A stretch of DNA of 64,000 bases from Methanolobus vulcani (GTDB taxonomy: Archaea; Halobacteriota; Methanosarcinia; Methanosarcinales; Methanosarcinaceae). Shown here one piece after another: positions 1 to 64,000 of this stretch; the first letter of the stretch is position 1, and the number at the start of each line of letters is the position of its first letter. The notes below the pieces were generated by a model that was given only the letters and a program-made list of their open reading frames with translations, made no database searches and was not told the DNA's origin. The stretch is from the NCBI RefSeq assembly GCF_006546655.1, contig NZ_VIAQ01000015.1:1-64000 (forward strand). Reading direction: 5' to 3'. The position numbers were made by a program, and so were the translations under genes.

Positions 1-2628
<2,628 letters not shown>

Positions 2629-2723
2629 TTCTTTGTCCAGGCGAAATCTGATATGTGTGTGAGAGTATACACGTTTCTTTGATAAAGTATATATACAATG
2701 GTTCCTTCCATGTATCGCTCATT

Positions 2724-2795
2724 GCCAAGATGGCGGAGCGGCTACGCAATCGCCTGCAGAGCGATTCCATTCCGGTTCGAATCCGGATCTTGGCT
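2724..2795 (+). tRNA. tRNA-Cys (GCA)
   Basis: A cloverleaf folds with a 7-bp acceptor stem (gccaaga / tcttggc), T-loop ggttcgaatcc and anticodon GCA. The discriminator base is U, as expected for tRNA-Cys. It sits between 23S and 5S rRNA and is probably processed from the rRNA transcript. No CCA is encoded. In this organism the tRNA is expected to be charged with phosphoserine by SepRS (gene at 22436-24055) and then converted to Cys-tRNA. Confidence 0.96.
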
Positions 2796-2814
2796 TCACT
2801 TTATCGTTCATCGT

Positions 2815-2950
2815 GAGTGAGTTTGGCGGCCATAGCGGCGGGGTAATTCCTGTACCCATTCCGAACACAGAAGATAAGCCCGCCAGCGTTCCTTACTGTA
2901 CTGAAGTATGAGAGTCTTCGGGAAATATGGATCGCTGCCATCTCACTCAC
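2815..2950 (+). rRNA. 5S ribosomal RNA
   Basis: 5S-like sequence with the conserved core ccattccgaacacagaag, enclosed by a long terminal stem (gagtgag near 2815 pairing with ctcactc near 2944). It is placed 3' of 23S and tRNA-Cys, the usual archaeal order. The exact mature ends are uncertain by several bases because the pairing runs past the expected ends. T-rich sequence at 2952-2990 probably terminates transcription. Confidence 0.93.
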
Positions 2951-3048
2951 TCTTGATTCTAACTACTTTTTCTAAATACAATATTTTTCTACAAACAGTA
3001 ATTACTTTGGATTTTTACTGATTTTTTACACTCTTAACACTCAATGTT

Positions 3049-3063
3049 CCGCGCAAAGCGCGG
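3049..3063. other. Perfect GC-rich hairpin between rRNA operon and trkA
   Basis: A perfect 6-bp stem, CCGCGC then loop AAA then GCGCGG, lies between the 5S rRNA end and the trkA stop codon. It has no adjacent T-run on either strand. It could stabilise the 3' end of the trkHA transcript or act in rRNA operon termination; neither is shown. Confidence 0.4.
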
Positions 3064-3099
3064 CACAGAGTGATACTACTAAAAAATGTGTATGGGTAA

Positions 3100-3759
3100 T
3101 TATTTATCCACATTTCTGCCCATGGCTTCATTAACATCCTGAATAAAATCAGCCTTTGTAACGATTATAACCTCGTCCTTTTCTCTAAGCTTTGGGTCTT
3201 TCTCTGCAAAGATAAAATCACTCTTTCGATAAATTCCAATAAAAGCACTATCTTCAGGTAGTGCTATTTCTGACAACTTCTTATCAATCACACTTTCAGT
3301 CGCCACAATTCCCATAAAACGAACATCAGAGCGAACCAGATTACTTAGCTCAATAGTGTTAATGCCTCTAAGTACATCTGATATATATCTGGATGAAATG
3401 CTTGAAGGATCTATCATATAATTAAAACCAAGCTTATTGGCAACATCCATGAACTGCTTATCATCTATCTTCAGGATAATCTTCTCAACTTTTGCATCTC
3501 TGGCAATCAAACCAATAAGAATATTGTTCTGGTCATTACTGGTACAGGCAACAATTGCATCTGCACCAGGGAGGTCTGCCTTTTCCAGAATATCTGGTCT
3601 TGTACCCTCTGCATTTATCACAGTACAATCCAGGGTTTCAGCAAGCTCTTTTGCTATTGCTTCATCTTTCTCGATAAGTATGACTTCCCTTCCCTGGTCG
3701 ATCATGTTCTTTGTCAGATGTATCCCCAGTGAACCTGCACCTACAACGATAACTCTCAT
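3100..3759 (-). CDS. trkA: TrkA-type potassium uptake regulatory protein
   Basis: Cytosolic NAD(H)-binding gating subunit of a Trk potassium transporter (219 aa). The N-terminus is a Rossmann (RCK_N) domain with the GAGSLG nucleotide loop at residues 7-12 and an acidic end of strand 2 (LIEKDE). Residues ~140-219 form an RCK_C domain that typically binds a ligand. The length suits a single-RCK TrkA; two copies would assemble per channel ring. It overlaps the upstream trkH stop by 4 bases (ATGA), so the two are one operon and translationally coupled. Single-RCK KtrA proteins are the main alternative name, but the partner here is TrkH-like. Confidence 0.92.
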   Translation of the reverse strand: MRVIVVGAGSLGIHLTKNMIDQGREVILIEKDEAIAKELAETLDCTVINAEGTRPDILEKADLPGADAIVACTSNDQNNILIGLIARDAKVEKIILKIDDKQFMDVANKLGFNYMIDPSSISSRYISDVLRGINTIELSNLVRSDVRFMGIVATESVIDKKLSEIALPEDSAFIGIYRKSDFIFAEKDPKLREKDEVIIVTKADFIQDVNEAMGRNVDK

Positions 3760-5237
3760 GTTCTCACAGTCCTCCTATTGTTTCTTTTTCTTTTAATCCA
3801 TGTTCCCGGCATAAACAGCAGTATCAGTGGTATTATTTCAATTCTTCCAAACAACATATCAATAATAAGTACTGCTTTTAGCACTGCTGGCATTGCAGCG
3901 CTGGTAGCTCCTGCAGAAAGCCCTACTGTGCTAAGTGCACTTGATATCTCAAAAACAGAAGTGCTGGTGTCCACTCCATATAGCATGAATATGAACGATG
4001 AGACTACAAGTATCAGTGTGTAAAGCAGCATGAATGTAACAAGATTGTATATCTCCTCACTCTCGATAACGTGTTCCTCTATCTTCATAGGAGTAATAGT
4101 CTCTCTTGGAAGGAACAACCTGAGAAGCACATTATGTACGACCTTGAAGAGCAAAAGCACTCTGAATACTTTTATTCCACCAGCGGTTGATCCCATACAT
4201 CCTCCAATCCACATCATAAATATCAATCCTGCTTTTGATGCTTCCGACAGGATGGACAGGTCAAAGGTAGAAAAACCCGCAGTGGTAATCGCAGAGATAA
4301 CCTGGAACAAATTGTCTTTGATAGCTGCATACTCAAAGTTCTCTCTGGATAATGTGAAAGCAAATACAAGTGAACCAAACACTATCAATGTCAGGAAATA
4401 TTTTAGTTCCTTGTCCATGAAAAACTTTTCAGGCTTCTTGAACAGATATGGGTAGAGTACAAAACTGATACCTCCAAGAATACACGAAATACTGATGGCA
4501 GCGGGTATCAGATTTCCATTGTAGGCACCTATGCTGTCAGCCTGTGTTGAAAAACCTCCGGTGGATACACAGCAGAAAGCGTGACAGATGGAGTCAAAAA
4601 GTGACATTCCACTGAGCAGTAGCAGTCCAATGGAAACAAGTGTTATGACCACGTAAACCTTGCCAAGTGTACGGGTTGTGGATATTACAGTTGGTTTTAG
4701 TTTCATGTCTCCGTAGTTGGCTTTGTAGATTCTGAATGCCGTAGTTCCAGGCCTGATAAGGACTGAAAGGACCACAAGAATTATTCCAATTCCTCCTACC
4801 CATTGTCCCCATGAGCGTGCAAAAAGGAAAACCGGTCCAACATCAGCAGGAGCGACACTAAGTCCGGTTGTTGTAACTGCGGAAACGCTTTCAAAGTAAG
4901 CATCAAACAATGGCATACCAGTTGATAGCGACATAGGGATGGAACTCAAGAATGCAGATATAGGGAACACCAGAGCAACAATAATGAGTGCTTCTTTCGT
5001 TTCAAGGTCATAATCCGGTAAAGTCCTGTAAATTAAAGATCCCAGTAAAAAAATGATAGCTGCACTAACTCCATAATATGTAGCCGCTGCAAAATTGTGG
5101 AATATTAAAGCGACAATCATCGGAGCAACAAGAACAAATGAAAAAGCCAGAAGATAATATCCCATGTACTTCGCTACAGCCTTGATATCAACAGGGGTAT
5201 GCAGTTCGTACATATAATATAATGATTCGTGAATCAT
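3756..5237 (-). CDS. trkH: TrkH family potassium transporter membrane subunit
   Basis: Integral membrane potassium translocating subunit (493 aa). Four membrane-pore-membrane repeats can be traced by their selectivity-loop sequences, such as SVSAVTTTGLS near residue 135 and CCVSTGGFST in the second repeat, with a third near AITTAGFST and a fourth near ALSTVGLS. The many hydrophobic helices and the length fit TrkH rather than the shorter KtrB. It is the first gene of a two-gene operon with trkA, which overlaps its end. The upstream region (5238-5357) is shared with the divergently transcribed tgtA, so their promoters lie back to back. Confidence 0.93.
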   Translation of the reverse strand: MIHESLYYMYELHTPVDIKAVAKYMGYYLLAFSFVLVAPMIVALIFHNFAAATYYGVSAAIIFLLGSLIYRTLPDYDLETKEALIIVALVFPISAFLSSIPMSLSTGMPLFDAYFESVSAVTTTGLSVAPADVGPVFLFARSWGQWVGGIGIILVVLSVLIRPGTTAFRIYKANYGDMKLKPTVISTTRTLGKVYVVITLVSIGLLLLSGMSLFDSICHAFCCVSTGGFSTQADSIGAYNGNLIPAAISISCILGGISFVLYPYLFKKPEKFFMDKELKYFLTLIVFGSLVFAFTLSRENFEYAAIKDNLFQVISAITTAGFSTFDLSILSEASKAGLIFMMWIGGCMGSTAGGIKVFRVLLLFKVVHNVLLRLFLPRETITPMKIEEHVIESEEIYNLVTFMLLYTLILVVSSFIFMLYGVDTSTSVFEISSALSTVGLSAGATSAAMPAVLKAVLIIDMLFGRIEIIPLILLFMPGTWIKRKRNNRRTVRT

Positions 5238-5325
5238 TATAAATTATATAGTAAGTTCTGGATTAGTTCCTTTATTTTTTTGTTAATTTCCTCGTTCATT
5301 ATTTTGAAGAATATCTCAGAGGAAG

Positions 5326-5337
5326 CTTAAATATATG
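5326..5337 (+). promoter_or_regulatory. TATA box of tgtA, probably leaderless transcript
   Basis: The sequence cttaaatatatg matches an archaeal BRE/TATA element. Its centre lies about 27 bases upstream of the tgtA ATG at 5358. Archaeal transcription normally starts 22-28 bases downstream of the TATA centre, so the mRNA would begin at or next to the start codon. No Shine-Dalgarno sequence precedes the ATG, which agrees with a leaderless message. Confidence 0.6.
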
Positions 5338-5357
5338 TTAACCTCATCTAGTGGCTC

Positions 5358-6827
5358 ATGTCACAATTTGATATAATACATAAGGATGCGGCAGGGCGTA
5401 TCGGTAAGCTCACAACGTCACACGGAGTGGTGGAAACTCCTACCGTAATGCCTGTTATCAATCCAAATATCCAGACCATAAAACCATCTGAAATGAAGGA
5501 TTTTGGTGCTGAGATTCTTATCACAAATTCATATATTATCTACCGCAAAGACGAGTTAAGGGAAAAAGCTCTCAAAGACGGTTTGCATGCATTACTCGAT
5601 TATGACGGTCCAATCATGACCGATTCCGGCTCATTCCAGCTTTCAGTCTATGGTGAAGTGGAAGTTACCAACAAAGAGATCATTGATTTCCAGCAGAAAA
5701 TAGGAACCGATATCGGTGTTCCTCTGGATATTCCTACACACCCTGATGTAACTCATGAGAAAGCAAAGGAAGATATGGACATCACAATAGAGCGTCTTAA
5801 GGAAGCAAGGGAACTTGTAAAGGAGGGCGGAATGCTTCTTGCTGGTCCGGTACAGGGTGCCACTTACAAAGATCTCCGTGAAGAATGTGCACGCGAACTT
5901 TCAGATGTTGGTTTTGATGTTTATCCTTTTGGCGCAGTAGTTCCGCTTATGGAATCATATCGTTATGCAGACCTTGTGGATGTTATTGCTTCAGCCAAGA
6001 AAGGCCTGGACCCTGTAGCACCAGTTCATCTTTTTGGTGCCGGGCACCCAATGATGTTTGCACTTGCTGTTGCACTGGGATGCGATCTCTTTGACTCTGC
6101 AGCCTATGCTCTTTATGCAAAGGACAGACGTTACATCACTTCAAGAGGCACTTATCATATAGACAAGCTCAAGTACCTGCCATGCTCATGCCCTGTATGT
6201 ATGGCTCACACAGCAGAAGAGCTTAAAAAAGCCCACAACTGCACTGAACTTCTGGCAAGGCACAACCTCTATGTCACATTTGAGGAAATGCGTGAGGTCA
6301 AGCAGGCTATCTGGGAAGGTAACCTTCTGGAACTGGTAGAACAGCGCTGCCGTTCACACCCAAGAATGCTGGAAGCCTTAAAGCAGATGGCCAATTATTC
6401 CACATGGTTGGAAGAATGTGATCCGTCATCAAAATCCACTTTCTTCTACTGCGGACCCGAATCCGCAAAGCGCCCCGAGGTTCTTCGTTTCACCAAACAG
6501 CTTGAAAGGCTCACCATCAAAGGTTCAGTGCTTATCAGGCCATATCCAACAAAGAAGGATAAGGAGTACGATACTGTTATGGTATTCAAACCACCATTCG
6601 GTTCCTTTCCGCAGGATCTTGCAGAGGTTTATCCATTCAATGCAGAAGTTGTAAGGACTCCTGACTATGAGTCTCTGGAAACTGCTTTCCTTAATACTAT
6701 AAAGCTGATTGAGCTAAATCCTGAGGCAACCTACACTTTCCTGATGAGGGAGAGTTTCAATCACCCACTGGTTGAGAAACTTAGCGGAATGGATAATGTA
6801 ACAGTAGTTCCACCGAAGAGTGAGTGA
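5358..6827 (+). CDS. tgtA: archaeosine tRNA-guanine(15) transglycosylase
   Basis: Exchanges guanine-15 in the tRNA D-loop for preQ0, the first step of archaeosine formation. The TIM-barrel catalytic domain covers residues ~1-340. Active-site Asp89 lies in TDSGSFQ, and the LDIPTHPD and CDLFDSA segments are typical. The zinc site is C276-x-C278-x2-C281 plus a downstream histidine. At 489 aa it has the catalytic part and a second domain, but it lacks the C-terminal PUA extension of the ~650-residue enzymes. This is the split arrangement in which a separate TgtA2/ArcS carries the PUA. It stands alone, divergent from trkH. Confidence 0.95.
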   Translation: MSQFDIIHKDAAGRIGKLTTSHGVVETPTVMPVINPNIQTIKPSEMKDFGAEILITNSYIIYRKDELREKALKDGLHALLDYDGPIMTDSGSFQLSVYGEVEVTNKEIIDFQQKIGTDIGVPLDIPTHPDVTHEKAKEDMDITIERLKEARELVKEGGMLLAGPVQGATYKDLREECARELSDVGFDVYPFGAVVPLMESYRYADLVDVIASAKKGLDPVAPVHLFGAGHPMMFALAVALGCDLFDSAAYALYAKDRRYITSRGTYHIDKLKYLPCSCPVCMAHTAEELKKAHNCTELLARHNLYVTFEEMREVKQAIWEGNLLELVEQRCRSHPRMLEALKQMANYSTWLEECDPSSKSTFFYCGPESAKRPEVLRFTKQLERLTIKGSVLIRPYPTKKDKEYDTVMVFKPPFGSFPQDLAEVYPFNAEVVRTPDYESLETAFLNTIKLIELNPEATYTFLMRESFNHPLVEKLSGMDNVTVVPPKSE

Positions 6828-6933
6828 TTTTTAGAAATTATTTTTTCTAGGGGAGTTGAATTAGTGATAAAAAAGTAGGCAAGGATATGCCAAATTCCCC
6901 TATGATTTTTTACAGATATGTATTGACCAAAAA

Positions 6934-7101
6934 TTAGCCATCAACTACTTTTAATGATCCACCGCCAAATTGCGGATATGTTACCATCCACAGATTGTTT
7001 GTTAGAGATACTACAGCACACTCACCGGCATCTGAAATAAACCATTTACATTCGCTTTTAATACACTCTGAATTTAACAAAGGACATATATTACCTGTCA
7101 T
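6934..7101 (-). CDS. small Cys-rich protein (55 aa), function unknown
   Basis: A 55-residue frame opens with MTGNICPLLNSECIKSE and has cysteines at 6, 13, 18 and 28, followed by a Gly-rich end (QFGGGSLK). The pattern C-P-x2-x-x-x-C-x4-C-x-W-F resembles small archaeal proteins with a CPxL-C-C-WF start, which may bind metal. The region is otherwise gene-free between tgtA and the UbiA gene, and the frame is intact with ordinary codon use. Weak support comes from a T/A-rich upstream region on its strand. I do not assign a function. The flanks at 6828-6933 and 7102-7325 show nothing else beyond AT-rich, promoter-like sequence. Confidence 0.6.
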   Translation of the reverse strand: MTGNICPLLNSECIKSECKWFISDAGECAVVSLTNNLWMVTYPQFGGGSLKVVDG

Positions 7102-7325
7102 ATTGCTTTTCTCCGCACACTTTCATAAATAAAGTAAATGGTATATCACCAGACTCATATTTATTTCTTTTTAGTTTATCTTATGAAATATTGCTGCTTT
7201 CTCTTTAATATTCATACAGTACAGATTTACACGTTTTCATGTGTGTGGAGTATAATATTCTCAAATTAAGAATCAACCCTAATACTAATATATAATACAG
7301 GGAATTAGGTGCTATAATCTATCAG

Positions 7326-8279
7326 GTGATATACTTGGTTTCCACTTCAGGCTCTAAAACACGAAATCCTTATCTTGAGATGTTAAGGCCGGAAATTTCG
7401 GACATGGACTTAGCCCTGCCTGCAGCCAGCGCTTTACTTGCATCTTATCTGGTTACCGGTGGTTTTCCCGGATTAATACCGTTTATCATAGCCGTAATAG
7501 GTGGCTATGCAGCTATCACCAGTTCCTATGTTTACAACGATTGTTGCGACATCGATATTGATACTATTAATCTGCCTGATCGTCCTCTTGTGGCCGACAA
7601 GCTCACGCGGGACCAGGCGATGAAATATGCAGGATTCCTGTTTTTAGTTGCCAGTGCAGCAGCTCTTTATCTTAACCCTGAATCATTCGTGGTTCTTGTA
7701 ATTGCTGTGGTAACCATCAGTATATACTCAAAACTCGCAAAAAGAATGACTTTCCTGAGTTTTGTTCCAGTGGGAATAGCATACGGGCTTGTGCCCATTG
7801 GCATATGGCTTGCCTTTGATCCGGCAGGATTTTTAAAAACACCTGATTATGGTTCAATACTTCCGCTTCCTGCAATCTTCCTTGGTCTGATGATGTGTTT
7901 TACCGACTGGGGATTCACACTTTCAGGCGTGGCAAGGGATGTAGAAGGTGACAGAGCCAGAGGAGCACCAACATTTCCGGTAACATTTGGCATACCTGCA
8001 ACATCAAAATTCGTTACTTTTATGTGGGTTGTAGGTGTTATCGCTTCCATAGCCATTGGTCTGACAGCGGAATTGGGGCCGGTTTTCTTTGCAGGCGCAC
8101 TGCTTGCAGGCGGATGGATGCTTGTTCAATCATTTGATTTCATAAAGAACCCAACAGAAGAGCGTGGAGGAAGACTTTTCCTTCAGGGCTCCAGATATAG
8201 AGGAATAATGTTTGGTTCTCTCATACTTGACGTAATACTTTGCATACTTGTACCGGCATATTCCGGTATCTTATGGTAA
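7326..8279 (+). CDS. UbiA family prenyltransferase
   Basis: Polytopic membrane prenyltransferase (317 aa). Both Mg-diphosphate motifs are present: N71-D72-x2-D75-x3-D79 and D205-x3-D209 (RDVEGD), separated by several hydrophobic helices. UbiA enzymes in archaea make digeranylgeranylglyceryl phosphate or prenylate aromatic rings, for example in quinone or methanophenazine synthesis. The chosen start is GTG at 7326; a TTG a few codons on is possible. It heads a run with a GGR-like reductase and a radical SAM enzyme, which points to synthesis of a modified prenyl product. The sequence alone does not tell lipid from methanophenazine synthesis. Confidence 0.85.
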   Translation: MIYLVSTSGSKTRNPYLEMLRPEISDMDLALPAASALLASYLVTGGFPGLIPFIIAVIGGYAAITSSYVYNDCCDIDIDTINLPDRPLVADKLTRDQAMKYAGFLFLVASAAALYLNPESFVVLVIAVVTISIYSKLAKRMTFLSFVPVGIAYGLVPIGIWLAFDPAGFLKTPDYGSILPLPAIFLGLMMCFTDWGFTLSGVARDVEGDRARGAPTFPVTFGIPATSKFVTFMWVVGVIASIAIGLTAELGPVFFAGALLAGGWMLVQSFDFIKNPTEERGGRLFLQGSRYRGIMFGSLILDVILCILVPAYSGILW

Positions 8280-8329
8280 TTTTTATATTTTTGGTAGCTT
8301 TGTTAGATTAGCAACTTAAGAGGTTCAAC

Positions 8330-9487
8330 ATGGATGCAGATATCATAGTAATAGGAGCTTCCCCTGCGGGAGTCATGGCAGCCAGGAATGCATCGGCAAA
8401 AGGCTGCAAAGTCATACTTCTCGACAAAAAGGAAGCTGTGGGCGTACCCACTCACCCTGCAAACACATTTTTCAAAGGAATGTTTGACAGGACAGGAGAG
8501 GAAGTAGACCAGAGTTATGTAATAAAGAACCTCAAGGGAGCTTATATTATCGCACCTTGCGGGAAGAACGTGATTTTTGAAGGTGATGCTTATTTCCTTA
8601 ACAGGAAAAAGTTTGATGAATTTTATATCAAGCAGGCTAAAGATGCAGGTGCTGATGTTCGCTTCGGTATCGAAGTTCTCAATGTCCTCAGGACAGAAGG
8701 TGGCTTTATTGTAAGCACATCAAAAGGCAAGATCAAATGCAAACTTGTCATTGTCTCAGATGGAATAAACTCAAGGGTCGCTGCACTTATGGGCATGAAA
8801 CCAATCAAACATACTCAGGATATTGCCTGGTCACTTGAGGCTGAGATCGAAGCAGAAGGAATCGGCGAACCTGATTACTTTGAATATTATGTAGGTAACC
8901 ATGCACCAGGATGGAAATCCACGTATTCTCCATGCGGTGGCAACAGGGCTACACTTGGAATGTATGTACGCAGGCATGGGACTGATGTTTCCGACTTTTT
9001 CGATGCATGGCTTGAAAAGTTCAAGGAGCTTAAAGGTCTGGATGATGTGAAGATCATAAGCAAATCCACCGGTGGTGATCCAATTGTTGCAATTCCAGGT
9101 GAGCTTGTGGCTGATGGCGTGATGATAGTCGGAGGTTCAGCAGCCCAGTCTGGAATTGGCTATGGTATGCATGCAGGACAGATGTGCGGTGACGTTGCAG
9201 CCGATGCAATTTCAAAAGGTAATACTTCAAAGAGTTTCCTGTTCGAGTACAGAAAACGCTGGAATGCGGCTTACAGGACAGAATATTATCTTGGAAGGTT
9301 CGCAATGGAAGCTCTAAGGAAGATGACTGACAAAGAGATCGATGGGATGATGGAAGTCTTTGAAGGTGAGGACCTGAAAGTTCTTAGCGGAAGTCCTTTC
9401 AATCAGGCGTTACAGGTATCAAAGATGATACTGAAGAATAATCCATCTTCTATACTTTCATACAGGGCCATTTTCAGGAACAAATAA
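8330..9487 (+). CDS. geranylgeranyl reductase family FAD-dependent protein
   Basis: Flavoprotein of the GGR family (385 aa), which saturates double bonds in isoprenoid chains. The N-terminal FAD dinucleotide loop is GASPAG (residues 9-14). The second FAD motif is around VADGVMIVGGSAAQSGIG, followed by the helix GYGMHAGQM. The start has an upstream RBS-like aagaggttc. The gene lies 50 bases after the UbiA gene and its stop overlaps the next ATG by one base. Context suggests it reduces the prenyl chain attached or used by the neighbouring UbiA enzyme. A general archaeal lipid GGR elsewhere in the genome is possible, so specialised use here is inference. Confidence 0.85.
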   Translation: MDADIIVIGASPAGVMAARNASAKGCKVILLDKKEAVGVPTHPANTFFKGMFDRTGEEVDQSYVIKNLKGAYIIAPCGKNVIFEGDAYFLNRKKFDEFYIKQAKDAGADVRFGIEVLNVLRTEGGFIVSTSKGKIKCKLVIVSDGINSRVAALMGMKPIKHTQDIAWSLEAEIEAEGIGEPDYFEYYVGNHAPGWKSTYSPCGGNRATLGMYVRRHGTDVSDFFDAWLEKFKELKGLDDVKIISKSTGGDPIVAIPGELVADGVMIVGGSAAQSGIGYGMHAGQMCGDVAADAISKGNTSKSFLFEYRKRWNAAYRTEYYLGRFAMEALRKMTDKEIDGMMEVFEGEDLKVLSGSPFNQALQVSKMILKNNPSSILSYRAIFRNK

Positions 9488-10635
9488 TGATGAAACCAAA
9501 ATATTATTTCTACAAGAACCCGGTTTTCAAGGTATATGCTCAGGTTGAGAATAACCGGGTAAGAATGAAGACCTCAGGCATTGCATCATCTATTATGGGT
9601 TCTTTTGTAGCGGATATGATGGAAATATTCGAAAATACAAAACCCTCAAAGGTTGAAAATGATAAACTCATTTATTCAACATGGATGCCTCCAATTCCAA
9701 GCAAGGCATTTGACCGGCTTGTATCCAGTCAGATGAAAGCCATGAGGGGAAAATATGTTCCAGAGCAGATTACAATTTCTATTACGGAAGAATGCCCTAA
9801 CAGGTGTCTCCATTGCGCTCTTCCTGACACTAAGAACAAAGCAAGGCTAGATCCTGATACTGTAAAAAGTGTGATAGACCAGACTATTGATCTTGGCACA
9901 ACTCTTATTATCTTTGATGGAGGTGAACCTCTACTTTATAATGGTCTTGAAGATCTTATCAGCTATGTAGACCAGTCACATGCAATTCCAGGCCTTTTCA
10001 CATCTGGTGTGGGAATGACTCCGCAGCGTGCAGAGAGTCTCAAAAATGCAGGTCTTTCCATGCTAAGTGTTAGTTTTGACAGCGCCAACGAGGAAGGGCA
10101 CGATTACATGAGGGGCAGGCCGGGTGTTTTCAAGGAAGCTGTAAATGCTCTCAAAAATGGCCTTAATGCAGGTCTGTTGGTTGGAATCTATGTAGTTCTC
10201 TCACCACGCAACGTTGATGAACTCGATGATTTCTACGAACTTGCAAAGGAGATTGGTGTGCATGAACTCTCATTCTATGAGATTGTTCCCACAGGCAGAT
10301 GGGAAGGTCATGAAAAGGAAGTGCTTTCTCCGGATGATATCAAAAAGTTCGATGATTTTGTTAAAAGAGCATCCAATGCAGAAGGGCCACGTGTTTTCCC
10401 GATTCCTCAGATTATCAGGAAAATGGGATGTTTTGCAGGCAGGAAATGGCTCCATGTAACTCCGGAAGGTAATGTACTTCCATGTGCATGCATGCCAAAG
10501 CCATACGGTAATATTCACGAAGAAAGTCTTGAATCAATATGGAAAAAGATATACACTGACCCGGTGTTCGGTACAGGTCCATGCCTGATGCGTGATTCAT
10601 CATTCAGGATCAATCATCTTGGTCTTGAACGGTGA
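9487..10635 (+). CDS. radical SAM / SPASM domain protein
   Basis: 382-aa enzyme with an N-terminal extension (~95 aa), then the 4Fe-4S radical SAM motif C103-x3-C107-x2-C110 (CPNRCLHC) and a GGEP motif (FDGGEPLL). The C-terminal SPASM-type region carries further cysteines (GCFAG, LPCACMP and GPCLM) that could bind auxiliary clusters. SPASM enzymes modify peptides or small molecules by radical chemistry. The ATG overlaps the preceding stop (TAATG), indicating translational coupling with the GGR gene. The substrate is not known; one guess is chain or ring modification in methanophenazine or lipid synthesis. Confidence 0.85.
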   Translation: MMKPKYYFYKNPVFKVYAQVENNRVRMKTSGIASSIMGSFVADMMEIFENTKPSKVENDKLIYSTWMPPIPSKAFDRLVSSQMKAMRGKYVPEQITISITEECPNRCLHCALPDTKNKARLDPDTVKSVIDQTIDLGTTLIIFDGGEPLLYNGLEDLISYVDQSHAIPGLFTSGVGMTPQRAESLKNAGLSMLSVSFDSANEEGHDYMRGRPGVFKEAVNALKNGLNAGLLVGIYVVLSPRNVDELDDFYELAKEIGVHELSFYEIVPTGRWEGHEKEVLSPDDIKKFDDFVKRASNAEGPRVFPIPQIIRKMGCFAGRKWLHVTPEGNVLPCACMPKPYGNIHEESLESIWKKIYTDPVFGTGPCLMRDSSFRINHLGLER

Positions 10636-10746
10636 TTATTTCCTTTTTTATTCTTTTAGATACATCTACGATTCAGTATCTTTTAATTTCAATAGCTAAG
10701 CTAGTATCTGATACTAACCAATGAACTAATTAATAAAAAACAGTTG

Positions 10747-10770
10747 AAAAAAGGGTGAAAATCACCCTCT
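10747..10770 (-). terminator. Hairpin terminator after coiled-coil gene
   Basis: On the minus strand the sequence forms GGGTGA-loop-TCACCC (arms 10762-10767 and 10753-10758) followed by six T residues. It lies just beyond the stop of the coiled-coil gene at 10780, so it probably ends the serB-coiled-coil transcript. Confidence 0.65.
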
Positions 10771-10779
10771 TTAATTTGA

Positions 10780-11688
10780 TTATTTCAGGACACCAGATCT
10801 CTGGATCGCCATAAGGTTCTCCATGGTGAGCTTTTCTCCGGACTTGAATTTGTCAAAGATGTCTTCTGCATCCTTGCGTGCCTCTGCCCTTGAAGCTTCT
10901 TTCTTGCCATCGACATCTCCCTTTCTGAGTTTGCGAAGTTCTTTGTCAATGTCACGGATCTCTTTCTGAGCTGTAATGAAGAGCTTATGCTGTTCATCAG
11001 CTTTTTCCTGGAAGTGAACGAATTCTTTGTGAGCAGCATCAGATTCTGCGCGGACCTTGTCAGCCTCTTTGAAGGTGGTAATCATCTTGTCATGATATTC
11101 CTGAGCCTTCTGTGCGTACTCTGATAGTGTAGTGTGATAAGTGGATGCCTCGTCCCTGATCCCCTGAGCCTCAGCCAGCAGGTTCTTGAGTTCATCGTTG
11201 CCTTCAAGCTGCTGTTTCTTTACAACATACTGTTTCTGGAGTTCAGTGATTTTGTTGACCAGTTCTCTTTCCTTGTTGGTTGTAAGGACCTCTGTCTGCT
11301 GTGCGAATTCCAGCCTGTCGATCTCCTTGCGGATATCTTTGATAGAAGGACCACCAAGGTTGTTCTCATTGCGTATCTGGTCGATCTTAGCAAATACTTC
11401 GTTAGCCTTGTTGTTGACCTCATCACGGAGTGCTTTGTTCTCCTTTACCTTCTCGTTGTTTTCGTCACGGAGTCCCTTGTATTCCTGTGCTTCATTGATA
11501 AGGTCTTTAGTCTTCTTGTTCAGCTCATTACGCTTTGCTGCGAGAGTACTTGCTTCTGCGTTGAGTTCGTTACGTTTCTTCTTATATTCTTCAGACAGGT
11601 TCTTAAGCTCTGTCTTCTTGTCGTTCAGTTCTTTCATCATTTCCTTATTATCCTCCCGGTCCAGCAAAAGAGCTGGCATTTCATGCAT
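10780..11688 (-). CDS. archaeal coiled-coil protein (COG1340 type)
   Basis: 302 residues, almost entirely Lys/Glu/Asn/Leu-rich with heptad spacing and no membrane segment or catalytic motif. Long alpha-helical coiled coil runs from about residue 12 to 255, with a basic patch near KLRKGDVDGKKEASRAEARK and a short globular tail. It matches the general character of the conserved, uncharacterised archaeal coiled-coil family COG1340. It follows serB by 22 bases on the same strand and probably shares its message. No function is assigned. The opposite-strand open frames across it are artefacts of its biased codon use. Confidence 0.8.
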   Translation of the reverse strand: MHEMPALLLDREDNKEMMKELNDKKTELKNLSEEYKKKRNELNAEASTLAAKRNELNKKTKDLINEAQEYKGLRDENNEKVKENKALRDEVNNKANEVFAKIDQIRNENNLGGPSIKDIRKEIDRLEFAQQTEVLTTNKERELVNKITELQKQYVVKKQQLEGNDELKNLLAEAQGIRDEASTYHTTLSEYAQKAQEYHDKMITTFKEADKVRAESDAAHKEFVHFQEKADEQHKLFITAQKEIRDIDKELRKLRKGDVDGKKEASRAEARKDAEDIFDKFKSGEKLTMENLMAIQRSGVLK

Positions 11689-11710
11689 CTCTAATGCACG
11701 ATACTTGGCA

Positions 11711-12409
11711 TTACTCGGAATCCAGGGACTGGATAACCGGTATCACTGCTTCAAGGTTCTTCTCTGTGATGACAATATTAGCATGTGCGTGAAGGATTGG
11801 TTTGGAATTGAATGCAATAGCAAACTTTGCTATTTTGAATATGCATATGTCATTGGCACCGTCACCAACTACTATACATTCATCAGGCTTAATTCCGTAT
11901 TTTTCTGAGATCTCTTCCAGAACAAACTCCTTGGAGCCCTGGTCTGTCAGTGGACCTCTAACCTCTCCTGTAAGACACCCATTGTCTGTCAGAAGTTCGT
12001 TTGAAACCACGTGATCCATTCCCAGTGTCTCACCAACACGGTCAGCAGCTATTGTAAAGCCGCCTGAGATCATTGCGGTTTTGTAACCTCGGGATTTCAG
12101 GAAAGAAACCAGTTCTTTCGCACCTGGCATGAAAGGCATCTTGGCAAGAGCCTCATGTGCCTTATCAAGTGGCAGTCCTTTTAGAAGCTGAACCCTTTGC
12201 TGAAGAGCTTCGGAAAAGTCAAGTTCCCCGTGCATTGCCCTTTTAGTTATGGCTGCTACTTTGTCTCCCACTCCTGCGGCCTCTGCTAGTTCGTCAATGG
12301 TTTCAGCATCAATAAGGGTGCTATCCATATCAAAAACTATTAACTTGATCCTATCAGAATTGTTGCTGGTACGATTCACTTCATCAAACCTGGAATTTGA
12401 ATCCCGCAT
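11711..12409 (-). CDS. serB: phosphoserine phosphatase
   Basis: HAD-superfamily phosphatase (232 aa) releasing serine from O-phosphoserine. The nucleophile motif is FDMDST with Asp27 and Asp29. The ISGGF segment supplies motif II Ser, and the C-terminal GDGANDICIF supplies motif IV aspartates. The end has the family sequence AIAFNSKPIL. The first ~20 residues are polar and may be a longer start than the true one; an internal start near residue 20 would give the usual length. Phosphoserine is also the substrate of SepRS in this genome, so this enzyme draws on the same pool. It is first in an operon with the coiled-coil gene. Confidence 0.93.
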   Translation of the reverse strand: MRDSNSRFDEVNRTSNNSDRIKLIVFDMDSTLIDAETIDELAEAAGVGDKVAAITKRAMHGELDFSEALQQRVQLLKGLPLDKAHEALAKMPFMPGAKELVSFLKSRGYKTAMISGGFTIAADRVGETLGMDHVVSNELLTDNGCLTGEVRGPLTDQGSKEFVLEEISEKYGIKPDECIVVGDGANDICIFKIAKFAIAFNSKPILHAHANIVITEKNLEAVIPVIQSLDSE

Positions 12410-12599
12410 TGAAACAGTATTTAAGTGCCGAGATTGATGTGAGATAAGTTACATTGCTTTTAAGGCTTTCGGACAATATTCTATACATCTTTTTATTTTT
12501 TAGGCGGATGATGTGGGTACTGATATAATTCAACAAGATTATATAATATATTCTTTATAATATGTCTGTTGAAACACAGCTTCTAGTTTGGAGGTTCCA

Positions 12600-13397
12600 A
12601 TGATAACTACTGATATATCTGCTAAAATTGAAAATTTTGATATTACAAAGGATGTTCTCAATCAGCTTCCATGTATGGTCATGGCAGTTGATCGTGACTT
12701 TAATGTTCTCTTCCTCAATGCAGTTGGATGTAAATGGCTTGAAGAGGATCTTGAGAACCTCGAAGGCAAAAAATGTTATGATATAGTGCAATCACCGCAT
12801 TGTCGTACAGACAATTGTCGTGTAAAGCAGGCAATGGAGAACGATCGCGTATATGTATGGCGAAATAAAATGACAGCTGCCGGGAAGACATTCCCCATAG
12901 AATATACTGCTGCTCCTTTGAAGGACAAAGAGGGTAACATAGTGGGTGGATTGGAATATGTTGTCGATATAAGTGAGAGAGTAAAGATCGAGGAAGAGGT
13001 GCGTGCCCACAGCCGTACGATCATGGAGCTCTCAACACCTGTCATCAAACTGTGGGATGGGATAGTAATCCTCCCACTTGTTGGTGTCATTGACACTATG
13101 CGTGCTCAGCAGATAATTGAGAATCTATTGTTCTCTATAGTTGAAAATGAGGCAGCTGTGGCAATACTCGATGTTACGGGTGTTCCTATGATAGATACAA
13201 GCGTTGCCCAGCATATTCTTAAGACAGTAAGTGCAGGGAAGATGCTTGGTGCTGAGGTGATCATCACTGGATTCAGTCCCAATGTTGCACAGACCCTTGT
13301 GACATTAGGTGTCAATCTGGGTGATATAAAAACCAGTGGCTCATTACGTGATGGTGTCTCAAAAGCATTCGATATAATTGGTAAGAAGCTGGTCTGA
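12600..13397 (+). CDS. rsbR: RsbR-like PAS-STAS stressosome sensor
   Basis: 265 aa. Residues ~20-125 form a PAS domain with Cys59, Cys68 and Cys73. Residues ~145-262 form a STAS domain closely resembling the C-terminus of Bacillus RsbR. The two phosphorylated threonines of RsbRA (T171, T205) correspond to Thr166 (VIDTMRAQ) and Thr200 (MIDTSVAQ), with the same spacing of 34. The start is ATG 12600 with GGAGGT seven bases upstream; an earlier TTG at 12588 would swallow that RBS. RsbR proteins form the stressosome shell with RsbS. Here a PAS domain replaces the usual globin-like sensor. It is the first gene of a tightly packed operon divergent from serB. Confidence 0.9.
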   Translation: MITTDISAKIENFDITKDVLNQLPCMVMAVDRDFNVLFLNAVGCKWLEEDLENLEGKKCYDIVQSPHCRTDNCRVKQAMENDRVYVWRNKMTAAGKTFPIEYTAAPLKDKEGNIVGGLEYVVDISERVKIEEEVRAHSRTIMELSTPVIKLWDGIVILPLVGVIDTMRAQQIIENLLFSIVENEAAVAILDVTGVPMIDTSVAQHILKTVSAGKMLGAEVIITGFSPNVAQTLVTLGVNLGDIKTSGSLRDGVSKAFDIIGKKLV

Positions 13398-13410
13398 TCC
13401 GGGTGATTGC

Positions 13411-13782
13411 ATGCAGATACCTATACTGAAATTGAAGAACATACTGTTGACTTCTATACAGAGCGACATGACCGATGATGATGCTCTTAAGTATCAATCA
13501 GATGTTGTATCTTACCTTGAAAAGAGTGATGCAAAAGGTCTGATTATAGATATAACTGCAATGGATATTGTTGATTCCTTTATGGCTCGTGTGATTAATG
13601 AGACTGCCAGAATGGCGCGTCTTATGGGTGCAAAGGTTGTTCTTTGTGGTATGCAGCCCATGGTTGCACTGACACTTGTAGAAATGGGACGTGAACTTAT
13701 TGGTGTTGAAACAGCTCTGAATCTTGATAAAGGATTTGACAAACTTCTGGAAATGATTACAGAAGGAGTTGATGATCATTAG
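13411..13782 (+). CDS. rsbS: RsbS-like STAS protein
   Basis: 123-aa single STAS domain, nearly collinear with Bacillus RsbS from its IPILKL start. The phosphorylated serine (Ser59 in Bacillus) is Ser56 here in MDIVDSFMAR, shifted only by the shorter N-terminus. The family-typical MGAKVVLCGMQP segment follows. The start is ATG 13411 with GGTGAT nearby, 13 bases after the rsbR stop. In the known system RsbS is the core stressosome scaffold that holds the RsbT kinase and releases it when phosphorylated. The end overlaps rsbT. Confidence 0.93.
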   Translation: MQIPILKLKNILLTSIQSDMTDDDALKYQSDVVSYLEKSDAKGLIIDITAMDIVDSFMARVINETARMARLMGAKVVLCGMQPMVALTLVEMGRELIGVETALNLDKGFDKLLEMITEGVDDH

Positions 13783-14179
13783 TGAGAAAAGCATAGAACT
13801 TCATATTGAAGATGATATTCTCATAGCCCGCAAGGTTGCCAGGCAGGAAATGGCCGATATTGGCTTTGGTTCTGCCGATCAGACTCGTATGGCTACAGCC
13901 ATATCTGAATTGACAAGGAATGTTATTAAGTATGCAGGACATGGCGTGTGTCACATCATCACAGAATCTACTCCCTCGGAAATCGTCATAAAAGTTGAGA
14001 TTGAGGATTATGGTCCGGGAATCGATGATATCAATAAGGCTATGGAAGATGGGTATACCACAGGCGGTGGTCTTGGTGCAGGTCTTCCCGGTGCAAAGCG
14101 TCTTGTCAATGATTTATCTATAGAATCACGTCCGGGATTGACTAAAATTAATTTGGAGATGACACGTCCGAATGTCTGA
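13772..14179 (+). CDS. rsbT: RsbT-like serine/threonine switch kinase
   Basis: 135-aa GHKL-type ATPase/kinase. The N-box is ISELTRNVIKYAG, the G1 box EDYGPGI and the glycine lid GGGLGAGLPGAKRL, all as in Bacillus RsbT. It should phosphorylate RsbS Ser56 and RsbR threonines, then leave the stressosome to bind a downstream partner. The start is ATG 13772 with GGAG upstream; it overlaps the rsbS end by 11 bases. Context makes the kinase with the RsbU-like N-terminus at 15185-16201 its likely target. Confidence 0.93.
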   Translation: MIISEKSIELHIEDDILIARKVARQEMADIGFGSADQTRMATAISELTRNVIKYAGHGVCHIITESTPSEIVIKVEIEDYGPGIDDINKAMEDGYTTGGGLGAGLPGAKRLVNDLSIESRPGLTKINLEMTRPNV

Positions 14180-14615
14180 AATTAAAGATTGTTCATTTCC
14201 TGAAAATGGTCTGGAGGTAGTGGTGGAAATAAAGAACCTCGCACATGTTGCAAATGCACAGACGCAGGTTCTTTCGATAGCGAGAAAACTCTGTTTTTCT
14301 GAAATTGATGCGCATAAAGCAGCCACTTCTGCATCAGAACTTGCTTCAAACCTGGTGCACCACACATTAATTGGTGGTACCATAAGAATCCGTGAGCTCA
14401 GAAAAGAAGGATATGTGGGAATAGAGATTGTATCTAACGATTCAGGTCCGGGTATAATGGATGTTGAGCAGGTCTTACAGGATGGTTATTCAACAGGTCC
14501 GGGTCTTGGATCAGGATTACCTTCCATTAGAAGGATGATGGACGAACTTGAAATTTCAGTCATAGACAATACAAACACTTGTATTACTACCAGGTTGTGG
14601 TGTCCATGCGAGTAG
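14172..14615 (+). CDS. second RsbT-like GHKL ATPase
   Basis: 147 aa with the same fold as RsbT but clearly diverged. It has N-box ASELASNLVHH, G1 box NDSGPGI and lid GPGLGSGLPSIRRM. The conserved Asn and Asp of the ATP site are present, so it is probably active as an ATPase or kinase. It overlaps the rsbT stop by 8 bases and its own end overlaps the phosphatase start. A paired second ATPase is seen in extended bacterial Rsb modules. Its role could be phosphorylating a different STAS partner or forming a heterodimer with RsbT; this is inference. Confidence 0.85.
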   Translation: MSEIKDCSFPENGLEVVVEIKNLAHVANAQTQVLSIARKLCFSEIDAHKAATSASELASNLVHHTLIGGTIRIRELRKEGYVGIEIVSNDSGPGIMDVEQVLQDGYSTGPGLGSGLPSIRRMMDELEISVIDNTNTCITTRLWCPCE

Positions 14616-15178
14616 CAACAGAATCCCGTTCATTTAACAACGACGTGCATTGTGGTGACCAGTGTGACTGGTGGGTAGAAGATGATTTAGTAACGTTGTG
14701 CATGATCGATGGTCTCGGTCATGGGTTACATGCTGAAGAGGCAGCAAAAGAAGCTCTTGATTATGTTTCCACTCATCTGGATGAATCTCTTGACAGATTA
14801 TTCGCCGGGTGCGATAAGGCTATCAAACATACAAGAGGTGCGGCAATGAGCATTGCACGTATCGATCAGGGTAATTCCAGTCTTGAATATGCTGGTGTTG
14901 GTAATACCCGTTCGATGATGTATGGAGTAAAGTCCTCTCATCTGCCTTCAAGCTGGGGCATCGTAGGAGGTGGATACCGGCACCTGTATATTGAGAGAGC
15001 AGACCTTTCTCTTTACGATCTTGTAATCATGTGGACAGACGGTATACCTGAGCATATAAAGATTTCATCTTATGATATGTATCTGTTACAGGACGAGCAA
15101 CAACTGGCAAAGAGGATACTCGAGGATTATGGACGTATGACGGACGATGCGACCATACTGGTATATGCAAAGGGGTGA
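14606..15178 (+). CDS. rsbX: RsbX-like PP2C phosphatase
   Basis: 190-aa PP2C/SpoIIE-type phosphatase matching Bacillus RsbX in length and order. It has NDVHCGDQC, then metal-binding DGLGHG at 35-40, then RGAAMSIARI, YAGVGNTRSMM and a C-terminal TDG / TDDATIL pair of aspartate motifs. RsbX dephosphorylates RsbR and RsbS and resets the stressosome. The start is ATG 14606, overlapping the previous stop by ten bases; a start 27 bases earlier is less likely because it only adds residues encoded inside the previous gene. The stop TGA overlaps an ATG that opens a four-codon frame just before the kinase gene. Confidence 0.9.
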   Translation: MRVATESRSFNNDVHCGDQCDWWVEDDLVTLCMIDGLGHGLHAEEAAKEALDYVSTHLDESLDRLFAGCDKAIKHTRGAAMSIARIDQGNSSLEYAGVGNTRSMMYGVKSSHLPSSWGIVGGGYRHLYIERADLSLYDLVIMWTDGIPEHIKISSYDMYLLQDEQQLAKRILEDYGRMTDDATILVYAKG

Positions 15179-15184
15179 TGAAAT

Positions 15185-16201
15185 ATTCATAAAGCTGAAT
15201 TCAATGATAGGTATTATGGTATCCTGAAGGGTTATGTTTCTACTCGTGAAGAAAAGTATCTCATGAGGTCAGAGGATCTTGGTTCTGAGTTGGTTAGATT
15301 CAATGTGCCCCCGGAAGATATTATTGAAATGCATGAGATTGCTGTAAAGAAGCTGGCAGCAGATCTACCTGCGAAAAATATGATGGAATCTGTAGGTTTC
15401 CTTTCAACTCCTCTTGTAGAAGTTATGATGGCTTATGGTCTTGCATTCAGACGATGGATAGAGGACCTTGAAAAAAGCAAGAAGGAACTTGAAGTTTATG
15501 CTCAGGAATTGCAACGCTCCAATGAGCTGAAAGAACTTTTTGCCGATATCATGCGCCACGACCTTTTAAATCCTGCCTCACTAATAAACGGATTTGTTTC
15601 TGTCCTGCTGGAAAAGGAGGAAGATGATAAGAAGAGATCCTACCTTTCAAAAATAGAACTAAGTAACCGGAACCTCATCTATATCATCGAAAAAGCAGCG
15701 GAATTTGCCAAATTGGATTCTGTTGAAGGACTTGATTTTTCAATTCATGACCTGGGCTTAATCCTTGGAAACATAGTTGATAGTTTCAGACCTCGATTTG
15801 AAGAGAATGAAATGACAGTAGGTATGCAAATAAATAGCTTTTATCCTTCAATGGCGAACACTGTTATTGATCAGGTCTTTATCAATCTTATTTCGAACGC
15901 TATAAAATACAGCCCAAAAGGAAGTCATGTGGAGATTAGCATATCTGATCTGGGCGAACAGTGGCAGGTCAATGTAAAAGATCAGGGAACCGGTATCCCT
16001 GAAGAAGACAGAGAATTGGTCTTCACTCGTTTTTCAAGACTTGATAAGGTTAAAAAAGGAAGTATTAAAGGAACAGGACTGGGTCTTGCAATAGTTCATA
16101 AGATCGTAACTCTTCATAATGGTGAGGTTGGTGTGGATAGCAATTATCCAGAAGATGGCAGCTCATTCTGGGTGCGCCTCAACAAGGCACATACGGATTA
16201 G
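15185..16201 (+). CDS. soluble histidine kinase with RsbU-type N-terminal domain
   Basis: 338 aa if read from ATT 15185. Residues ~3-90 resemble the RsbT-binding N-terminal domain of Bacillus RsbU: an NDRYYGILKGYV start, then NVPPEDIIEMHEIAV and VEVMMAYGLAF. A short coiled coil leads to a DHp helix with His125 (MRHDLLNP). The CA domain has N-box Asn238, G1 KDQGTGI and G2 GTGLGLAI. There is no membrane segment. The first ATG in frame is 15263, but it would cut the RsbU-like domain. Upstream reading is open to 15182. GGTGAT stands five bases before the ATT. A one-base error after ATG 15178 could instead join MK to this frame. No response regulator lies nearby. Confidence 0.85.
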   Translation: MHKAEFNDRYYGILKGYVSTREEKYLMRSEDLGSELVRFNVPPEDIIEMHEIAVKKLAADLPAKNMMESVGFLSTPLVEVMMAYGLAFRRWIEDLEKSKKELEVYAQELQRSNELKELFADIMRHDLLNPASLINGFVSVLLEKEEDDKKRSYLSKIELSNRNLIYIIEKAAEFAKLDSVEGLDFSIHDLGLILGNIVDSFRPRFEENEMTVGMQINSFYPSMANTVIDQVFINLISNAIKYSPKGSHVEISISDLGEQWQVNVKDQGTGIPEEDRELVFTRFSRLDKVKKGSIKGTGLGLAIVHKIVTLHNGEVGVDSNYPEDGSSFWVRLNKAHTD

Positions 16202-16280
16202 TGCTCAGTCATATATTCTCATTTTTACCTTCTTTTTCGCATATTCATTCATTTTTGAATTGTAGCGGTATCATTCCAAA

Positions 16281-16291
16281 AGTAATATATG
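16281..16291 (+). promoter_or_regulatory. TATA box of mtd
   Basis: The sequence agtaatatatg lies 33-43 bases before the mtd ATG, preceded by purine-rich caaa as a possible BRE. Transcription would begin near 16310, giving a short leader that includes GTGAT (16313-16317) as RBS. This separates mtd from the stressosome operon upstream. Confidence 0.55.
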
Positions 16292-16323
16292 CTACACAGT
16301 CTATTGCACTACTGTGATTTTAC

Positions 16324-17148
16324 ATGGCAAAGATTGGATTCATTAAGCTAGGTAACTTAGGTATGAGCCAGGTCATCGACCTTGTACAGGATGAGATCGC
16401 AGCAAGAGAAGGTATCAGTGTTCGCGTTTTCGGTACAGGTCCTAAAATGGGTAAAGACGAAGCAGCAGCAACAGAAGAACTCAAAAAATTCGATGCTGAC
16501 TTCTATGTTATGATTAGCCCTAACTCAAGCGCACCAGGCCCAACCGCAGCTCGTGAGATATACAAGGATGTTCCATGTGTAGTTATCTCAGACGGTCCAA
16601 CAAAGAAGGACGATCGTGCAGCACTTCAGGAAGCTGGCTTTGGTTACATTATCATGACCGTTGACCCACTCATCGGTGCAAAGACAGAATTCCTTGACCC
16701 TGTAGAGATGGCATCATTCAACTCAGATGCAATGAAGGTACTTTCAACCTGCGGTGTTGTAAGACTTATTCAGGAAGAACTCGACAAGCTCGCTGCAATG
16801 GCAGACGAAGGCAAGGAACTCGAACTTCCACACATCCTCGCAAAGCCAGAGAAGTGCATCGAGAGAGCAGGATTTAACAACCCATACGCAAAGGCAAAGG
16901 CACTTGCAGCTCTCCACATGGCTGACTCAGTTGCAAAAATCAACTTCCCTGCATGCTTCATGATGAAGGAGATCGAGCAGGTTACACTCACAGCAGCAGC
17001 AGGTCACGAGATGATGCGCGCTGCAGCACAGCTGGCAATTGACGCAAGAGAGATTGAGAAGGCAAACGACAGTGTATTCAGGCAGCCACACGCAAAGAAG
17101 GGTTACCTGATGACCAAGACCGCTCTCTACGAGAAGCCACAGCAGTAA
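16324..17148 (+). CDS. mtd: F420-dependent methylenetetrahydromethanopterin dehydrogenase
   Basis: Oxidises or reduces the methylene/methenyl-H4MPT (or H4SPT) pair with coenzyme F420 in methanogenesis and methyl oxidation. The whole 274-aa protein has the Mtd family start (MAKIGFIKLGNLG) and the conserved segments MISPNSSAPGPTAAR and VISDGPTKK. The length matches the family. Codon use is strongly biased to a few codons, as in highly expressed genes. It has its own TATA box and a strong hairpin terminator, so it is monocistronic. Mtd is expected in a methylotrophic methanogen running the oxidative branch. Confidence 0.97.
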   Translation: MAKIGFIKLGNLGMSQVIDLVQDEIAAREGISVRVFGTGPKMGKDEAAATEELKKFDADFYVMISPNSSAPGPTAAREIYKDVPCVVISDGPTKKDDRAALQEAGFGYIIMTVDPLIGAKTEFLDPVEMASFNSDAMKVLSTCGVVRLIQEELDKLAAMADEGKELELPHILAKPEKCIERAGFNNPYAKAKALAALHMADSVAKINFPACFMMKEIEQVTLTAAAGHEMMRAAAQLAIDAREIEKANDSVFRQPHAKKGYLMTKTALYEKPQQ

Positions 17149-17156
17149 TTTTAATT

Positions 17157-17188
17157 AAGTACCCTTGTGGTACTTTCTTTCTCTTTTT
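17157..17188 (+). terminator. Hairpin and T-tract terminator of mtd
   Basis: A perfect 7-bp stem AAGTACC / GGTACTT (17157-17163 and 17169-17175) with a five-base loop is followed by a T-rich tract to 17188. It lies eight bases after the mtd stop. Confidence 0.75.
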
Positions 17189-17314
17189 ATGGATACTATT
17201 TCTGTAATATTGTTTGCCATAGTTTTGTTTGTGGTAATTGTTCTCTTCACAGCTTATTTTATGAAAAGTACATTGTACATGAATAAGCAGTCTAGCGTTG
17301 CAGAAGAGAAGTAA
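17189..17314 (+). CDS. 41-aa single-pass membrane peptide, function unknown
   Basis: An intact frame of 41 codons starts at ATG 17189 and reads MDTISVILFAIVLF, continuing as one hydrophobic helix of about 20 residues, then a polar tail rich in Lys, Ser and Glu. Clear topology and ordinary codon use favour a real small membrane protein. No good ribosome-binding site is visible, and the ATG sits directly at the end of the mtd terminator T-tract. It could be produced by read-through from mtd. I do not recognise the family. Confidence 0.4.
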   Translation: MDTISVILFAIVLFVVIVLFTAYFMKSTLYMNKQSSVAEEK

Positions 17315-17403
17315 GAATCTGAAAATGATACAGATTCTGTTAAAAATGAGAATGGGAACTGATTCCCATTGAAATACTGAGTTTAATAAATTGATTTATG
17401 TAA

Positions 17404-17997
17404 TTATTTTGGCTCTTCCTTAGCTCTTGGCATTGCTATGATCTCTCTTACCTGCATGCCGAAGAAATCAAAGGAATGTGCAGGTCTGACAACTACAGAT
17501 ACGTCTGCTCCCTGTCTTGTTCCGCCAATTGCTATTATTTCTGTGTCAAGTGATACTGGTATGTGACCTGAGTCCGCTGCCATCATTACACACTCAAGAG
17601 CAACCTTGAATCCTTTTCCAAATACAGCTCTTAATGTGTCGGATATGACATCAGCACGGCTGGCACCGCCAATGCGTTTCTGGATTGCACGCTCAACACC
17701 TGAGAACATGTGTGACTGTGTTGTCATTACAACACCAAGCTCGTTAAGTTTTGCAAGCTTGTCCTCATCGACTTCCCACTTTCCAGGTTCCTTGAGTCCG
17801 TATTGGTGTGTGATTGCTATTATCTTGACGTCCTGACCTTTGAATGCTTCTGCGGCAACAAGTGCTGTTTCCCCGCTTGTGCTTGCCAGCACAACGTATT
17901 TGATTCCAAGCTCTGCTGCTCTCTCTGCAGATAATTTCATAACCTCTTCGGTGTTTGCTTTTCCAACATCGTCAAAGTATGTGATTGTCTTTTCCAT
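17404..17997 (-). CDS. pyruvate-kinase C-terminal-domain protein
   Basis: 197 aa consisting essentially of one alpha/beta domain like the C-terminal (regulatory) domain of pyruvate kinase, with no barrel. Visible features are the start region with MKLSAERAAELG, the segment VVLASTSGETALVAAEAF and a Gly-rich SGHIPVSLDTEIIAIGGT. Stand-alone versions are known in archaea with no assigned activity. It might bind nucleotide or phosphate ligands. The gene is alone on the minus strand, facing mtd with its 3' end. Confidence 0.8.
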   Translation of the reverse strand: MEKTITYFDDVGKANTEEVMKLSAERAAELGIKYVVLASTSGETALVAAEAFKGQDVKIIAITHQYGLKEPGKWEVDEDKLAKLNELGVVMTTQSHMFSGVERAIQKRIGGASRADVISDTLRAVFGKGFKVALECVMMAADSGHIPVSLDTEIIAIGGTRQGADVSVVVRPAHSFDFFGMQVREIIAMPRAKEEPK

Positions 17998-18453
17998 GTT
18001 ATCGCCTTCGTGATTTTGTGATATAGAGTTGGATGATTTCTTGATTTTATGTCATAAGAATGTTTGTGGTGAGGCGTGGTTTTTCTGTGGGGATATCTAT
18101 AGTGGTCAGTGGTTCAAATTTAGTTGTTTGAATGTTGGGTTTGGGGCAATAGTAATATAAAAAATGCAACGGATTTTCAATCATTGATGTCTTATTGTTA
18201 GAAAGCAAACAATTTTTGTACTTATTTATGTAATAATATATATTGCAACAATTAAAGTAGATTAGTTATTTGATGAAGGTCATAGACTGCCTAATAGTTT
18301 TGGTACATTATTCATCTTTAAGTACAATTATTTGTTTGCATACATGTTCTTTTTCCAGAGGGTATAGTGATGATTATGATGATGATATGACCCCTCGGAA
18401 TACAAACTATATATAGAGCGGAGTATTAAAGGAAATTAGAAGGTGGTGCAAAA
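17998..18453. other. 456-bp intergenic region, no gene seen
   Basis: AT-rich sequence between the divergent PK_C-like gene and the surface-protein gene. I see no convincing coding frame. It holds a tgatgat-type simple repeat near 18368-18388, a TATA element at 18405-18416 for the surface protein, and TA-rich stretches near 18232-18243 that could be promoters on either strand. Confidence 0.6.
18405..18416 (+). promoter_or_regulatory. TATA box of DUF11 surface protein gene
   Basis: The sequence aactatatatag lies about 43 bases upstream of the ATG at 18454. A start near 18435 would give a leader of some 20 bases holding the strong RBS AGGTGGTG at 18441-18448. Confidence 0.6.
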
Positions 18454-19743
18454 ATGAAGAACGGACAAAAAATAATCCTTTGTGTAGGGATATTTTTTGC
18501 ATATATTATTATGTTTGCAGGGACTGCTGCAGCAGATTACAATCCACTTATAATATCAAAGACTGATGGGTGCGATCAAATCGAGCAAGGCGAATCCCTT
18601 CTTTACGAGATTTCCTTTGAAAATCCCAATGGACAGGAAGTAAGTGATGTGATCATTACCGATACTCTTCCTGCTGGTGTGACATTTGTAGATGCCACTG
18701 CTGATGGTAAATGTTCAGATGGTGTTGTTACGTGGAATATAGGTACAATGTCTGCATCTGAATATGATACCGTTTCAGTAACCGTGCAGGTCGATTCTAA
18801 TACAACTGGTAATCTGGTTAACACCGCAGAAATCGAATGCAATGAAAGTGAACAAATAAGCATATGTGAGGATGAGACGGAAGTAGTAATTGTATACCTT
18901 CCACTTATAATCTCAAAGACCGATGGATACGATCAAATCGAGCAAGGCGAATCTCTTACCTACGAAATAACCTTTGAAAACCCCAATGAGCAGGAAGTAA
19001 ATGGTGTGACCATTACCGATGCACTTCCTAAAGGTGTGACCTTTGTAGATGCCACTGCTGATGGTAAATGTTCAGATGGTGTTGTTACTTGGAATAAAGG
19101 TTCAATGGCTGCATTTGAATGTGATGCCGTTTCAGTAACCGTGCAGGTTGATTCTAATACAATTGGTAATCTGGTTAACACTGCAGAAATTGAATGCAGT
19201 GAAATCGGACAAATAAGCAGATGTGAGGATGAGACGGAAGCAATTGCAATGGATTACATTATGGAAGCGATTGCAACTGACTATGTTGCGGAACCGCTGT
19301 CAGTAGCATATATTCCACTTGAGATATCAAAGACCGATGGACACGATAATGTTACTCAAGGCGAATATCTTATCTACGAAATAACCTTTGAAAATCCCAA
19401 TGAACATGAAGTAAATGGTGTGATCATTACCGATACACTTCCCAAAGGTGTGACCTTTGTAGATGCAGATGAAGGTGAATATTCAGATGGTATTGTTACT
19501 TGGGATATAGGTACAATGTCTGCATCTGACTCTGGTTCCGTTTTTGTAACTGTGGTTGTGGATTCAGATCCAAATCGTGAGCTGGTTAACTTTGCAGAGA
19601 TCAAATGCAATGAAATTAGAAAAATAAGCAGCTGTAAAGATAAGACGAAAGTACTTCCAGGAATTCCGGAATTTCCAACAATAGCAATTCCGATGGCTGC
19701 CATACTTGGTCTGGCATTCTTCTTCCAGCGTAGAAAGGATTAA
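18454..19743 (+). CDS. DUF11-repeat surface protein with PEF-CTERM anchor
   Basis: 429-aa secreted protein. The N-terminal signal peptide (residues 1-28) ends near GTAAADY. Three tandem DUF11-type beta-sandwich repeats follow, each opening with LxISKTDG and containing GVTFVDA and NTAEIEC-like segments; they cover about residues 29-145, 150-265 and 287-405. Repeats 1 and 2 share long identical DNA stretches, so they are recent copies. The C-terminus has PEF (in IPEFPTIAIP), a hydrophobic helix and QRRKD, the PEF-CTERM signal recognised by an archaeosortase. The protein is thus expected at the cell surface. A strong RBS AGGTGGTG precedes the ATG. Confidence 0.88.
   Translation: MKNGQKIILCVGIFFAYIIMFAGTAAADYNPLIISKTDGCDQIEQGESLLYEISFENPNGQEVSDVIITDTLPAGVTFVDATADGKCSDGVVTWNIGTMSASEYDTVSVTVQVDSNTTGNLVNTAEIECNESEQISICEDETEVVIVYLPLIISKTDGYDQIEQGESLTYEITFENPNEQEVNGVTITDALPKGVTFVDATADGKCSDGVVTWNKGSMAAFECDAVSVTVQVDSNTIGNLVNTAEIECSEIGQISRCEDETEAIAMDYIMEAIATDYVAEPLSVAYIPLEISKTDGHDNVTQGEYLIYEITFENPNEHEVNGVIITDTLPKGVTFVDADEGEYSDGIVTWDIGTMSASDSGSVFVTVVVDSDPNRELVNFAEIKCNEIRKISSCKDKTKVLPGIPEFPTIAIPMAAILGLAFFFQRRKD
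18550..19620 (+). repeat. Three tandem ~360-bp coding repeats (DUF11)
   Basis: Three direct repeats with periods of about 360 and 420 bp. The stretch around gatgccactgctgatggt occurs identically near 18690 and 19050; the third copy (near 19460) is more diverged. The spacer before the third copy has a short duplicated block near 19240-19285 that encodes two runs of the type AIAxDY. Confidence 0.85.
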
Positions 19744-19891
19744 TAATTAGTTGATTGGAGGTTTAAATCCTCCTTCTATTTTTAATTTTTACTTCCATCA
19801 TAAATCCTATTCACAAACGATGCTCTTATCTATAAGCTAATTCTTATATTAATCAGGGAGTTTAGTAAGTTGTATTTTAAAAGGTGATCGT

Positions 19892-20641
19892 TTGGCTGAA
19901 ACAGATTATGACGACAACAACGTAAAGATCATAACTACAGAGATTCAGACTGAAAATCCAGTACTTATAGAAGGTTTTCCGGGTATAGGTTTAGTTGGTA
20001 ACATTGCCAGTCAGCAGATAATAGATGAACTTAAGATGGAATATGTAGGTTCCATAGATTCCAGGCATTTTCCTCCAATAGCGGTTCTCTATGAAGGGCT
20101 GATCAACATGCCTGTCAGGATCTATGAAAGCACAGAGCATGGCATGGTAATGGTAGTCTCTGACATTCCTATCAATCCGGTAATTGCATACGATATAAGC
20201 AAAGCTCTTCTCTCATGGGCTAAGGCCATCAATGTAAAAGAGATTGTCTCTCTTGCAGGAATCGCAACCATGAGCGAGGAGAACAAAGTATTCGGTGCAG
20301 CCACTAACATGGACATGCTGGAGAGGATAAAGGACAAAGTAGAACTATTCCAGATGGGCACAATCTCAGGAATATCTGGCAGCATCATGGGTGAATGTCT
20401 TGTACGTGAGATCCCTGCCATAAGCCTTCTCGGTTCAACCATGAGCCAGAACCCTGATCCAAGGGCAGCAGCAGTAGTAATTGATGTCCTGAACTTATTA
20501 TATGACTATAAGATCAACACAGAAAGTCTCATAGAACAGGCAGAGAAGATCGAAATAGAGATGCAAAGGCTTGCGGAAGACGTAAGGACAACCGAACAGC
20601 CCACAGCAGGTGGAAGGAAAGAGTTCCCAATGTACGGGTGA
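19892..20641 (+). CDS. PAC2 family proteasome-assembly chaperone-like protein
   Basis: 249 aa of the PAC2 superfamily, represented in archaea by PbaB-type chaperones. The hallmark GFPGIGLVGNIASQQII follows the first strand, then HFPPIAVLYEG and VSDIPINP. The C-terminal ~30 residues are charged helix ending in KEFPMYG. The start is TTG 19892 with GGTGATCG just upstream; no ATG lies in the early frame. It is followed by a DUF473-like gene after four bases, so the two are probably co-transcribed. Binding to proteasome parts or use as a general chaperone is known for relatives only. Confidence 0.85.
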   Translation: MAETDYDDNNVKIITTEIQTENPVLIEGFPGIGLVGNIASQQIIDELKMEYVGSIDSRHFPPIAVLYEGLINMPVRIYESTEHGMVMVVSDIPINPVIAYDISKALLSWAKAINVKEIVSLAGIATMSEENKVFGAATNMDMLERIKDKVELFQMGTISGISGSIMGECLVREIPAISLLGSTMSQNPDPRAAAVVIDVLNLLYDYKINTESLIEQAEKIEIEMQRLAEDVRTTEQPTAGGRKEFPMYG

Positions 20642-20645
20642 TAGC

Positions 20646-21035
20646 ATGGAATATATTGCTTTAACAGGAATATCTGAGCGTGTAATCTCAGAACTGAGGC
20701 AGAACAAGCTTCTGACCATCGAGATCAGAAGTCCTCACAACTTTCTGGCAGCACTGCGCATGAACGTAGGCGACATGTTGTTCCTGACCCATACATGCCC
20801 TGAGGACCTCACGGGCGGAAGCATGGGCATAGTCACCAAGCTGGTCAGGCATCAGGTTTCAACTCACCGGGTAATGCAGAGCAGTGAATCCTTTTACGAG
20901 GAGCGTGAAACCACAAGCCTAAGACTTCAGCTTGACCCAAAATGCATTGCACGTGTCAGGAGAGTCCTGAACAACACCATCGGCGAGGTCACAAAAGTAG
21001 ATGCGGAAGAAATTCCACTCTACAATGCCAGATGA
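20646..21035 (+). CDS. DUF473-like archaeal protein
   Basis: 129 aa, compact and soluble, starting MEYIALTGISERVIS. It has a beta-rich core with the segments RSPHNFLAAL and DMLFLTHTCPEDL. The character and length match the uncharacterised methanogen family DUF473, as far as I can recall it. The chosen ATG 20646 is four bases after the PAC2 stop and is preceded by GGGTGAT. The longer reading from 20610 would overlap the previous gene without need. Function unknown. Confidence 0.7.
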   Translation: MEYIALTGISERVISELRQNKLLTIEIRSPHNFLAALRMNVGDMLFLTHTCPEDLTGGSMGIVTKLVRHQVSTHRVMQSSESFYEERETTSLRLQLDPKCIARVRRVLNNTIGEVTKVDAEEIPLYNAR

Positions 21036-21077
21036 TTATAATCAATGGAAACAATAGATCTAATACAATCGATATGA

Positions 21078-21740
21078 TCAATCAAATGTTGCAGGGATAT
21101 TTTTCAGTCCCTCTTCTATTTTTTCCAGCATGCTATATGCAATTCCAATCGGAACTTCCTCATTAGCATAGCCGCTGTGTTTTCTTGAACCCTTACACCC
21201 ATAGGAAATACCAATCCCTTCCTTCAGTACCCTTGCAGTACAATCTCCGCATATGGATGCTGCACCAATTGACCTTGAAGTAATGCCCTCTCCAAAATGA
21301 AATGCATATGCCTGTATAATTTTCATGGCACTTTCAGGTTTCAGGTAAAGCAAAAGAACATCGAACTTACCGCTATTTTTCCCAAGAGGCTCGATTTTAA
21401 TCGACCTATATTCCCTTTCGACTCTCGAAAGTGAATCAACCGCTTTCTGTGCAGTCTCCTCATCCTTATAACGATTGGACTTCAGGTAATAGTCCGCCGG
21501 ACTGTTCTCACTCACGCCAAGTATGAATTTTCCAGGCCTACATCTCTGGTCTTCTATCTGGAATGATTCTCCTTCACGTGCCAGATGAACGAGTTCACAG
21601 TAAAGCTTCTCTGATGTCTCTCCTTCTTCATCACAAAGAGAGATGCACACAGGCTCCCCTTCGTCCATAAGCGCTTCAATATTCGGGTAGCTTTGATTAT
21701 TTTGATTATTCGGATAATTTGAATCTCTGCATGGCTTCAT
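21078..21740 (-). CDS. DUF169 family protein
   Basis: 220 aa. The segments PGKFILGVSENSPADYYLKS, SIGAASICGDCTA and SYGCKGSRKHSGY are typical of DUF169 (COG2043), a family found in many anaerobes. Conserved cysteines in CGDC and YGCKGSR may bind a metal or cluster. I start at ATG 21740, four bases after the endonuclease V stop. Reading from 21806 would overlap that gene by 62 bases and add a basic tail with no family match. It is the last gene of a minus-strand run with SepRS and endonuclease V. Function unknown. Confidence 0.75.
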   Translation of the reverse strand: MKPCRDSNYPNNQNNQSYPNIEALMDEGEPVCISLCDEEGETSEKLYCELVHLAREGESFQIEDQRCRPGKFILGVSENSPADYYLKSNRYKDEETAQKAVDSLSRVEREYRSIKIEPLGKNSGKFDVLLLYLKPESAMKIIQAYAFHFGEGITSRSIGAASICGDCTARVLKEGIGISYGCKGSRKHSGYANEEVPIGIAYSMLEKIEEGLKNIPATFD

Positions 21741-21744
21741 AATC

Positions 21745-22443
21745 TCAATCCCTATCCTTCTGTTCCAGAATCTCTTTCTTAGCCTCTGCTGCGTACATAT
21801 GTGCAAGCCTTGTTGGTTCGGGTAACTTATAGCCTTTCAGGCAGTGTTTCACGATCTCAAGCGAGCTATCAACAGATACTTTGTGTCCGGGTGCCACAAT
21901 AATCGGATTGCTGCGCTTATTACTTTTCAGAAGCCAGCCAACCTGCTCACCTTCATATACAAGTTTCTGTGATTCTCCAACCTCGACAGGTGTTTCAGAA
22001 TCGCCGCAAAGAATCTTCTTGGAAACACCAATAGTCGGTATATCCATAACTGCGCCAAAATAAGTAGCCATTCCTGCCTTTGTAGGATGGTTGATGCCAC
22101 AGGAATCAAAAACTATAATGTCCGGCTTGTTCTCAAGTTCCATAAAAACAGATGCGATGGCTTTTCCTTCTCTGAAGTTCAGGTAAGTTGGGATATACGG
22201 AAAAGCAACCTTCTGCACAATGTATTTCTTTTCAATAACTTCAAGGGTATTATAGTCCAGAACAGGCATGGCACAGACGATCTTGTCATCAAAATATGCA
22301 CAGTCCACGCCTGCTATCCTGTCTATTTTTCCAAAGCCATCTTCAAGACTTAGTTTCTCGATGGCTTTGTTTTGGAGGACCCTCAGTTCCTCCAGTGTGC
22401 GTGAAGAGGGGTCGAACCAGTAATCCAGTTCGCTATTATTCAA
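21745..22443 (-). CDS. nfi: endonuclease V (deoxyinosine 3'-endonuclease)
   Basis: 232-aa nuclease cutting DNA near deoxyinosine. It shows the catalytic Asp in GVDCAYF, the wedge motif FPYIPTYLNFREG with the catalytic Glu, and the third acidic site FDSCGINHPTKAG with the His-Pro family mark. It overlaps the end of the SepRS gene by eight bases and is followed by the DUF169 gene. The length fits the archaeal enzymes. Confidence 0.93.
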   Translation of the reverse strand: MNNSELDYWFDPSSRTLEELRVLQNKAIEKLSLEDGFGKIDRIAGVDCAYFDDKIVCAMPVLDYNTLEVIEKKYIVQKVAFPYIPTYLNFREGKAIASVFMELENKPDIIVFDSCGINHPTKAGMATYFGAVMDIPTIGVSKKILCGDSETPVEVGESQKLVYEGEQVGWLLKSNKRSNPIIVAPGHKVSVDSSLEIVKHCLKGYKLPEPTRLAHMYAAEAKKEILEQKDRD

Positions 22444-24055
22444 TAGTTGCCCTCACAGTAGTGAACACAGGTCCACGGATGTCAATTTTCTTCTTCTTGC
22501 TTGTGATGAAGCGCTGTGCCAGTGGTTCAAGGCGGAAGTTAATCTCTGAAGGAACCTTCACGATTCTGACCCTTGTCTCAACTTCGCTCTCACCATTCTC
22601 TACGGCACTCTCAATATCCTTTGCTGCCTGGCAGGCAAAAGCATCAAGGAATCTGAGTCCGGTTCTTGCGGAGTGGTTTTCAAGTACCTTCTTCCATTTC
22701 TTGTTGTCAGGTACTCCAAGGATGTCGTTCTCATATGCAACGACCTCATTAAACACTGCAGGTCCACAGAGTTTAGTTTCCTCTTCCGGTTCGATAACTG
22801 AGACTTTCACAGTCTTTCCATTGATAGTTCCTTCCCATGCAGGGAATTCACATGGACTTGGAGTTGAACCATTTTCCTCACAGACAGTCACAATAGCCTT
22901 TACAATCTCCATGCCTTCTGCGGTTTCAGGAACATTTGCAACTTTGACATTCTTTGCAAGTTCATTATCGGTCATTTTCCACTCAGAATATTGTGTGATC
23001 TGCGGGTATGTAAGTGAACGGATATCAGTTGCATCGTGGAGTATCATAGCAAGCCTTTCCACACCAAGCCCGAGGTTCATCACCGGATATGGTATATTGT
23101 ACTGTGAGAGGGCGATAGGTGAGTAAATACCGAAGGTTGCTATCTCTATCCACCCGTCGGAGTACTTTGTGTTAGAACCAACTAATTTTGGATGGTAAGC
23201 AAATACCTCTATCTGAGTGTCAGGTACGTAGTACTTGCTGCGCTTGTCGTCCGGCCTGAACATGAACTTCTCAAAACCGAACTGTGAAAGTAATCCCTGA
23301 GCCACTGCTTTTCCATGGTCGATTGTCACGTTCTCATCCATTATCACACAGGACGCAGAGTAGTATGTCATAAGACGTGCAGCATCCTCGTCCTGTTCTC
23401 TTCTGAAACAGCGATCAATTGAGAAGAAGTTAAAAGGTGGGTTCGCACGTTCGATCACAGATGAAAGACTGATAAACCATCCTGATGTCATGTGGCTTCT
23501 GAGAGTCTTCTTGGTTGCCTGTGGAATGAGTTCCTTAAATTCCGGGAAAACCTGGTCAATCATCTCAACAACGAGTGAGTCTGAGACATTGATACTGGCT
23601 GCAATCTCGGGTACAAGGTCATCTCCCTCAACGTCCCCCTTCTTGTATGCGTGAAGAACCTTCCTGATGGTCTCTATGGCTTCGTCATTCACACCACCTA
23701 ATATCTCCTTAATCTCAGCAATACGCTCGTCTGAGATGCCTACATTTGGACGTGGGAGTCCTGCAAGGTAGAAGCACCTGTCAAGGACGGCCAGTGCTTC
23801 ATGGCTGAACTGCTTGTGAACCTCTCTCTCATCAACAATGAGAGGGTTCATCATTTCCTCAAATCCCATTCTCATGTATGCATCACGAAGCTTTGAGATG
23901 GTGTCATAGACAGGGTGTGGCTTGCCGTATTTGATGGTCATGTGTGGGTACTGGTCATTCAGCGTTGACTCGCTGATGTAATCTTTACCCTTGTTCCATG
24001 CAGCATCAAAATCCTCACTTGCTGCTTTTTTAATATCATCAGGGTTGAATTTCAT
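22436..24055 (-). CDS. sepS: O-phosphoseryl-tRNA(Cys) synthetase
   Basis: Class II synthetase (539 aa) charging tRNA-Cys with phosphoserine, which SepCysS then converts to Cys-tRNA. The N-terminal segment with HMTIKYGKPHP and MGFEEMMNPLIV is family-specific. Motif 2 lies in FFSIDRCFRREQDED, and the phosphoserine site in RSHMTSGWF. Motif 3 is NLGLGVERLAM. The length and order match SepRS of methanogens and Archaeoglobus. It heads a run with endonuclease V and DUF169. The tRNA substrate is encoded at 2724-2795. Confidence 0.97.
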   Translation of the reverse strand: MKFNPDDIKKAASEDFDAAWNKGKDYISESTLNDQYPHMTIKYGKPHPVYDTISKLRDAYMRMGFEEMMNPLIVDEREVHKQFSHEALAVLDRCFYLAGLPRPNVGISDERIAEIKEILGGVNDEAIETIRKVLHAYKKGDVEGDDLVPEIAASINVSDSLVVEMIDQVFPEFKELIPQATKKTLRSHMTSGWFISLSSVIERANPPFNFFSIDRCFRREQDEDAARLMTYYSASCVIMDENVTIDHGKAVAQGLLSQFGFEKFMFRPDDKRSKYYVPDTQIEVFAYHPKLVGSNTKYSDGWIEIATFGIYSPIALSQYNIPYPVMNLGLGVERLAMILHDATDIRSLTYPQITQYSEWKMTDNELAKNVKVANVPETAEGMEIVKAIVTVCEENGSTPSPCEFPAWEGTINGKTVKVSVIEPEEETKLCGPAVFNEVVAYENDILGVPDNKKWKKVLENHSARTGLRFLDAFACQAAKDIESAVENGESEVETRVRIVKVPSEINFRLEPLAQRFITSKKKKIDIRGPVFTTVRATIE

Positions 24056-24136
24056 GTATATTCCTCGTAATATGTGTAAATATGTGATCTTTGTAATCTT
24101 GAAATTGAAATAAGCTGATCAATTCTGGCGGATCGA

Positions 24137-24766
24137 CTAATTAATTCTATTCTCAAATTCCTTCATTGCCTTTTCCAGTTTTTGCTGTCGCATAGCATTT
24201 GTAAGGTCGCCTCTGGTCTTCTCTATAATTGATCTTGTAACATCGGTCTTATGCCGGAGGCCTTTGGTCATGGCATCAGGATAGTCAAACATCATAAGTC
24301 CGTTGTATATCTCTTCCATAAGGCCCAGATACTTTTCACCTTCTTCAGGTCTGTCCTTTCTTATCAGGTCAAGGATGTGCCGTCTGAGTTCTCCGCCAAC
24401 ATCTCCAAGTCCGTTAAGATACGCCACATTGCTGACATTGAGTTCCTGAGGTCCGGGCATCTCTTTGCCTTCACCGCTGAGTATGTTGTATATCACCAGA
24501 CACTCTACAAATTCCTGCTGGGCGTGTTCCAGAAAGCCGGAATAATATATGTCTGGATGATCCGCAAGTAGTATGTTCATTTTTTCGACCATTTCCATGG
24601 CTTCGGATATCAGCGTATTTGCTTTGTCGAAATTCCTGTTATGTATGCTATACATTGCTGTCCTGCAGTTGCGCACAACGTCTCTGGAAATTGCCAGACT
24701 ACTCTCTCTTGCCCTGTCTTTTTCCTCAAAGCTGTCTTTTATGCTGCAGGATATATTGTAGATCAT
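24137..24766 (-). CDS. translin family protein
   Basis: 209 aa, mostly alpha-helical, with the translin/TRAX patterns HAQQEFVECLVIYNIL, YLNGLGDVGGELRR and NGLMMFDYPDA. Translin-family proteins form ring-shaped RNA/DNA-binding octamers; TRAX-type members are endoribonucleases. Acidic residues in QQEFVE and DVGGELRR are placed as in TRAX catalytic sites, so nuclease activity is possible but unproven. The gene lies 81 bases upstream of none in operon, between SepRS and UPF0147 on the same strand. Confidence 0.85.
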   Translation of the reverse strand: MIYNISCSIKDSFEEKDRARESSLAISRDVVRNCRTAMYSIHNRNFDKANTLISEAMEMVEKMNILLADHPDIYYSGFLEHAQQEFVECLVIYNILSGEGKEMPGPQELNVSNVAYLNGLGDVGGELRRHILDLIRKDRPEEGEKYLGLMEEIYNGLMMFDYPDAMTKGLRHKTDVTRSIIEKTRGDLTNAMRQQKLEKAMKEFENRIN

Positions 24767-24880
24767 TCCAATCCTTTAGTTCATTTACAGCTTGATATAA
24801 ACAGTTTTTCAAAAGCGTGGATAAAAACAGTGATATTTTGTTGAAATTACAAAATATCCATACTTGGAAGTTAAAAATGT

Positions 24881-24918
24881 AAAAAAAGATTAAAAAGCGA
24901 ACAATCAGATTGTTCGTT
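24881..24918 (-). terminator. Hairpin terminator after UPF0147 gene
   Basis: Perfect 8-bp stem CGAACAAT / ATTGTTCG (24898-24905, 24909-24916) with a three-base loop, directly after the stop codon at 24919. On the minus strand it is followed by T-rich sequence (the A-run at 24881-24897 on plus). Confidence 0.75.
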
Positions 24919-25185
24919 TTACTCGTCGACCGGAATGGTCTCGAGCTGGCTTGCAACATCCCATATAAGTGTTCTTGTATGAACAGGGATGTTAGGGTCG
25001 TTGCTGATATCCTCAAGAATGGATATGCTTGATGATGTCCTCAAAAAGAGTGGCTCATCCTTCTTACTTAATGTTTCCAGTATATCATTTGCAGAACGCC
25101 TGATGTTTCTTGGTACTGAATTATCATTCGCGATATATTCTAACTTCTGTTTGCATTCTTCAATGACTTGATCAAAATTTGACAT
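24919..25185 (-). CDS. UPF0147 family protein
   Basis: 88 aa, helical and soluble, with the family pattern [16 protein letters not shown] and [14 protein letters not shown], two halves that look like an internal helical repeat. This is a small conserved archaeal family of unknown role. It has a perfect terminator immediately after the stop. An RBS (AGGTGATC on the minus strand) lies just upstream of the ATG. Confidence 0.88.
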
Positions 25186-25301
25186 ATAGGATCACCTTGA
25201 TAAGTTTGAAATCAAAATAGGTTGCTCAATTTATCCCTAAATCATTATATTCTATAAAAAGACTTTCATTGGTATATATGTTTTGAGAAAAAGGAGATAA
25301 C

Positions 25302-25769
25302 ATGTCAAACACTGATGATGAAAATATACAAAAAATATCCCGTATGCTTGAGATTGGCGGAACAATGCTTGCACAACATTGTGCTAACTGCGGAGCTCCT
25401 CTCTTCCGCTATCAAGGGAGGGTACTATGTCCGGTCTGTGATGATGTCCGGGACCCAAGAGCAAGTATGCAGCCACCATCTTCTCCCGCAGTTGCACCTG
25501 CACCAAAAACAGAAGTTTCTCCAGTAGAAAAAAAGGAAACTCCAGTTGCGGCAGTCACTCGAAGCACACCTTTAATCTCTCCGGATGAAGAAACAACTGT
25601 AAGCCAATCCTCTTCAGTTTCAGCATCGATTCCTGAATTGGAAACATTGCTTATCAGAAAAATGGTGTCACTTGCAAGCGCAATGCAGGACGAGACAGAT
25701 GTAAGAAGATTATCTGATTATCTTGATATGATCGAGCGCTGCATGGATATCATGAATAAAATGAAGTGA
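25302..25769 (+). CDS. SSSCA1 (autoantigen p27) family zinc-ribbon protein
   Basis: 155 aa. A helical start (IQKISRMLEIGGTML) precedes a zinc ribbon CANCGAPL...CPVC. A Pro/Ser/Thr-rich linker of about 60 residues follows, then a C-terminal helix (residues ~115-155). The order matches the archaeal members of the Sjogren-scleroderma autoantigen 1 family. RBS aaggagat precedes the ATG. It is divergent from UPF0147. Function unknown. Confidence 0.85.
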   Translation: MSNTDDENIQKISRMLEIGGTMLAQHCANCGAPLFRYQGRVLCPVCDDVRDPRASMQPPSSPAVAPAPKTEVSPVEKKETPVAAVTRSTPLISPDEETTVSQSSSVSASIPELETLLIRKMVSLASAMQDETDVRRLSDYLDMIERCMDIMNKMK

Positions 25770-25819
25770 TTTGTGAGTTTAAAGTGGAATTATCCACTAC
25801 TTTTTTTTATTTGCAGTCA

Positions 25820-28111
25820 TCAACGTTTATACTCGCTGCCGATTATCTCTCTGATCTTGGCTGCGGTCTTGGGTCCGACATTGTTGACTTCAAGTAGTTC
25901 TTCATAACTGGCTTTCATCACATTTTCCACAGAACCGAAATGCTTCAGGAGATTTCTGGCTGCCTTTGGACCAATGTCAGAGATTGAAGACACAACATAT
26001 TCCTGCTGTTGTGGTAACATGGCCGCCGCCTTCTTCCCGTGCATATTCACTTCCCGTTTCTCATCAACTTGCTCTCTCTTTGCAATCTGCTGCAAAAGGG
26101 CAGCAGTATCTTCCGGGTCGCGCGTATAGAATATTGAAACGCCAAAATCCAGTGATATTGATGAGAGTGTCCCATGTATTGCATTCGGATTTATTCCTCT
26201 GCAATTAAAGAGGCTTTCACCCTCAACAATGAGTATTGGCTTTTCATAAGCTCTTGAGAGATTGGCTATCTGCTCAAACAGTTTTTGTTCAATAAGCGAA
26301 CCAACAAAATCCTGAGTATCTTTCCTTTCCACAGCAATCCGGTCACTCAGGATGTAATCCCCGACTTCCAGCGTCTTTACTATAATCTCAACACCATTTC
26401 TGTCAAGGGAGCGGGCAACAGAACTGCGAATCTCGCGCTGGTCTACAACAATTTTGATACTATCCTTGTTTTCTGGTTTAGCATCACCGTTGTCATCATA
26501 TTCGAACAATGTTTTCTGGTCATTCCCATTAGCATCTGACATGAATTCTTCTTCAATTGAGTTGTTCTTCCTTGCTGGCATAGCTGCCTGAAGCTCTCTC
26601 ATGTTACTCTGCATTTTCCTTTCTTTAGAAAGGCTGCTCCAGTAGTATCCTTCATCCCGCGTGCCTTTGGTGACAAGTACAACAACACGACCTTCATGCT
26701 TTCGGCCAGTTCGTCCTTTTCTCTGAATACTCCTTATCTCAGAGGGAATCGGTTCGTAAAACAGTACAAGGTCTGTAGATGGAATATCAAGACCTTCCTC
26801 TGCAACCGAGGTCGCCACAAGTACGTTGTAATCTCCGGCCTTGAACTGCTCGATAATCTCAACCTGTTGCTTCTGTGTCAGTCCTTTATCCTTGTATTTT
26901 GATGCCTGCCCCACAAACCTCACGGGTCTTATGCCTTCAACTTCGGCAAGTGCTTTTGTAAGCATCTCAGCAGTATCGCGGTAGTTGGCAAAAACAATTA
27001 CTCTGGAATGCGGCTTATTTTCAAGTTCATCGAGAACTATCTTTTTTACATATTCCAGTTTAGGATGCTCAAGGTCACAGTCTCTCAGGCGGTGTACAAC
27101 CTGTCTGATATATAGGTCTTCAGCCAGACGCTTTGAAGCCTTGCTTCCGCTTTTAGAACCGGCTTCGTTGTCCAGTCTTTCCATATACATGCGGAGTGCT
27201 TCAAGTCCCTGTGTTTCAGTAATTTCCACAGCATGACTTACTTTTAGTATCTCTGCAAGTAAGGATATGGCGCTGTAAACCGAAGTGTCAGGCATTCCTC
27301 CCCTGAGTTCTCCCTGAAGTTTTGCCTGCAATCCAAGAAGGTCTTTTTTAGAAACATATCTTTTGTTGTAAATGGGATAGCCAAATTCGGTGAGCTTCTT
27401 GTACCTGTCTTCAAGAACCTTGTTAAGCAGGTCTTTGATCTCTTTCATCTCGTCAGGAAGGTTGATGCGCTTCCATTCGATCTCTTTTTTATGAATGTAA
27501 GGTTTAACATCGCTGTCAGATTCAGTTTTAACAGCAACAGATTCGATGTGAAGTGACTCGCAAATCTCTGCTATTTTTTCATCCGAACTTCCGGGACTTG
27601 CAGTTATTCCTAAACAAAGAGGATTCTTTGCAGTTTCAAAATACTTCTCCGCAATGTAGGTATAAGCATAATTTCCAACTGCACGGTGTGACTCATCAAA
27701 TGTAATGTGGGTGACATCTTCAAGGCTTATCCTTTTGGTCAGGATATCATTCTCAATAACCTGCGGTGTGGAAATAATCACTTTGCCTGTTTTCCAGAGT
27801 TCTGATCTTTTCTCAGGACTAACACTGCCTGTGAACGTAAGAACTTCTTCTTCCGGAATGTTCATCACATTTCTGAAAAAAGATGCATGCTGCTCTACAA
27901 GGGGTTTTGTAGGTGAGAGCACCATGACCTTTCCGCCCAATTTTTCAAGGCGGGAAGCCATAACAAGAAGACATACAACGGTTTTTCCAAGTCCTGTTGG
28001 TAGTACAACGAGCGTGGAAACATCAAGAGCTTTGCCTGTCAGGTCAAGCTGATATAGCCTCTGCTCTACAGTATCTGCTTTTATCAAAGGGTGCTTGATA
28101 TATTCCGGCAT
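25820..28111 (-). CDS. hef: Hef helicase-nuclease
   Basis: 763-aa repair protein acting on stalled forks and branched DNA. The N-terminal SF2 helicase has Walker A PTGLGKT (38-44), DESH box and motif VI QRKGRTGR. The C-terminal XPF/ERCC4 nuclease has the motif ERKDTQDF with the acidic ring before it. Tandem HhH motifs close the protein (SDIGPKAARNLL and NNVGPKTAAKI). Length and order are those of archaeal Hef, the homologue of FANCM and XPF. It stands alone between convergent SSSCA1 and upstream glyS; no frame break. Confidence 0.96.
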   Translation of the reverse strand: MPEYIKHPLIKADTVEQRLYQLDLTGKALDVSTLVVLPTGLGKTVVCLLVMASRLEKLGGKVMVLSPTKPLVEQHASFFRNVMNIPEEEVLTFTGSVSPEKRSELWKTGKVIISTPQVIENDILTKRISLEDVTHITFDESHRAVGNYAYTYIAEKYFETAKNPLCLGITASPGSSDEKIAEICESLHIESVAVKTESDSDVKPYIHKKEIEWKRINLPDEMKEIKDLLNKVLEDRYKKLTEFGYPIYNKRYVSKKDLLGLQAKLQGELRGGMPDTSVYSAISLLAEILKVSHAVEITETQGLEALRMYMERLDNEAGSKSGSKASKRLAEDLYIRQVVHRLRDCDLEHPKLEYVKKIVLDELENKPHSRVIVFANYRDTAEMLTKALAEVEGIRPVRFVGQASKYKDKGLTQKQQVEIIEQFKAGDYNVLVATSVAEEGLDIPSTDLVLFYEPIPSEIRSIQRKGRTGRKHEGRVVVLVTKGTRDEGYYWSSLSKERKMQSNMRELQAAMPARKNNSIEEEFMSDANGNDQKTLFEYDDNGDAKPENKDSIKIVVDQREIRSSVARSLDRNGVEIIVKTLEVGDYILSDRIAVERKDTQDFVGSLIEQKLFEQIANLSRAYEKPILIVEGESLFNCRGINPNAIHGTLSSISLDFGVSIFYTRDPEDTAALLQQIAKREQVDEKREVNMHGKKAAAMLPQQQEYVVSSISDIGPKAARNLLKHFGSVENVMKASYEELLEVNNVGPKTAAKIREIIGSEYKR

Positions 28112-28261
28112 GTTACCATACTTGCATGTTCGCCATTTTCTACATTAAGTGTCTGGCTTTGCAATATATACTCTCTTCAGACTTTTAAAGCTGAGCTAAG
28201 CATGGTGAAAGTATTGTTTAATTTCGGAAACGAAAAAATGAACTAAAAAGTAAAGTCACAT

Positions 28262-28301
28262 TTAAAAATAAAAAGAGTTTAGAGTGCTTTCCCAGCACTC
28301 T
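28262..28301 (-). terminator. Terminator overlapping end of glyS
   Basis: On the minus strand an 8-bp stem AGAGTGCT / AGCACTCT (28294-28301 with 28281-28288) overlaps the last codons and the stop of glyS, followed by T-rich sequence at 28262-28276. Confidence 0.7.
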
Positions 28302-30033
28302 CAAAATCCCTTGCCATGTAGATCATTTCATAAACAAGGTCTGCAATTCCGTCAATAGGTGCACGTACCTGCTTCATGCTGTCCCTGTCCCTGATTGTGA
28401 CGGTGTTGTCTTCCAGTGTGTCATAGTCGATTGTGATAGAGTATGGTGTTCCAATCTCGTCGTTCCTTCTGTAACGTCTTCCGATGGTTCCAGAGTCATC
28501 GTAGGACACAAGCAGGCCTTTCTGCTTCAGCTGAGCTTCGATCTGCCTTGCAGGATTGATGAGTTCTTCCCTGGAAAGCAATGGAAGAATTGCGACCTGT
28601 ACAGGAGCGACTTCCTTCTTGAATCTCAGGACAATCCTTGCTTCTGCTTCTTCGCCCTCAGCTTCCTCCTTGCCGCTGACCATTTCCTCTTCAAATGCAT
28701 GTTCCATGGTTGAGTAGAATATCCTGTCAATACCGTAGGACGGCTCGATAACGTGAGGAATGACATTTTCTCCGCTTATTTTGACAGTTTCCTCTGCAAA
28801 CTCTACAATATCTCTCTGTACGGTGACTTCTTCCCCGTCAACAGTAACTGTGATGTTCTCCTGTTCAAGCTCGGCCTGGCTGAGTGCTTTGAGTGCATCT
28901 GCAACTGCTTTTGCCTTACCCTTGAAGAGTGGTCCGAGTTTGCCCATGTTTGGTTTGACAACGAACTGGGTAACCATCTTAGGTTCACTGTATTCTCTGT
29001 AAATTGAGAGTTCGGTCTTGCTCACAGCAGCATGTGCCTTCAGGTCATAGTCTGTCCTGTCTGCAATTCCTACAACTTCGACCCAGTCGAACCTGTCAGT
29101 CTGAATCTCAGCATCCCAGCAGTCTATCGCATAGTGTGCCATCTCATCTTTCTGGTGCTGCCTGAATCTCAGCTTGTCTGCTGCAATTCCAATGCGCTGG
29201 AGGAAGTGATTTGTAAGTCCTATCTGGTAAGCGAGGAACTCGTGGGCAATTGTGCCTTTCTCAACGGCTTCACCAAGAGTCATTTTTTCGATAACGCCTT
29301 TATGCTGTGCTTCCTCAGAGTAAAGGTTGACAACTGTATCAGCAAACCTGCCGAAGTTAGCATGTTTCTTATCGTTAGGATCAATGAAAATCTCAGCTTC
29401 TGCCTGGGTGAACTCTCTGAGTCTGATGACACCCTGTCTTGGTGAGATCTCGTTACGATAGGATTTTCCAATTTGTGTGGCACCGAATGGGAGTTTTTCA
29501 CGGTAGAACCTTGCAAGTCTTAAAAAGTCTACAAACATTCCCTGTGCAGTCTCAGGACGCATGTATCCCTGTCTTCCTGTCCCCGGGCCTATGGTTGTCT
29601 TGAACATAAGGTTAAACTCGTAGGCTTCCCCAAGTTCTCCTTCACATTCCGGACATCTTACATTGTTCTCTATAATTACTTTGTCCAGTTCTTTAACGCT
29701 GAGTGCATCAGCACAGTTCACCATCTTGTCCACAAGGTGATCTGCCCTGAAAGCTTCTCCACAGTTCTTACATTCACAGAGAGGATCTGAAAAACCGCCA
29801 ACATGGCCCGAAGCAACAAATACATCTTCAATTCCAATTGTAGGTGCCTCAATTTCCATGAAGCCTTCCTGCACAACATAGGTCTCTCTCCAGATCTGTT
29901 CGATCCTGCGTTTCAGGGTGCTTCCAAGTGGTCCGTAATCGTAAAATCCGGCGGTACCTCCGTAAAGCTCAAAAGAGTTCCACAAAAATCCGCGACGTTT
30001 TGCCAGTTCAATTACTTGCTCATATTTATCCAT
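28279..30033 (-). CDS. glyS: glycyl-tRNA synthetase
   Basis: Class II alpha2-type GlyRS (584 aa). It begins with ELAKRRGFLWNSFELYGG and GFYDYGPLG, the family start. A zinc-binding insertion has C-x2-C pairs (CKNCG and CPECEG). Motif 2 lies in GKSYRNEISPRQG, and motif 3 in PSYGIDRIF. The C-terminal anticodon domain contains VAILPLLSREEL and YDDSGTIGRRYRRNDEIGTP. It is alone on the minus strand. RBS gaggatc precedes the ATG and a TATA-like aaatata lies about 20 bases further up. Confidence 0.97.
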   Translation of the reverse strand: MDKYEQVIELAKRRGFLWNSFELYGGTAGFYDYGPLGSTLKRRIEQIWRETYVVQEGFMEIEAPTIGIEDVFVASGHVGGFSDPLCECKNCGEAFRADHLVDKMVNCADALSVKELDKVIIENNVRCPECEGELGEAYEFNLMFKTTIGPGTGRQGYMRPETAQGMFVDFLRLARFYREKLPFGATQIGKSYRNEISPRQGVIRLREFTQAEAEIFIDPNDKKHANFGRFADTVVNLYSEEAQHKGVIEKMTLGEAVEKGTIAHEFLAYQIGLTNHFLQRIGIAADKLRFRQHQKDEMAHYAIDCWDAEIQTDRFDWVEVVGIADRTDYDLKAHAAVSKTELSIYREYSEPKMVTQFVVKPNMGKLGPLFKGKAKAVADALKALSQAELEQENITVTVDGEEVTVQRDIVEFAEETVKISGENVIPHVIEPSYGIDRIFYSTMEHAFEEEMVSGKEEAEGEEAEARIVLRFKKEVAPVQVAILPLLSREELINPARQIEAQLKQKGLLVSYDDSGTIGRRYRRNDEIGTPYSITIDYDTLEDNTVTIRDRDSMKQVRAPIDGIADLVYEMIYMARDFESAGKAL

Positions 30034-30212
30034 GAATGATCCTCGATAATTTGGGTATATTTATGATTTTTATGAGTTCATCGATATGCCCATTACATTT
30101 AATGGTAACGAAAGCAATTTCAAAATCAGTATGTTCATAAAAGCTAAATTAATGTAGTAATATTACACTTTTACTCTCACAGATATTATATGTATGTTCA
30201 TATATTGTATGA

Positions 30213-30319
30213 TTGAGCAAGGTCGAATCTCAATCAAATCATATCATATCGTACCACCATCTAAATATGATTCAATTGGTCATTTCAACACTGGCCTTGC
30301 TTTTCCTATCCATTTTTTT
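30213..30319 (+). repeat. Hairpin repeat element, copy 1
   Basis: A ~107-bp unit beginning gagcaaggtcgaatctcaat. Its ends are inverted (agcaaggtc against ggccttgct), and inner segments also pair (caatcaaatcatat with atatgattcaattg, imperfect), so the transcript could fold into one long hairpin. A T-run follows at 30313-30319. TA-rich sequence precedes it at 30186-30210. It also reads as a short frame whose ATG begins MIQLVISTLALLFLS. Confidence 0.75.
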
Positions 30320-30403
30320 GGCGTTAGTTTTTTTTTGGATATCGATGATATTTCTTGCAATTTATGTCCGTAATTATTATATATGTAACAGTATATTATA
30401 TAT

Positions 30404-30516
30404 TTGAGCAAGGTCGAATCTCAATCAAATCATATCATATCATATCGTACCACCATCTTAAATATGATTCAATTGTTCATTTCAACACTGGCCTTGCTCT
30501 TTCTATCCACTTTTTC
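30404..30516 (+). repeat. Hairpin repeat element, copy 2
   Basis: Direct copy of the element at 30213, 191 bp downstream and about 90 percent identical by eye. It has one extra atcat unit in the simple repeat near 30430-30450 and a few changes. The same terminal and inner pairings and the T-run (30511-30515) are kept, and again a TA-rich stretch lies just upstream (30375-30402). Confidence 0.75.
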
Positions 30517-30737
30517 TGATATTGTTTATCTCTTTAAATATGGTTTTGTTAAAAATATCAGGTATTTTTTTGTGAAAATATACTGTGTTGATTATTTTTC
30601 AATTACCTTCGGCTTAGTGTAAGGTTGTACGCATCCATAAAGAATGCATTTGTGAAAATTAAACAAAACCCCTTTGTTTCCACTGGAGTATATATTATAT
30701 ACTGTCGAAAATAAAAGTCAACTTAAAAATAAATATG

Positions 30738-30760
30738 AGTGCTCTTATTGTTTGAGCACT
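30738..30760 (-). terminator. Terminator hairpin overlapping aldolase-family stop
   Basis: Stem AGTGCTC / GAGCACT (30754-30760 with 30738-30744) spans the stop codon of the minus-strand gene at 30745; T-rich sequence follows on that strand (30720-30735). Confidence 0.6.
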
Positions 30761-31536
30761 TCTTCCGGTGTCATTCCACCATGTACTATCTTGGAGATGT
30801 GTGACACCAGTTTTGTAGGATCATCTGACTGGAAGACATTTCTTCCAATTGCAACTCCTTTTCCTCCTGCCTGGAGTGAATCGTATACCATTTCCAGAAG
30901 CTGCTGTTCAGTGTCCATTCTTGGGCCGCCTGCAACAACAATAGGTACGGGACATCCACTGACAACTTCCTTGAATGTGTCAATATCGCCAGTGTAGTTT
31001 GTCTTGACGATGTCTGCTCCAAGTTCTGCTCCGATCCTTGCTGCATGCTTCACATACTCCACATCATGCTCGGAGGTTACCTTAGGTCCTCTTGGATACA
31101 TCATAGCAAGAAGTGGCATTCCCCACTCGTCGCATTTGCGGGCAATGATTCCCATATCCTGAAGCATTTCTGCTTCATCATCAGCACCGACATTTACGTG
31201 AACTGATACCGCATCTGCACCGATTTTGATAGCTTCCTCGATTGTTGTGACAATGACCTTGTGGTTTGGGTCAGGTCCAAGTGAAGTTGAAGCTGAGAGG
31301 TGTATAATTAGTCCGATGTCTCTTCCATACCCGCGGTGTCCATGTTTAGGAAGGCCCATGTGGCCGAGAACTGCGTTTGCTCCGCCGTCTGCAACTTTGT
31401 TCACAGCAGCAGGCAGGTCAATGATCCCTTTTATAGGTCCGGCACCAACTCCATGGTCCATTGGAATGATGATTGCATTTTTTGTATTTCGATCGAAGAT
31501 CCTTTCCATCCTGACAGATTTGCCTATTTCACTCAT
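30745..31536 (-). CDS. ADH synthase / class I FBA-family aldolase, paralog 1
   Basis: 263-aa DhnA-type class I aldolase. The PMDHG acid motif, MMYPRG tyrosine and Schiff-base lysine in [10 protein letters not shown] are present. It is very similar along its whole length to the enzyme at 46643-47440, which sits in the shikimate operon and is the better candidate for 2-amino-3,7-dideoxy-heptulosonate synthase. This stand-alone copy may be a second ADH synthase or the fructose-bisphosphate aldolase of gluconeogenesis; sequence by eye cannot settle it. A terminator overlaps its stop. Confidence 0.8.
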
Positions 31537-31590
31537 GCTTGCGTGATTGCTTTAATTATAGATAATCCTAACGTAGATTATGTTACTATG

Positions 31591-32103
31591 TCACAGATTC
31601 TCATGTTGGTATTTTCCGTTATACCCTTCTGTAAGCTCGCTGTGGAGGTCAAAGAATATTAGTTGCATAACACGTGCATTTCTTTTTAACCTGAAACCAT
31701 GAGGGTTGTAGACCACCAGCATTGATTCACTTCTTCCTCTATATCCAGAATCCCATACGGCAGTTCCGATATTCGCTCCACACCTGAGTAAAGTTGATCT
31801 TGGTCTTGCAATAGCAGCCCGGTCAAGAGGAATATTAACAATCTCGTTGAATGTTATCTTGTAAACTCCGGGTTTCAGGTGTGCCCATCCGTTCTCATCA
31901 TATTCTATCGATTCAGTGGCTGGTGTTTCTCTTTCACTATTATCAAAATCAACTGCACCGGAACTGGTGTATGTCTCAATATCTTTGAGGGTTAACTCAA
32001 CACTGTTCGGTTGTAACTGTGTCTCCGCATCAATCATATTCTCAACAAGCGGTGTTTCGCTGTTTATCAAATCCTTTAGTTCATTTCTGGATAATAGAGT
32101 CAT
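31591..32103 (-). CDS. dCTP deaminase / dUTPase family protein
   Basis: 170-aa trimeric dUTPase-fold protein. Conserved segments are LQPNSVELTL, ARPRSTLLRCG and AVWDSGYRGR, followed by the C-terminal beta strand region. The WDSGY segment is the archaeal form of the nucleotide-binding loop. Relatives either deaminate dCTP, hydrolyse dUTP or do both; the present motifs do not decide. The C-terminus is rather short, lacking an obvious Gly-rich P-loop-like motif V, as in DCD-type members. It is alone on the minus strand. Confidence 0.85.
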   Translation of the reverse strand: MTLLSRNELKDLINSETPLVENMIDAETQLQPNSVELTLKDIETYTSSGAVDFDNSERETPATESIEYDENGWAHLKPGVYKITFNEIVNIPLDRAAIARPRSTLLRCGANIGTAVWDSGYRGRSESMLVVYNPHGFRLKRNARVMQLIFFDLHSELTEGYNGKYQHENL

Positions 32104-32339
32104 GGTTTTAGGTTTGCATTATACGATATATTGTTTATGACTATCATATACCAAAGTGTAAACGTAATTAATTCACAAAGAAAGCATTCGTAAACCAACT
32201 AGTTTATATCTATTAGTTGTTATTACTTGTATGGTGAGTTTGAGAATGTTTTCATGCTCCCACTTCCCTAATATTGGGGGTTGGATGTGGAGACTTATTT
32301 AGACTACATAAAAATAATTGACTATAAGGAGTGAATGAT

Positions 32340-32552
32340 GTGAGTAGTACGGATTTAGTAAAGAACGGTAGCAGACCAGAAATGTTGTTCAAAATAAGTG
32401 TAAGTCCTGATGGAACGACTTACCAGAAAGAGATATCTCTTGTTTTCCCTAAGTATGTGAGCGCAGACCTTCCTCGCTATAAAGAGGATTACAATTCCTC
32501 AACCAGTGAAATGCGTGATGACTGCCAGTGGCATTTCCAGATGGATGATTGA
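32340..32552 (+). CDS. small acidic protein of unknown function
   Basis: 70 aa from GTG 32340 (or 73 aa from GTG 32331). GGAGTGA stands seven bases before the later GTG, which I prefer, while the earlier GTG would overlap it. The sequence (ISVSPDGTTYQKEISLVFP) suggests a small beta-rich soluble protein with a charged, Tyr/Trp-containing C-terminus. Clear RBS and a T-rich tail after the stop support a real gene. I do not recognise the family. The upstream 32140-32330 stretch contains a TATA element at 32202-32209. Confidence 0.6.
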   Translation: MSSTDLVKNGSRPEMLFKISVSPDGTTYQKEISLVFPKYVSADLPRYKEDYNSSTSEMRDDCQWHFQMDD

Positions 32553-32804
32553 TTTTTAAATCCTTTCCTTTTTTTATTTACCGATATTTATTTGTCTAAT
32601 TTATTGGTCTGAATTTTCTGGTTTGATCTATTTTTATCATACTCTTCATTTTTAAAATAATTTTGTTATAATCCCTACAGTTTCTATTTTTTTGTAATAT
32701 CATGGTATACAAAATACTTTTATTTATTATGACTTGCAAATAATGGTTCGGAAGGGAAAATTCTTTTAAACATGTTTCTTGCAGATAGTTAATAGAACTA
32801 TGTT

Positions 32805-34448
32805 TTGATATGGTGGGGTGGTACTATAGGGCGTACAAAATGCAATGATTTGCAGGAATGTGAAGATTTTCATTCCAATGATAATATTGATTCTTATAAT
32901 GATTCTGTTGAAAATATAGAACAAGACCGCAATGCTTGCGTAGATGTTCGTTTGAGTACCACTGATCGATTTTTCATGGAGAAAGGTGATGTATATCGCT
33001 CACTTTTCAAGTATAACAAGGCTGTCACTCTGCTAATTAATCCTGAGAACTTTGAAATCATTGATGCAAATAATGCTGCATGCGAATACTATGGGTGGCC
33101 TTTTGAAGTTATCACATGTATGAAAATACATGATATCAATGTCCTGCCTCCTGAGAAAATATTGGAAGAGATGCAAAATGCAGTTACTGAAAAGAGGAAC
33201 TATTTCCTTTTCAGGCACAGACTTGCAGATGGCCAGATTCGTGATGTGGAAGTATACAGCAGTCCTGTAATTGTAAATTCAAAGCAGCTTCTTTATTCGA
33301 TTGTCCATGACATAACTGAGCGCAAGAAAGCTGAAGCTGAACTGAATAAAAGAAATATGCAGTTAAGAACTGCCCAAAAAATAGGGCATATCGGAAGCTG
33401 GGAGTTTAATCTGAATACAGGTAAGGTAGATTCTTCTGATGAGGCAAAAAGGATCTATGGATATGATCCTGATATAGCAATTTTACGAATTAAAGATGTA
33501 CAAGCGGTAGTATTGCCAGAATATCGCCCAATGATGGATGATGTTATGAGGGGGTTGATACACAATGGTATTCCTTATGAAGTGCAGTTTAAAATTAGCA
33601 GGCAAAACGATGGTGCTATCAGGGATATTCATTCAATTGCTGAGTATGACGCAGAGAAGAATGCCATTATAGGTACAATTCAGGATATCACAGAACGTAA
33701 GAAAGTTGAAGATGCATTATTGCAAGCAAAAATTGTTGCAGAGGCGGCAAACCGCAGTAAGGATGAATTTTTGGCTACTATGAGCCATGAACTCAGAACT
33801 CCGCTTACATCTATAATTGGTTTTTCTGATATTCTTGAGGATGGAATGTTTGGTGAATTGAACGAAAAACAGAACCGTTATGTGGGTCATATTCTGGATG
33901 CTGGTAATCATTTATTAAAACTCATTAATGATGTCCTGGACCTTTCAAAAGTGGAAGCAGGAAAAATGGAGCTTGAACTTGAGTATTTTTCATTATCTAT
34001 GGCAGTCGAAGAAGTAAAAATTCTAGTTACTCCAATGGCTATGGATAAGAGGATAAAGCTTGTCATTGATACTGATACGAATATTGGACAAATCAATGCA
34101 GACAGGACCAAGCTAAAGCAGGTTCTCTATAATCTTGCCAGCAATGCAATAAAGTTCACTCCGGAAAAAGGTACGGTTTCTATTATTTCCAGACAATCGG
34201 ATAATATGCTTCATGTATGCGTAAAGGATACCGGAATTGGCATATCAGAAAAGGACCAGGCAAGACTTTTCCAGCCTTTCAGACAACTTAATTCATACAT
34301 CACAAATGAGTATGCAGGTACTGGTCTTGGCCTTGCCCTTGTGAAGAAGTTCGTAGAAATACACAATGGTAAAGTGTGGGTGGACAGTACTATTGGCGAA
34401 GGTAGTGAGTTTTGTTTTTCGATACCTGTAACTAATAGTAACAAGTGA
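32805..34448 (+). CDS. soluble PAS-PAS sensor histidine kinase
   Basis: 547 aa from TTG 32805, without membrane segments. A variable acidic N-terminus precedes two PAS domains (about residues 62-175 and 185-298, each ending in an xxDITERKK motif). A HisKA domain follows with MSHELRTPLTSI and a CA domain with NLASNAIKFTP, KDTGIGI and GTGLGLAL. The start is uncertain: GGTGGGGTGG lies at 32811-32820, downstream of the TTG, so initiation may be later. No adjacent response regulator. The signal it senses is unknown; cytosolic redox or ligand sensing is common in methanogen PAS kinases. Confidence 0.9.
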   Translation: MIWWGGTIGRTKCNDLQECEDFHSNDNIDSYNDSVENIEQDRNACVDVRLSTTDRFFMEKGDVYRSLFKYNKAVTLLINPENFEIIDANNAACEYYGWPFEVITCMKIHDINVLPPEKILEEMQNAVTEKRNYFLFRHRLADGQIRDVEVYSSPVIVNSKQLLYSIVHDITERKKAEAELNKRNMQLRTAQKIGHIGSWEFNLNTGKVDSSDEAKRIYGYDPDIAILRIKDVQAVVLPEYRPMMDDVMRGLIHNGIPYEVQFKISRQNDGAIRDIHSIAEYDAEKNAIIGTIQDITERKKVEDALLQAKIVAEAANRSKDEFLATMSHELRTPLTSIIGFSDILEDGMFGELNEKQNRYVGHILDAGNHLLKLINDVLDLSKVEAGKMELELEYFSLSMAVEEVKILVTPMAMDKRIKLVIDTDTNIGQINADRTKLKQVLYNLASNAIKFTPEKGTVSIISRQSDNMLHVCVKDTGIGISEKDQARLFQPFRQLNSYITNEYAGTGLGLALVKKFVEIHNGKVWVDSTIGEGSEFCFSIPVTNSNK

Positions 34449-34477
34449 TGTATAGTATCTTTTTAATAATTTCAAAA

Positions 34478-34551
34478 TGGGCCCGGCGAAATTCGAATTC
34501 GCGACCTCTGCCGTGTGAAGGCAACGTCATGACCAGCTAGACCACGAGCCC
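34478..34551 (-). tRNA. tRNA-Val (CAC)
   Basis: Minus-strand cloverleaf of 74 bases. Acceptor gggctcg pairs with cgggccc, the T-loop reads ttcgaat and the anticodon loop ttcacac gives CAC, decoding GUG. The discriminator is A. It lies between a sensor kinase and a small membrane-protein gene and has no CCA encoded. Confidence 0.94.
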
Positions 34552-34606
34552 TGATAAGAACAGAATTAATTACGTGTTTATGTCTATAAAACTGTCGTTG
34601 CCCGCG

Positions 34607-34816
34607 TTATCTGTCATTCTTCTTTCTTAAAAAGGCATAAGTTATTAAAGCCACTATGATTGCACCTGAAAAAACAGTTATTAATGCTGTGTTATTATCT
34701 GGCAGGAATTTGTATGCAATAATTGCCAGCAAGGTTCCAAGAGCTACAGCCACAGGCATCAGCAAAGAATTTTGCTTAAGTGTTTTCTCTTCAATCTCTA
34801 TTTTTGCCATTTTCAT
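34607..34816 (-). CDS. small two-helix membrane protein
   Basis: 69 aa with a charged N-terminus (KIEIEEKTLKQ), two hydrophobic helices (about 17-35 and 43-62) separated by DNNT and a basic tail (RKKNDR). An ATG three codons in is an alternative start. It lies downstream of nothing obvious and close to tRNA-Val on the same strand. Family not recognised. Confidence 0.65.
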   Translation of the reverse strand: MKMAKIEIEEKTLKQNSLLMPVAVALGTLLAIIAYKFLPDNNTALITVFSGAIIVALITYAFLRKKNDR

Positions 34817-34966
34817 ATCCCGTAAGTTTTGCTATCTTTGGTAATATATATTTATTTGTATGTTCGTGATGGGTATATATACTTTATCCCTTTCTCAGTG
34901 ATTTTTTAACTATTACGGCGTAATTATGGCTTAAAATGCTCAATACATGTATATTTTAATTCAATT

Positions 34967-35446
34967 TTACTGGAAAAACATCAGAGTTTCTGCTGTAAGG
35001 TAGGCCAATGCTGTATACCTTGCAGTTTTCCCTATGAACACATAGAAGGAAAATATCCTGAAATCAAGTTTCAAAATACCTCCTGTTGCCGTTATCGCAT
35101 CACCTATAATTGGAATCCATGTAAAAAGCAACAAAAAAGACCCATATCTGGCAAACAATCTATCTGTTTTCTTCAGTTGTTCATCAGAAATTGAAAAATA
35201 CTTTTCAATAACGTCCTGTCTGCCTTTGATCCCAATATAATATGTAGTGCATGCTCCCATGTAATTGCCAATAGAAGCAACCATTATTACAGGCAGAATA
35301 GAGAATCCCTTACTTATAAGCAGGACTACATAAGCTTCCGAACCGATGGGAAGGACAGTTGACGCAAGAAAACTTGCAATGAATAAACCGGCAAGGGCAT
35401 GGTCTTCTACAAGTGTGGATAAAATCTCTATTATTTTCAGCTCCAA
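34967..35446 (-). CDS. YqaA/DedA-type (VTT domain) membrane protein
   Basis: 159-aa integral membrane protein. The segment FLASTVLPIGSEAYVVLL, the glycine-rich NYMGACTTYYIGIKGR and the RFGS-like FARYGSFLLLFTWIPIIGD match the VTT/DedA fold, where the basic-Gly region forms a re-entrant loop. YqaA-like members are short, as here. Relatives act in lipid or ion homeostasis. It is divergent from the hybrid kinase at 35629. Confidence 0.85.
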   Translation of the reverse strand: MELKIIEILSTLVEDHALAGLFIASFLASTVLPIGSEAYVVLLISKGFSILPVIMVASIGNYMGACTTYYIGIKGRQDVIEKYFSISDEQLKKTDRLFARYGSFLLLFTWIPIIGDAITATGGILKLDFRIFSFYVFIGKTARYTALAYLTAETLMFFQ

Positions 35447-35628
35447 TTATTAACTTTATTTATATGCTCATATAAAAAAAGCTAAGGATATTTATATATT
35501 AATAATACAATACTCTTAATTGTACTATTTGCTCACCAGTGTAAAAATCATCACATATAATCATAACTATATTTCACAGAATAGTCACTTATCTAATAAT
35601 ATGCAACACTTTGTTTCAGGGCTTAAAA

Positions 35629-37557
35629 ATGGACGAAAAAACAGGATATACCGTATTGATTGTGGATGACGATCCGCTAAACGTCAAGCTTTTGAATGTA
35701 TTTCTCTCAAAACATCATTCAGTTCTCGGAGCTTACAGTGGGGAAGAAGCTCTTAAAATTATGGAGTCTGTTCCTGTTGACCTTGTAATACTGGATATAA
35801 TGATGCCCGGGATGGACGGGTATGAAGTCTGTCGCAGGATAAAAGCCAATGAATCTACTAAATTTATTCCTGTAATTGTCGTTACAGCTCTTTCTTCAAA
35901 GAACGATCGAATAAAAGGTATTGACGCAGGTGCAGATGAGTTCCTTGTAAAACCCATTGACAGGGTGGAAGTTCTCACACGCGTGCGCACTCTCCTGAAC
36001 AATAAGCATCTGTATGATGAATTGAAGTCTGAAAGAGATAGGGTACAATCTTATCTTGACATTGCAGGATGTATAATTGTTGCTTTTGATAAAGACGGCA
36101 CGGTAAAACTTGCAAACAAAAAATGTTGTCAGTTACTGGGATATACTGAGGACGAACTTATCGGTCAAAATTGGGTCGATATCGCTGTTTATGACGATGA
36201 AAAAGAACGTGTATCCAGGGTTTTTGAAAGGGTGTCAAATGGCAATCTGGAATCTGTAAAGGTAAATGAGAATGGGGTTCTGACAAAGAACAAAGAACAA
36301 AGAATAATACGCTGGAACAATTCGTATCTTAAAGATTCTGATGGTACTATTATTGGAACTCTTAGTTCAGGTATTGATGTTACCGAGGAACGGCTTGCCA
36401 CAAAAAAACTTCGGGAAAGTGAGCATAAATTCCGTCTTTTAGCTGAAAATGCAAATGATGTTATATGGACCATGACTAAAGATGGCAGGTTCACATATAC
36501 CAGTCCCTCTGTTTCCAAACTAAGGGGTTATACTCCTGAAGAGGTTGCAAAGCAGCCATTAGAGGAAATATTCCCTCGTGAACACATAGAAAAGATATTG
36601 GATGCGATGGCACGTTTTCATGATCATCTCAAGGCGGGCAAAAGAAAATATTCAGAAACATTTGAGATCGAGCAATATCACAAAGATGGTTCAAGAATAT
36701 GGACTGAAGCCATTGCAACTCCTGTTTTTGATGAAGATGGTACTTTTGAGTTTTTCCTGGGTGTGACTCGTGATATTTCCGAACGCAAGAGGGCTGATGA
36801 AGAAATAAAACGGTATACAGCGGAGCTGACAAGGATGAATGAAGAACTAAAGACTCTTGACAGGATGAAGGATGAGTTCATATCAAATCTGAGCCATGAG
36901 TTAAAAACGCCTCTTATTTCCATTAAAGGTTATAGTGAACTGGTGCATGATGAAGTGATGGGGCCACTGAATTCCAGGCAGAAAGCAGCCATGAAAACCG
37001 TCCTTGATAAGTATGATCACTTGAGCTTCCTTATGGATTCATTACTTTATATGAGTATTGTAAAGTCTGGAAAAGTGAAATACAGGCTTGATCCTGTTAG
37101 AATAGAGGATACTCTTAAAAAAGTAGTGGATTATTTCTCTTTCCGGTCGCAGGAAAAAGATCTTATTATGGTATTTGATTTCCAGGAACATCTGCCACTG
37201 ATGAAGGGTGATGTAGAGTATCTGCCATATCTTTTCAGGTCTATCATAGATAATGCTGTCAAGTTCAGTCCTAACGGTTCAGAGGTATTGGTGCGTGCAT
37301 TTGAAGATAAAGATAATGTGCATGTAATGGTAAGTGATTACGGAATAGGTATTCCTGAGCATGAAATTGAGAATATTTTCAAGCGCTTTTACCAGATAGA
37401 TAGCTCCAAGTCCCGAAAGTATGGTGGAAGTGGAATGGGTTTGTATGTAAGCAAAACCATTGCCGAGATACATGGTGGAAAAATATGGGTAGAGAGTTCT
37501 GAAGGCACAGGTACTACTGTTCATGTAATATTCCCTGCGATGTCCAGATCCAATTAA
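35629..37557 (+). CDS. receiver-PAS-PAS-histidine kinase
   Basis: 642 aa. An N-terminal receiver domain carries the phospho-Asp motif LVILDIMMPGMDG and the Lys of FLVKPIDR. Two PAS domains follow (roughly 135-260 and 270-395), then HisKA with NLSHELKTPLISI and a CA domain with IIDNAVKFSP, SDYGIGI and GSGMGLYVSKT. No membrane segment. Start ATG 35629 with AGGG upstream is preferred to a TTG 18 bases earlier. The receiver-first layout means it is likely controlled by another kinase. No partner is adjacent. Confidence 0.9.
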   Translation: MDEKTGYTVLIVDDDPLNVKLLNVFLSKHHSVLGAYSGEEALKIMESVPVDLVILDIMMPGMDGYEVCRRIKANESTKFIPVIVVTALSSKNDRIKGIDAGADEFLVKPIDRVEVLTRVRTLLNNKHLYDELKSERDRVQSYLDIAGCIIVAFDKDGTVKLANKKCCQLLGYTEDELIGQNWVDIAVYDDEKERVSRVFERVSNGNLESVKVNENGVLTKNKEQRIIRWNNSYLKDSDGTIIGTLSSGIDVTEERLATKKLRESEHKFRLLAENANDVIWTMTKDGRFTYTSPSVSKLRGYTPEEVAKQPLEEIFPREHIEKILDAMARFHDHLKAGKRKYSETFEIEQYHKDGSRIWTEAIATPVFDEDGTFEFFLGVTRDISERKRADEEIKRYTAELTRMNEELKTLDRMKDEFISNLSHELKTPLISIKGYSELVHDEVMGPLNSRQKAAMKTVLDKYDHLSFLMDSLLYMSIVKSGKVKYRLDPVRIEDTLKKVVDYFSFRSQEKDLIMVFDFQEHLPLMKGDVEYLPYLFRSIIDNAVKFSPNGSEVLVRAFEDKDNVHVMVSDYGIGIPEHEIENIFKRFYQIDSSKSRKYGGSGMGLYVSKTIAEIHGGKIWVESSEGTGTTVHVIFPAMSRSN

Positions 37558-37639
37558 ATTTCTTTCTAAATTTTTGTGGTTTTATTTTCTTCCTGCAGAT
37601 CACAAAGCATTTTATATCCTGAAGTTTCTTTTTGTTCTG

Positions 37640-38251
37640 ATGTATGCTGAAGATGTAGTCTCACGCTTATGGAAATTATATCCGGGTGGATATTTTCACA
37701 TTAATAAGGACCCATTTTACCTGCTTATATCCACTGTATTGTCCCAGCGAACAAGGGATGAGGTTACCATTCCAACAACCCAGAAGCTTTTCAGTGTGTT
37801 TGGCACGGTTCAGGAAATGGCAGAAGCTGACGTTGATGAGATTCAGGAGCTCATTAAGAATGTGGGATTCTACAGGGTTAAAGCCCAGCGCATTATTGAC
37901 ATTTCACGCATCATTTTGCAGGACTATGATGGTGTCGTTCCTGACAGCATGGATGAGCTTCTCAAACTTCCGGGTGTTGGCAGGAAGACTGCAAACTGTG
38001 TACTTGGTTATGGATTTGAGCAGGATGTCATTGCAGTTGATACTCATGTGCATAGAATATCCAATCGCATGGGTCTGGTAAAAACATCTGATCCGGATGA
38101 AACTGAGAAAGAGCTTGAGAAGGTGCTTTCAAAAGATGACTGGAAGGACATAAACGGGCTTATGGTGTTGTTCGGTCAGAATGTATGCAGGCCGGTTGGG
38201 CCGAAATGTGATGAATGCATTATGGCTGATATTTGTCCGAAGCTTATCTGA
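37640..38251 (+). CDS. nth: endonuclease III
   Basis: 203-aa DNA glycosylase/AP lyase of base-excision repair. HhH motif LPGVGRKTANCVL contains catalytic Lys116, and Asp134 lies in AVDTHVHR. The C-terminal 4Fe-4S site is C183-x6-C190-x2-C193-x5-C199. ATG 37640 is the preferred start: it follows a TATA-like tttatat at 37611-37617 by about 26 bases, which suggests a leaderless message, while the longer reading adds a hydrophobic tail absent from the family. Confidence 0.95.
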   Translation: MYAEDVVSRLWKLYPGGYFHINKDPFYLLISTVLSQRTRDEVTIPTTQKLFSVFGTVQEMAEADVDEIQELIKNVGFYRVKAQRIIDISRIILQDYDGVVPDSMDELLKLPGVGRKTANCVLGYGFEQDVIAVDTHVHRISNRMGLVKTSDPDETEKELEKVLSKDDWKDINGLMVLFGQNVCRPVGPKCDECIMADICPKLI

Positions 38252-38500
38252 GCTATTTTATTATTTTGAGCAGTTTTGATAAAAACCCGAGTTTCAACAA
38301 ACTATTTATTGCTATATTCTATATAAAGCACAAATCTCGTGTTTCATGCCATAACTCTAATATATAAAGTGCTGGTTTTGCACGAGAACTGATAAATTTC
38401 ATAGTTGCAAATAGTATGATAACTAATGAACTGGCTATTAGACAACTACAACTGCAGACACGCTATTTATCCAGTATAGTATAATATACGAGTGAGAATC

Positions 38501-39679
38501 ATGTTATTAATCGGAGAAGCATTAATCGGCGAGGAACCAGAACTCGCACACGTTGACCTTATGATCGGAAACAAAGACGGTCCTGTTGGTCAGGCATTCG
38601 CAAACGGTTTGACACAGCTTTCAGCAGGTCACACACCTCTGCTTTCAGTTATTCGTCCAAATCTTCCAACAAAACCTGCAACACTTATCGTACCAAAGGT
38701 AACTGTAAAGAATATGGACCAGGCAGCTCAGATCTTCGGTCCTGCACAGGCAGCTGTTGCAAAGGCTGTTGCAGATGCTCTTGAAGAGGGAGCATTCGGT
38801 GACCTTGACCCTGAAGATCTTGTGGTTGTTGCAAGTGTTTTCATTCACCCTGAAGCAACAGATTACAACAGAATCTACAGGTACAACTACGGAGCTACAA
38901 AACTTGCTGTAAAGCGCGCAGTAGATGGCTTCCCTGACATCGACACAGTACTCAATGAGAAGGACAGAATGGGACACGCAATCATGGGATTCAAGGTATC
39001 CAGACTCTGGAACCCACCATACCTACAGGTTGCACTTGACAATCCAAACCTTCCTCTTATCCAGAACATCGTCAAACAGATCCCTAAGAGCGACCACGTT
39101 ATCCTCGAAGCAGGAACACCTCTTATCAAACGCTATGGTGTTGACGTTATCAGCAAGCTCAGGGAGATCCGTCCTGATGCATTCATAGTTGCTGACCTTA
39201 AGACCCTGGACACAGGAAACCTCGAGGCACGTATGGTAGCAGATGCAACTGCAGATGCAATTGTTGTTTCAGCTCTTGCACCTATTGCAACCATGAACAA
39301 GGCAATTGAGGAAGCTCACAAGACAGGTATCTATGCTATCATGGACACACTCAATTGTGATGACCCTGTAGCAGTACTCAAGAAGCTTGATGTACTTCCT
39401 GATGTTGTAGAACTCCACCGTGGAATCGATATCGAGGAAACAGAGCACGCATGGGGTAACATCGATGCAATCAAGGCTCTCTCACCAAAGATCCTTGTGG
39501 CAGTTGCTGGTGGTGTACGTATCGACACAATGCCTGCAGCTCTTAAGGCAGGTGCAGATGTCCTTGTAGTTGGAAGAGCAATCACCAACGCAAAGGATGT
39601 AAGGCAGGTCGCAGAGAAATTCATTGAAGGTCTTAACAACCCTGAAATCGACCAGTTCAGAGTTATGACCGACTTCTAA
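38501..39679 (+). CDS. bifunctional Fae-Hps
   Basis: 392-aa fusion. Residues 1-~165 are formaldehyde-activating enzyme ([19 protein letters not shown] start, active-site His18 region) joining formaldehyde to tetrahydromethanopterin. Residues ~170-392 are 3-hexulose-6-phosphate synthase ([31 protein letters not shown]). In methanogens the fusion makes pentose phosphate by releasing formaldehyde from hexulose phosphate. The start is ATG 38501, with GTG nine bases earlier as an alternative. Codon use is strongly biased as in highly expressed genes. A hairpin terminator follows the stop. Confidence 0.96.
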
Positions 39680-39681
39680 GC

Positions 39682-39713
39682 GTGTGGAATTTCCACACTC
39701 TTTTCTTCTTTTT
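39682..39713 (+). terminator. Terminator of fae-hps
   Basis: Stem GTGTGGA / TCCACAC (39682-39688, 39692-39698) with a 3-base loop is followed by a T-rich tract to 39713, immediately after the stop codon. Confidence 0.8.
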
Positions 39714-39865
39714 CTAAATTTCACTCTTGTTTTAGCTTCTTCTGTGTTTCTTTCGGGATACTTCCACGTTTCTCCCAAGATTATATTTATAGTTGGAGTT
39801 ACATCTATATTGCTGCGTACAAGATGCGCATACTGATATTCATAATCATATTGGAGAGATTTAAT

Positions 39866-40534
39866 TTGAGTTCTACACTAATTGTCCTGAACCTCAAAAC
39901 ATACCTTGAGGGCACAGGCGAAGGCGCCGTAAAGGTTGCACAGGCATGTAAAGAAGTTGCAGATGACAGCGGAATTGAGATTGGTGTTGCACCACAGTTC
40001 TGTGACATCTACCGTGTAGCATCACAGGTGGACCTGCCGGTCTATGCACAGAGTCTTGACCCGGTAGGAGCAGGCAGCTTTACAGGACATGCATTCGTCC
40101 AGTCAATCAAAGACGCAGGCGCAGTTGGAACCCTTATCAACCACTCCGAATGCCGTCTCACTCTTGCAAACATCGATGCATCCATCACAACTGCAAGAAA
40201 CGCAGCCCTCAAGACAATAGTCTGCACCAACAACGTTGCAACATCAGCCGCTGCAGCAGCACTCGGTCCTGATTATGTTGCAGTTGAACCACCAGAGCTT
40301 ATCGGCTCCGGCATCCCTGTATCAAAAGCAGACCCTGGTGTAGTCACAGGTTCAGTTGATGCAGTAAAGAGGATCAACCCTGCAGTCCAGGTTCTCTGCG
40401 GTGCAGGCATCTCAAAAGGCGAAGACCTTGCAGCAGCTCTTGAACTTGGTTCAGTTGGCGTTCTGCTGGCATCAGGAATTGTGAAGGCTGCTGATCCAAA
40501 GGCTGCACTTGAAGACCTTGTGAGCAAGGTCTGA
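39866..40534 (+). CDS. tpiA: triosephosphate isomerase
   Basis: 222-aa archaeal-type TIM. The active-site Asn/Lys lie in VLNLKTY, catalytic His in NHSECR and catalytic Glu in VAVEPPEL; the phosphate-binding GAGIS and SGIV loops follow. The true start is TTG 39866 with GGAGAG seven bases upstream; an ATG 42 bases earlier would add a non-conserved hydrophobic stretch. Codon bias is strong, so expression is high. It follows fae-hps by ~190 bases with its own promoter region. Confidence 0.95.
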   Translation: MSSTLIVLNLKTYLEGTGEGAVKVAQACKEVADDSGIEIGVAPQFCDIYRVASQVDLPVYAQSLDPVGAGSFTGHAFVQSIKDAGAVGTLINHSECRLTLANIDASITTARNAALKTIVCTNNVATSAAAAALGPDYVAVEPPELIGSGIPVSKADPGVVTGSVDAVKRINPAVQVLCGAGISKGEDLAAALELGSVGVLLASGIVKAADPKAALEDLVSKV

Positions 40535-40716
40535 TTGTTCTTTTTCAAATCACAAATAAAAATAAGGCATTTTAGTTCTATCCAGAGGTAGTGCAACTAA
40601 TGCCTTTCAATTGCCTTTCTATTTCTTGATGCACATTTTTGGTTGCCAATGTCTAAATAATTAATGATGCATATAGGTATGTATTTTTAGTTGTTAATGA
40701 AATAAATTTACACAAC

Positions 40717-40726
40717 GCTTATATAG
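40717..40726 (+). promoter_or_regulatory. TATA box of HTH-DUF1673 operon
   Basis: The sequence gcttatatag lies about 25-28 bases before the ATG at 40748, so the transcript is probably leaderless; no RBS lies before the ATG. Confidence 0.55.
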
Positions 40727-40747
40727 TAAACATGTATATGTTGACAT

Positions 40748-41194
40748 ATGTTTCTTCCAACAGGAGATAAACAGTTTGAGTTCTGGAAACTGCGAAGAAA
40801 CGGTTTCCCCAACATTAACATTGCAAACTCATTCAATATCTCTCGACAGGCTGTATCCAGGGCGCTAATCAGCATGGATACCCGAATTGAGAAAACACTT
40901 CTTGAGATGGCTCAGGCGAATCAGATCGAAGTGGAGAAGATGAATGTTGAGTGTGGTATACTGTTCGGACACTCAGTACCACTGAATGTCAGCACCTTGA
41001 TTTTTGTATCGGAAAAGTACGGTGTTCAGGTGTGGTACGAACACGAAGGGGACTGTGGTAAATGCAGCAGATACAAAGAATGTATGGAATTACTGTGGGA
41101 CTTTGCAGATGAGATGAATGTCAAACTCGAACAGACAGACGATCCTACAAAATTGGCAGAGGAACTGTTCGAGAAATTGAGGGGGTTAGTATGA
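40748..41194 (+). CDS. HTH regulator with C-terminal Cys cluster
   Basis: 148 aa. Residues ~8-45 form a helix-turn-helix (KLRRNGFPNINIANSFNISR then QAVSRAL as recognition helix). The C-terminal half is a mixed alpha/beta domain ending in C103-x2-C106-x5-C112, which could bind zinc or a cluster. The same reading frame runs directly into two membrane-protein genes; the stop overlaps the next ATG (ATGA). Context resembles a regulator with membrane partners. The regulated genes are unknown; self-regulation is plausible. Confidence 0.8.
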   Translation: MFLPTGDKQFEFWKLRRNGFPNINIANSFNISRQAVSRALISMDTRIEKTLLEMAQANQIEVEKMNVECGILFGHSVPLNVSTLIFVSEKYGVQVWYEHEGDCGKCSRYKECMELLWDFADEMNVKLEQTDDPTKLAEELFEKLRGLV

Positions 41195-41931
41195 CAATAA
41201 ATGTGGCTGAAACTATACGTAAAGTTATGGGCTGGTGTCCCAATGCAACTGTGAGTAAATCAAAATTATCTCAACAGATTGATTTTGTAAACACCAATAT
41301 GAACTCTTTGAGAATACCAAATGGAGACTTCGTTCGATCCAAAAATGTATTATTCCCTGCAAACACTTCCTTGTTTATTATTTTGAGTGTAACTATTTTG
41401 AATGTGGTTCTGTTTTTATCCAGAGGGATGGATTACACAGTCTTAATCCCTATCACTATCGGAGCCTCTCTCTTGTTTTATTTTTTTGTGATTAGATCAA
41501 TCCAGTCTAATATCATCATCGATGATCATGGCGTTCATTTAGAATCTTTTGAATTGAGGAATATTACAATAAAATACAGAGACATTAGATCCGTAACTCC
41601 AAACAAACCCATTAAATTTGCAGCTTCAATGACTTCATTACTGGCAATACCATTGTTAATTCTTGTTTCACTATCGGCTTATTCAGTATACATGAGGGGA
41701 GGATGGCAAATGTCCATGTTGGTTTTCCTGATCGTGCCCGGGTATTTGTTACTAAAATACAAGGGCGATGCAAAATATCGGGATGTAGACACACAGCTAT
41801 CTATCCAATGTGAAAACAAAAGTCGTTATTCAAAATGGTACGAGGCTACGTCTAACTATACGATTGCAACCGACAAGTTGACCGCATCAGAGGTTCAGGA
41901 TTGTATTGAGCATTACAGGGATGTGCGCTAA
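41191..41931 (+). CDS. DUF1673 family membrane protein 1
   Basis: 246 aa. It begins with the DUF1673 mark IRKVMGWCPNA (residues 10-20). Four hydrophobic helices are visible: two between about 58 and 105 and two between about 150 and 190. The ~45-residue stretch between the pairs (DDHGVHLESFELRNITIKYR) looks like a PH-type beta segment. DUF1673 is known mainly from Methanosarcinaceae, function unknown. It overlaps the HTH gene by four bases, and the next gene starts directly after its stop. Topology suggests both ends inside. Confidence 0.82.
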   Translation: MTINVAETIRKVMGWCPNATVSKSKLSQQIDFVNTNMNSLRIPNGDFVRSKNVLFPANTSLFIILSVTILNVVLFLSRGMDYTVLIPITIGASLLFYFFVIRSIQSNIIIDDHGVHLESFELRNITIKYRDIRSVTPNKPIKFAASMTSLLAIPLLILVSLSAYSVYMRGGWQMSMLVFLIVPGYLLLKYKGDAKYRDVDTQLSIQCENKSRYSKWYEATSNYTIATDKLTASEVQDCIEHYRDVR

Positions 41932-42531
41932 ATGTTTTTAATTGAAAATGTTAGGAAGATGATGGGCTGGTGTCCGAATGTGGCTGCTATGGATACCAAA
42001 AAAATCCAATTCGATGACCTTGCAGTAAATGCGTCTGATAAAGGTGGGGAATCAAACCATACGACCATGAAATGGGGGAATAAGTATCACAATTTGATCT
42101 TAATAGGGGCAATACTCGCTACTATTGGTCCCATAAATATGTTGGTTTCGTGGGGAGTAATGAGCACAGGAAGTTTATTTTCAGGTGCTTTTTCAGGACT
42201 GTTGACAGGTGTGGTTATGAGGAAATCAGTTTGGCATTCATTAGATCGGATAGAAACTCGTAAACCACGTAAAACTACCTCACGGGTATCCATAAAAAAA
42301 GCAATTGTTTTTGCTATCGGCTTTCTTCTATATGTGATTGCATTAAGCCATTTAATAGCAATTTTCGGATCGATGAATATCGTTGCATTCCATGGTGGGT
42401 TTGGCATGTCTCTATTCTGGTCAGTATATATTCAGGTAATACAATGGGAAGGGAAAAATCAGAAGATATTGGTTAAGTTTGGATTCGCTGATCCAGTTGC
42501 TGTAGTATTGGACAGGAGAAAAGCGAATTGA
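41932..42531 (+). CDS. DUF1673 family membrane protein 2
   Basis: 199 aa, opening with VRKMMGWCPNV, the same N-terminal mark as the upstream gene, then several hydrophobic helices (about 50-85 and 118-165). It is a paralogue of the preceding protein in its start, but the rest has diverged. Its ATG directly follows the preceding TAA, so the three genes form one transcript. Function unknown. Confidence 0.82.
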   Translation: MFLIENVRKMMGWCPNVAAMDTKKIQFDDLAVNASDKGGESNHTTMKWGNKYHNLILIGAILATIGPINMLVSWGVMSTGSLFSGAFSGLLTGVVMRKSVWHSLDRIETRKPRKTTSRVSIKKAIVFAIGFLLYVIALSHLIAIFGSMNIVAFHGGFGMSLFWSVYIQVIQWEGKNQKILVKFGFADPVAVVLDRRKAN

Positions 42532-42593
42532 CAAAAGTTATTGGATATTTTTATCGATGATGTGAAACTAATTCGTATTTTCAATGTGATAAA

Positions 42594-43913
42594 TTAGCAT
42601 CCGCGAATACTGCAACCAATTCCCTTAAGCTGCCTCTCAACTTCCTTATGCACTTTTTCAGCTTCAACATCACCCATAATCATTACACGGAAGGTCACGC
42701 TCAGCCTCTCAGTTCCCTCAACACCTTCATACCTGTCAATTATCTCAATTGAAACGATATCATCATTACAGGAAGCAAGTTCCATGATTACATCAGCATC
42801 AGCTCTCTCAGGAATCAGCACCGATATGTCTCTTAAATTATGCTCAAGGTTTTCGAGTTTCCACTCATGCAGTTCCTCTTCATCTAACAGGTGTATGTTC
42901 TCTATTTTCAGAGGAACCATCCTGCTACCACATTCAATAACCACGTCTCTAGGACTTACTTTCTTGATAATTCCTGTGTGGACTACGCCTGAATAGATGT
43001 GCCTGACGCCAATCTCCTGTCCTATGGAATCAAGTAGCCTGTCAAATTCAGCAATCTTTGAATTTATGAGCTTGTCAGATCTGCGAAGTGCAGATGCAGT
43101 ATCTCCAAAATGCACTGCTGCATCTTTCATTTTATTGGTGAAGGCTTCGACATCCTTTTTCCTGACAATGGATGACATCTCACTGCATTGGTTCATGAAA
43201 GCATCATGCACCTTGAGAACTTCCGGGTTCTCCATCTGGATGTATGCGTAGAGGTATGGGTTCTGTCCGAGTATCCTGCCAACGAAATCAAGCATGATGT
43301 CGTAGACCGGGCTCATGAATCTCCTTGACTCGTTCACACTGAAATCAAGGGCATCAAAGGTGGTTCCGATGGTGATGTAGGCAAAGTGAGTAAGTCCCTG
43401 CACAACGGAAACAAATCCATCGTGCTCTGCGGGAGTGATAACTTCGATGTGGGCTCCGTTATCCTCAAAAAGTGAGCGCATAACAGGGAACCATTTATTG
43501 CATCGTCCCTCGATAGGTGTTAAAATGAATATCTGCCCATGCAGACTTGGAATGGATGGTCCGAACATAGGGTGGGTACCGAGTATCTCCACATCTTCGG
43601 GAGCATACTTCTTCATGGCTTCAGTAGGTCCGACCTTTAGTGATGTGAAATCCATAAGCAGGCTTCCACTCTTCATCTTTGGTGCAGTTTCACTGATGAC
43701 CTTCTCGGTTATATTGATGGGTACAGTTACGATAACAACATCACTGGTGCTGATTGCAGCATCAAGGTCACTGGCAAACTCAACTTCCATCCGCTCAGCA
43801 ACTTCAACTTTCCCGCTGCTGCCCCAGACAACGACCTCGTAACCGTGGTTCTTAAAAAAAGGAGTGAACCACTGTCCCATTTCACCGGTACCGCCTATGA
43901 TCAGGACTTTCAA
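42594..43913 (-). CDS. tyrA: prephenate dehydrogenase with FDX-ACB-like tail
   Basis: 439 aa. Residues 1-~290 are a TyrA dehydrogenase: the NAD loop is GGTGEMG, with HPMFGPSIPSL and QGLTHF in the substrate site. The last ~80 residues (361-439) look like the FDX-ACB domain of PheRS beta: RDISVLIP, then IIDRYEG, then a strand (LSVTFRV) and a final IRG. It closes the minus-strand aroA'-B'-D-E-tyrA operon and follows aroE by two bases. The added domain probably has a regulatory role, as ACT domains do in other TyrA proteins; this is inference. Confidence 0.93.
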   Translation of the reverse strand: MKVLIIGGTGEMGQWFTPFFKNHGYEVVVWGSSGKVEVAERMEVEFASDLDAAISTSDVVIVTVPINITEKVISETAPKMKSGSLLMDFTSLKVGPTEAMKKYAPEDVEILGTHPMFGPSIPSLHGQIFILTPIEGRCNKWFPVMRSLFEDNGAHIEVITPAEHDGFVSVVQGLTHFAYITIGTTFDALDFSVNESRRFMSPVYDIMLDFVGRILGQNPYLYAYIQMENPEVLKVHDAFMNQCSEMSSIVRKKDVEAFTNKMKDAAVHFGDTASALRRSDKLINSKIAEFDRLLDSIGQEIGVRHIYSGVVHTGIIKKVSPRDVVIECGSRMVPLKIENIHLLDEEELHEWKLENLEHNLRDISVLIPERADADVIMELASCNDDIVSIEIIDRYEGVEGTERLSVTFRVMIMGDVEAEKVHKEVERQLKGIGCSIRGC

Positions 43914-43915
43914 AC

Positions 43916-44731
43916 TTAAAAGCCCTCCAATATCGCTTTCTTCATAACTTCAATTGGTGGCTCAACGCCAGTCCAGATCTTAAATGCCTCTGCACCCTGG
44001 TAGACCAGCATCATCTCACCGGTGACTGCTTTAGCACCAGCTTTCTTGGCTTCCTTCAGAAGGGTGGTTTCCAGAGGATTGTAAACGATATCAAATACAG
44101 TGAGTTCAGAATGCATATCATTTGCTGTTGCTATCGTTCCCTCGGTCTTTGGATGCATTCCGAGGGTGGTACAATTGATAAGTATATCACTATCAGCAAT
44201 CAGTTGCTTCATATTTTCAAGACCGCAACCTCTGGCACTTCCAACTGCCGACACACCGGCTGCAAGCTCGATAGCTTTTTCCTCGGTCCTGTTGGCTATG
44301 GTGATGTCTGCTCCGTCTTTCGCAAACTGAAATGCGATAGCCCTTGAAGCTCCGCCTGCACCTACTATCAGTACATTGGAACCTTTTATCTTCACTCCTT
44401 TTTCCTCAAGACTGCGTTTTGCACCAAGTCCGTCGGTATTGTAGCCGACCATTCCATCCTTGAAGTCAACGGTGTTCACTGCGCCGATACCTTCTGCCAG
44501 CGGGTCAGCATCGACTATCTTCAATGCTTCCTGTTTTAGCGGAACAGTGAGATTCACACCGCCAAAACCCATGGCTTTAGCTCCAAGGAGTGCATCCTTT
44601 AGATTTTCAGGACTGACCCTGAAAGCATGGTATGTGCATTCCATACCAAGTTTCCTGAATGCTGCATTATGCATATCGGGTGATTTTGAATGTGCTATCG
44701 GATCACCGAATACGCCGAAAACTGTGTTCAA
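43916..44731 (-). CDS. aroE: shikimate dehydrogenase
   Basis: 271 aa. The substrate-binding segment is SKSPDMHNAAF, the catalytic lysine lies in NLTVPLKQ, and the NADP loop is GAGGASRAIA followed by ANRTEEK. It reduces 3-dehydroshikimate with NADPH. It overlaps the aroD end by four bases and is followed by tyrA after two bases. Confidence 0.96.
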   Translation of the reverse strand: MNTVFGVFGDPIAHSKSPDMHNAAFRKLGMECTYHAFRVSPENLKDALLGAKAMGFGGVNLTVPLKQEALKIVDADPLAEGIGAVNTVDFKDGMVGYNTDGLGAKRSLEEKGVKIKGSNVLIVGAGGASRAIAFQFAKDGADITIANRTEEKAIELAAGVSAVGSARGCGLENMKQLIADSDILINCTTLGMHPKTEGTIATANDMHSELTVFDIVYNPLETTLLKEAKKAGAKAVTGEMMLVYQGAEAFKIWTGVEPPIEVMKKAILEGF

Positions 44732-45432
44732 AAGAGAATCTCCAGAGCTGATTTAAGTTCGTGTATCTTGATCTGTCCCGGTGCAACAGCCTGTGCTATT
44801 GCTCCGTATGTGAGACGTGAGCCATAACATGGAGCAACGATACGGCTGTGTTTGCCTATTTCTCCCATTGCAATGGTACAGACTGGTTTTTCCATATCAG
44901 CAGTAGCCTGAAGAACGTTCAGCACATCCTGTTTTGACTTTGCCATAACAGCCAGTTTTGCGATATCGCCACCTGCTTCATGTGCATGATTGAGTATTTT
45001 CTTCATGATATCGACAGAAGGAGTTCCATCAAAATCATGAGCGGAAACAATTACTGTTACTCCTGCTGCTTTTGCTGCAGCGATGACCTTATTACGCTGT
45101 TCTTCGTCCGCGCTAAGCTCAATATCAACCGCTTCAACAAATGGAATAATATCTATCAGAAGTTTAATCCTGTCATCTTCAGAACCTTCCCATTTGCCGC
45201 CATCAGATTGTAATCGGTTGGTTGCAATACAAGGAAGGTTGGTGTTCACTTTTATTCTTTCAATGGTCTTCTTAGCTTCTTCAAGGTCTGAAAAATTGAG
45301 AAGATCAAATCTCAGCTCAAGCACATTAGCACCCAGCCAGTTTGCAGCTTTTGCATTCTCCGCTGGGTCATCGTCTATCACTGAAACGATAGCGGGCTTT
45401 TCATCAAGGTCAAAGTTTCCTATCTTTACCAT
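44728..45432 (-). CDS. aroD: 3-dehydroquinate dehydratase, type I
   Basis: 234-aa class I (Schiff base) dehydratase. Markers are ELRFDLLNF, the HDF active-site segment VSAHDFDGTP with His, the Lys of IAKLAVMAK, and the terminal APGQI. It overlaps aroE by four bases and follows aroB' by about 30 bases, consistent with a polycistronic message. Confidence 0.95.
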   Translation of the reverse strand: MVKIGNFDLDEKPAIVSVIDDDPAENAKAANWLGANVLELRFDLLNFSDLEEAKKTIERIKVNTNLPCIATNRLQSDGGKWEGSEDDRIKLLIDIIPFVEAVDIELSADEEQRNKVIAAAKAAGVTVIVSAHDFDGTPSVDIMKKILNHAHEAGGDIAKLAVMAKSKQDVLNVLQATADMEKPVCTIAMGEIGKHSRIVAPCYGSRLTYGAIAQAVAPGQIKIHELKSALEILF

Positions 45433-45462
45433 TGAATCGCTCCTGACTTATCTTCTTCTCGT

Positions 45463-46605
45463 TTATTTCTCAATGATGGTCTCTTCGATCTTCATTCCGA
45501 AGTGACGACCGATATCTTCTGAGTGAACAAGTATCTCATCGCCAACCTTGACATCTGTGACAGCTATTGGTTCCTTGTCCTTTGTGACAAGTTTGATGGT
45601 CTCTGCATTCTGCAGGATGTTCTTTATTATCTTACCATTAAGGTCTGCTTCAACAAGAATGAGCGGCCTTCTTTCGATCTTGACCCGACCGACAACACCT
45701 GTTCTCTGCTTGCCGTCACCATCTACAATGGTTACTTCGTCGCCTGCTTTAAGCTCTGAAAGGTAGCGTGTTTTTTCTCCTACCTTGATGTAAGCGTGAA
45801 CCGCACCTGCATTTACTCTGAATGGACGGGAAGCAACGTATGGACTTTCCTCTGATTCAGAGTGCACAAGGAACATTCCGTTCGCCTGTGAACCCACAAG
45901 CATTCCCTCGCCTCTTACCATGAGGTTGCATGTATCCACACATACTCTGTCACCCATACCGATGGCCTCGACTCTTGTGACCACTGCAGTCTGGATTGTA
46001 AGATTCTTGACACCGGCTGTTTCTGCAATTTCTGCGGTCTTCTTGATCGTACTCAGGTCTTTTGTGTCAAGCATTACTCCATCTGTACCGTGTTCCATTG
46101 TCTCAAAAGCAAGCTTTGCCTGTTCAGAATTCTGGACACCGGAGAGGAGCATTACATTCTCTTTCTGAAGTCCTGCAATGAGGTTCTCCAGTGGAATGAC
46201 CTGCCAGTCTGTGCCTATGGTTACAAGGTAATCGCAGATGCTTCCCATTTCAGCTGCAAAGTTCTCGTAATCCTTGTTGCGGATGATGACATATCCTGCA
46301 ACCTTGAGTCCCTTATCTTTCAGGCGAAGGGCTGTTGTAATGTCAAGTGAACCAGCATAGTCTGGTGGCAATGGCTTTGTTCCGTCTCCTTCTCCACCTT
46401 TTCCAACTACAACAATCTCTGCTCCTTCAACAGGATTTGAGGAGAAAGCTGCTACTTTCACGTTTCCAAGCTCTTTTACCTTCTCAACATCAGCAGCATC
46501 AACCATAATTGCATCCACGCCGGATTCCATTCCGGTGGTAATTACAGCCTTGCGTTCATCCCAGTTGCCTTCATCGGCTTTTATCCAGATTATCTTATTA
46601 TTCAT
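45463..46605 (-). CDS. aroB': 3-dehydroquinate synthase II
   Basis: 380-aa archaeal enzyme that converts amino-deoxy-heptulosonate to 3-dehydroquinate using NAD. The start MNNKIIWIKADEGNWDERK and the C-terminal VGRVKIERRPLILVEA match the family. ATG 46605 is preferred; reading ten codons further up adds a non-conserved stretch that touches the preceding gene. It sits directly after ADH synthase, its pathway partner. Confidence 0.95.
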   Translation of the reverse strand: MNNKIIWIKADEGNWDERKAVITTGMESGVDAIMVDAADVEKVKELGNVKVAAFSSNPVEGAEIVVVGKGGEGDGTKPLPPDYAGSLDITTALRLKDKGLKVAGYVIIRNKDYENFAAEMGSICDYLVTIGTDWQVIPLENLIAGLQKENVMLLSGVQNSEQAKLAFETMEHGTDGVMLDTKDLSTIKKTAEIAETAGVKNLTIQTAVVTRVEAIGMGDRVCVDTCNLMVRGEGMLVGSQANGMFLVHSESEESPYVASRPFRVNAGAVHAYIKVGEKTRYLSELKAGDEVTIVDGDGKQRTGVVGRVKIERRPLILVEADLNGKIIKNILQNAETIKLVTKDKEPIAVTDVKVGDEILVHSEDIGRHFGMKIEETIIEK

Positions 46606-46642
46606 AATGAGCACGTCCGCAAGCAATGGAAACAATCTACGC

Positions 46643-47440
46643 TTATTTCAGCATTTCCAGTGCTTCTTCAACTGACTTTTTGTAGTGCACTATCTCTGTA
46701 ATTGCTTTTGTAATTTTTGTAGGGTTTTCATGCTGGAATACGTTTCTTCCTATGGCAACACCCCTTGCGCCACCTTCCATGGCACCCTCTATCATCTGGA
46801 GGAATTCTTCATCGGTATTTGTCTTTGGTCCGCCTGCAATAACTATTGGCACAGGACATCCCTGCACTACATCTTTGAATGTATCCGGATTGCCGGTGTA
46901 TAGTGTTTTAACAACATCTGCACCAAGCTCTGCACCAACCCTTGCAACATGTGCTATAAGTTCCGGGTCATATGGGTTGCTGATATCCTTACCACGTGGG
47001 TACATCATTGCAAGAAGTGGCATTCCCCAGTAGTTGCATTCCTCAGCTACACTTCCAAGTTTCTGGAGCTGGTCTGCTTCAGTCTCAGAACCGATATTCA
47101 CATGGATGGAAACTGCATCTGCACCCATTTTCATGACTTCTTCAACAGAGCATACCTGTACCTTGTTGTTAGGATCTGGTCCAAGGATTGTGGATGCGCT
47201 CATGTGGACAATGAGTCCCACATCATGGCCGTATCCCCTGTGTCCGTGGTTGACAATTCCTTTCTGCATCAGAACTGCATCTGCGCCGCCTTCAGCGACC
47301 TTGTTGATGGTGTCAGCCACGTCGATGAGTCCTTTTATAGGCCCATCTGATATTCCGTGGTCCATAGGTATGATAACTATGTTTCTGCTGTCTCTGTGCA
47401 TGATCCTTTCAATGCGTATTTTTTTGCCGATCTCTGACAT
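46643..47440 (-). CDS. aroA': 2-amino-3,7-dideoxy-D-threo-hept-6-ulosonate synthase
   Basis: 265-aa class I aldolase-fold enzyme, first step of the archaeal shikimate route from aspartate semialdehyde and a 6-deoxy-ketohexose phosphate. The motifs IIPMDHG, MMYPRG and VVKTLYTG (Schiff base Lys) are conserved. The following aroB' gene makes the assignment firm. A close paralogue is at 30745-31536. It heads a five-gene operon to tyrA. Confidence 0.93.
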
Positions 47441-47597
47441 TTGCTTTCGCCTTCTATAAGTTTGATTAATTATGCATTAATGTCTTATTTAGTACATTAA
47501 TGTATGGTCTGTTTGTATGTTAGTATGTGACATAGTAGCACGGTTAAGTATATAAAAGTTTTTGTATAACTGGCTGAAACTAATTGAAAAACAAAGC

Positions 47598-48965
47598 TTA
47601 CATATCTTTCAGGAATTCGCCGATACTTATTCCTTCAGAAGTTATATCGTAGCTTATGAGGTGTTTTTCATGGTCACTGCCATGCATTTTCAGGATGGAC
47701 ATGGTTTTTCTGATCTCTTTTCCGATATCCATATGCTTGAGAAGGATCAGTACATCAACAAGAGAGGAAACAGGTATCTCTGCTTGAAGTATGTCGCTTC
47801 CTGCAGCCATGTTACCGCTAATGAACATGGATGTAACACCCATATTCTTGAAAAGACGTATCATGTTGGCAATATGTTCTCTTTTTGCTATCTGGGTATC
47901 AAAAACATAATCAAAGCCAGAAATATCATCCAAAAGCACTCTTTTTGCACCCATTTCCTGGATGTAGTTACGGAGTTCTATAGTGTGCCTGCATGCATTG
48001 ATTTCAGAAGGTGGTGTGTAAATTATTTTTATCAATCCCTGCTTTTCCAGTTCTTCGAGATCAAGTCCTAGACTTGCTGCATAGCGTCTCAGTTCGGCAG
48101 GACTGTCCTCAAAAGTACTGATTATTCCAGGCTCGCCATTTTTGGCACCCTCTACAATGAAATTGAGTCCAAACAGTGTTTTTCCGGTACCGGTATTTCC
48201 AGCTATCAACGTAGCTGATAATTCAAAAAGTCCGCCTCTGCTCAATTCATCAAATTTAGGAATGCCTGCGCTAATTCTGCTGACCTGTGCTGTTTCTTCT
48301 ATAACAGGCGCAGTAATTCTTGGATAGATAGTAAGCCCATTGGCATTTATGCTGAAACTATGCTCACCATCAATATAGTTAGGACGGTTCATTTTCAGTA
48401 TTGTGATCATGCGCTTGCTTCCTCTTCGCAGTATCTCCTGGGACAGATAAACAATACCGTCTGTTACGTCGCTGATCACTGATCTGCAAACATCGGACTT
48501 TGACATGGTTCCGGTTAGATAAACAATAGCATTCCATTCAACAATGGCTGAATTAAGTGAGTATATAAATCTCCTTCTTTCAGCTTCAGGGAAGCCGAAT
48601 CCAATGGGTGTTATCGGGTCAATGAGTATCCTGTCAGGTTTTATTGAATTGACTGTATTTCCAAGATCTACCAGCATTGTCAGAGGGTCTCTTTCAACGG
48701 AGCTTGTATTGAATATGTGTATATTGAGGGCTTCTTCATAAAATGAGTATTCTGATAGTGATTCTCTTATGGAATTCTCTGATTGGGTTGTAATGCAAAT
48801 GTAAAGTACCTTCTCACCATTACGCGCTGCTTCACATAAACTCTGCACTCCCAGTATGGTCCTTCCGCTACCCGGGTTGCCTGCTATAAGTATAGTAGAT
48901 GGGGCAGTTATTCCGCCTCCAAGTATCTCATCGAAACCGTCTATTCCTGTGAATTTTGTTTCCAC
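47598..48965 (-). CDS. double-domain KaiC-like ATPase
   Basis: 455 aa, two KaiC/RecA-like domains (about 1-220 and 230-455). Domain 1 Walker A is GNPGSGRT: Arg35 replaces the usual Lys. It also lacks the acidic pair after strand 2 (TTQSEN). Domain 2 has an intact GNTGTGKT (Lys262) and FEDSPAEL. Walker B elements are ILIDPIT and RVLLDDI. KaiB or KaiA are not nearby; archaeal KaiC-like proteins are linked to signalling and motility, but none of these genes is close here. It stands alone, transcribed divergently from guaA. Confidence 0.85.
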   Translation of the reverse strand: METKFTGIDGFDEILGGGITAPSTILIAGNPGSGRTILGVQSLCEAARNGEKVLYICITTQSENSIRESLSEYSFYEEALNIHIFNTSSVERDPLTMLVDLGNTVNSIKPDRILIDPITPIGFGFPEAERRRFIYSLNSAIVEWNAIVYLTGTMSKSDVCRSVISDVTDGIVYLSQEILRRGSKRMITILKMNRPNYIDGEHSFSINANGLTIYPRITAPVIEETAQVSRISAGIPKFDELSRGGLFELSATLIAGNTGTGKTLFGLNFIVEGAKNGEPGIISTFEDSPAELRRYAASLGLDLEELEKQGLIKIIYTPPSEINACRHTIELRNYIQEMGAKRVLLDDISGFDYVFDTQIAKREHIANMIRLFKNMGVTSMFISGNMAAGSDILQAEIPVSSLVDVLILLKHMDIGKEIRKTMSILKMHGSDHEKHLISYDITSEGISIGEFLKDM

Positions 48966-49301
48966 TTTCAGAACCTCGTTTTGGTATTGCTAAGCAATAA
49001 TGAGATTTTTATGTAAAGGAATTATATGAAATTTCCTCTCCCTAATTTAATTCTCTTTTAATTTTACTTAATGTTATTCATGAGCACTGCAGTAAAAAAA
49101 CTTACAATGGGTTGATGTACTTTAATGCTAAATCTTTTAATAAATTTATATCTGTACTATGAAACCCTCTTATATGGTTAATTACTATAACGCCAATATA
49201 AGACTGTATTAATAGTAATTCTATACTGATCATATTTGGAGATGTTCTCCAGACTTTACCTAATCTTAACCTAATCTAATACAAACAATCAGGGAATAAA
49301 T
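48966..49301. other. 336-bp intergenic region with no gene seen
   Basis: AT-rich spacer between divergent KaiC-like and guaA genes. TATA-like sequences near 49143-49150 and 49194-49201 (ccaatataag) may drive guaA with a leader. I see no conserved frame or strong hairpin. Confidence 0.6.
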
Positions 49302-49871
49302 ATGAGAGAATTAAAAATCCTTGTTATCAACAATTATGGGCAGTTTTGCCACCTTATCCACCGTTCAGTAAGGGATCTGGACATGGATACAAAGATAGTA
49401 CCCAACACCACTCCTGTCGATGAGATTCTCGATGAGGAGCCTGACGGATTGATACTCAGTGGCGGTCCGACAATAGAACGTGCAGGAATCTGTTCTGAGT
49501 ATGTGGAAAGTATTGATGTCCCTATTCTTGGAATCTGTCTTGGACACCAGATCATCGCTAAAACCTTTGGCGGGGAAGTAGGTCCCGGCAGTTCCGGCGG
49601 CTATGCTGACATCGAAGTTGAGATAGTTGACGAAGATGATCTCCTGAAAGGAATTGGTCCAAAAACATCTGTATGGGCTTCACACGCAGATGAAGTTGTC
49701 AGGATGCCGGAAGAATTCATCCAGCTTGCAAGGTCTAATATTTGTGAATGTGAGGCTATGAGGCATGAAGAAAGGCCAATATTCGGTGTTCAGTGGCATC
49801 CTGAAGTTGCCCACACTGAATCCGGAGAAAAGTTGCTGACGAATTTCTTTGAGATATGCGAGAACTATTAG
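49302..49871 (+). CDS. guaAA: GMP synthase, glutaminase subunit A
   Basis: 189-aa class I glutamine amidotransferase, supplying ammonia to the separate GMP synthase ATPase subunit. The nucleophile is Cys79 in GICLGHQ, and the catalytic His/Glu lie in QWHPEV. The length is that of the archaeal stand-alone subunit. The partner subunit is not in this window. A hairpin overlaps its stop codon. Confidence 0.93.
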
Positions 49872-49937
49872 TCTCGCATTCTCCTATGTGTAAATTACTA
49901 AATCTTAAAATTTCATGTGAGAACTATTGCTCTCACA
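49858..49937. repeat. Two near-identical hairpins at convergent gene ends
   Basis: Two stem-loops share the loop actatt. The first is GCGAGA / TCTCGC (49858-49863, 49872-49877) over the guaA stop. The second is TGTGAGA / TCTCACA (49916-49922, 49931-49937) over the srp54 stop. Spacing is 58 bp. They may end the two facing transcripts. Confidence 0.55.
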
Positions 49938-51252
49938 TTCCCATTTTCTTCATCATTTTCTGCATATTGAATTTACCGCCGCGGAATCCTTTCATGGCGG
50001 TCTGCATCATTTTATGATACTTTAAAAGCTCTCTTACATCATCAGGGCCGCATCCTGATCCTCTGGCAATCCTCTTGATACGTGCACTACCAATTATTCT
50101 TGGATTGAGCATTTCCTCTTCTGTCATTGAGTCCATAAGAACTCTATAGCGTCCGAGCTTATCTCCGGTGACCTGATATGCATCTTCAGGGATCTTGGCA
50201 CCAAGTCCTCCAAGAGGCAGCATTTGCATAATCTGCTTCATTGGTCCCATTTTATTGAGGCTTTCAAGCTGTTTGTACATATCCTTGAGTGTGAACCTGC
50301 CACGGAGCATTGCTTCCATGTCAAAGTCCTCTTCTCCAAGGGCTTCCTCTGCCTTTTCAATAAGACTTTTGATGTCACCCATTCCGAGAAGTCTCGAGAT
50401 GAACCTGTCAGGCTCAAATCTCTCAAGGTCGTCAGGTGTTTCACCAACACCAATGAATGCGATGGATGAATTTGTTTCAGATACAGCAGAGAGTGCTCCA
50501 CCACCTTTTGCGGTACCGTCAAGTTTTGAAATCACAACACCTGAGATTCCGATCGAATCATTGAATGCACGTGCCTGTTCGCTTGCCTGCTGACCAATCG
50601 CACCGTCAAGCACAAGCAACTTGTAGTCAGGCTTTGCCACGGCATGTATATCTTCCATCTCGGTGATAAGGTCACTTTCAAGTGAGTGACGACCGGCAGT
50701 GTCTACAATAAGAATATCGTTCTTCTGCAGTTCTTTAAGTCCTCTCTCTACAATGCCTACTGCATCAGGGTTGCCTTCTTCTCCGTAGAATGCAACGTTT
50801 AATTTAGTACAGAGGGTCTTAAGCTGCTGGTATGCACCAGGCCTGAATGTGTCAGCACAGACTACACCAGGTTTCAGTCCTTTCCTCTGGAAGTAACGTG
50901 CAAGTTTTGATGTGGTAGTTGTTTTACCGCTTCCCTGCAGACCTATCATCATGATTGTCTGTGGTTTGAGTGGGATATCGGTACTTTTACCAATGATACT
51001 GATGAGTTCCTGGTAAACTATCCTGATCACATGTTCCCTTGGGTTCATTCCGGAAGGTACTTCCTCCTTCAGTGCACGCTCTTTGATGTGCTGAGACATC
51101 TGCATGACAAGTTTGACATTGACGTCAGACTGGAGCAAAGCCCTCTGGATATCCTTGACGACCTCGTTTACTGTACGTTCGTCGATGCGCCCTGATTTTA
51201 CCAGTTTCTTCAGGGCATCCTGCAGGGAATTTCCGAGTTTATCCATTACCAT
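49933..51252 (-). CDS. srp54: signal recognition particle protein SRP54
   Basis: 439-aa GTPase binding signal peptides and 7S RNA for co-translational targeting. The N domain starts [14 protein letters not shown], the G domain has [16 protein letters not shown] and [11 protein letters not shown], and the methionine-rich M domain ends [13 protein letters not shown] 51252 or ATG two codons later may start translation. It is convergent with guaA. Confidence 0.96.
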
Positions 51253-51370
51253 TTAAGGATCTTCCTGTTTAGTTCTCTCTTTTTGTTCTAATAAACGGGG
51301 AGTTCATATTTAATTCTGTTGTGAAAATCATACCTGTGTTGAGCTGATCTATGCTTTCAAATGCCTCTAA

Positions 51371-52204
51371 TTATGAGATTAACATCACTGCCAGCATTAC
51401 TGCAAACACTCCGAACCATTGCCTGCTCCTGAGTTTCTCTTTCAGGAGCACCCATGCAAGAATCACGGTCACAGCTGGATAAAGTGAGGCGAGGATGGCT
51501 GCAATATCAAGTCTTCCGGTCTTTGCTGCAAGAACATAGAATACATTCCCTCCGGTGTCAAGGAATCCGGCAAGTAAGATGAGTGGAAGATACTTGATCC
51601 CTGGTATTTCCAGTTTTTTGCTGTAATATGCCACTATAATAAATGCAGGAACCGTTGCCATCCTGGCTCCTACAAGTGGCCAGAATATTCCCGAACTCTG
51701 TACTTGGTCAATGAGTATCATAAACAGTCCAAATCCTGTGCCGGCAATAAGTGGTAACTTGATTCGGTCCAATTCAATTTTCTGGCTGTTTTCATCCTCT
51801 GAGATTAGTCAAACTCCTGCAAAAGCAAATGCAAATCCTGTAAGCTGGCTCACGGTTGGCAGTCCCTCCGTTATCATTCCAAAAGCCATTGGAACAACTG
51901 CACTCCAGACTGCTGCAACTGGTGCTACTATTCCCATTTTCTCTACTGAAAGTGCATGGTATAGTGCCAGTAAACCTGCGCCACCGCAAAGTCCTGCAAT
52001 CGCACCCCATAGAAAATCAGTGTATGCTGGCATGCTCTCTCCAAAAATTATTGCAGATGATGCGAGAAGTATTAGCCCTGTTAATTGGGAGATGATGGCA
52101 ACTATCAATACGCCGTTGCGTTTGGTTGCAACTCCGCCACTGAAGTCTCCTGCTCCCCAACACAAGGCAGCTGCAATCCCGAAAATAGCAATAGATAGTT
52201 CCAT
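51371..52204 (-). pseudogene. EamA family transporter, interrupted by one in-frame TGA
   Basis: An 834-base frame coding for two EamA domains (10 hydrophobic helices in all). It starts MELSIAIFGIAAALCWGAGD and has a single TGA at 51809-51811. The flanks FAFAGV and LIS match the EamA end FAGVWLIS, so the stop most likely replaced a TGG Trp codon. Downstream of the stop the frame continues with IKLPLIAG and ends KEKL...VMLIS. Either the gene is inactive, the TGA is a sequencing error, or two half-proteins are made (the second could start near 51772). Confidence 0.75.
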
Positions 52205-52287
52205 TTTTATATCCTGAGATTACAGGAATGAGTAAATGGTATAAAAGAGTTACAACTCACTCCTTGTATTGATATTGCTTAGAAAAG

Positions 52288-52362
52288 TAGCGGGGGATAG
52301 ATTCGAACTATCGGTCTACGGGTTATGAGCCCGTCGGGATCTCCTGGCTACCCCACCCCGCT
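52288..52362 (-). tRNA. initiator tRNA-Met (CAT), copy 1
   Basis: 75-base minus-strand tRNA with anticodon CAT. The A1-U72 pair and the three G-C pairs in the anticodon stem (GGG-CTCATAA-CCC) mark it as an initiator rather than an elongator. The T-loop reads gttcgaatc. An identical copy lies 195 bases away. Confidence 0.94.
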
Positions 52363-52482
52363 TCGGGGATTGAAGTTTAATTTTGAAAGCAAATTCTTCT
52401 ATGTCTGCATTCTATTTATGTATATTTCCAGAACGCGGCTCTAACACATTATTAATGGTTGTATTGAAATGTGTTAGAAAAG

Positions 52483-52557
52483 TAGCGGGGGATAGATTCG
52501 AACTATCGGTCTACGGGTTATGAGCCCGTCGGGATCTCCTGGCTACCCCACCCCGCT
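52483..52557 (-). tRNA. initiator tRNA-Met (CAT), copy 2
   Basis: Identical 75-base sequence to the copy at 52288-52362. The left flank (ttagaaaag on the plus strand) and a few right-flank bases (tcgg) are also shared. This is a tandem duplication of about 195 bp. The intervening DNA is not otherwise alike. Confidence 0.94.
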
Positions 52558-52736
52558 TCGGAGATTAATGCTTATTCTGGAAGGGTACTCCCTCATCAAC
52601 TATTTCATTGTTGATATAGTTTGCGTGTGGTTTCATTTTCACAATGGGATACATGATACATAAATAGGTAAATTATATCTTCTATCTGTCTAAATATGGT
52701 AAATCATCTTTTGTTTATAATAATTGGAGAGATTTA

Positions 52737-53438
52737 ATGGCTTTACCTGACAAATTCAAATGTGTTGTTACAAACTGGGATTACATTTACGATCTGTGCA
52801 GAGAAGTTGCAAACGAAGTGAAAGCTTCAGGTTACGAACCAGATATGATAGTTGCCCTTGCAAGAGGCGGATGGTTTGCAGGTCGTGTGTTATGTGATTT
52901 CCTTGGTCTTGATGACCTTACAAGTCTTAAGATCGAGCACTACCTTGGAACTGCACTTGCAGGTGATGAGCCACAGATAAAATACCCTCTTGCTGACAAA
53001 GCTGTTGCAGGAAAGAAAATCCTTATCGTTGATGATATTGCAGACACAGGTAAGAGCCTGATGCACTCTCTTGAATACGTAAACGAACAGGGTCCAAAGG
53101 ACGTAAAGACTGCAGCTCTCCAATTCCTTGATTCGTCAGAATTCGAACCGGATTTTATAGGAGAGCATCTTGAGGAATGGGCATGGGTTGTTTTCCCATG
53201 GAATTTCATCGAGGATATGATCGATCTTATCTCCACCCTCATGACAAAAGAGGACAAGGAACTCTGGGATGTTGCTTCCATAAGACACGGTCTTTACATG
53301 TATCATTCACTTGACTCTTTCGCATTTGAAATTGCACAGCCAGGAAGGCTCCCTGAAATAATGGAAGAAATGCATCGCAGGGAAATTGTATGCTCTGTAA
53401 ATGAGGATGGCAAGCAGTACTGGAAACTTGCTGAATAA
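52737..53438 (+). CDS. phosphoribosyltransferase family protein
   Basis: 233 aa of the purine-salvage type PRTase superfamily. The PRPP motif ILIVDDIADTGKSL lies near residues 98-111 and a Gly-rich first loop ALARGGWFAGR near 41-51. The C-terminal ~80 residues are a domain with helices and beta strands, extra to a minimal PRTase. RBS GGAGAG precedes the ATG. It is followed by an MTA/purine-nucleoside phosphorylase, so the pair probably salvages adenine or a related base. Confidence 0.85.
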   Translation: MALPDKFKCVVTNWDYIYDLCREVANEVKASGYEPDMIVALARGGWFAGRVLCDFLGLDDLTSLKIEHYLGTALAGDEPQIKYPLADKAVAGKKILIVDDIADTGKSLMHSLEYVNEQGPKDVKTAALQFLDSSEFEPDFIGEHLEEWAWVVFPWNFIEDMIDLISTLMTKEDKELWDVASIRHGLYMYHSLDSFAFEIAQPGRLPEIMEEMHRREIVCSVNEDGKQYWKLAE

Positions 53439-53451
53439 AATCGGTGATACA

Positions 53452-54321
53452 ATGCAGGAAAAAGCTAAAGCTGATATCGCAATTATAGGTGGAAGCGGCA
53501 TTTATGATGCTAATCTGCTTGACAATGTATGTGATGTTGATATTGACACTCCTTTTGGAAAACCTTCAGATTCAATAATAGTTGGTAAACATGGTGATGT
53601 GGGTGTCTGTTTCCTTCCAAGACATGGCGTAGGTCACAGGATATCCCCATCTGAATTGAACTCCAGAGCAAACATCTTCGCTCTCAAGAAACTTGGTGTT
53701 AAACGCATAATCGCTGCATCCGCTGTGGGCAGTCTGAAAGAAGAACTCAAGCCACTGGATATTGTTATTCCAAACCAGATATATGACCGTACAAAATCCA
53801 GACCATCAACTTTCTTTGAGGATGGCATTGTGGTCCACATGGGATTTGCTGACCCATTTTGTCCTGAGACTTCAAAGACCATAGTCGATGTTGCCAATTC
53901 AAAAGGGTACAGCGTCAAGGAAGGTGGAACATACGTTTGTATGGAAGGTCCGCAGTTCTCAACCCGTGCAGAGTCAAGAGTTTATCAGGCACTTGGATTT
54001 GACATCATTGGCATGACTGCTATTCCTGAGGCAAAACTCGCACGTGAAGCTGAGATATGCTACTCTATGATCGCCACTGTGACGGATTACGATGTCTGGT
54101 ATGAGGAAGATGTGACAATCGAAACTGTCATTGAGAATGCAATGAAGAACGAGGCTGCTGTGAAGGATATAATCGTGTCAACCCTGGATAAACTGAGTGT
54201 TGAGCAGCACTGTATGTGTAAGGATGCTCTCATGGGTGCGATTACAACTGTTCCGTCCATGATCCCTCATGATACAAAGAGAAGGCTCGATCCTCTTATC
54301 GGGAAATATCTGAATGACTAA
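53452..54321 (+). CDS. mtnP: S-methyl-5'-thioadenosine phosphorylase family
   Basis: 289 aa. Motifs: GGSGIYD (phosphate site), PRHGVGHR, CMEGPQFSTRAES and IGMTAIPEAKLARE. The enzyme phosphorolyses methylthioadenosine or, in some methanogens, methylthioinosine; Asp/Asn site residues by eye do not settle the base. The start is ATG 53452 with GGTGAT five bases upstream, 13 bases after the PRTase stop; the longer reading overlaps that gene by 38 bases. Confidence 0.9.
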   Translation: MQEKAKADIAIIGGSGIYDANLLDNVCDVDIDTPFGKPSDSIIVGKHGDVGVCFLPRHGVGHRISPSELNSRANIFALKKLGVKRIIAASAVGSLKEELKPLDIVIPNQIYDRTKSRPSTFFEDGIVVHMGFADPFCPETSKTIVDVANSKGYSVKEGGTYVCMEGPQFSTRAESRVYQALGFDIIGMTAIPEAKLAREAEICYSMIATVTDYDVWYEEDVTIETVIENAMKNEAAVKDIIVSTLDKLSVEQHCMCKDALMGAITTVPSMIPHDTKRRLDPLIGKYLND

Positions 54322-54393
54322 GGCAGTGCTATCTGTAAGTGGCTTATCGCAAGTGTTTTAATATATCATGATGCTTATTTAATTCGGTGAACC

Positions 54394-54852
54394 ATGCCTC
54401 ATAAGTGTACAAGATGTGAATCGATCTTTGTAGACGGTGCTTCAGTAATACTTAGCGGATGCCCTAATTGTGGCTGGAATAAGTTCCTTTATGTCAAGGA
54501 TGAAGAGGTTGAAAAAGAATCTCAGGAAGAGTCTGAGACAACAGAAGCCGGAGAGGAACATGTCATTGACGAGACCTCCCCTGAAATTACAGATGAACAG
54601 TCCTCAGGCGAGATTATCAGGGAAATAGATGATATCCTTGGTGTCGAAAAGAAGGAATCCAGCGTTACTGAAGAGGAAGGTGAAAGGGTTGAATCCGTGC
54701 GTATCCTTGGTCCGGGTTCTTACGAGCTGAACCTTGATTCCCTGCTTGACCGCAAGGAGCTTGTCATGGCTTTCAAGGAAGATGGTGCATACGCCCTGCA
54801 TCTTGGTTCTGTTTTTAAGGACAATAAAGATAAGAAAAAGAAGAAAAAGTGA
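54394..54852 (+). CDS. OapC/ArvC-type zinc-ribbon protein
   Basis: 152 aa. An N-terminal zinc ribbon (CTRC at 5-8, CPNC at 23-26), a long Glu-rich disordered linker (about 38-105), a small folded segment (VESVRILGPGSYELNLDSLL) and an all-Lys tail. The order matches the archaeal OapC-like zinc-ribbon proteins. Nucleic-acid binding is likely. Function unknown. Confidence 0.8.
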   Translation: MPHKCTRCESIFVDGASVILSGCPNCGWNKFLYVKDEEVEKESQEESETTEAGEEHVIDETSPEITDEQSSGEIIREIDDILGVEKKESSVTEEEGERVESVRILGPGSYELNLDSLLDRKELVMAFKEDGAYALHLGSVFKDNKDKKKKKK

Positions 54853-54876
54853 TTATTTTCTTCCAGAAAGCTGACT

Positions 54877-55632
54877 ATGGATTTAATTCGAAAACAACGT
54901 TTCTTTGAAGTTGATGCCCTGCGCGGCATTGCCATCATATTGATGGTTATATTTCATTTCATTTTTACTATTGATTACCTTGGTATTCATGAGTTTGATA
55001 TGCATTCCGGTCTTCTTCTGGTAATCGGCAGAAGTGCTGCAATCCTTTTTCTATTTCTTGTGGGTGTTTCCCTTACGCTGAGCTATTCAAGAGCAAAGAT
55101 CTCATCAGATGGCACACAAGGTCAATTCATTCATTATCTCAAAAGAGGTGCTGGTATCTTTGGATGGGGTCTGGTAATCACAGTTGTTACAGCTACATTC
55201 CTTGAACGTGGCACTATTTATTTTGGAATACTGCATTTGATTGGTGTTTCTATAATTCTTGCTTATCCATTATTGAGATTCAGAGAAAAGAATCTCCATT
55301 TGGGTCTTTCATTCCTGTTTGCAGGCGTTATCATGAGGGGTGCCTATGCAAATTACCCCTGGTTGCTATTTCTTGGCGTCAAACCCTATGGTTTTTACTC
55401 TCTTGATTACGTCCCCCTGATTCCCTGGTTTGGTGTTGTTCTTCTGGGCGTTTTTACAGGGAACAGCCTGTATCCTGATTACCGGAGAAACTTCCATATG
55501 TGTGACTGTGGAGAAAATACAGTTGTAAGAGCACTGGTTTACATGGGAAAAAAGTCACTGCTGATATATCTGGTACATCAGCCTGTGATTGTGGGATTGC
55601 TGTATTTGTTTAGTTCAATTGTAGCAAGATAA
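54877..55632 (+). CDS. DUF1624 / heparan-acetyltransferase-like membrane protein
   Basis: 251 aa with about seven hydrophobic helices. The sequence ALRGIAIILMVIFHFIF near the start holds the conserved Arg-Gly and His of the acyltransferase-3-like superfamily. LIYLVHQPVIVG near the end carries the second conserved His. Relatives transfer acyl groups across membranes. It follows the zinc-ribbon gene by 24 bases; co-transcription is likely. The substrate is unknown. Confidence 0.85.
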   Translation: MDLIRKQRFFEVDALRGIAIILMVIFHFIFTIDYLGIHEFDMHSGLLLVIGRSAAILFLFLVGVSLTLSYSRAKISSDGTQGQFIHYLKRGAGIFGWGLVITVVTATFLERGTIYFGILHLIGVSIILAYPLLRFREKNLHLGLSFLFAGVIMRGAYANYPWLLFLGVKPYGFYSLDYVPLIPWFGVVLLGVFTGNSLYPDYRRNFHMCDCGENTVVRALVYMGKKSLLIYLVHQPVIVGLLYLFSSIVAR

Positions 55633-55756
55633 TCGTTAGCTAAATGTAAATGACAATTAAATCTCAAAGTTTAGTATCTGAATTTATTTATTCCCTTGGG
55701 ACTTTTATCATCCATGTGATTTCTACAGTTAATTTAAAATATATTGCCACAGTTGT

Positions 55757-57004
55757 TTGCTTGTGGTTTCAGATAATTTTAAAAAAATAATTGAAATATC
55801 CGTAGCTACTTTAACGGCATCTCTTACGATAATGTTATTGTTTTTTGTTCTATATCACCAAAAATTTTTATTTTTCATGGGTTACTTGGGTAATCATAGT
55901 GTTGGAATATTGGTGGTATTACTAACGATTGATTTAGGCGTTGTGACTTTATACGCAACCTTAAATGAAAATGTTGAATTTATGAAGATGTTTATACGCA
56001 CATTTGTAGGCAGATTTTCATTTTTCATGACGAAGCACAAACAAATGATTGTAGCAATTGCAATTTTGCTTACTCCTTTAATATTATGGGTTGTACCTCT
56101 TGTTCAGGTAAGTCGGTTTGAGTCTAATCTTAACAATACTAAAGATATTGCTGAATTAGAGAATGCTTTTAGGGCAACCTTGGCCCAGATAATAGGTGGA
56201 TTTGGGATTTTTGTAGGTCTTTTTTTAACATGGAAAAGGGTGAGTGCTGCAGAAAAGAATGTTGAAGTTCTTGAAGATGGGCAAATTACTGAGCGTTTTA
56301 CGCGTGCAATTGAGCAGTTTAAAAGTGAAATAACAGAAGTGAGGTTAGGTGGGATTTATGCTTTAGGAAGAATTGCGTCAGACTCCTAAAAAGATTGCAA
56401 TTCAATTGTAAAAATAATGTGTGCATATGTTCAAAACAATTCACCCGTTACTGATGATGATTTCTTCAGGGAAACGGAAATTGATATTAAAGCTATTGTA
56501 GATGTTCTAAGAGATTTATATCAGAATTCTGTTCTTGATATGGAATCTATTGATTTAAGAAAAAGTCATTTGACAGATGCAGATTTTATGCATACAAATC
56601 TTAGTTATTCAAATTTCAGTGAATCAAATCTTTCAGGTTCAATCTTCACATCTTCCAAACTGATTGAAGCTAATCTTGCATCTACTTGTTTTTTTTATGC
56701 CGAACTTGAGGGCACTGAATTTATACTTGCTAATTTGAATAATGCCAAATTTCAAAATGCAGATTTAAATAGTGCTGACTTTAGTAACTCAAATTTGACA
56801 AAAGCAAACTTTTCTGAGGCTGACCTTGCATTTGCAAAATTTAAAGGTTCATGTCTTAAAGAAGCGGATTTTAGCGACTCAAAAAATCTGACTGCACAAC
56901 AACTTCTTGATGCTGAAACATTGTTTGGAGCAAAACTTGATAGTTATTTAGAATTTGAATTACGGGAAAAAGCTCCTCATCTATTTGAAAAACCAGCTGA
57001 TTAA
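55757..57004 (+). pseudogene. membrane pentapeptide-repeat protein broken by one TAA
   Basis: A 1248-base frame with a single in-frame TAA at 56387-56389. The N-terminal part has three hydrophobic helices and ends LGGIYALGRIASDS. The C-terminal part (from 56390, KDCNSIVKIMCAYVQ) includes pentapeptide repeats of the type A(D/N)LxxANF (about residues 265-370). Intact relatives read RDSEKDHW across the break, so the TAA most likely replaced a GAA Glu codon. The second half could be made from ATG 56417. Otherwise the gene is inactive. Confidence 0.75.
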
Positions 57005-57101
57005 ACAAAATAACCTATCCTACGTATGTACATATATAAACCCAAACACAAGTACATGATTCTAAATGTTGACAATATTTATATGGTTGAGTTCTTTCTC
57101 C

Positions 57102-58190
57102 TTAGTAAAAATCACTCAAAAAAGTCTGTCTCTCATCTATCTTCTCAAGTTTTGTGACTCCGACCCCAAGTAACCTGAATCTGCCTTTACCCATAAACTC
57201 TTCCATGAGTATCAGAGCATTCTTTGTAATCACTTCTTTATCTGTGGTTGCAGCATTCAGGGTTTTTGCCCGGGTGTATGTCCTAAAATCCTCATAACGC
57301 ACTTTGATGGTCACAGTCCTGTACCTGAATCTCTTTTTCATCATTGATGAATGGACCTTCTCGGTCAGTTCCCTGAAAACAGTTTCAATTTTAACGGGGT
57401 TGGAGATGTCCTCGTCAAACGTATCCTCCGTGCTTACCGATTTGACTTCTTCTCTTTCCTTTACTTCTCTTGTATCAATACCGTTTGCAAGTTGGTGCAT
57501 GACAACCCCGAATTTTCCAAAACGTGCAATAAGTAACTGGACATCGCAGGTAGCAAGTTGTCCCACAGTATTGATTTCCAGCTCTTCCAGAATTGGCTGG
57601 GTTTTCTTGCCGATTCCAGGGATTTTAGATACATGCATGGGGAACAGGAAATCCTGTATTCCTTCAGGTCTTACGACGGTCAGTCCGTCAGGTTTGTTAA
57701 AATCCGATGCTATCTTTGCAATTACCTTGTTTGGAGCCACACCTATGGAACATGTGAGTCCATGAAGTCTTTGAATCTCACTTTTTATCTTCTTTGCAAG
57801 CAAGGTTGCAGACTCATAGTCAGAAATTGAATCTCCAATGTAAAGATATGCTTCGTCAACGCTCACCTGCTGGAACCTGTCCGCAAAAATACGAAGTGTC
57901 TGCATTATCTCTGCTGATACTTGCTTGTAGAGCTTCATGTTGACTCTAAGATAAACTGCATCCGGGCATAATTTATAAGCTTTTGAGATCGCCATGCCTG
58001 AATGTATGCCGTATGCTCTTGCTTCATACGAACATGTGCTTGCAACTCCTCTTCCACTGCCGTTTTTAGGGTCTGATCCAACTACGACTGGCAGTCCTTT
58101 CAGTTCCGGTCTGTCCCTTACTTCAACTGAGGAATAAAAGCTGTCCATATCGATATGCAGTGTTATCCTTTCTCTTCCAGAGCTTTCCAT
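57102..58190 (-). CDS. dinB: DNA polymerase IV (Y family)
   Basis: 362-aa translesion polymerase. Catalytic acids lie in HIDMDSFYSSVE and SVDEAYLYI; the HhH-type SKIPGIGKKT and the little-finger domain follow. The C-terminus QTFLSDFY is a PIP box that binds PCNA. Length and order are complete. It is the only gene on the minus strand in this part. Confidence 0.95.
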   Translation of the reverse strand: MESSGRERITLHIDMDSFYSSVEVRDRPELKGLPVVVGSDPKNGSGRGVASTCSYEARAYGIHSGMAISKAYKLCPDAVYLRVNMKLYKQVSAEIMQTLRIFADRFQQVSVDEAYLYIGDSISDYESATLLAKKIKSEIQRLHGLTCSIGVAPNKVIAKIASDFNKPDGLTVVRPEGIQDFLFPMHVSKIPGIGKKTQPILEELEINTVGQLATCDVQLLIARFGKFGVVMHQLANGIDTREVKEREEVKSVSTEDTFDEDISNPVKIETVFRELTEKVHSSMMKKRFRYRTVTIKVRYEDFRTYTRAKTLNAATTDKEVITKNALILMEEFMGKGRFRLLGVGVTKLEKIDERQTFLSDFY

Positions 58191-58334
58191 TGATTCTCCA
58201 TGGGTGGTTTTATTTAACTGCAGGTATATTTTAGATTCAATTGAATATATCGGTTTTTTTGCTTGTTGTTAACGGAACTCTGATATAATATCACGAACCA
58301 TGGCAACCATATAAAGTAATGGTCCTGTAAAATC

Positions 58335-58625
58335 ATGATTTATCTGTATATTGCAATAGTTGCTTATGTAGTCGTTCTTTTTCTCACTTTGAGAGATATT
58401 CGTATCTATAAAAGGACCAGACTTGATTCGTATCGTAAGGGTGCAATGAAGGGAATTCTTGCTTCCTCAATTGTAATGCTTGGAATCCTGTTCACCACAT
58501 TTAATCCGGAAATGGGTCTTCTTATTGTTTTTGTTGGTTTGTACATCAACAAAAAAGGTGTTCGTGAACGCGTTTTTATCAATGCGGATGGGAAGGATCG
58601 TTTTCTGGGAAAGACTGATATATAA
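58335..58625 (+). CDS. small membrane protein, function unknown
   Basis: 96 aa with a hydrophobic N-terminus (MIYLYIAIVAYVVVLF), a basic loop (RIYKRTRLDSYRKG), two more hydrophobic stretches (around 40-60 and 63-75) and a polar tail. Codon use and the clear topology favour a real gene. Family not recognised. Confidence 0.65.
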   Translation: MIYLYIAIVAYVVVLFLTLRDIRIYKRTRLDSYRKGAMKGILASSIVMLGILFTTFNPEMGLLIVFVGLYINKKGVRERVFINADGKDRFLGKTDI

Positions 58626-58752
58626 TAGAGTATTCAGGTGCAGTTCCAGTAATCCAAAAGGTATAAATGTAAGGGTATTTATTATAAGCCGTTACAAGTT
58701 ACTACTATAGAATTTCATCAAAATAATTAATTCATAATAATGGAGAATTATC

Positions 58753-58947
58753 ATGGGAAATATTAGACAAACCAACATCAAGAGAATTGCACTTCGCTTA
58801 GCCGAAAACCACGGAAATGTATTTACAACAGACTTTGACACAAACAAGCATCTTGTGACAAAGTACACAACCATCGAGAGTAAGGTTATCAGAAACCGTG
58901 TAGCAGGTTACGTGACAAGGAAGATGACACACAGACCTAGAGAGTAA
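58753..58947 (+). CDS. rps17e: 30S ribosomal protein S17e
   Basis: 64 aa, starting [18 protein letters not shown]. The family is archaeal/eukaryal. The basic composition and the segment [16 protein letters not shown] match S17e. RBS GGAGA precedes the ATG. It is followed 24 bases later by dapA, an arrangement seen in related methanogens. Confidence 0.93.
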
Positions 58948-58971
58948 GGTTTCTGGAGAGGGGATGTTCCC

Positions 58972-59847
58972 ATGTTCGAAGGAGTTTTACCTGCTCTTGT
59001 AACGCCATTCTTAAAAGAAGGTTCCATTGATTTTGAAAGTTTCAGGAATATTGTTAATTTTGTGGAAGAAGGTGGCGTTTCCGGAGTTGTTGTCTGTGGT
59101 ACGACTGGTGAATCTGCAACCCTGGCAACAGGGGAACACAAAGAACTAATTAATTTTTGTGTAGATTGCGCGAAGGTTCCTGTCATTGCCGGTACCGGTT
59201 CCAACAACACTGCAGAAGCGGTGGAACTTACTAAACACGCAGCGGACGCGGGAGCAGATGGCGCTCTTGTAATATCCCCATATTATATCAAGCCCAACAA
59301 CGCAGGGCTAATTGCTCATTTTAAGAAGGTTGCAGAAGCTTCCGATATTCCAATTGTATTGTATAATGTACCTTCACGCACAGGGCAGGACATGCCACTG
59401 GAAGTTATTGTAGAGCTTTCAAAGGTTGAGAATATCGTAGCTGTCAAGGAAGCAAGTGGCAGTCTTGGCAAGTTCTCTCAAATAATTGAAGAAACTGCAG
59501 ACGAAGACTTTGATGTTCTCTCAGGTGAGGATGGTCTTACGTTCCCATCGATGGCCATCGGCGGTGCAGGTGTAATCTCTGTGGTTGCTAATATTGTTCC
59601 TGCTAAGATGGTACAGCTTGCAGAGGCTGTTAAGGCATGTGACCTCGAAACAGCCAGAAAGATTCACTTTGAGCTGGCACCACTTACACGTGCATTGTTC
59701 ACTGAAACTAATCCTATACCCGTAAAGAGAGCAGTTGAGCTTGTGGGTCTTTCAAGTGGTGATATGAGACTTCCTCTTGCGCCACTTAGTGATGAGAACA
59801 GTGTTCTTCTTGAAAACGTTCTTCGCAAGCTGGGGTGCATCGCATGA
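58972..59847 (+). CDS. dapA: 4-hydroxy-tetrahydrodipicolinate synthase
   Basis: 291-aa Schiff-base aldolase of lysine synthesis. GTTGES binds pyruvate, YNVPSRTG holds the catalytic Tyr region, and the Lys in VAVKEASG forms the Schiff base. It overlaps dapB by four bases (ATGA), so the two are coupled. Confidence 0.95.
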   Translation: MFEGVLPALVTPFLKEGSIDFESFRNIVNFVEEGGVSGVVVCGTTGESATLATGEHKELINFCVDCAKVPVIAGTGSNNTAEAVELTKHAADAGADGALVISPYYIKPNNAGLIAHFKKVAEASDIPIVLYNVPSRTGQDMPLEVIVELSKVENIVAVKEASGSLGKFSQIIEETADEDFDVLSGEDGLTFPSMAIGGAGVISVVANIVPAKMVQLAEAVKACDLETARKIHFELAPLTRALFTETNPIPVKRAVELVGLSSGDMRLPLAPLSDENSVLLENVLRKLGCIA

Positions 59848-60635
59848 TCAATGTTGGTGTAACCGGTGCTTCCGGAAGAATGGGCAGACTTATTATTGAT
59901 AATATTCTCAGATTTGATGATCTCAAATTGACATCAGCCTTTGATCTCATGAACATTGGCAAGGATGTTGGTGAGGTCGCTCAGATCGGTTCCCTGGGAG
60001 TTCCTATCTCAGGCGTTGATGACATGGAATCCGTATTGAGGGAATCCAAAACACAGGTTCTTATTGATTTTACAATTGCAGATGCAACTGCTGTTAATGC
60101 ACCGAAGGCTGCATCAGCCGGTGTGAGTCTTGTAATAGGAACCACAGGTCTTTCCCCTGAGCAGAAGAAGACCATTGAAGACTCAATAATCAGCAACAAC
60201 GTTGCAGGAATTATCTCTCCTAACTATTCAGTAGGAGTAAATGTTTTCTTTAAAATACTTGCAGAAGCTTCCAAATATCTTGGCGACATGGACATTGAGA
60301 TAATAGAAGCTCACCACATGCACAAGAAAGATGCACCTAGCGGTACAGCACTTGGTGCTGCAAAAGTCATTAGTGAAGCTCTAGGTGGCAAGGAATTCGT
60401 GTATGGTCGCGAGGGATTTGCACCCCGCGGAAAAGAAATAGGTATCCATGCAGTACGCGGCGGAGACATTGTTGGTGATCACACTGTTCTTTTTGCAGGT
60501 GATGGTGAGAGAATAGAGATAAAACACCAGGCACATTCAAGACAGGCTTTTGCAGGCGGTGCGGTCAAAGCAGCAGCCTGGATAGGCAATGCCAAACCTG
60601 GACTTTACAGCATGCAGGATATTCTGGGACTTTAA
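59844..60635 (+). CDS. dapB: 4-hydroxy-tetrahydrodipicolinate reductase
   Basis: 263 aa. NAD(P) loop GASGRMG, catalytic segment IIEAHHMHKKDAPSGTA and GGDIVGDHTV are as in the family. ATG 59844 overlaps the dapA stop and is preceded by GGGTG; a start three codons up is not needed. No asd gene follows. Confidence 0.95.
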   Translation: MINVGVTGASGRMGRLIIDNILRFDDLKLTSAFDLMNIGKDVGEVAQIGSLGVPISGVDDMESVLRESKTQVLIDFTIADATAVNAPKAASAGVSLVIGTTGLSPEQKKTIEDSIISNNVAGIISPNYSVGVNVFFKILAEASKYLGDMDIEIIEAHHMHKKDAPSGTALGAAKVISEALGGKEFVYGREGFAPRGKEIGIHAVRGGDIVGDHTVLFAGDGERIEIKHQAHSRQAFAGGAVKAAAWIGNAKPGLYSMQDILGL

Positions 60636-60687
60636 ATCCTCTTTTTTTTGACCACTATATGTTCATTTGTGGCACAGTTCTACATAA

Positions 60688-60699
60688 TTGTGTACACAA
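60688..60699. other. Perfect 12-bp palindrome in convergent spacer
   Basis: TTGTGTACACAA lies in the 203-bp gap between convergent dapB and pyrI. A second, looser inverted pair (TGAACA near 60703 and TGTTCA near 60722) lies close by, and TA-rich sequence follows near 60735. It could be a protein-binding site or part of a non-coding RNA; neither is shown. Confidence 0.35.
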
Positions 60700-60838
60700 C
60701 TCTGAACAACAATTCGTGAACAATGTTCATCAATATTATATAATTGGCACTATACTATCTATATTGTAGCATAAAAGCCTTTGGTGCAATTGTTACTACC
60801 TCCAAACGTTTCTTCTTTTTTTTTATTTTTTGACCGCA

Positions 60839-61309
60839 TCACAGCAAATGCTCTGCAATGTCTTCAGAGATTACTCTTCCACAATAGTAACATCTGAGTT
60901 TAAGGAATATGTTCTCGGTATCAACAGTAAACTTTGATGTAATAGGTTCATTGCTGTTAGATATGCAGTTAGGGTTTATGCAGCTAACAACTCCTTCCAC
61001 ATGGGATGGAATGTGTACTTTGTACTTATTGACAATATTGAAATTGCGTATGATGTTAATAGTTGCATTAGGAGAAATAAGCGCGATCTTATCAACTTCT
61101 TCCACATTCAACTCGCGATTTTCGACCTTTACGACATCCTTTCTTCCGTATTTTCCACTGGAGTTGATAAGCACACTCACAACACCCTCTGATGAATCGG
61201 GGAGTCCGAGGATTTTAAGCACGTTCAGAGCTTTTCCCGCTGTAATGTGGTCGATAACAGTACCATTCTCTATCCTGCGCACTCTGAGCTCTGTCTCTAT
61301 ATCGGTCAT
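60839..61309 (-). CDS. pyrI: aspartate carbamoyltransferase regulatory chain
   Basis: 156 aa. The N-terminal nucleotide-binding fold starts ETELRVRRIENGTVIDH. The C-terminal zinc domain has CINPNC and CYYCGR. It overlaps the pyrB stop by four bases. In the known holoenzyme it gives CTP/ATP control. Confidence 0.96.
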   Translation of the reverse strand: MTDIETELRVRRIENGTVIDHITAGKALNVLKILGLPDSSEGVVSVLINSSGKYGRKDVVKVENRELNVEEVDKIALISPNATINIIRNFNIVNKYKVHIPSHVEGVVSCINPNCISNSNEPITSKFTVDTENIFLKLRCYYCGRVISEDIAEHLL

Positions 61310-62232
61310 TCTATAGCTCCCAATACAAGTCCAAGCACTGCCATTCTCACAGGAACTCCATAAAATGCCTGTTTAAAGTAGCATGCATGTGGTGTATCAT
61401 CCACTTTATTATCTATCTCATTCACTCTGGGAAGTGGATGCATTATTTTAAGTTCCGGTTTAGCTTCTTTCAGTGTTTCAGCTGTTATTTTCAGTTTGTT
61501 AGCAACTTTGTGGTATTCAGCAGGATCAGGGAATCTTTCTTTTTGTATGCGCGTCATGTAAAGCACATCAACATCTTTGATGGCTTCTTCAATGGTATCG
61601 ACTTCTTTTATTTTTGCTCCCTTTGCAATAATGTCGTTGATGATCTCTTCCGGCATACGCAGTTCTTTTGGGGATATAAGTGTGATCTGTGCACCATAAA
61701 GTGAGAGTGCATAGCATAATGAGTGAACAGTTCTTCCATATTTGAGGTCGCCTGCAAGTGCAATCTTTAAGTCTTCAAGGTGACTCTCACGTTTGATCGT
61801 ATAGAGGTCAAGCAGGGTCTGAGTAGGGTGGTGCCCTGCGCCATCACCAGCATTTAGTATAGGTACACTGGAAAACTCAGATGCTAAATGTGCCGCTCCT
61901 TCTTTCGGATGGCGAAGAACAATAGCATCAACATAGCCGTCAACAACTCTTATGGTATCTGCAAGCGTTTCACCCTTTGCGATGGAACTGGCATCCACCG
62001 AACCCAGGTTCAAAACATCTCCTCCAAGCCGAAGCATTGCAGTTTCAAAAGACATTCTGGTTCTTGTACTTGGTTCAAAAAAAAGAACTGCAAGGATCTT
62101 TCCTGAAAGCAGGTCCGACCTCTCTTCTCCGCGTGCAATCGGTTCCATCTTTTCAGCAGCAGCGAGAATATGGTCGATCATCTCTCTGGAGAAGTTCCGC
62201 ATAGAAATGATAGGTTGGTCCTTAAAATTCAT
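61306..62232 (-). CDS. pyrB: aspartate carbamoyltransferase catalytic chain
   Basis: 308 aa. Carbamoyl-phosphate loop FFEPSTRTRMSFETA, aspartate-side HPTQTLLDLYTI and HPLPRVNEI are present. It is first gene of pyrBI. The pair supplies UMP synthesis and is commonly regulated as one unit. Confidence 0.97.
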   Translation of the reverse strand: MNFKDQPIISMRNFSREMIDHILAAAEKMEPIARGEERSDLLSGKILAVLFFEPSTRTRMSFETAMLRLGGDVLNLGSVDASSIAKGETLADTIRVVDGYVDAIVLRHPKEGAAHLASEFSSVPILNAGDGAGHHPTQTLLDLYTIKRESHLEDLKIALAGDLKYGRTVHSLCYALSLYGAQITLISPKELRMPEEIINDIIAKGAKIKEVDTIEEAIKDVDVLYMTRIQKERFPDPAEYHKVANKLKITAETLKEAKPELKIMHPLPRVNEIDNKVDDTPHACYFKQAFYGVPVRMAVLGLVLGAIE

Positions 62233-62277
62233 CGACTACTAAAGGCAGTGCATGGGATATAATATTTGCCTGCGAAG

Positions 62278-62736
62278 TCAGGACTCTTTGCTCCAGCATT
62301 TATCCTTCATTTCTTCTGTAAGACTATCCCATTCGCATGTTTCCACATCGTCACAGATGCGTCTGCAGCTAAAAATTGCTTTTCTTTTTGCATATACTGT
62401 CAGTTCTTTAAGGTCCATGATCGCCCTGCGTACACCTCCCGCCGTCTCCAAAATCTCATGTGCCTCCTCAGAGCTTATGTGTCCATGCTCAAGGCATTCT
62501 TCGCATTCCTTTTCCTTAGCGTAGAGCAGTTTCAGGAGCTTATCAATGTTCTCAATATCATTTCTTTCTATTCTGGGTTTGTTGACAATTTCCCAGACGA
62601 TTTCATGAAGGTTTACTTCCTCTTCATTGACCTTGACTTTATATGGAATCTCTTCTCCTACCCAGAAAAGACTGCTATGCAAACGCTTCAATAATTTTGC
62701 TCTGTCACGGTCTGATATCTCGTCATTTTTCTCCAT
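62278..62736 (-). CDS. DUF5788-like protein
   Basis: 152 aa from ATG 62736, where GGGAG lies five bases upstream; a start four codons earlier would overlap that site. Charged helical protein with VGEEIPYKVKVNEEEVNLHE and ISSEEAHEILETAGGVRRAI, in general agreement with the archaeal DUF5788 family. The C-terminus holds Cys residues (FSCRRICDD, TCEWD). Function unknown. It lies just upstream of pyrB on the same strand. Confidence 0.7.
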   Translation of the reverse strand: MEKNDEISDRDRAKLLKRLHSSLFWVGEEIPYKVKVNEEEVNLHEIVWEIVNKPRIERNDIENIDKLLKLLYAKEKECEECLEHGHISSEEAHEILETAGGVRRAIMDLKELTVYAKRKAIFSCRRICDDVETCEWDSLTEEMKDKCWSKES

Positions 62737-62814
62737 TAGAACTCCCATTAATCTACAATATTAATTTTTACGTGATTAAATTTATAGGTTTTCAAGTATT
62801 TTAGTAGTGTAAGT

Positions 62815-64000
62815 ATGTCCAAAGTTGATCCTAATAAACCAATTATTCAGGTTGCTCTTGATCTCCTGGAAACCGACAGGGCAATACAGATAGCAAAAGA
62901 ATCTCTGGAAGGCGGTGCAGACTGGCTTGAAGTAGGTACTCCTCTCATTAAAAGCGAAGGCATGGATGTTATCAGGAAACTAAGGGAAACCTTTCCTGAG
63001 AATACCATTATTGCCGATATGAAAATAGCCGACACTGGCGCCATGGAAGTTGAAATGGGAGCAAAGGCTGGTGCTGATATCATAGTCGTGCTTGCAAGCG
63101 CAGATGATTCCACTATACTTGAGTCCGTGCGTGCAGCCCGCAAGTACGGTGCAAAGATCATGGCTGACCTGATATCTTCAAAAGACCCGGTTTCCCGCAG
63201 TATGGAAGTAGAAAAACTGGGTGTGGATTACATCAACGTACATTCAGGTATCGACCAGCAGATGGAGGGTCAGGATTCGCTTTCCATCATGAAGGAAGTT
63301 GTTAAAAAGGTCAACATTCCGGTTGCAATTGCAGGAGGCCTGGATGCTGATTCATGTGCAGAGGCTGTAAGTGCCGGTGCTAATATTGTTGTTGTTGGTG
63401 GAAATATTGTCCGCTCATCCAATGTAATTGCTTCTGCAAAAGCCATCAGGGGAAGTATAGATTCACCTACGACAGTTAAAGTAACAAGACTCTCGCATGA
63501 CGACGAGATTAGAGCAATATTAGAATCTGTTTCAACATCCAATATTTCAGATGCTATGCACAGAAAAGGTGCCATGCAGGATATCTTCCCTATGATGGAA
63601 GGTAAAAAGATGATTGGTACTGCGGTTACTGTTCAGACCTTCAAGGGCGACTGGGCTAAGGCGGTTGAGGCAATCGATGAGGCAAAGGAAGGCGATGTAA
63701 TCGTTATTTACAATGGGAGCCGGCACATTGCTCCCTGGGGAGGACTTGCTACTTTGAGTTGCCTTAACAAAGGAGTTGCCGGTGTTGTCGTCGATGGTGC
63801 CGTGAGGGACATCGATGAGATACGGAAAATAGGGCTACCTGTTTTTGCCACCTGTCATGTGCCCAATGCAGGCGAACCAAAAGGGTTCGGTGAAATTAAT
63901 TCCGAAATAGTTTGCGGGAACCAAACTGTAAATCCTGGTGATTATATTGTAGGGGATGACAACGGAGTCGTTGTTATTCCAAAGGAACGCGCCTATGAGA
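62815..64000 (+). CDS. Hps-RraA fusion (3-hexulose-6-phosphate synthase), 3'-partial
   Basis: The frame is open to the window end (about 395 codons). Residues 1-~215 match 3-hexulose-6-phosphate synthase: [34 protein letters not shown] and VAIAGGLDA. Residues ~225 onwards match the RraA fold: [33 protein letters not shown] and [15 protein letters not shown]. The usual partner of Hps in fusions is Phi, not RraA. A TATA-like ttaaattta near 62776 lies about 40 bases before the ATG. It is a second Hps besides the Fae-Hps at 38501. Confidence 0.9.

Follow-up and report, generated by a model that had tools for sequence, protein, structure and literature searches.

A stressosome-type gene module with a histidine kinase as its predicted output in the methanogen Methanolobus vulcani

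Stressosomes have been studied through the sigma factors that they control; to our knowledge, archaea have none. This raises the question of what a stressosome-type gene cluster would regulate in a methanogen. The window analyzed here, a stretch of 64,000 nucleotides of the Methanolobus vulcani genome (contig NZ_VIAQ01000015.1, assembly GCF_006546655.1), contains six tightly packed genes on the + strand that code for RsbR, RsbS, RsbT, an extra RsbT-like ATPase (referred to here as W), RsbX, and a histidine kinase with an RsbU_N domain (UK in Table 1). The sequence-only reading of this locus had described it as a complete stressosome-type module. That description is borne out: the run is complete, in the claimed order and on one strand, and protein families, phosphorylation sites, and matches to solved structures all agree with it.

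Gene content of the module

Start codons were chosen on the basis of Shine-Dalgarno spacing and comparison with relatives (Table 1); the RsbR start is preceded by GGAGGT at position 12590. Judged by sequence, RsbR, RsbS, RsbT, and RsbX are each members of their respective stressosome families.

Table 1. Features of the Methanolobus vulcani module (positions in the window)
Feature	Positions	Strand	Start	Evidence
RsbR, N-terminal PAS + STAS, 265 aa	12600..13397	+	ATG 12600	Pfam PAS_4 1.6e-15, STAS 3.1e-14
RsbR Thr166 codon (B. subtilis T171, Listeria T175)	13095..13097	+		Alignment
RsbR Thr200 codon (B. subtilis T205, Listeria T209)	13197..13199	+		Alignment
RsbS, lone STAS domain, 123 aa	13411..13782	+	ATG 13411	PDB matches, alignment
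RsbS Ser56 codon (Listeria S56, B. subtilis S59), VDS motif	13576..13578	+		Alignment
RsbT, GHKL switch kinase, 135 aa	13772..14179	+	ATG 13772	HATPase_c 8e-11, alignment
W, second RsbT-like GHKL ATPase	14172..14615	+	ATG 14172	Domain match, alignment
RsbX, PP2C/SpoIIE phosphatase, 190 aa	14606..15178	+	ATG 14606	Pfam SpoIIE 6.4e-7, PDB matches
UK (RsbU_N, helical linker, HisKA, HATPase_c), 338 aa	15185..16201	+	Probable AUU 15185	Pfam, PDB matches
RsbU_N, predicted RsbT docking site	15209..15445	+		PF08673, 53 bits (cut-off 25.5)
Kinase phospho-acceptor His125 (FADIMRHDLLNPA)	15557..15559	+		HisKA match, sequence

The best PDB match of RsbR is 7o0i (1.5e-34), presumably the Vibrio RsbR, and those of RsbS are 6qcm (1.2e-30), which we take to be the Listeria RsbS, and the RsbS structure 6jhk (1.4e-30). 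The PAS domain of RsbR contains four Cys residues (C44, C59, C68, and C73) that are kept in the copies from Methanolobus and its sister genus. Thr166 and Thr200 of RsbR, 34 residues apart and each within an IDT motif, and Ser56 of RsbS had been correctly named as the phospho-acceptors: they match Listeria RsbR and RsbS column by column, and Listeria RsbS likewise uses Ser56 (PMC9237128). Annotation of RsbR as a YtvA-type LOV-STAS photoreceptor was rejected because its score of 87.6 bits is far below the equivalog cut-off of 250 for the NCBIfam family YtvA_fam; this match stems solely from the end of the PAS domain and the STAS domain.

RsbT is 48% identical to the Lysinibacillus and 44% identical to the Listeria RsbT proteins from SigB operons; a PDB search found no close solved relative. 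Its alignment contains the full set of N- and G-box residues, including the invariant E46, N50, DxGPG, and GxGLGxGL. Of the residues through which RsbT contacts RsbU (PMC12143880), R19, R23, and D92 are kept as R20, R24, and D93, and N24 corresponds to Q25. In W, the ATP-site motifs are intact, but the RsbU-contact residues are replaced by Q, L, and S. It is the counterpart of the N-terminal half of an ATPase-SpoIIE fusion that is common in bacterial and haloarchaeal modules, such as locus L051 from Halobaculum, and is a divergent RsbT-like protein by sequence. RsbX matches 3zt9 (1.3e-18), presumably the Moorella SpoIIE-family phosphatase, followed by the RsbX structure 3w40 (2.4e-10), and its metal-binding Asp residues (D18, D35, D145, and D181) are invariant in the alignment.

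The histidine kinase and its RsbU_N domain

The last gene of the module encodes a two-component kinase with His125 and recognizable HisKA (2.3e-7) and HATPase_c (1e-27) domains. The sequence-only reading overlooked that its first ~87 residues form an RsbU_N domain, the sole one in the M. vulcani genome. In a phmmer search of all PDB chains, four entries for the N-terminal domain of B. subtilis RsbU ranked first (1.5e-8 to 1e-7), and the next match, an unrelated one, scored 0.09. A tblastn search of 72,556 plasmid records with this domain retrieved solely RsbU proteins of SigB operons, and it can be aligned with Lysinibacillus and Listeria RsbU.

For the kinase gene, the listed ATG at 15263 was replaced by a start at position 15185, which lies 78 bases farther upstream. 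The ATG was rejected because it would cut off helix 1 of RsbU_N and because the 26 codons preceding it are under purifying selection. A non-ATG start with identical Shine-Dalgarno spacing recurs in five species. The AlphaFold model of the N-terminal domain (pLDDT 85.9) is a five-helix unit, the last helix of which (residues 74 to 111) continues as a linker; a model of the entire kinase made without an alignment was poor (pLDDT 45). A Foldseek search with the N-domain model returned nothing below 0.2, with KaiA C-terminal domains on top and RsbU (2j6y) at rank 16, so that fold comparison adds little to the sequence evidence.

Among the RsbT-contacting residues of RsbU, E24, Y28, I74, and I78 (PMC12143880), the first is kept as E23 and the others correspond to M27, V78, and M82. 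Tyr28 of B. subtilis RsbU is required for RsbT binding; this position is occupied by Met or Leu in Methanolobus, by Phe in the sister genus, and by Tyr in several other archaeal relatives. Given the replacement of Tyr28 by Met27 and of Asn24 in RsbT by Gln, the predicted interface is not identical to that in Bacillus.

Absence of a sigma factor cascade

The genome of M. vulcani encodes four STAS domains, namely, RsbR, RsbS, and two ~557-residue frames of transporter size, and its sole SpoIIE phosphatase is the RsbX of the module. No RsbV, second SpoIIE-type phosphatase, or additional RsbR was found in the genome, and the SigB cascade (RsbU PP2C, RsbV, RsbW, and SigB) is not encoded there. This inventory supports the earlier statement that the sigma factor cascade is missing. 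The accompanying statement that the output must differ was right about the sigma route but incomplete: instead of sigma factor release, the predicted target of RsbT is most likely the RsbU_N-containing histidine kinase.

No response regulator gene adjoins the module, and none of seven stand-alone response regulators searched by co-occurrence tracks the module across 21 Methanolobus genomes. Most of these regulators occur in nearly all Methanolobus species; one (C15:258712) is found only in the window genome and three others (G001, G008, and G013), and one (C4:31197) only in the window genome. The cognate regulator may be a shared core regulator.

Phyletic distribution

The module is also present in six further Methanolobus genomes, and wherever both flanks could be read it has the same gene order and lies between serB and mtd. 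All module genes with estimable dS are under purifying selection (dN/dS of 0.01 to 0.24), which, together with the six additional genomes and the conserved gene order, argues against a chance occurrence. On the tree of the flanking genes, the module is present in 6 of 17 genomes, a pattern that needs five changes; the module comes and goes at a single serB-mtd site. Two species have the kinase alone at this site, without RsbR, RsbS, RsbT, W, and RsbX, so the kinase could have a role without RsbT, and in some Methanolobus species the site is empty. Both groups of species represent natural knock-outs.

RsbT-family genes were detected in 28 of the 393 sampled Halobacteriota genomes, and the presence of stressosome genes in archaea has already been stated (PMC9237108, PMC8942246, and PMC10014275); the notion that an archaeal copy is unusual is not supported. 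RsbT and RsbU_N occur together in 16 of the 393 genomes, RsbT alone in 12, and RsbU_N alone in 7, a co-occurrence far above chance (Fisher p of 5e-16; 5e-8 when counted per genus), and the co-occurring genes are mostly close neighbors. The effectors behind archaeal RsbU_N vary and include kinase, PAS-kinase-REC, GAF-kinase, and GAF. Since 12 of the 28 RsbT-bearing genomes have no RsbU_N, other RsbT outputs exist. A single origin of the archaeal module is not supported, as the R-S-T tree, which has few bacterial rows and weak deep branches, puts bacterial rows between archaeal clades.

Proposed mechanism and its alternatives

The locus probably encodes a stressosome sensing module with a histidine kinase as its output. 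This reading is based on which genes and protein families are present, on the conserved sites and the signature of selection, on the joint occurrence of RsbT and RsbU_N, and on the fact that the genome has no other target of the RsbU/V/W type. The predicted events, from the assembly, the signal, and phosphorylation to RsbT docking, the direction of its effect on the kinase, and the response regulator, would be as follows. RsbR, with its PAS sensor, and RsbS would form a core that retains RsbT. Upon a signal at the PAS domain, RsbT would phosphorylate Ser56 of RsbS and Thr166 and Thr200 of RsbR and exit the core. Free RsbT could then dock on RsbU_N of the adjacent kinase and stiffen the helical linker leading into its dimerization helices, which would alter autophosphorylation of His125 and the phosphate flow to a response regulator whose gene lies elsewhere. 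RsbX would strip the phosphates from RsbR and RsbS, resetting the switch, and W, without the RsbU-contact arginines, would most likely partner RsbX on the core and not serve as a messenger. Docking is proposed because the kinase bears the sole RsbU_N in the genome, RsbU_N co-occurs with RsbT, and the contact arginines are kept in RsbT; it has been shown for RsbT and RsbU and proposed for RsbU_N-kinases (PMC12143880).

Several observations run contrary to this mechanism: the Met27 and Gln replacements at the interface, the lack of a tracking regulator, the kinase-only species, and the 12 of 28 genomes without RsbU_N. The last of these fits a scheme with a genuine RST-X switch whose output bypasses RsbU_N docking: RsbT would transiently phosphorylate the kinase or another protein, or W would act as the messenger. 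This scheme also finds support in the kinases without RsbU_N in the Salipiger, Phaeobacter, Deinococcus, and Halobaculum modules and in the Vibrio vulnificus modules, which lack RsbU_N and for which no interaction of VvRsbT with VvD1 was reported and transient phosphorylation was proposed (PMC9237108). Such an output is quite improbable here, given that the M. vulcani kinase has RsbU_N, that the equivalents of R19 and R23 are kept in RsbT and absent from W, and that RsbT and RsbU_N co-occur so strongly.

The assembly itself might be a small partner-switching complex, not a 1- to 2-MDa particle, with RsbR and RsbS as separate sinks for RsbT. The PAS domain of RsbR, where Bacillus has a non-heme globin domain, and the f3 genomes, which have RsbS-RsbT-kinase-RsbX with no adjoining RsbR gene, would agree with this; it is nevertheless unlikely, as the STAS regions of RsbR and RsbS match, over their full length, chains from solved stressosome particles (7o0i, 6qcm, and 7b0u). 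Finally, the patchy distribution, the kinase-only species, and the lack of a standard start codon in the M. vulcani kinase gene could be signs of a transferred cassette that is decaying and has no present function. This is very hard to reconcile with the low dN/dS values, the intact catalytic and phospho-acceptor residues in the aligned copies, and the sharing of the non-ATG start by five species.

With the kinase as the preferred output, the locus and its relatives offer a concrete, testable RsbT target in archaea, RsbU_N fused to a histidine kinase, and related archaea have other effectors behind RsbU_N. This supports the proposal that RsbU_N with its helical linker is an exchangeable socket (PMC12143880) and extends it beyond bacteria. 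More tentatively, the module could represent a sigma-free general stress response of methanogens, in which a redox-sensing stressosome, with its four conserved PAS cysteines, acts through RsbT and the RsbU_N-kinase on an archaeal two-component pathway, RsbU_N being the effector socket across archaea.

Comparison with known systems

The M. vulcani module shares with the SigB-operon stressosomes of Bacillus and Listeria the orthologous RsbR, RsbS, RsbT, and RsbX and identical phospho-acceptors, and in both RsbU_N is the domain on which RsbT is predicted to act. It differs from them in having RsbU_N on a histidine kinase instead of a PP2C phosphatase, a PAS sensor instead of a non-heme globin domain, the extra ATPase W, no RsbV, RsbW, or SigB, and an archaeal host. 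Four-gene rsbRSTX modules with a downstream histidine kinase or response regulator are known from Proteobacteria, Deinococci, and others (PMC9237108) and have the same order, R-S-T-(ATPase)X-kinase, and no sigma factor. However, in those compared here (Salipiger L056, Variovorax L150, and D. radiodurans L151), the ATPase and the SpoIIE phosphatase are a single protein, and the scanned downstream kinases gave no RsbU_N match.

A docking domain on a non-phosphatase effector beside rsbT is also found in the RsbU_N-histidine kinases of some Proteobacteria (PMC9237108), among which an NreB-type kinase has been modeled with AlphaFold (PMC12143880), and in Moorella MtG (RsbU_N-GGDEF); the M. vulcani system is archaeal and has another sensor and another module layout. 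The haloarchaeal plasmid modules of Halobaculum (L051) and Halanaeroarchaeum (L052) similarly combine archaeal R-S-T-X with a kinase, and the L052 RsbR is also a PAS-STAS protein, but their kinases have no detected RsbU_N and they form a separate clade in the R-S-T tree; L051 has adjacent response regulators in addition to its fused ATPase-SpoIIE protein. Both archaeal stressosomes and proteobacterial RsbU_N-kinases have been described before, and the M. vulcani module adds another member.

Module composition

The window opens contig C15, and the genome as a whole measures 2.92 Mb. RsbR combines PAS and STAS domains, RsbS consists of STAS alone, RsbT and the second RsbT-like ATPase (W) are both GHKL ATPases, and RsbX is a SpoIIE/PP2C phosphatase in which the alignment retains all metal-binding aspartates. 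Among all PDB chains, the top matches of RsbR were RsbR chains of Vibrio and Listeria, RsbS matched RsbS chains, and RsbX matched a SpoIIE-family phosphatase of Moorella as well as RsbX. No close solved relative of RsbT was found among these chains. RsbT is 48% identical to Lysinibacillus RsbT and 44% identical to Listeria RsbT (both from SigB operons), and its closest named relatives are in Methanolobus sp. UBA118 and M. halotolerans. These comparisons bear out the family assignments of the sequence-only reading, and its predicted phospho-acceptors (Thr166 and Thr200 in RsbR, Ser56 in RsbS) align with known phosphorylation sites. Its view that an archaeal copy is unusual was not supported, as archaeal stressosome genes have already been mentioned (PMC9237108, PMC8942246, PMC10014275). 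RsbU_N-histidine kinases have been described in Proteobacteria (PMC9237108); none of the papers in the collection searched described a stressosome from Methanolobus or a kinase with RsbU_N from any archaeon.

For comparisons that allowed an estimate of dS, dN/dS was 0.01 to 0.10 for RsbR, RsbS, RsbT, RsbX, and the kinase; for W it was 0.13 to 0.24. W evolves far faster than the neighboring genes (61% identity in genome G024 versus 90 to 98% for RsbR, RsbS, and RsbT), and it was not detected between RsbT and RsbX in the sister genus. It retains the ATP-site motifs but has Gln, Leu, and Ser at the RsbT contact positions, so these residues argue against W as the messenger.

Elsewhere in the window, a repeat protein with a C-terminal PEF-type sorting-like tail (PGIPEFPTIAIPMAAILGLAFFFQRRKD) appears surface-protein-like.

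Features of the window and of the compared loci
Feature	Location	Strand	Remark
Six-gene module	window 12600-16201	+	genes overlapping or with short gaps
mtd	window, downstream of module		F420-dependent methylene-H4MPT dehydrogenase
W	window 14172-14615; L034 10417-10857		
Kinase start	window 15170-15190; L034, L036, L084, L197		no ATG/GTG/TTG
Kinase without other module genes	L084 6538-8001; L197 5667-7101		genomes G007, G020
RsbU_N + HisKA kinase	window, L039, L120, L124, L126		
RsbU_N + PAS-kinase-REC	L042		
RsbU_N + triple-GAF kinase, then lone receiver	L048		receiver 8650-9018
RsbU_N + GAF only	L045 10355-11440; L049 6874-7968		no recognizable catalytic domain; last gene of R-S-T-W-X modules
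RsbS-RsbT-kinase-RsbX cluster	L039 7159-9505; L040; L041		no adjoining RsbR gene
Receiver-type gene immediately upstream of rsbR	L124 5315-6010; L127 10016-10654		f28 genomes
SigB operon	L057 5001-8039		layout as in Lysinibacillus (L053)
Repeat protein	window 18454-19743		429 aa; three similar repeats of ~120 residues

The RsbU_N domain and other possible RsbT targets

The listed kinase frame starts at ATG 15263; an open, conserved frame extends upstream to 15185. Thus extended, the protein matches the full length of Pfam RsbU_N with 50 to 53 bits (cutoff, 25.5), and phmmer ranks four RsbU N-domain PDB entries ahead of all others. In tblastn searches of 72,556 plasmids, its RsbU_N matched only RsbU of SigB operons. 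The N-domain is modeled as helical, its last helix predicted to continue as a linker ahead of the HisKA helices. Of the contact residues, RsbT retains R19 and R23 (as R20 and R24) with Gln for N24, and the kinase retains E24 with Val for I74, Met for I78, and Met for Y28. In five Methanolobus genomes, the conserved start site of the kinase has an ATT at normal spacing after a GGTGAT-type Shine-Dalgarno sequence (ATG in other species); this probable conserved AUU start possibly limits the kinase level.

The genome encodes a single RsbU_N domain and a single SpoIIE phosphatase; of its four STAS domains, two lie within long frames that, judged by length, are of transporter size. Therefore, no RsbV, second RsbR, or RsbU phosphatase was seen in the genome as a route for RsbT, in line with the lack of RsbU and RsbV genes noted in the sequence-only reading.

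Distribution and history

Among 393 Halobacteriota genomes, RsbT-family genes occur in 28, RsbU_N in 23, and both in 16 (P = 5e-16); because related genomes are not independent, the genus-level figure (10 genera with both, P = 5e-8) is fairer. The two mostly adjoin, with 44 kb between them in G135, and the effector behind RsbU_N differs among loci. RsbU_N was not detected in the kinases of the haloarchaeal and bacterial modules scanned. The SigB operon on L057 (Stenotrophomonas rhizophila plasmid CP031730), labeled gammaproteobacterial, is probably a contaminated or mislabeled record.

All Methanolobus modules with both flanks readable lie between serB and mtd, which adjoin in species without the module; its presence requires five changes on the flanking-gene tree. 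In G007 and G020, only the kinase occupies this site, which is consistent with loss of the other five genes and, less simply, with a kinase-first history; these genomes offer a natural experiment on how the kinase behaves when RsbT is missing. Copies from Methanolobus cluster in the R-S-T tree with those of a sister genus within the family (support, 99/98), apart from other Methanosarcinales, and bacteria, sampled from plasmid records only, are interspersed among archaeal clades. These groupings make transfer between lineages likely.

Predicted mechanism

The sequences show the parts, sites, docking domain, co-occurrence, and lack of alternative targets for a proposed switch in which RsbR and RsbS would assemble, phosphorylation would release RsbT, RsbT would dock on RsbU_N and affect the kinase, and the switch would then be reset. 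Because four cysteines of the RsbR PAS domain are conserved as far as the sister genus, a redox or metal signal is a reasonable guess. None of the response regulators tested tracks the module; the f28 receivers and the lone receiver of L048 are candidate cognate regulators in those lineages. In Bacillus subtilis, RsbT binds the RsbU N-domain and linker, and the linker becomes a coiled coil; the same mechanism was proposed by the authors for proteobacterial RsbU_N-histidine kinases (PMC12143880).
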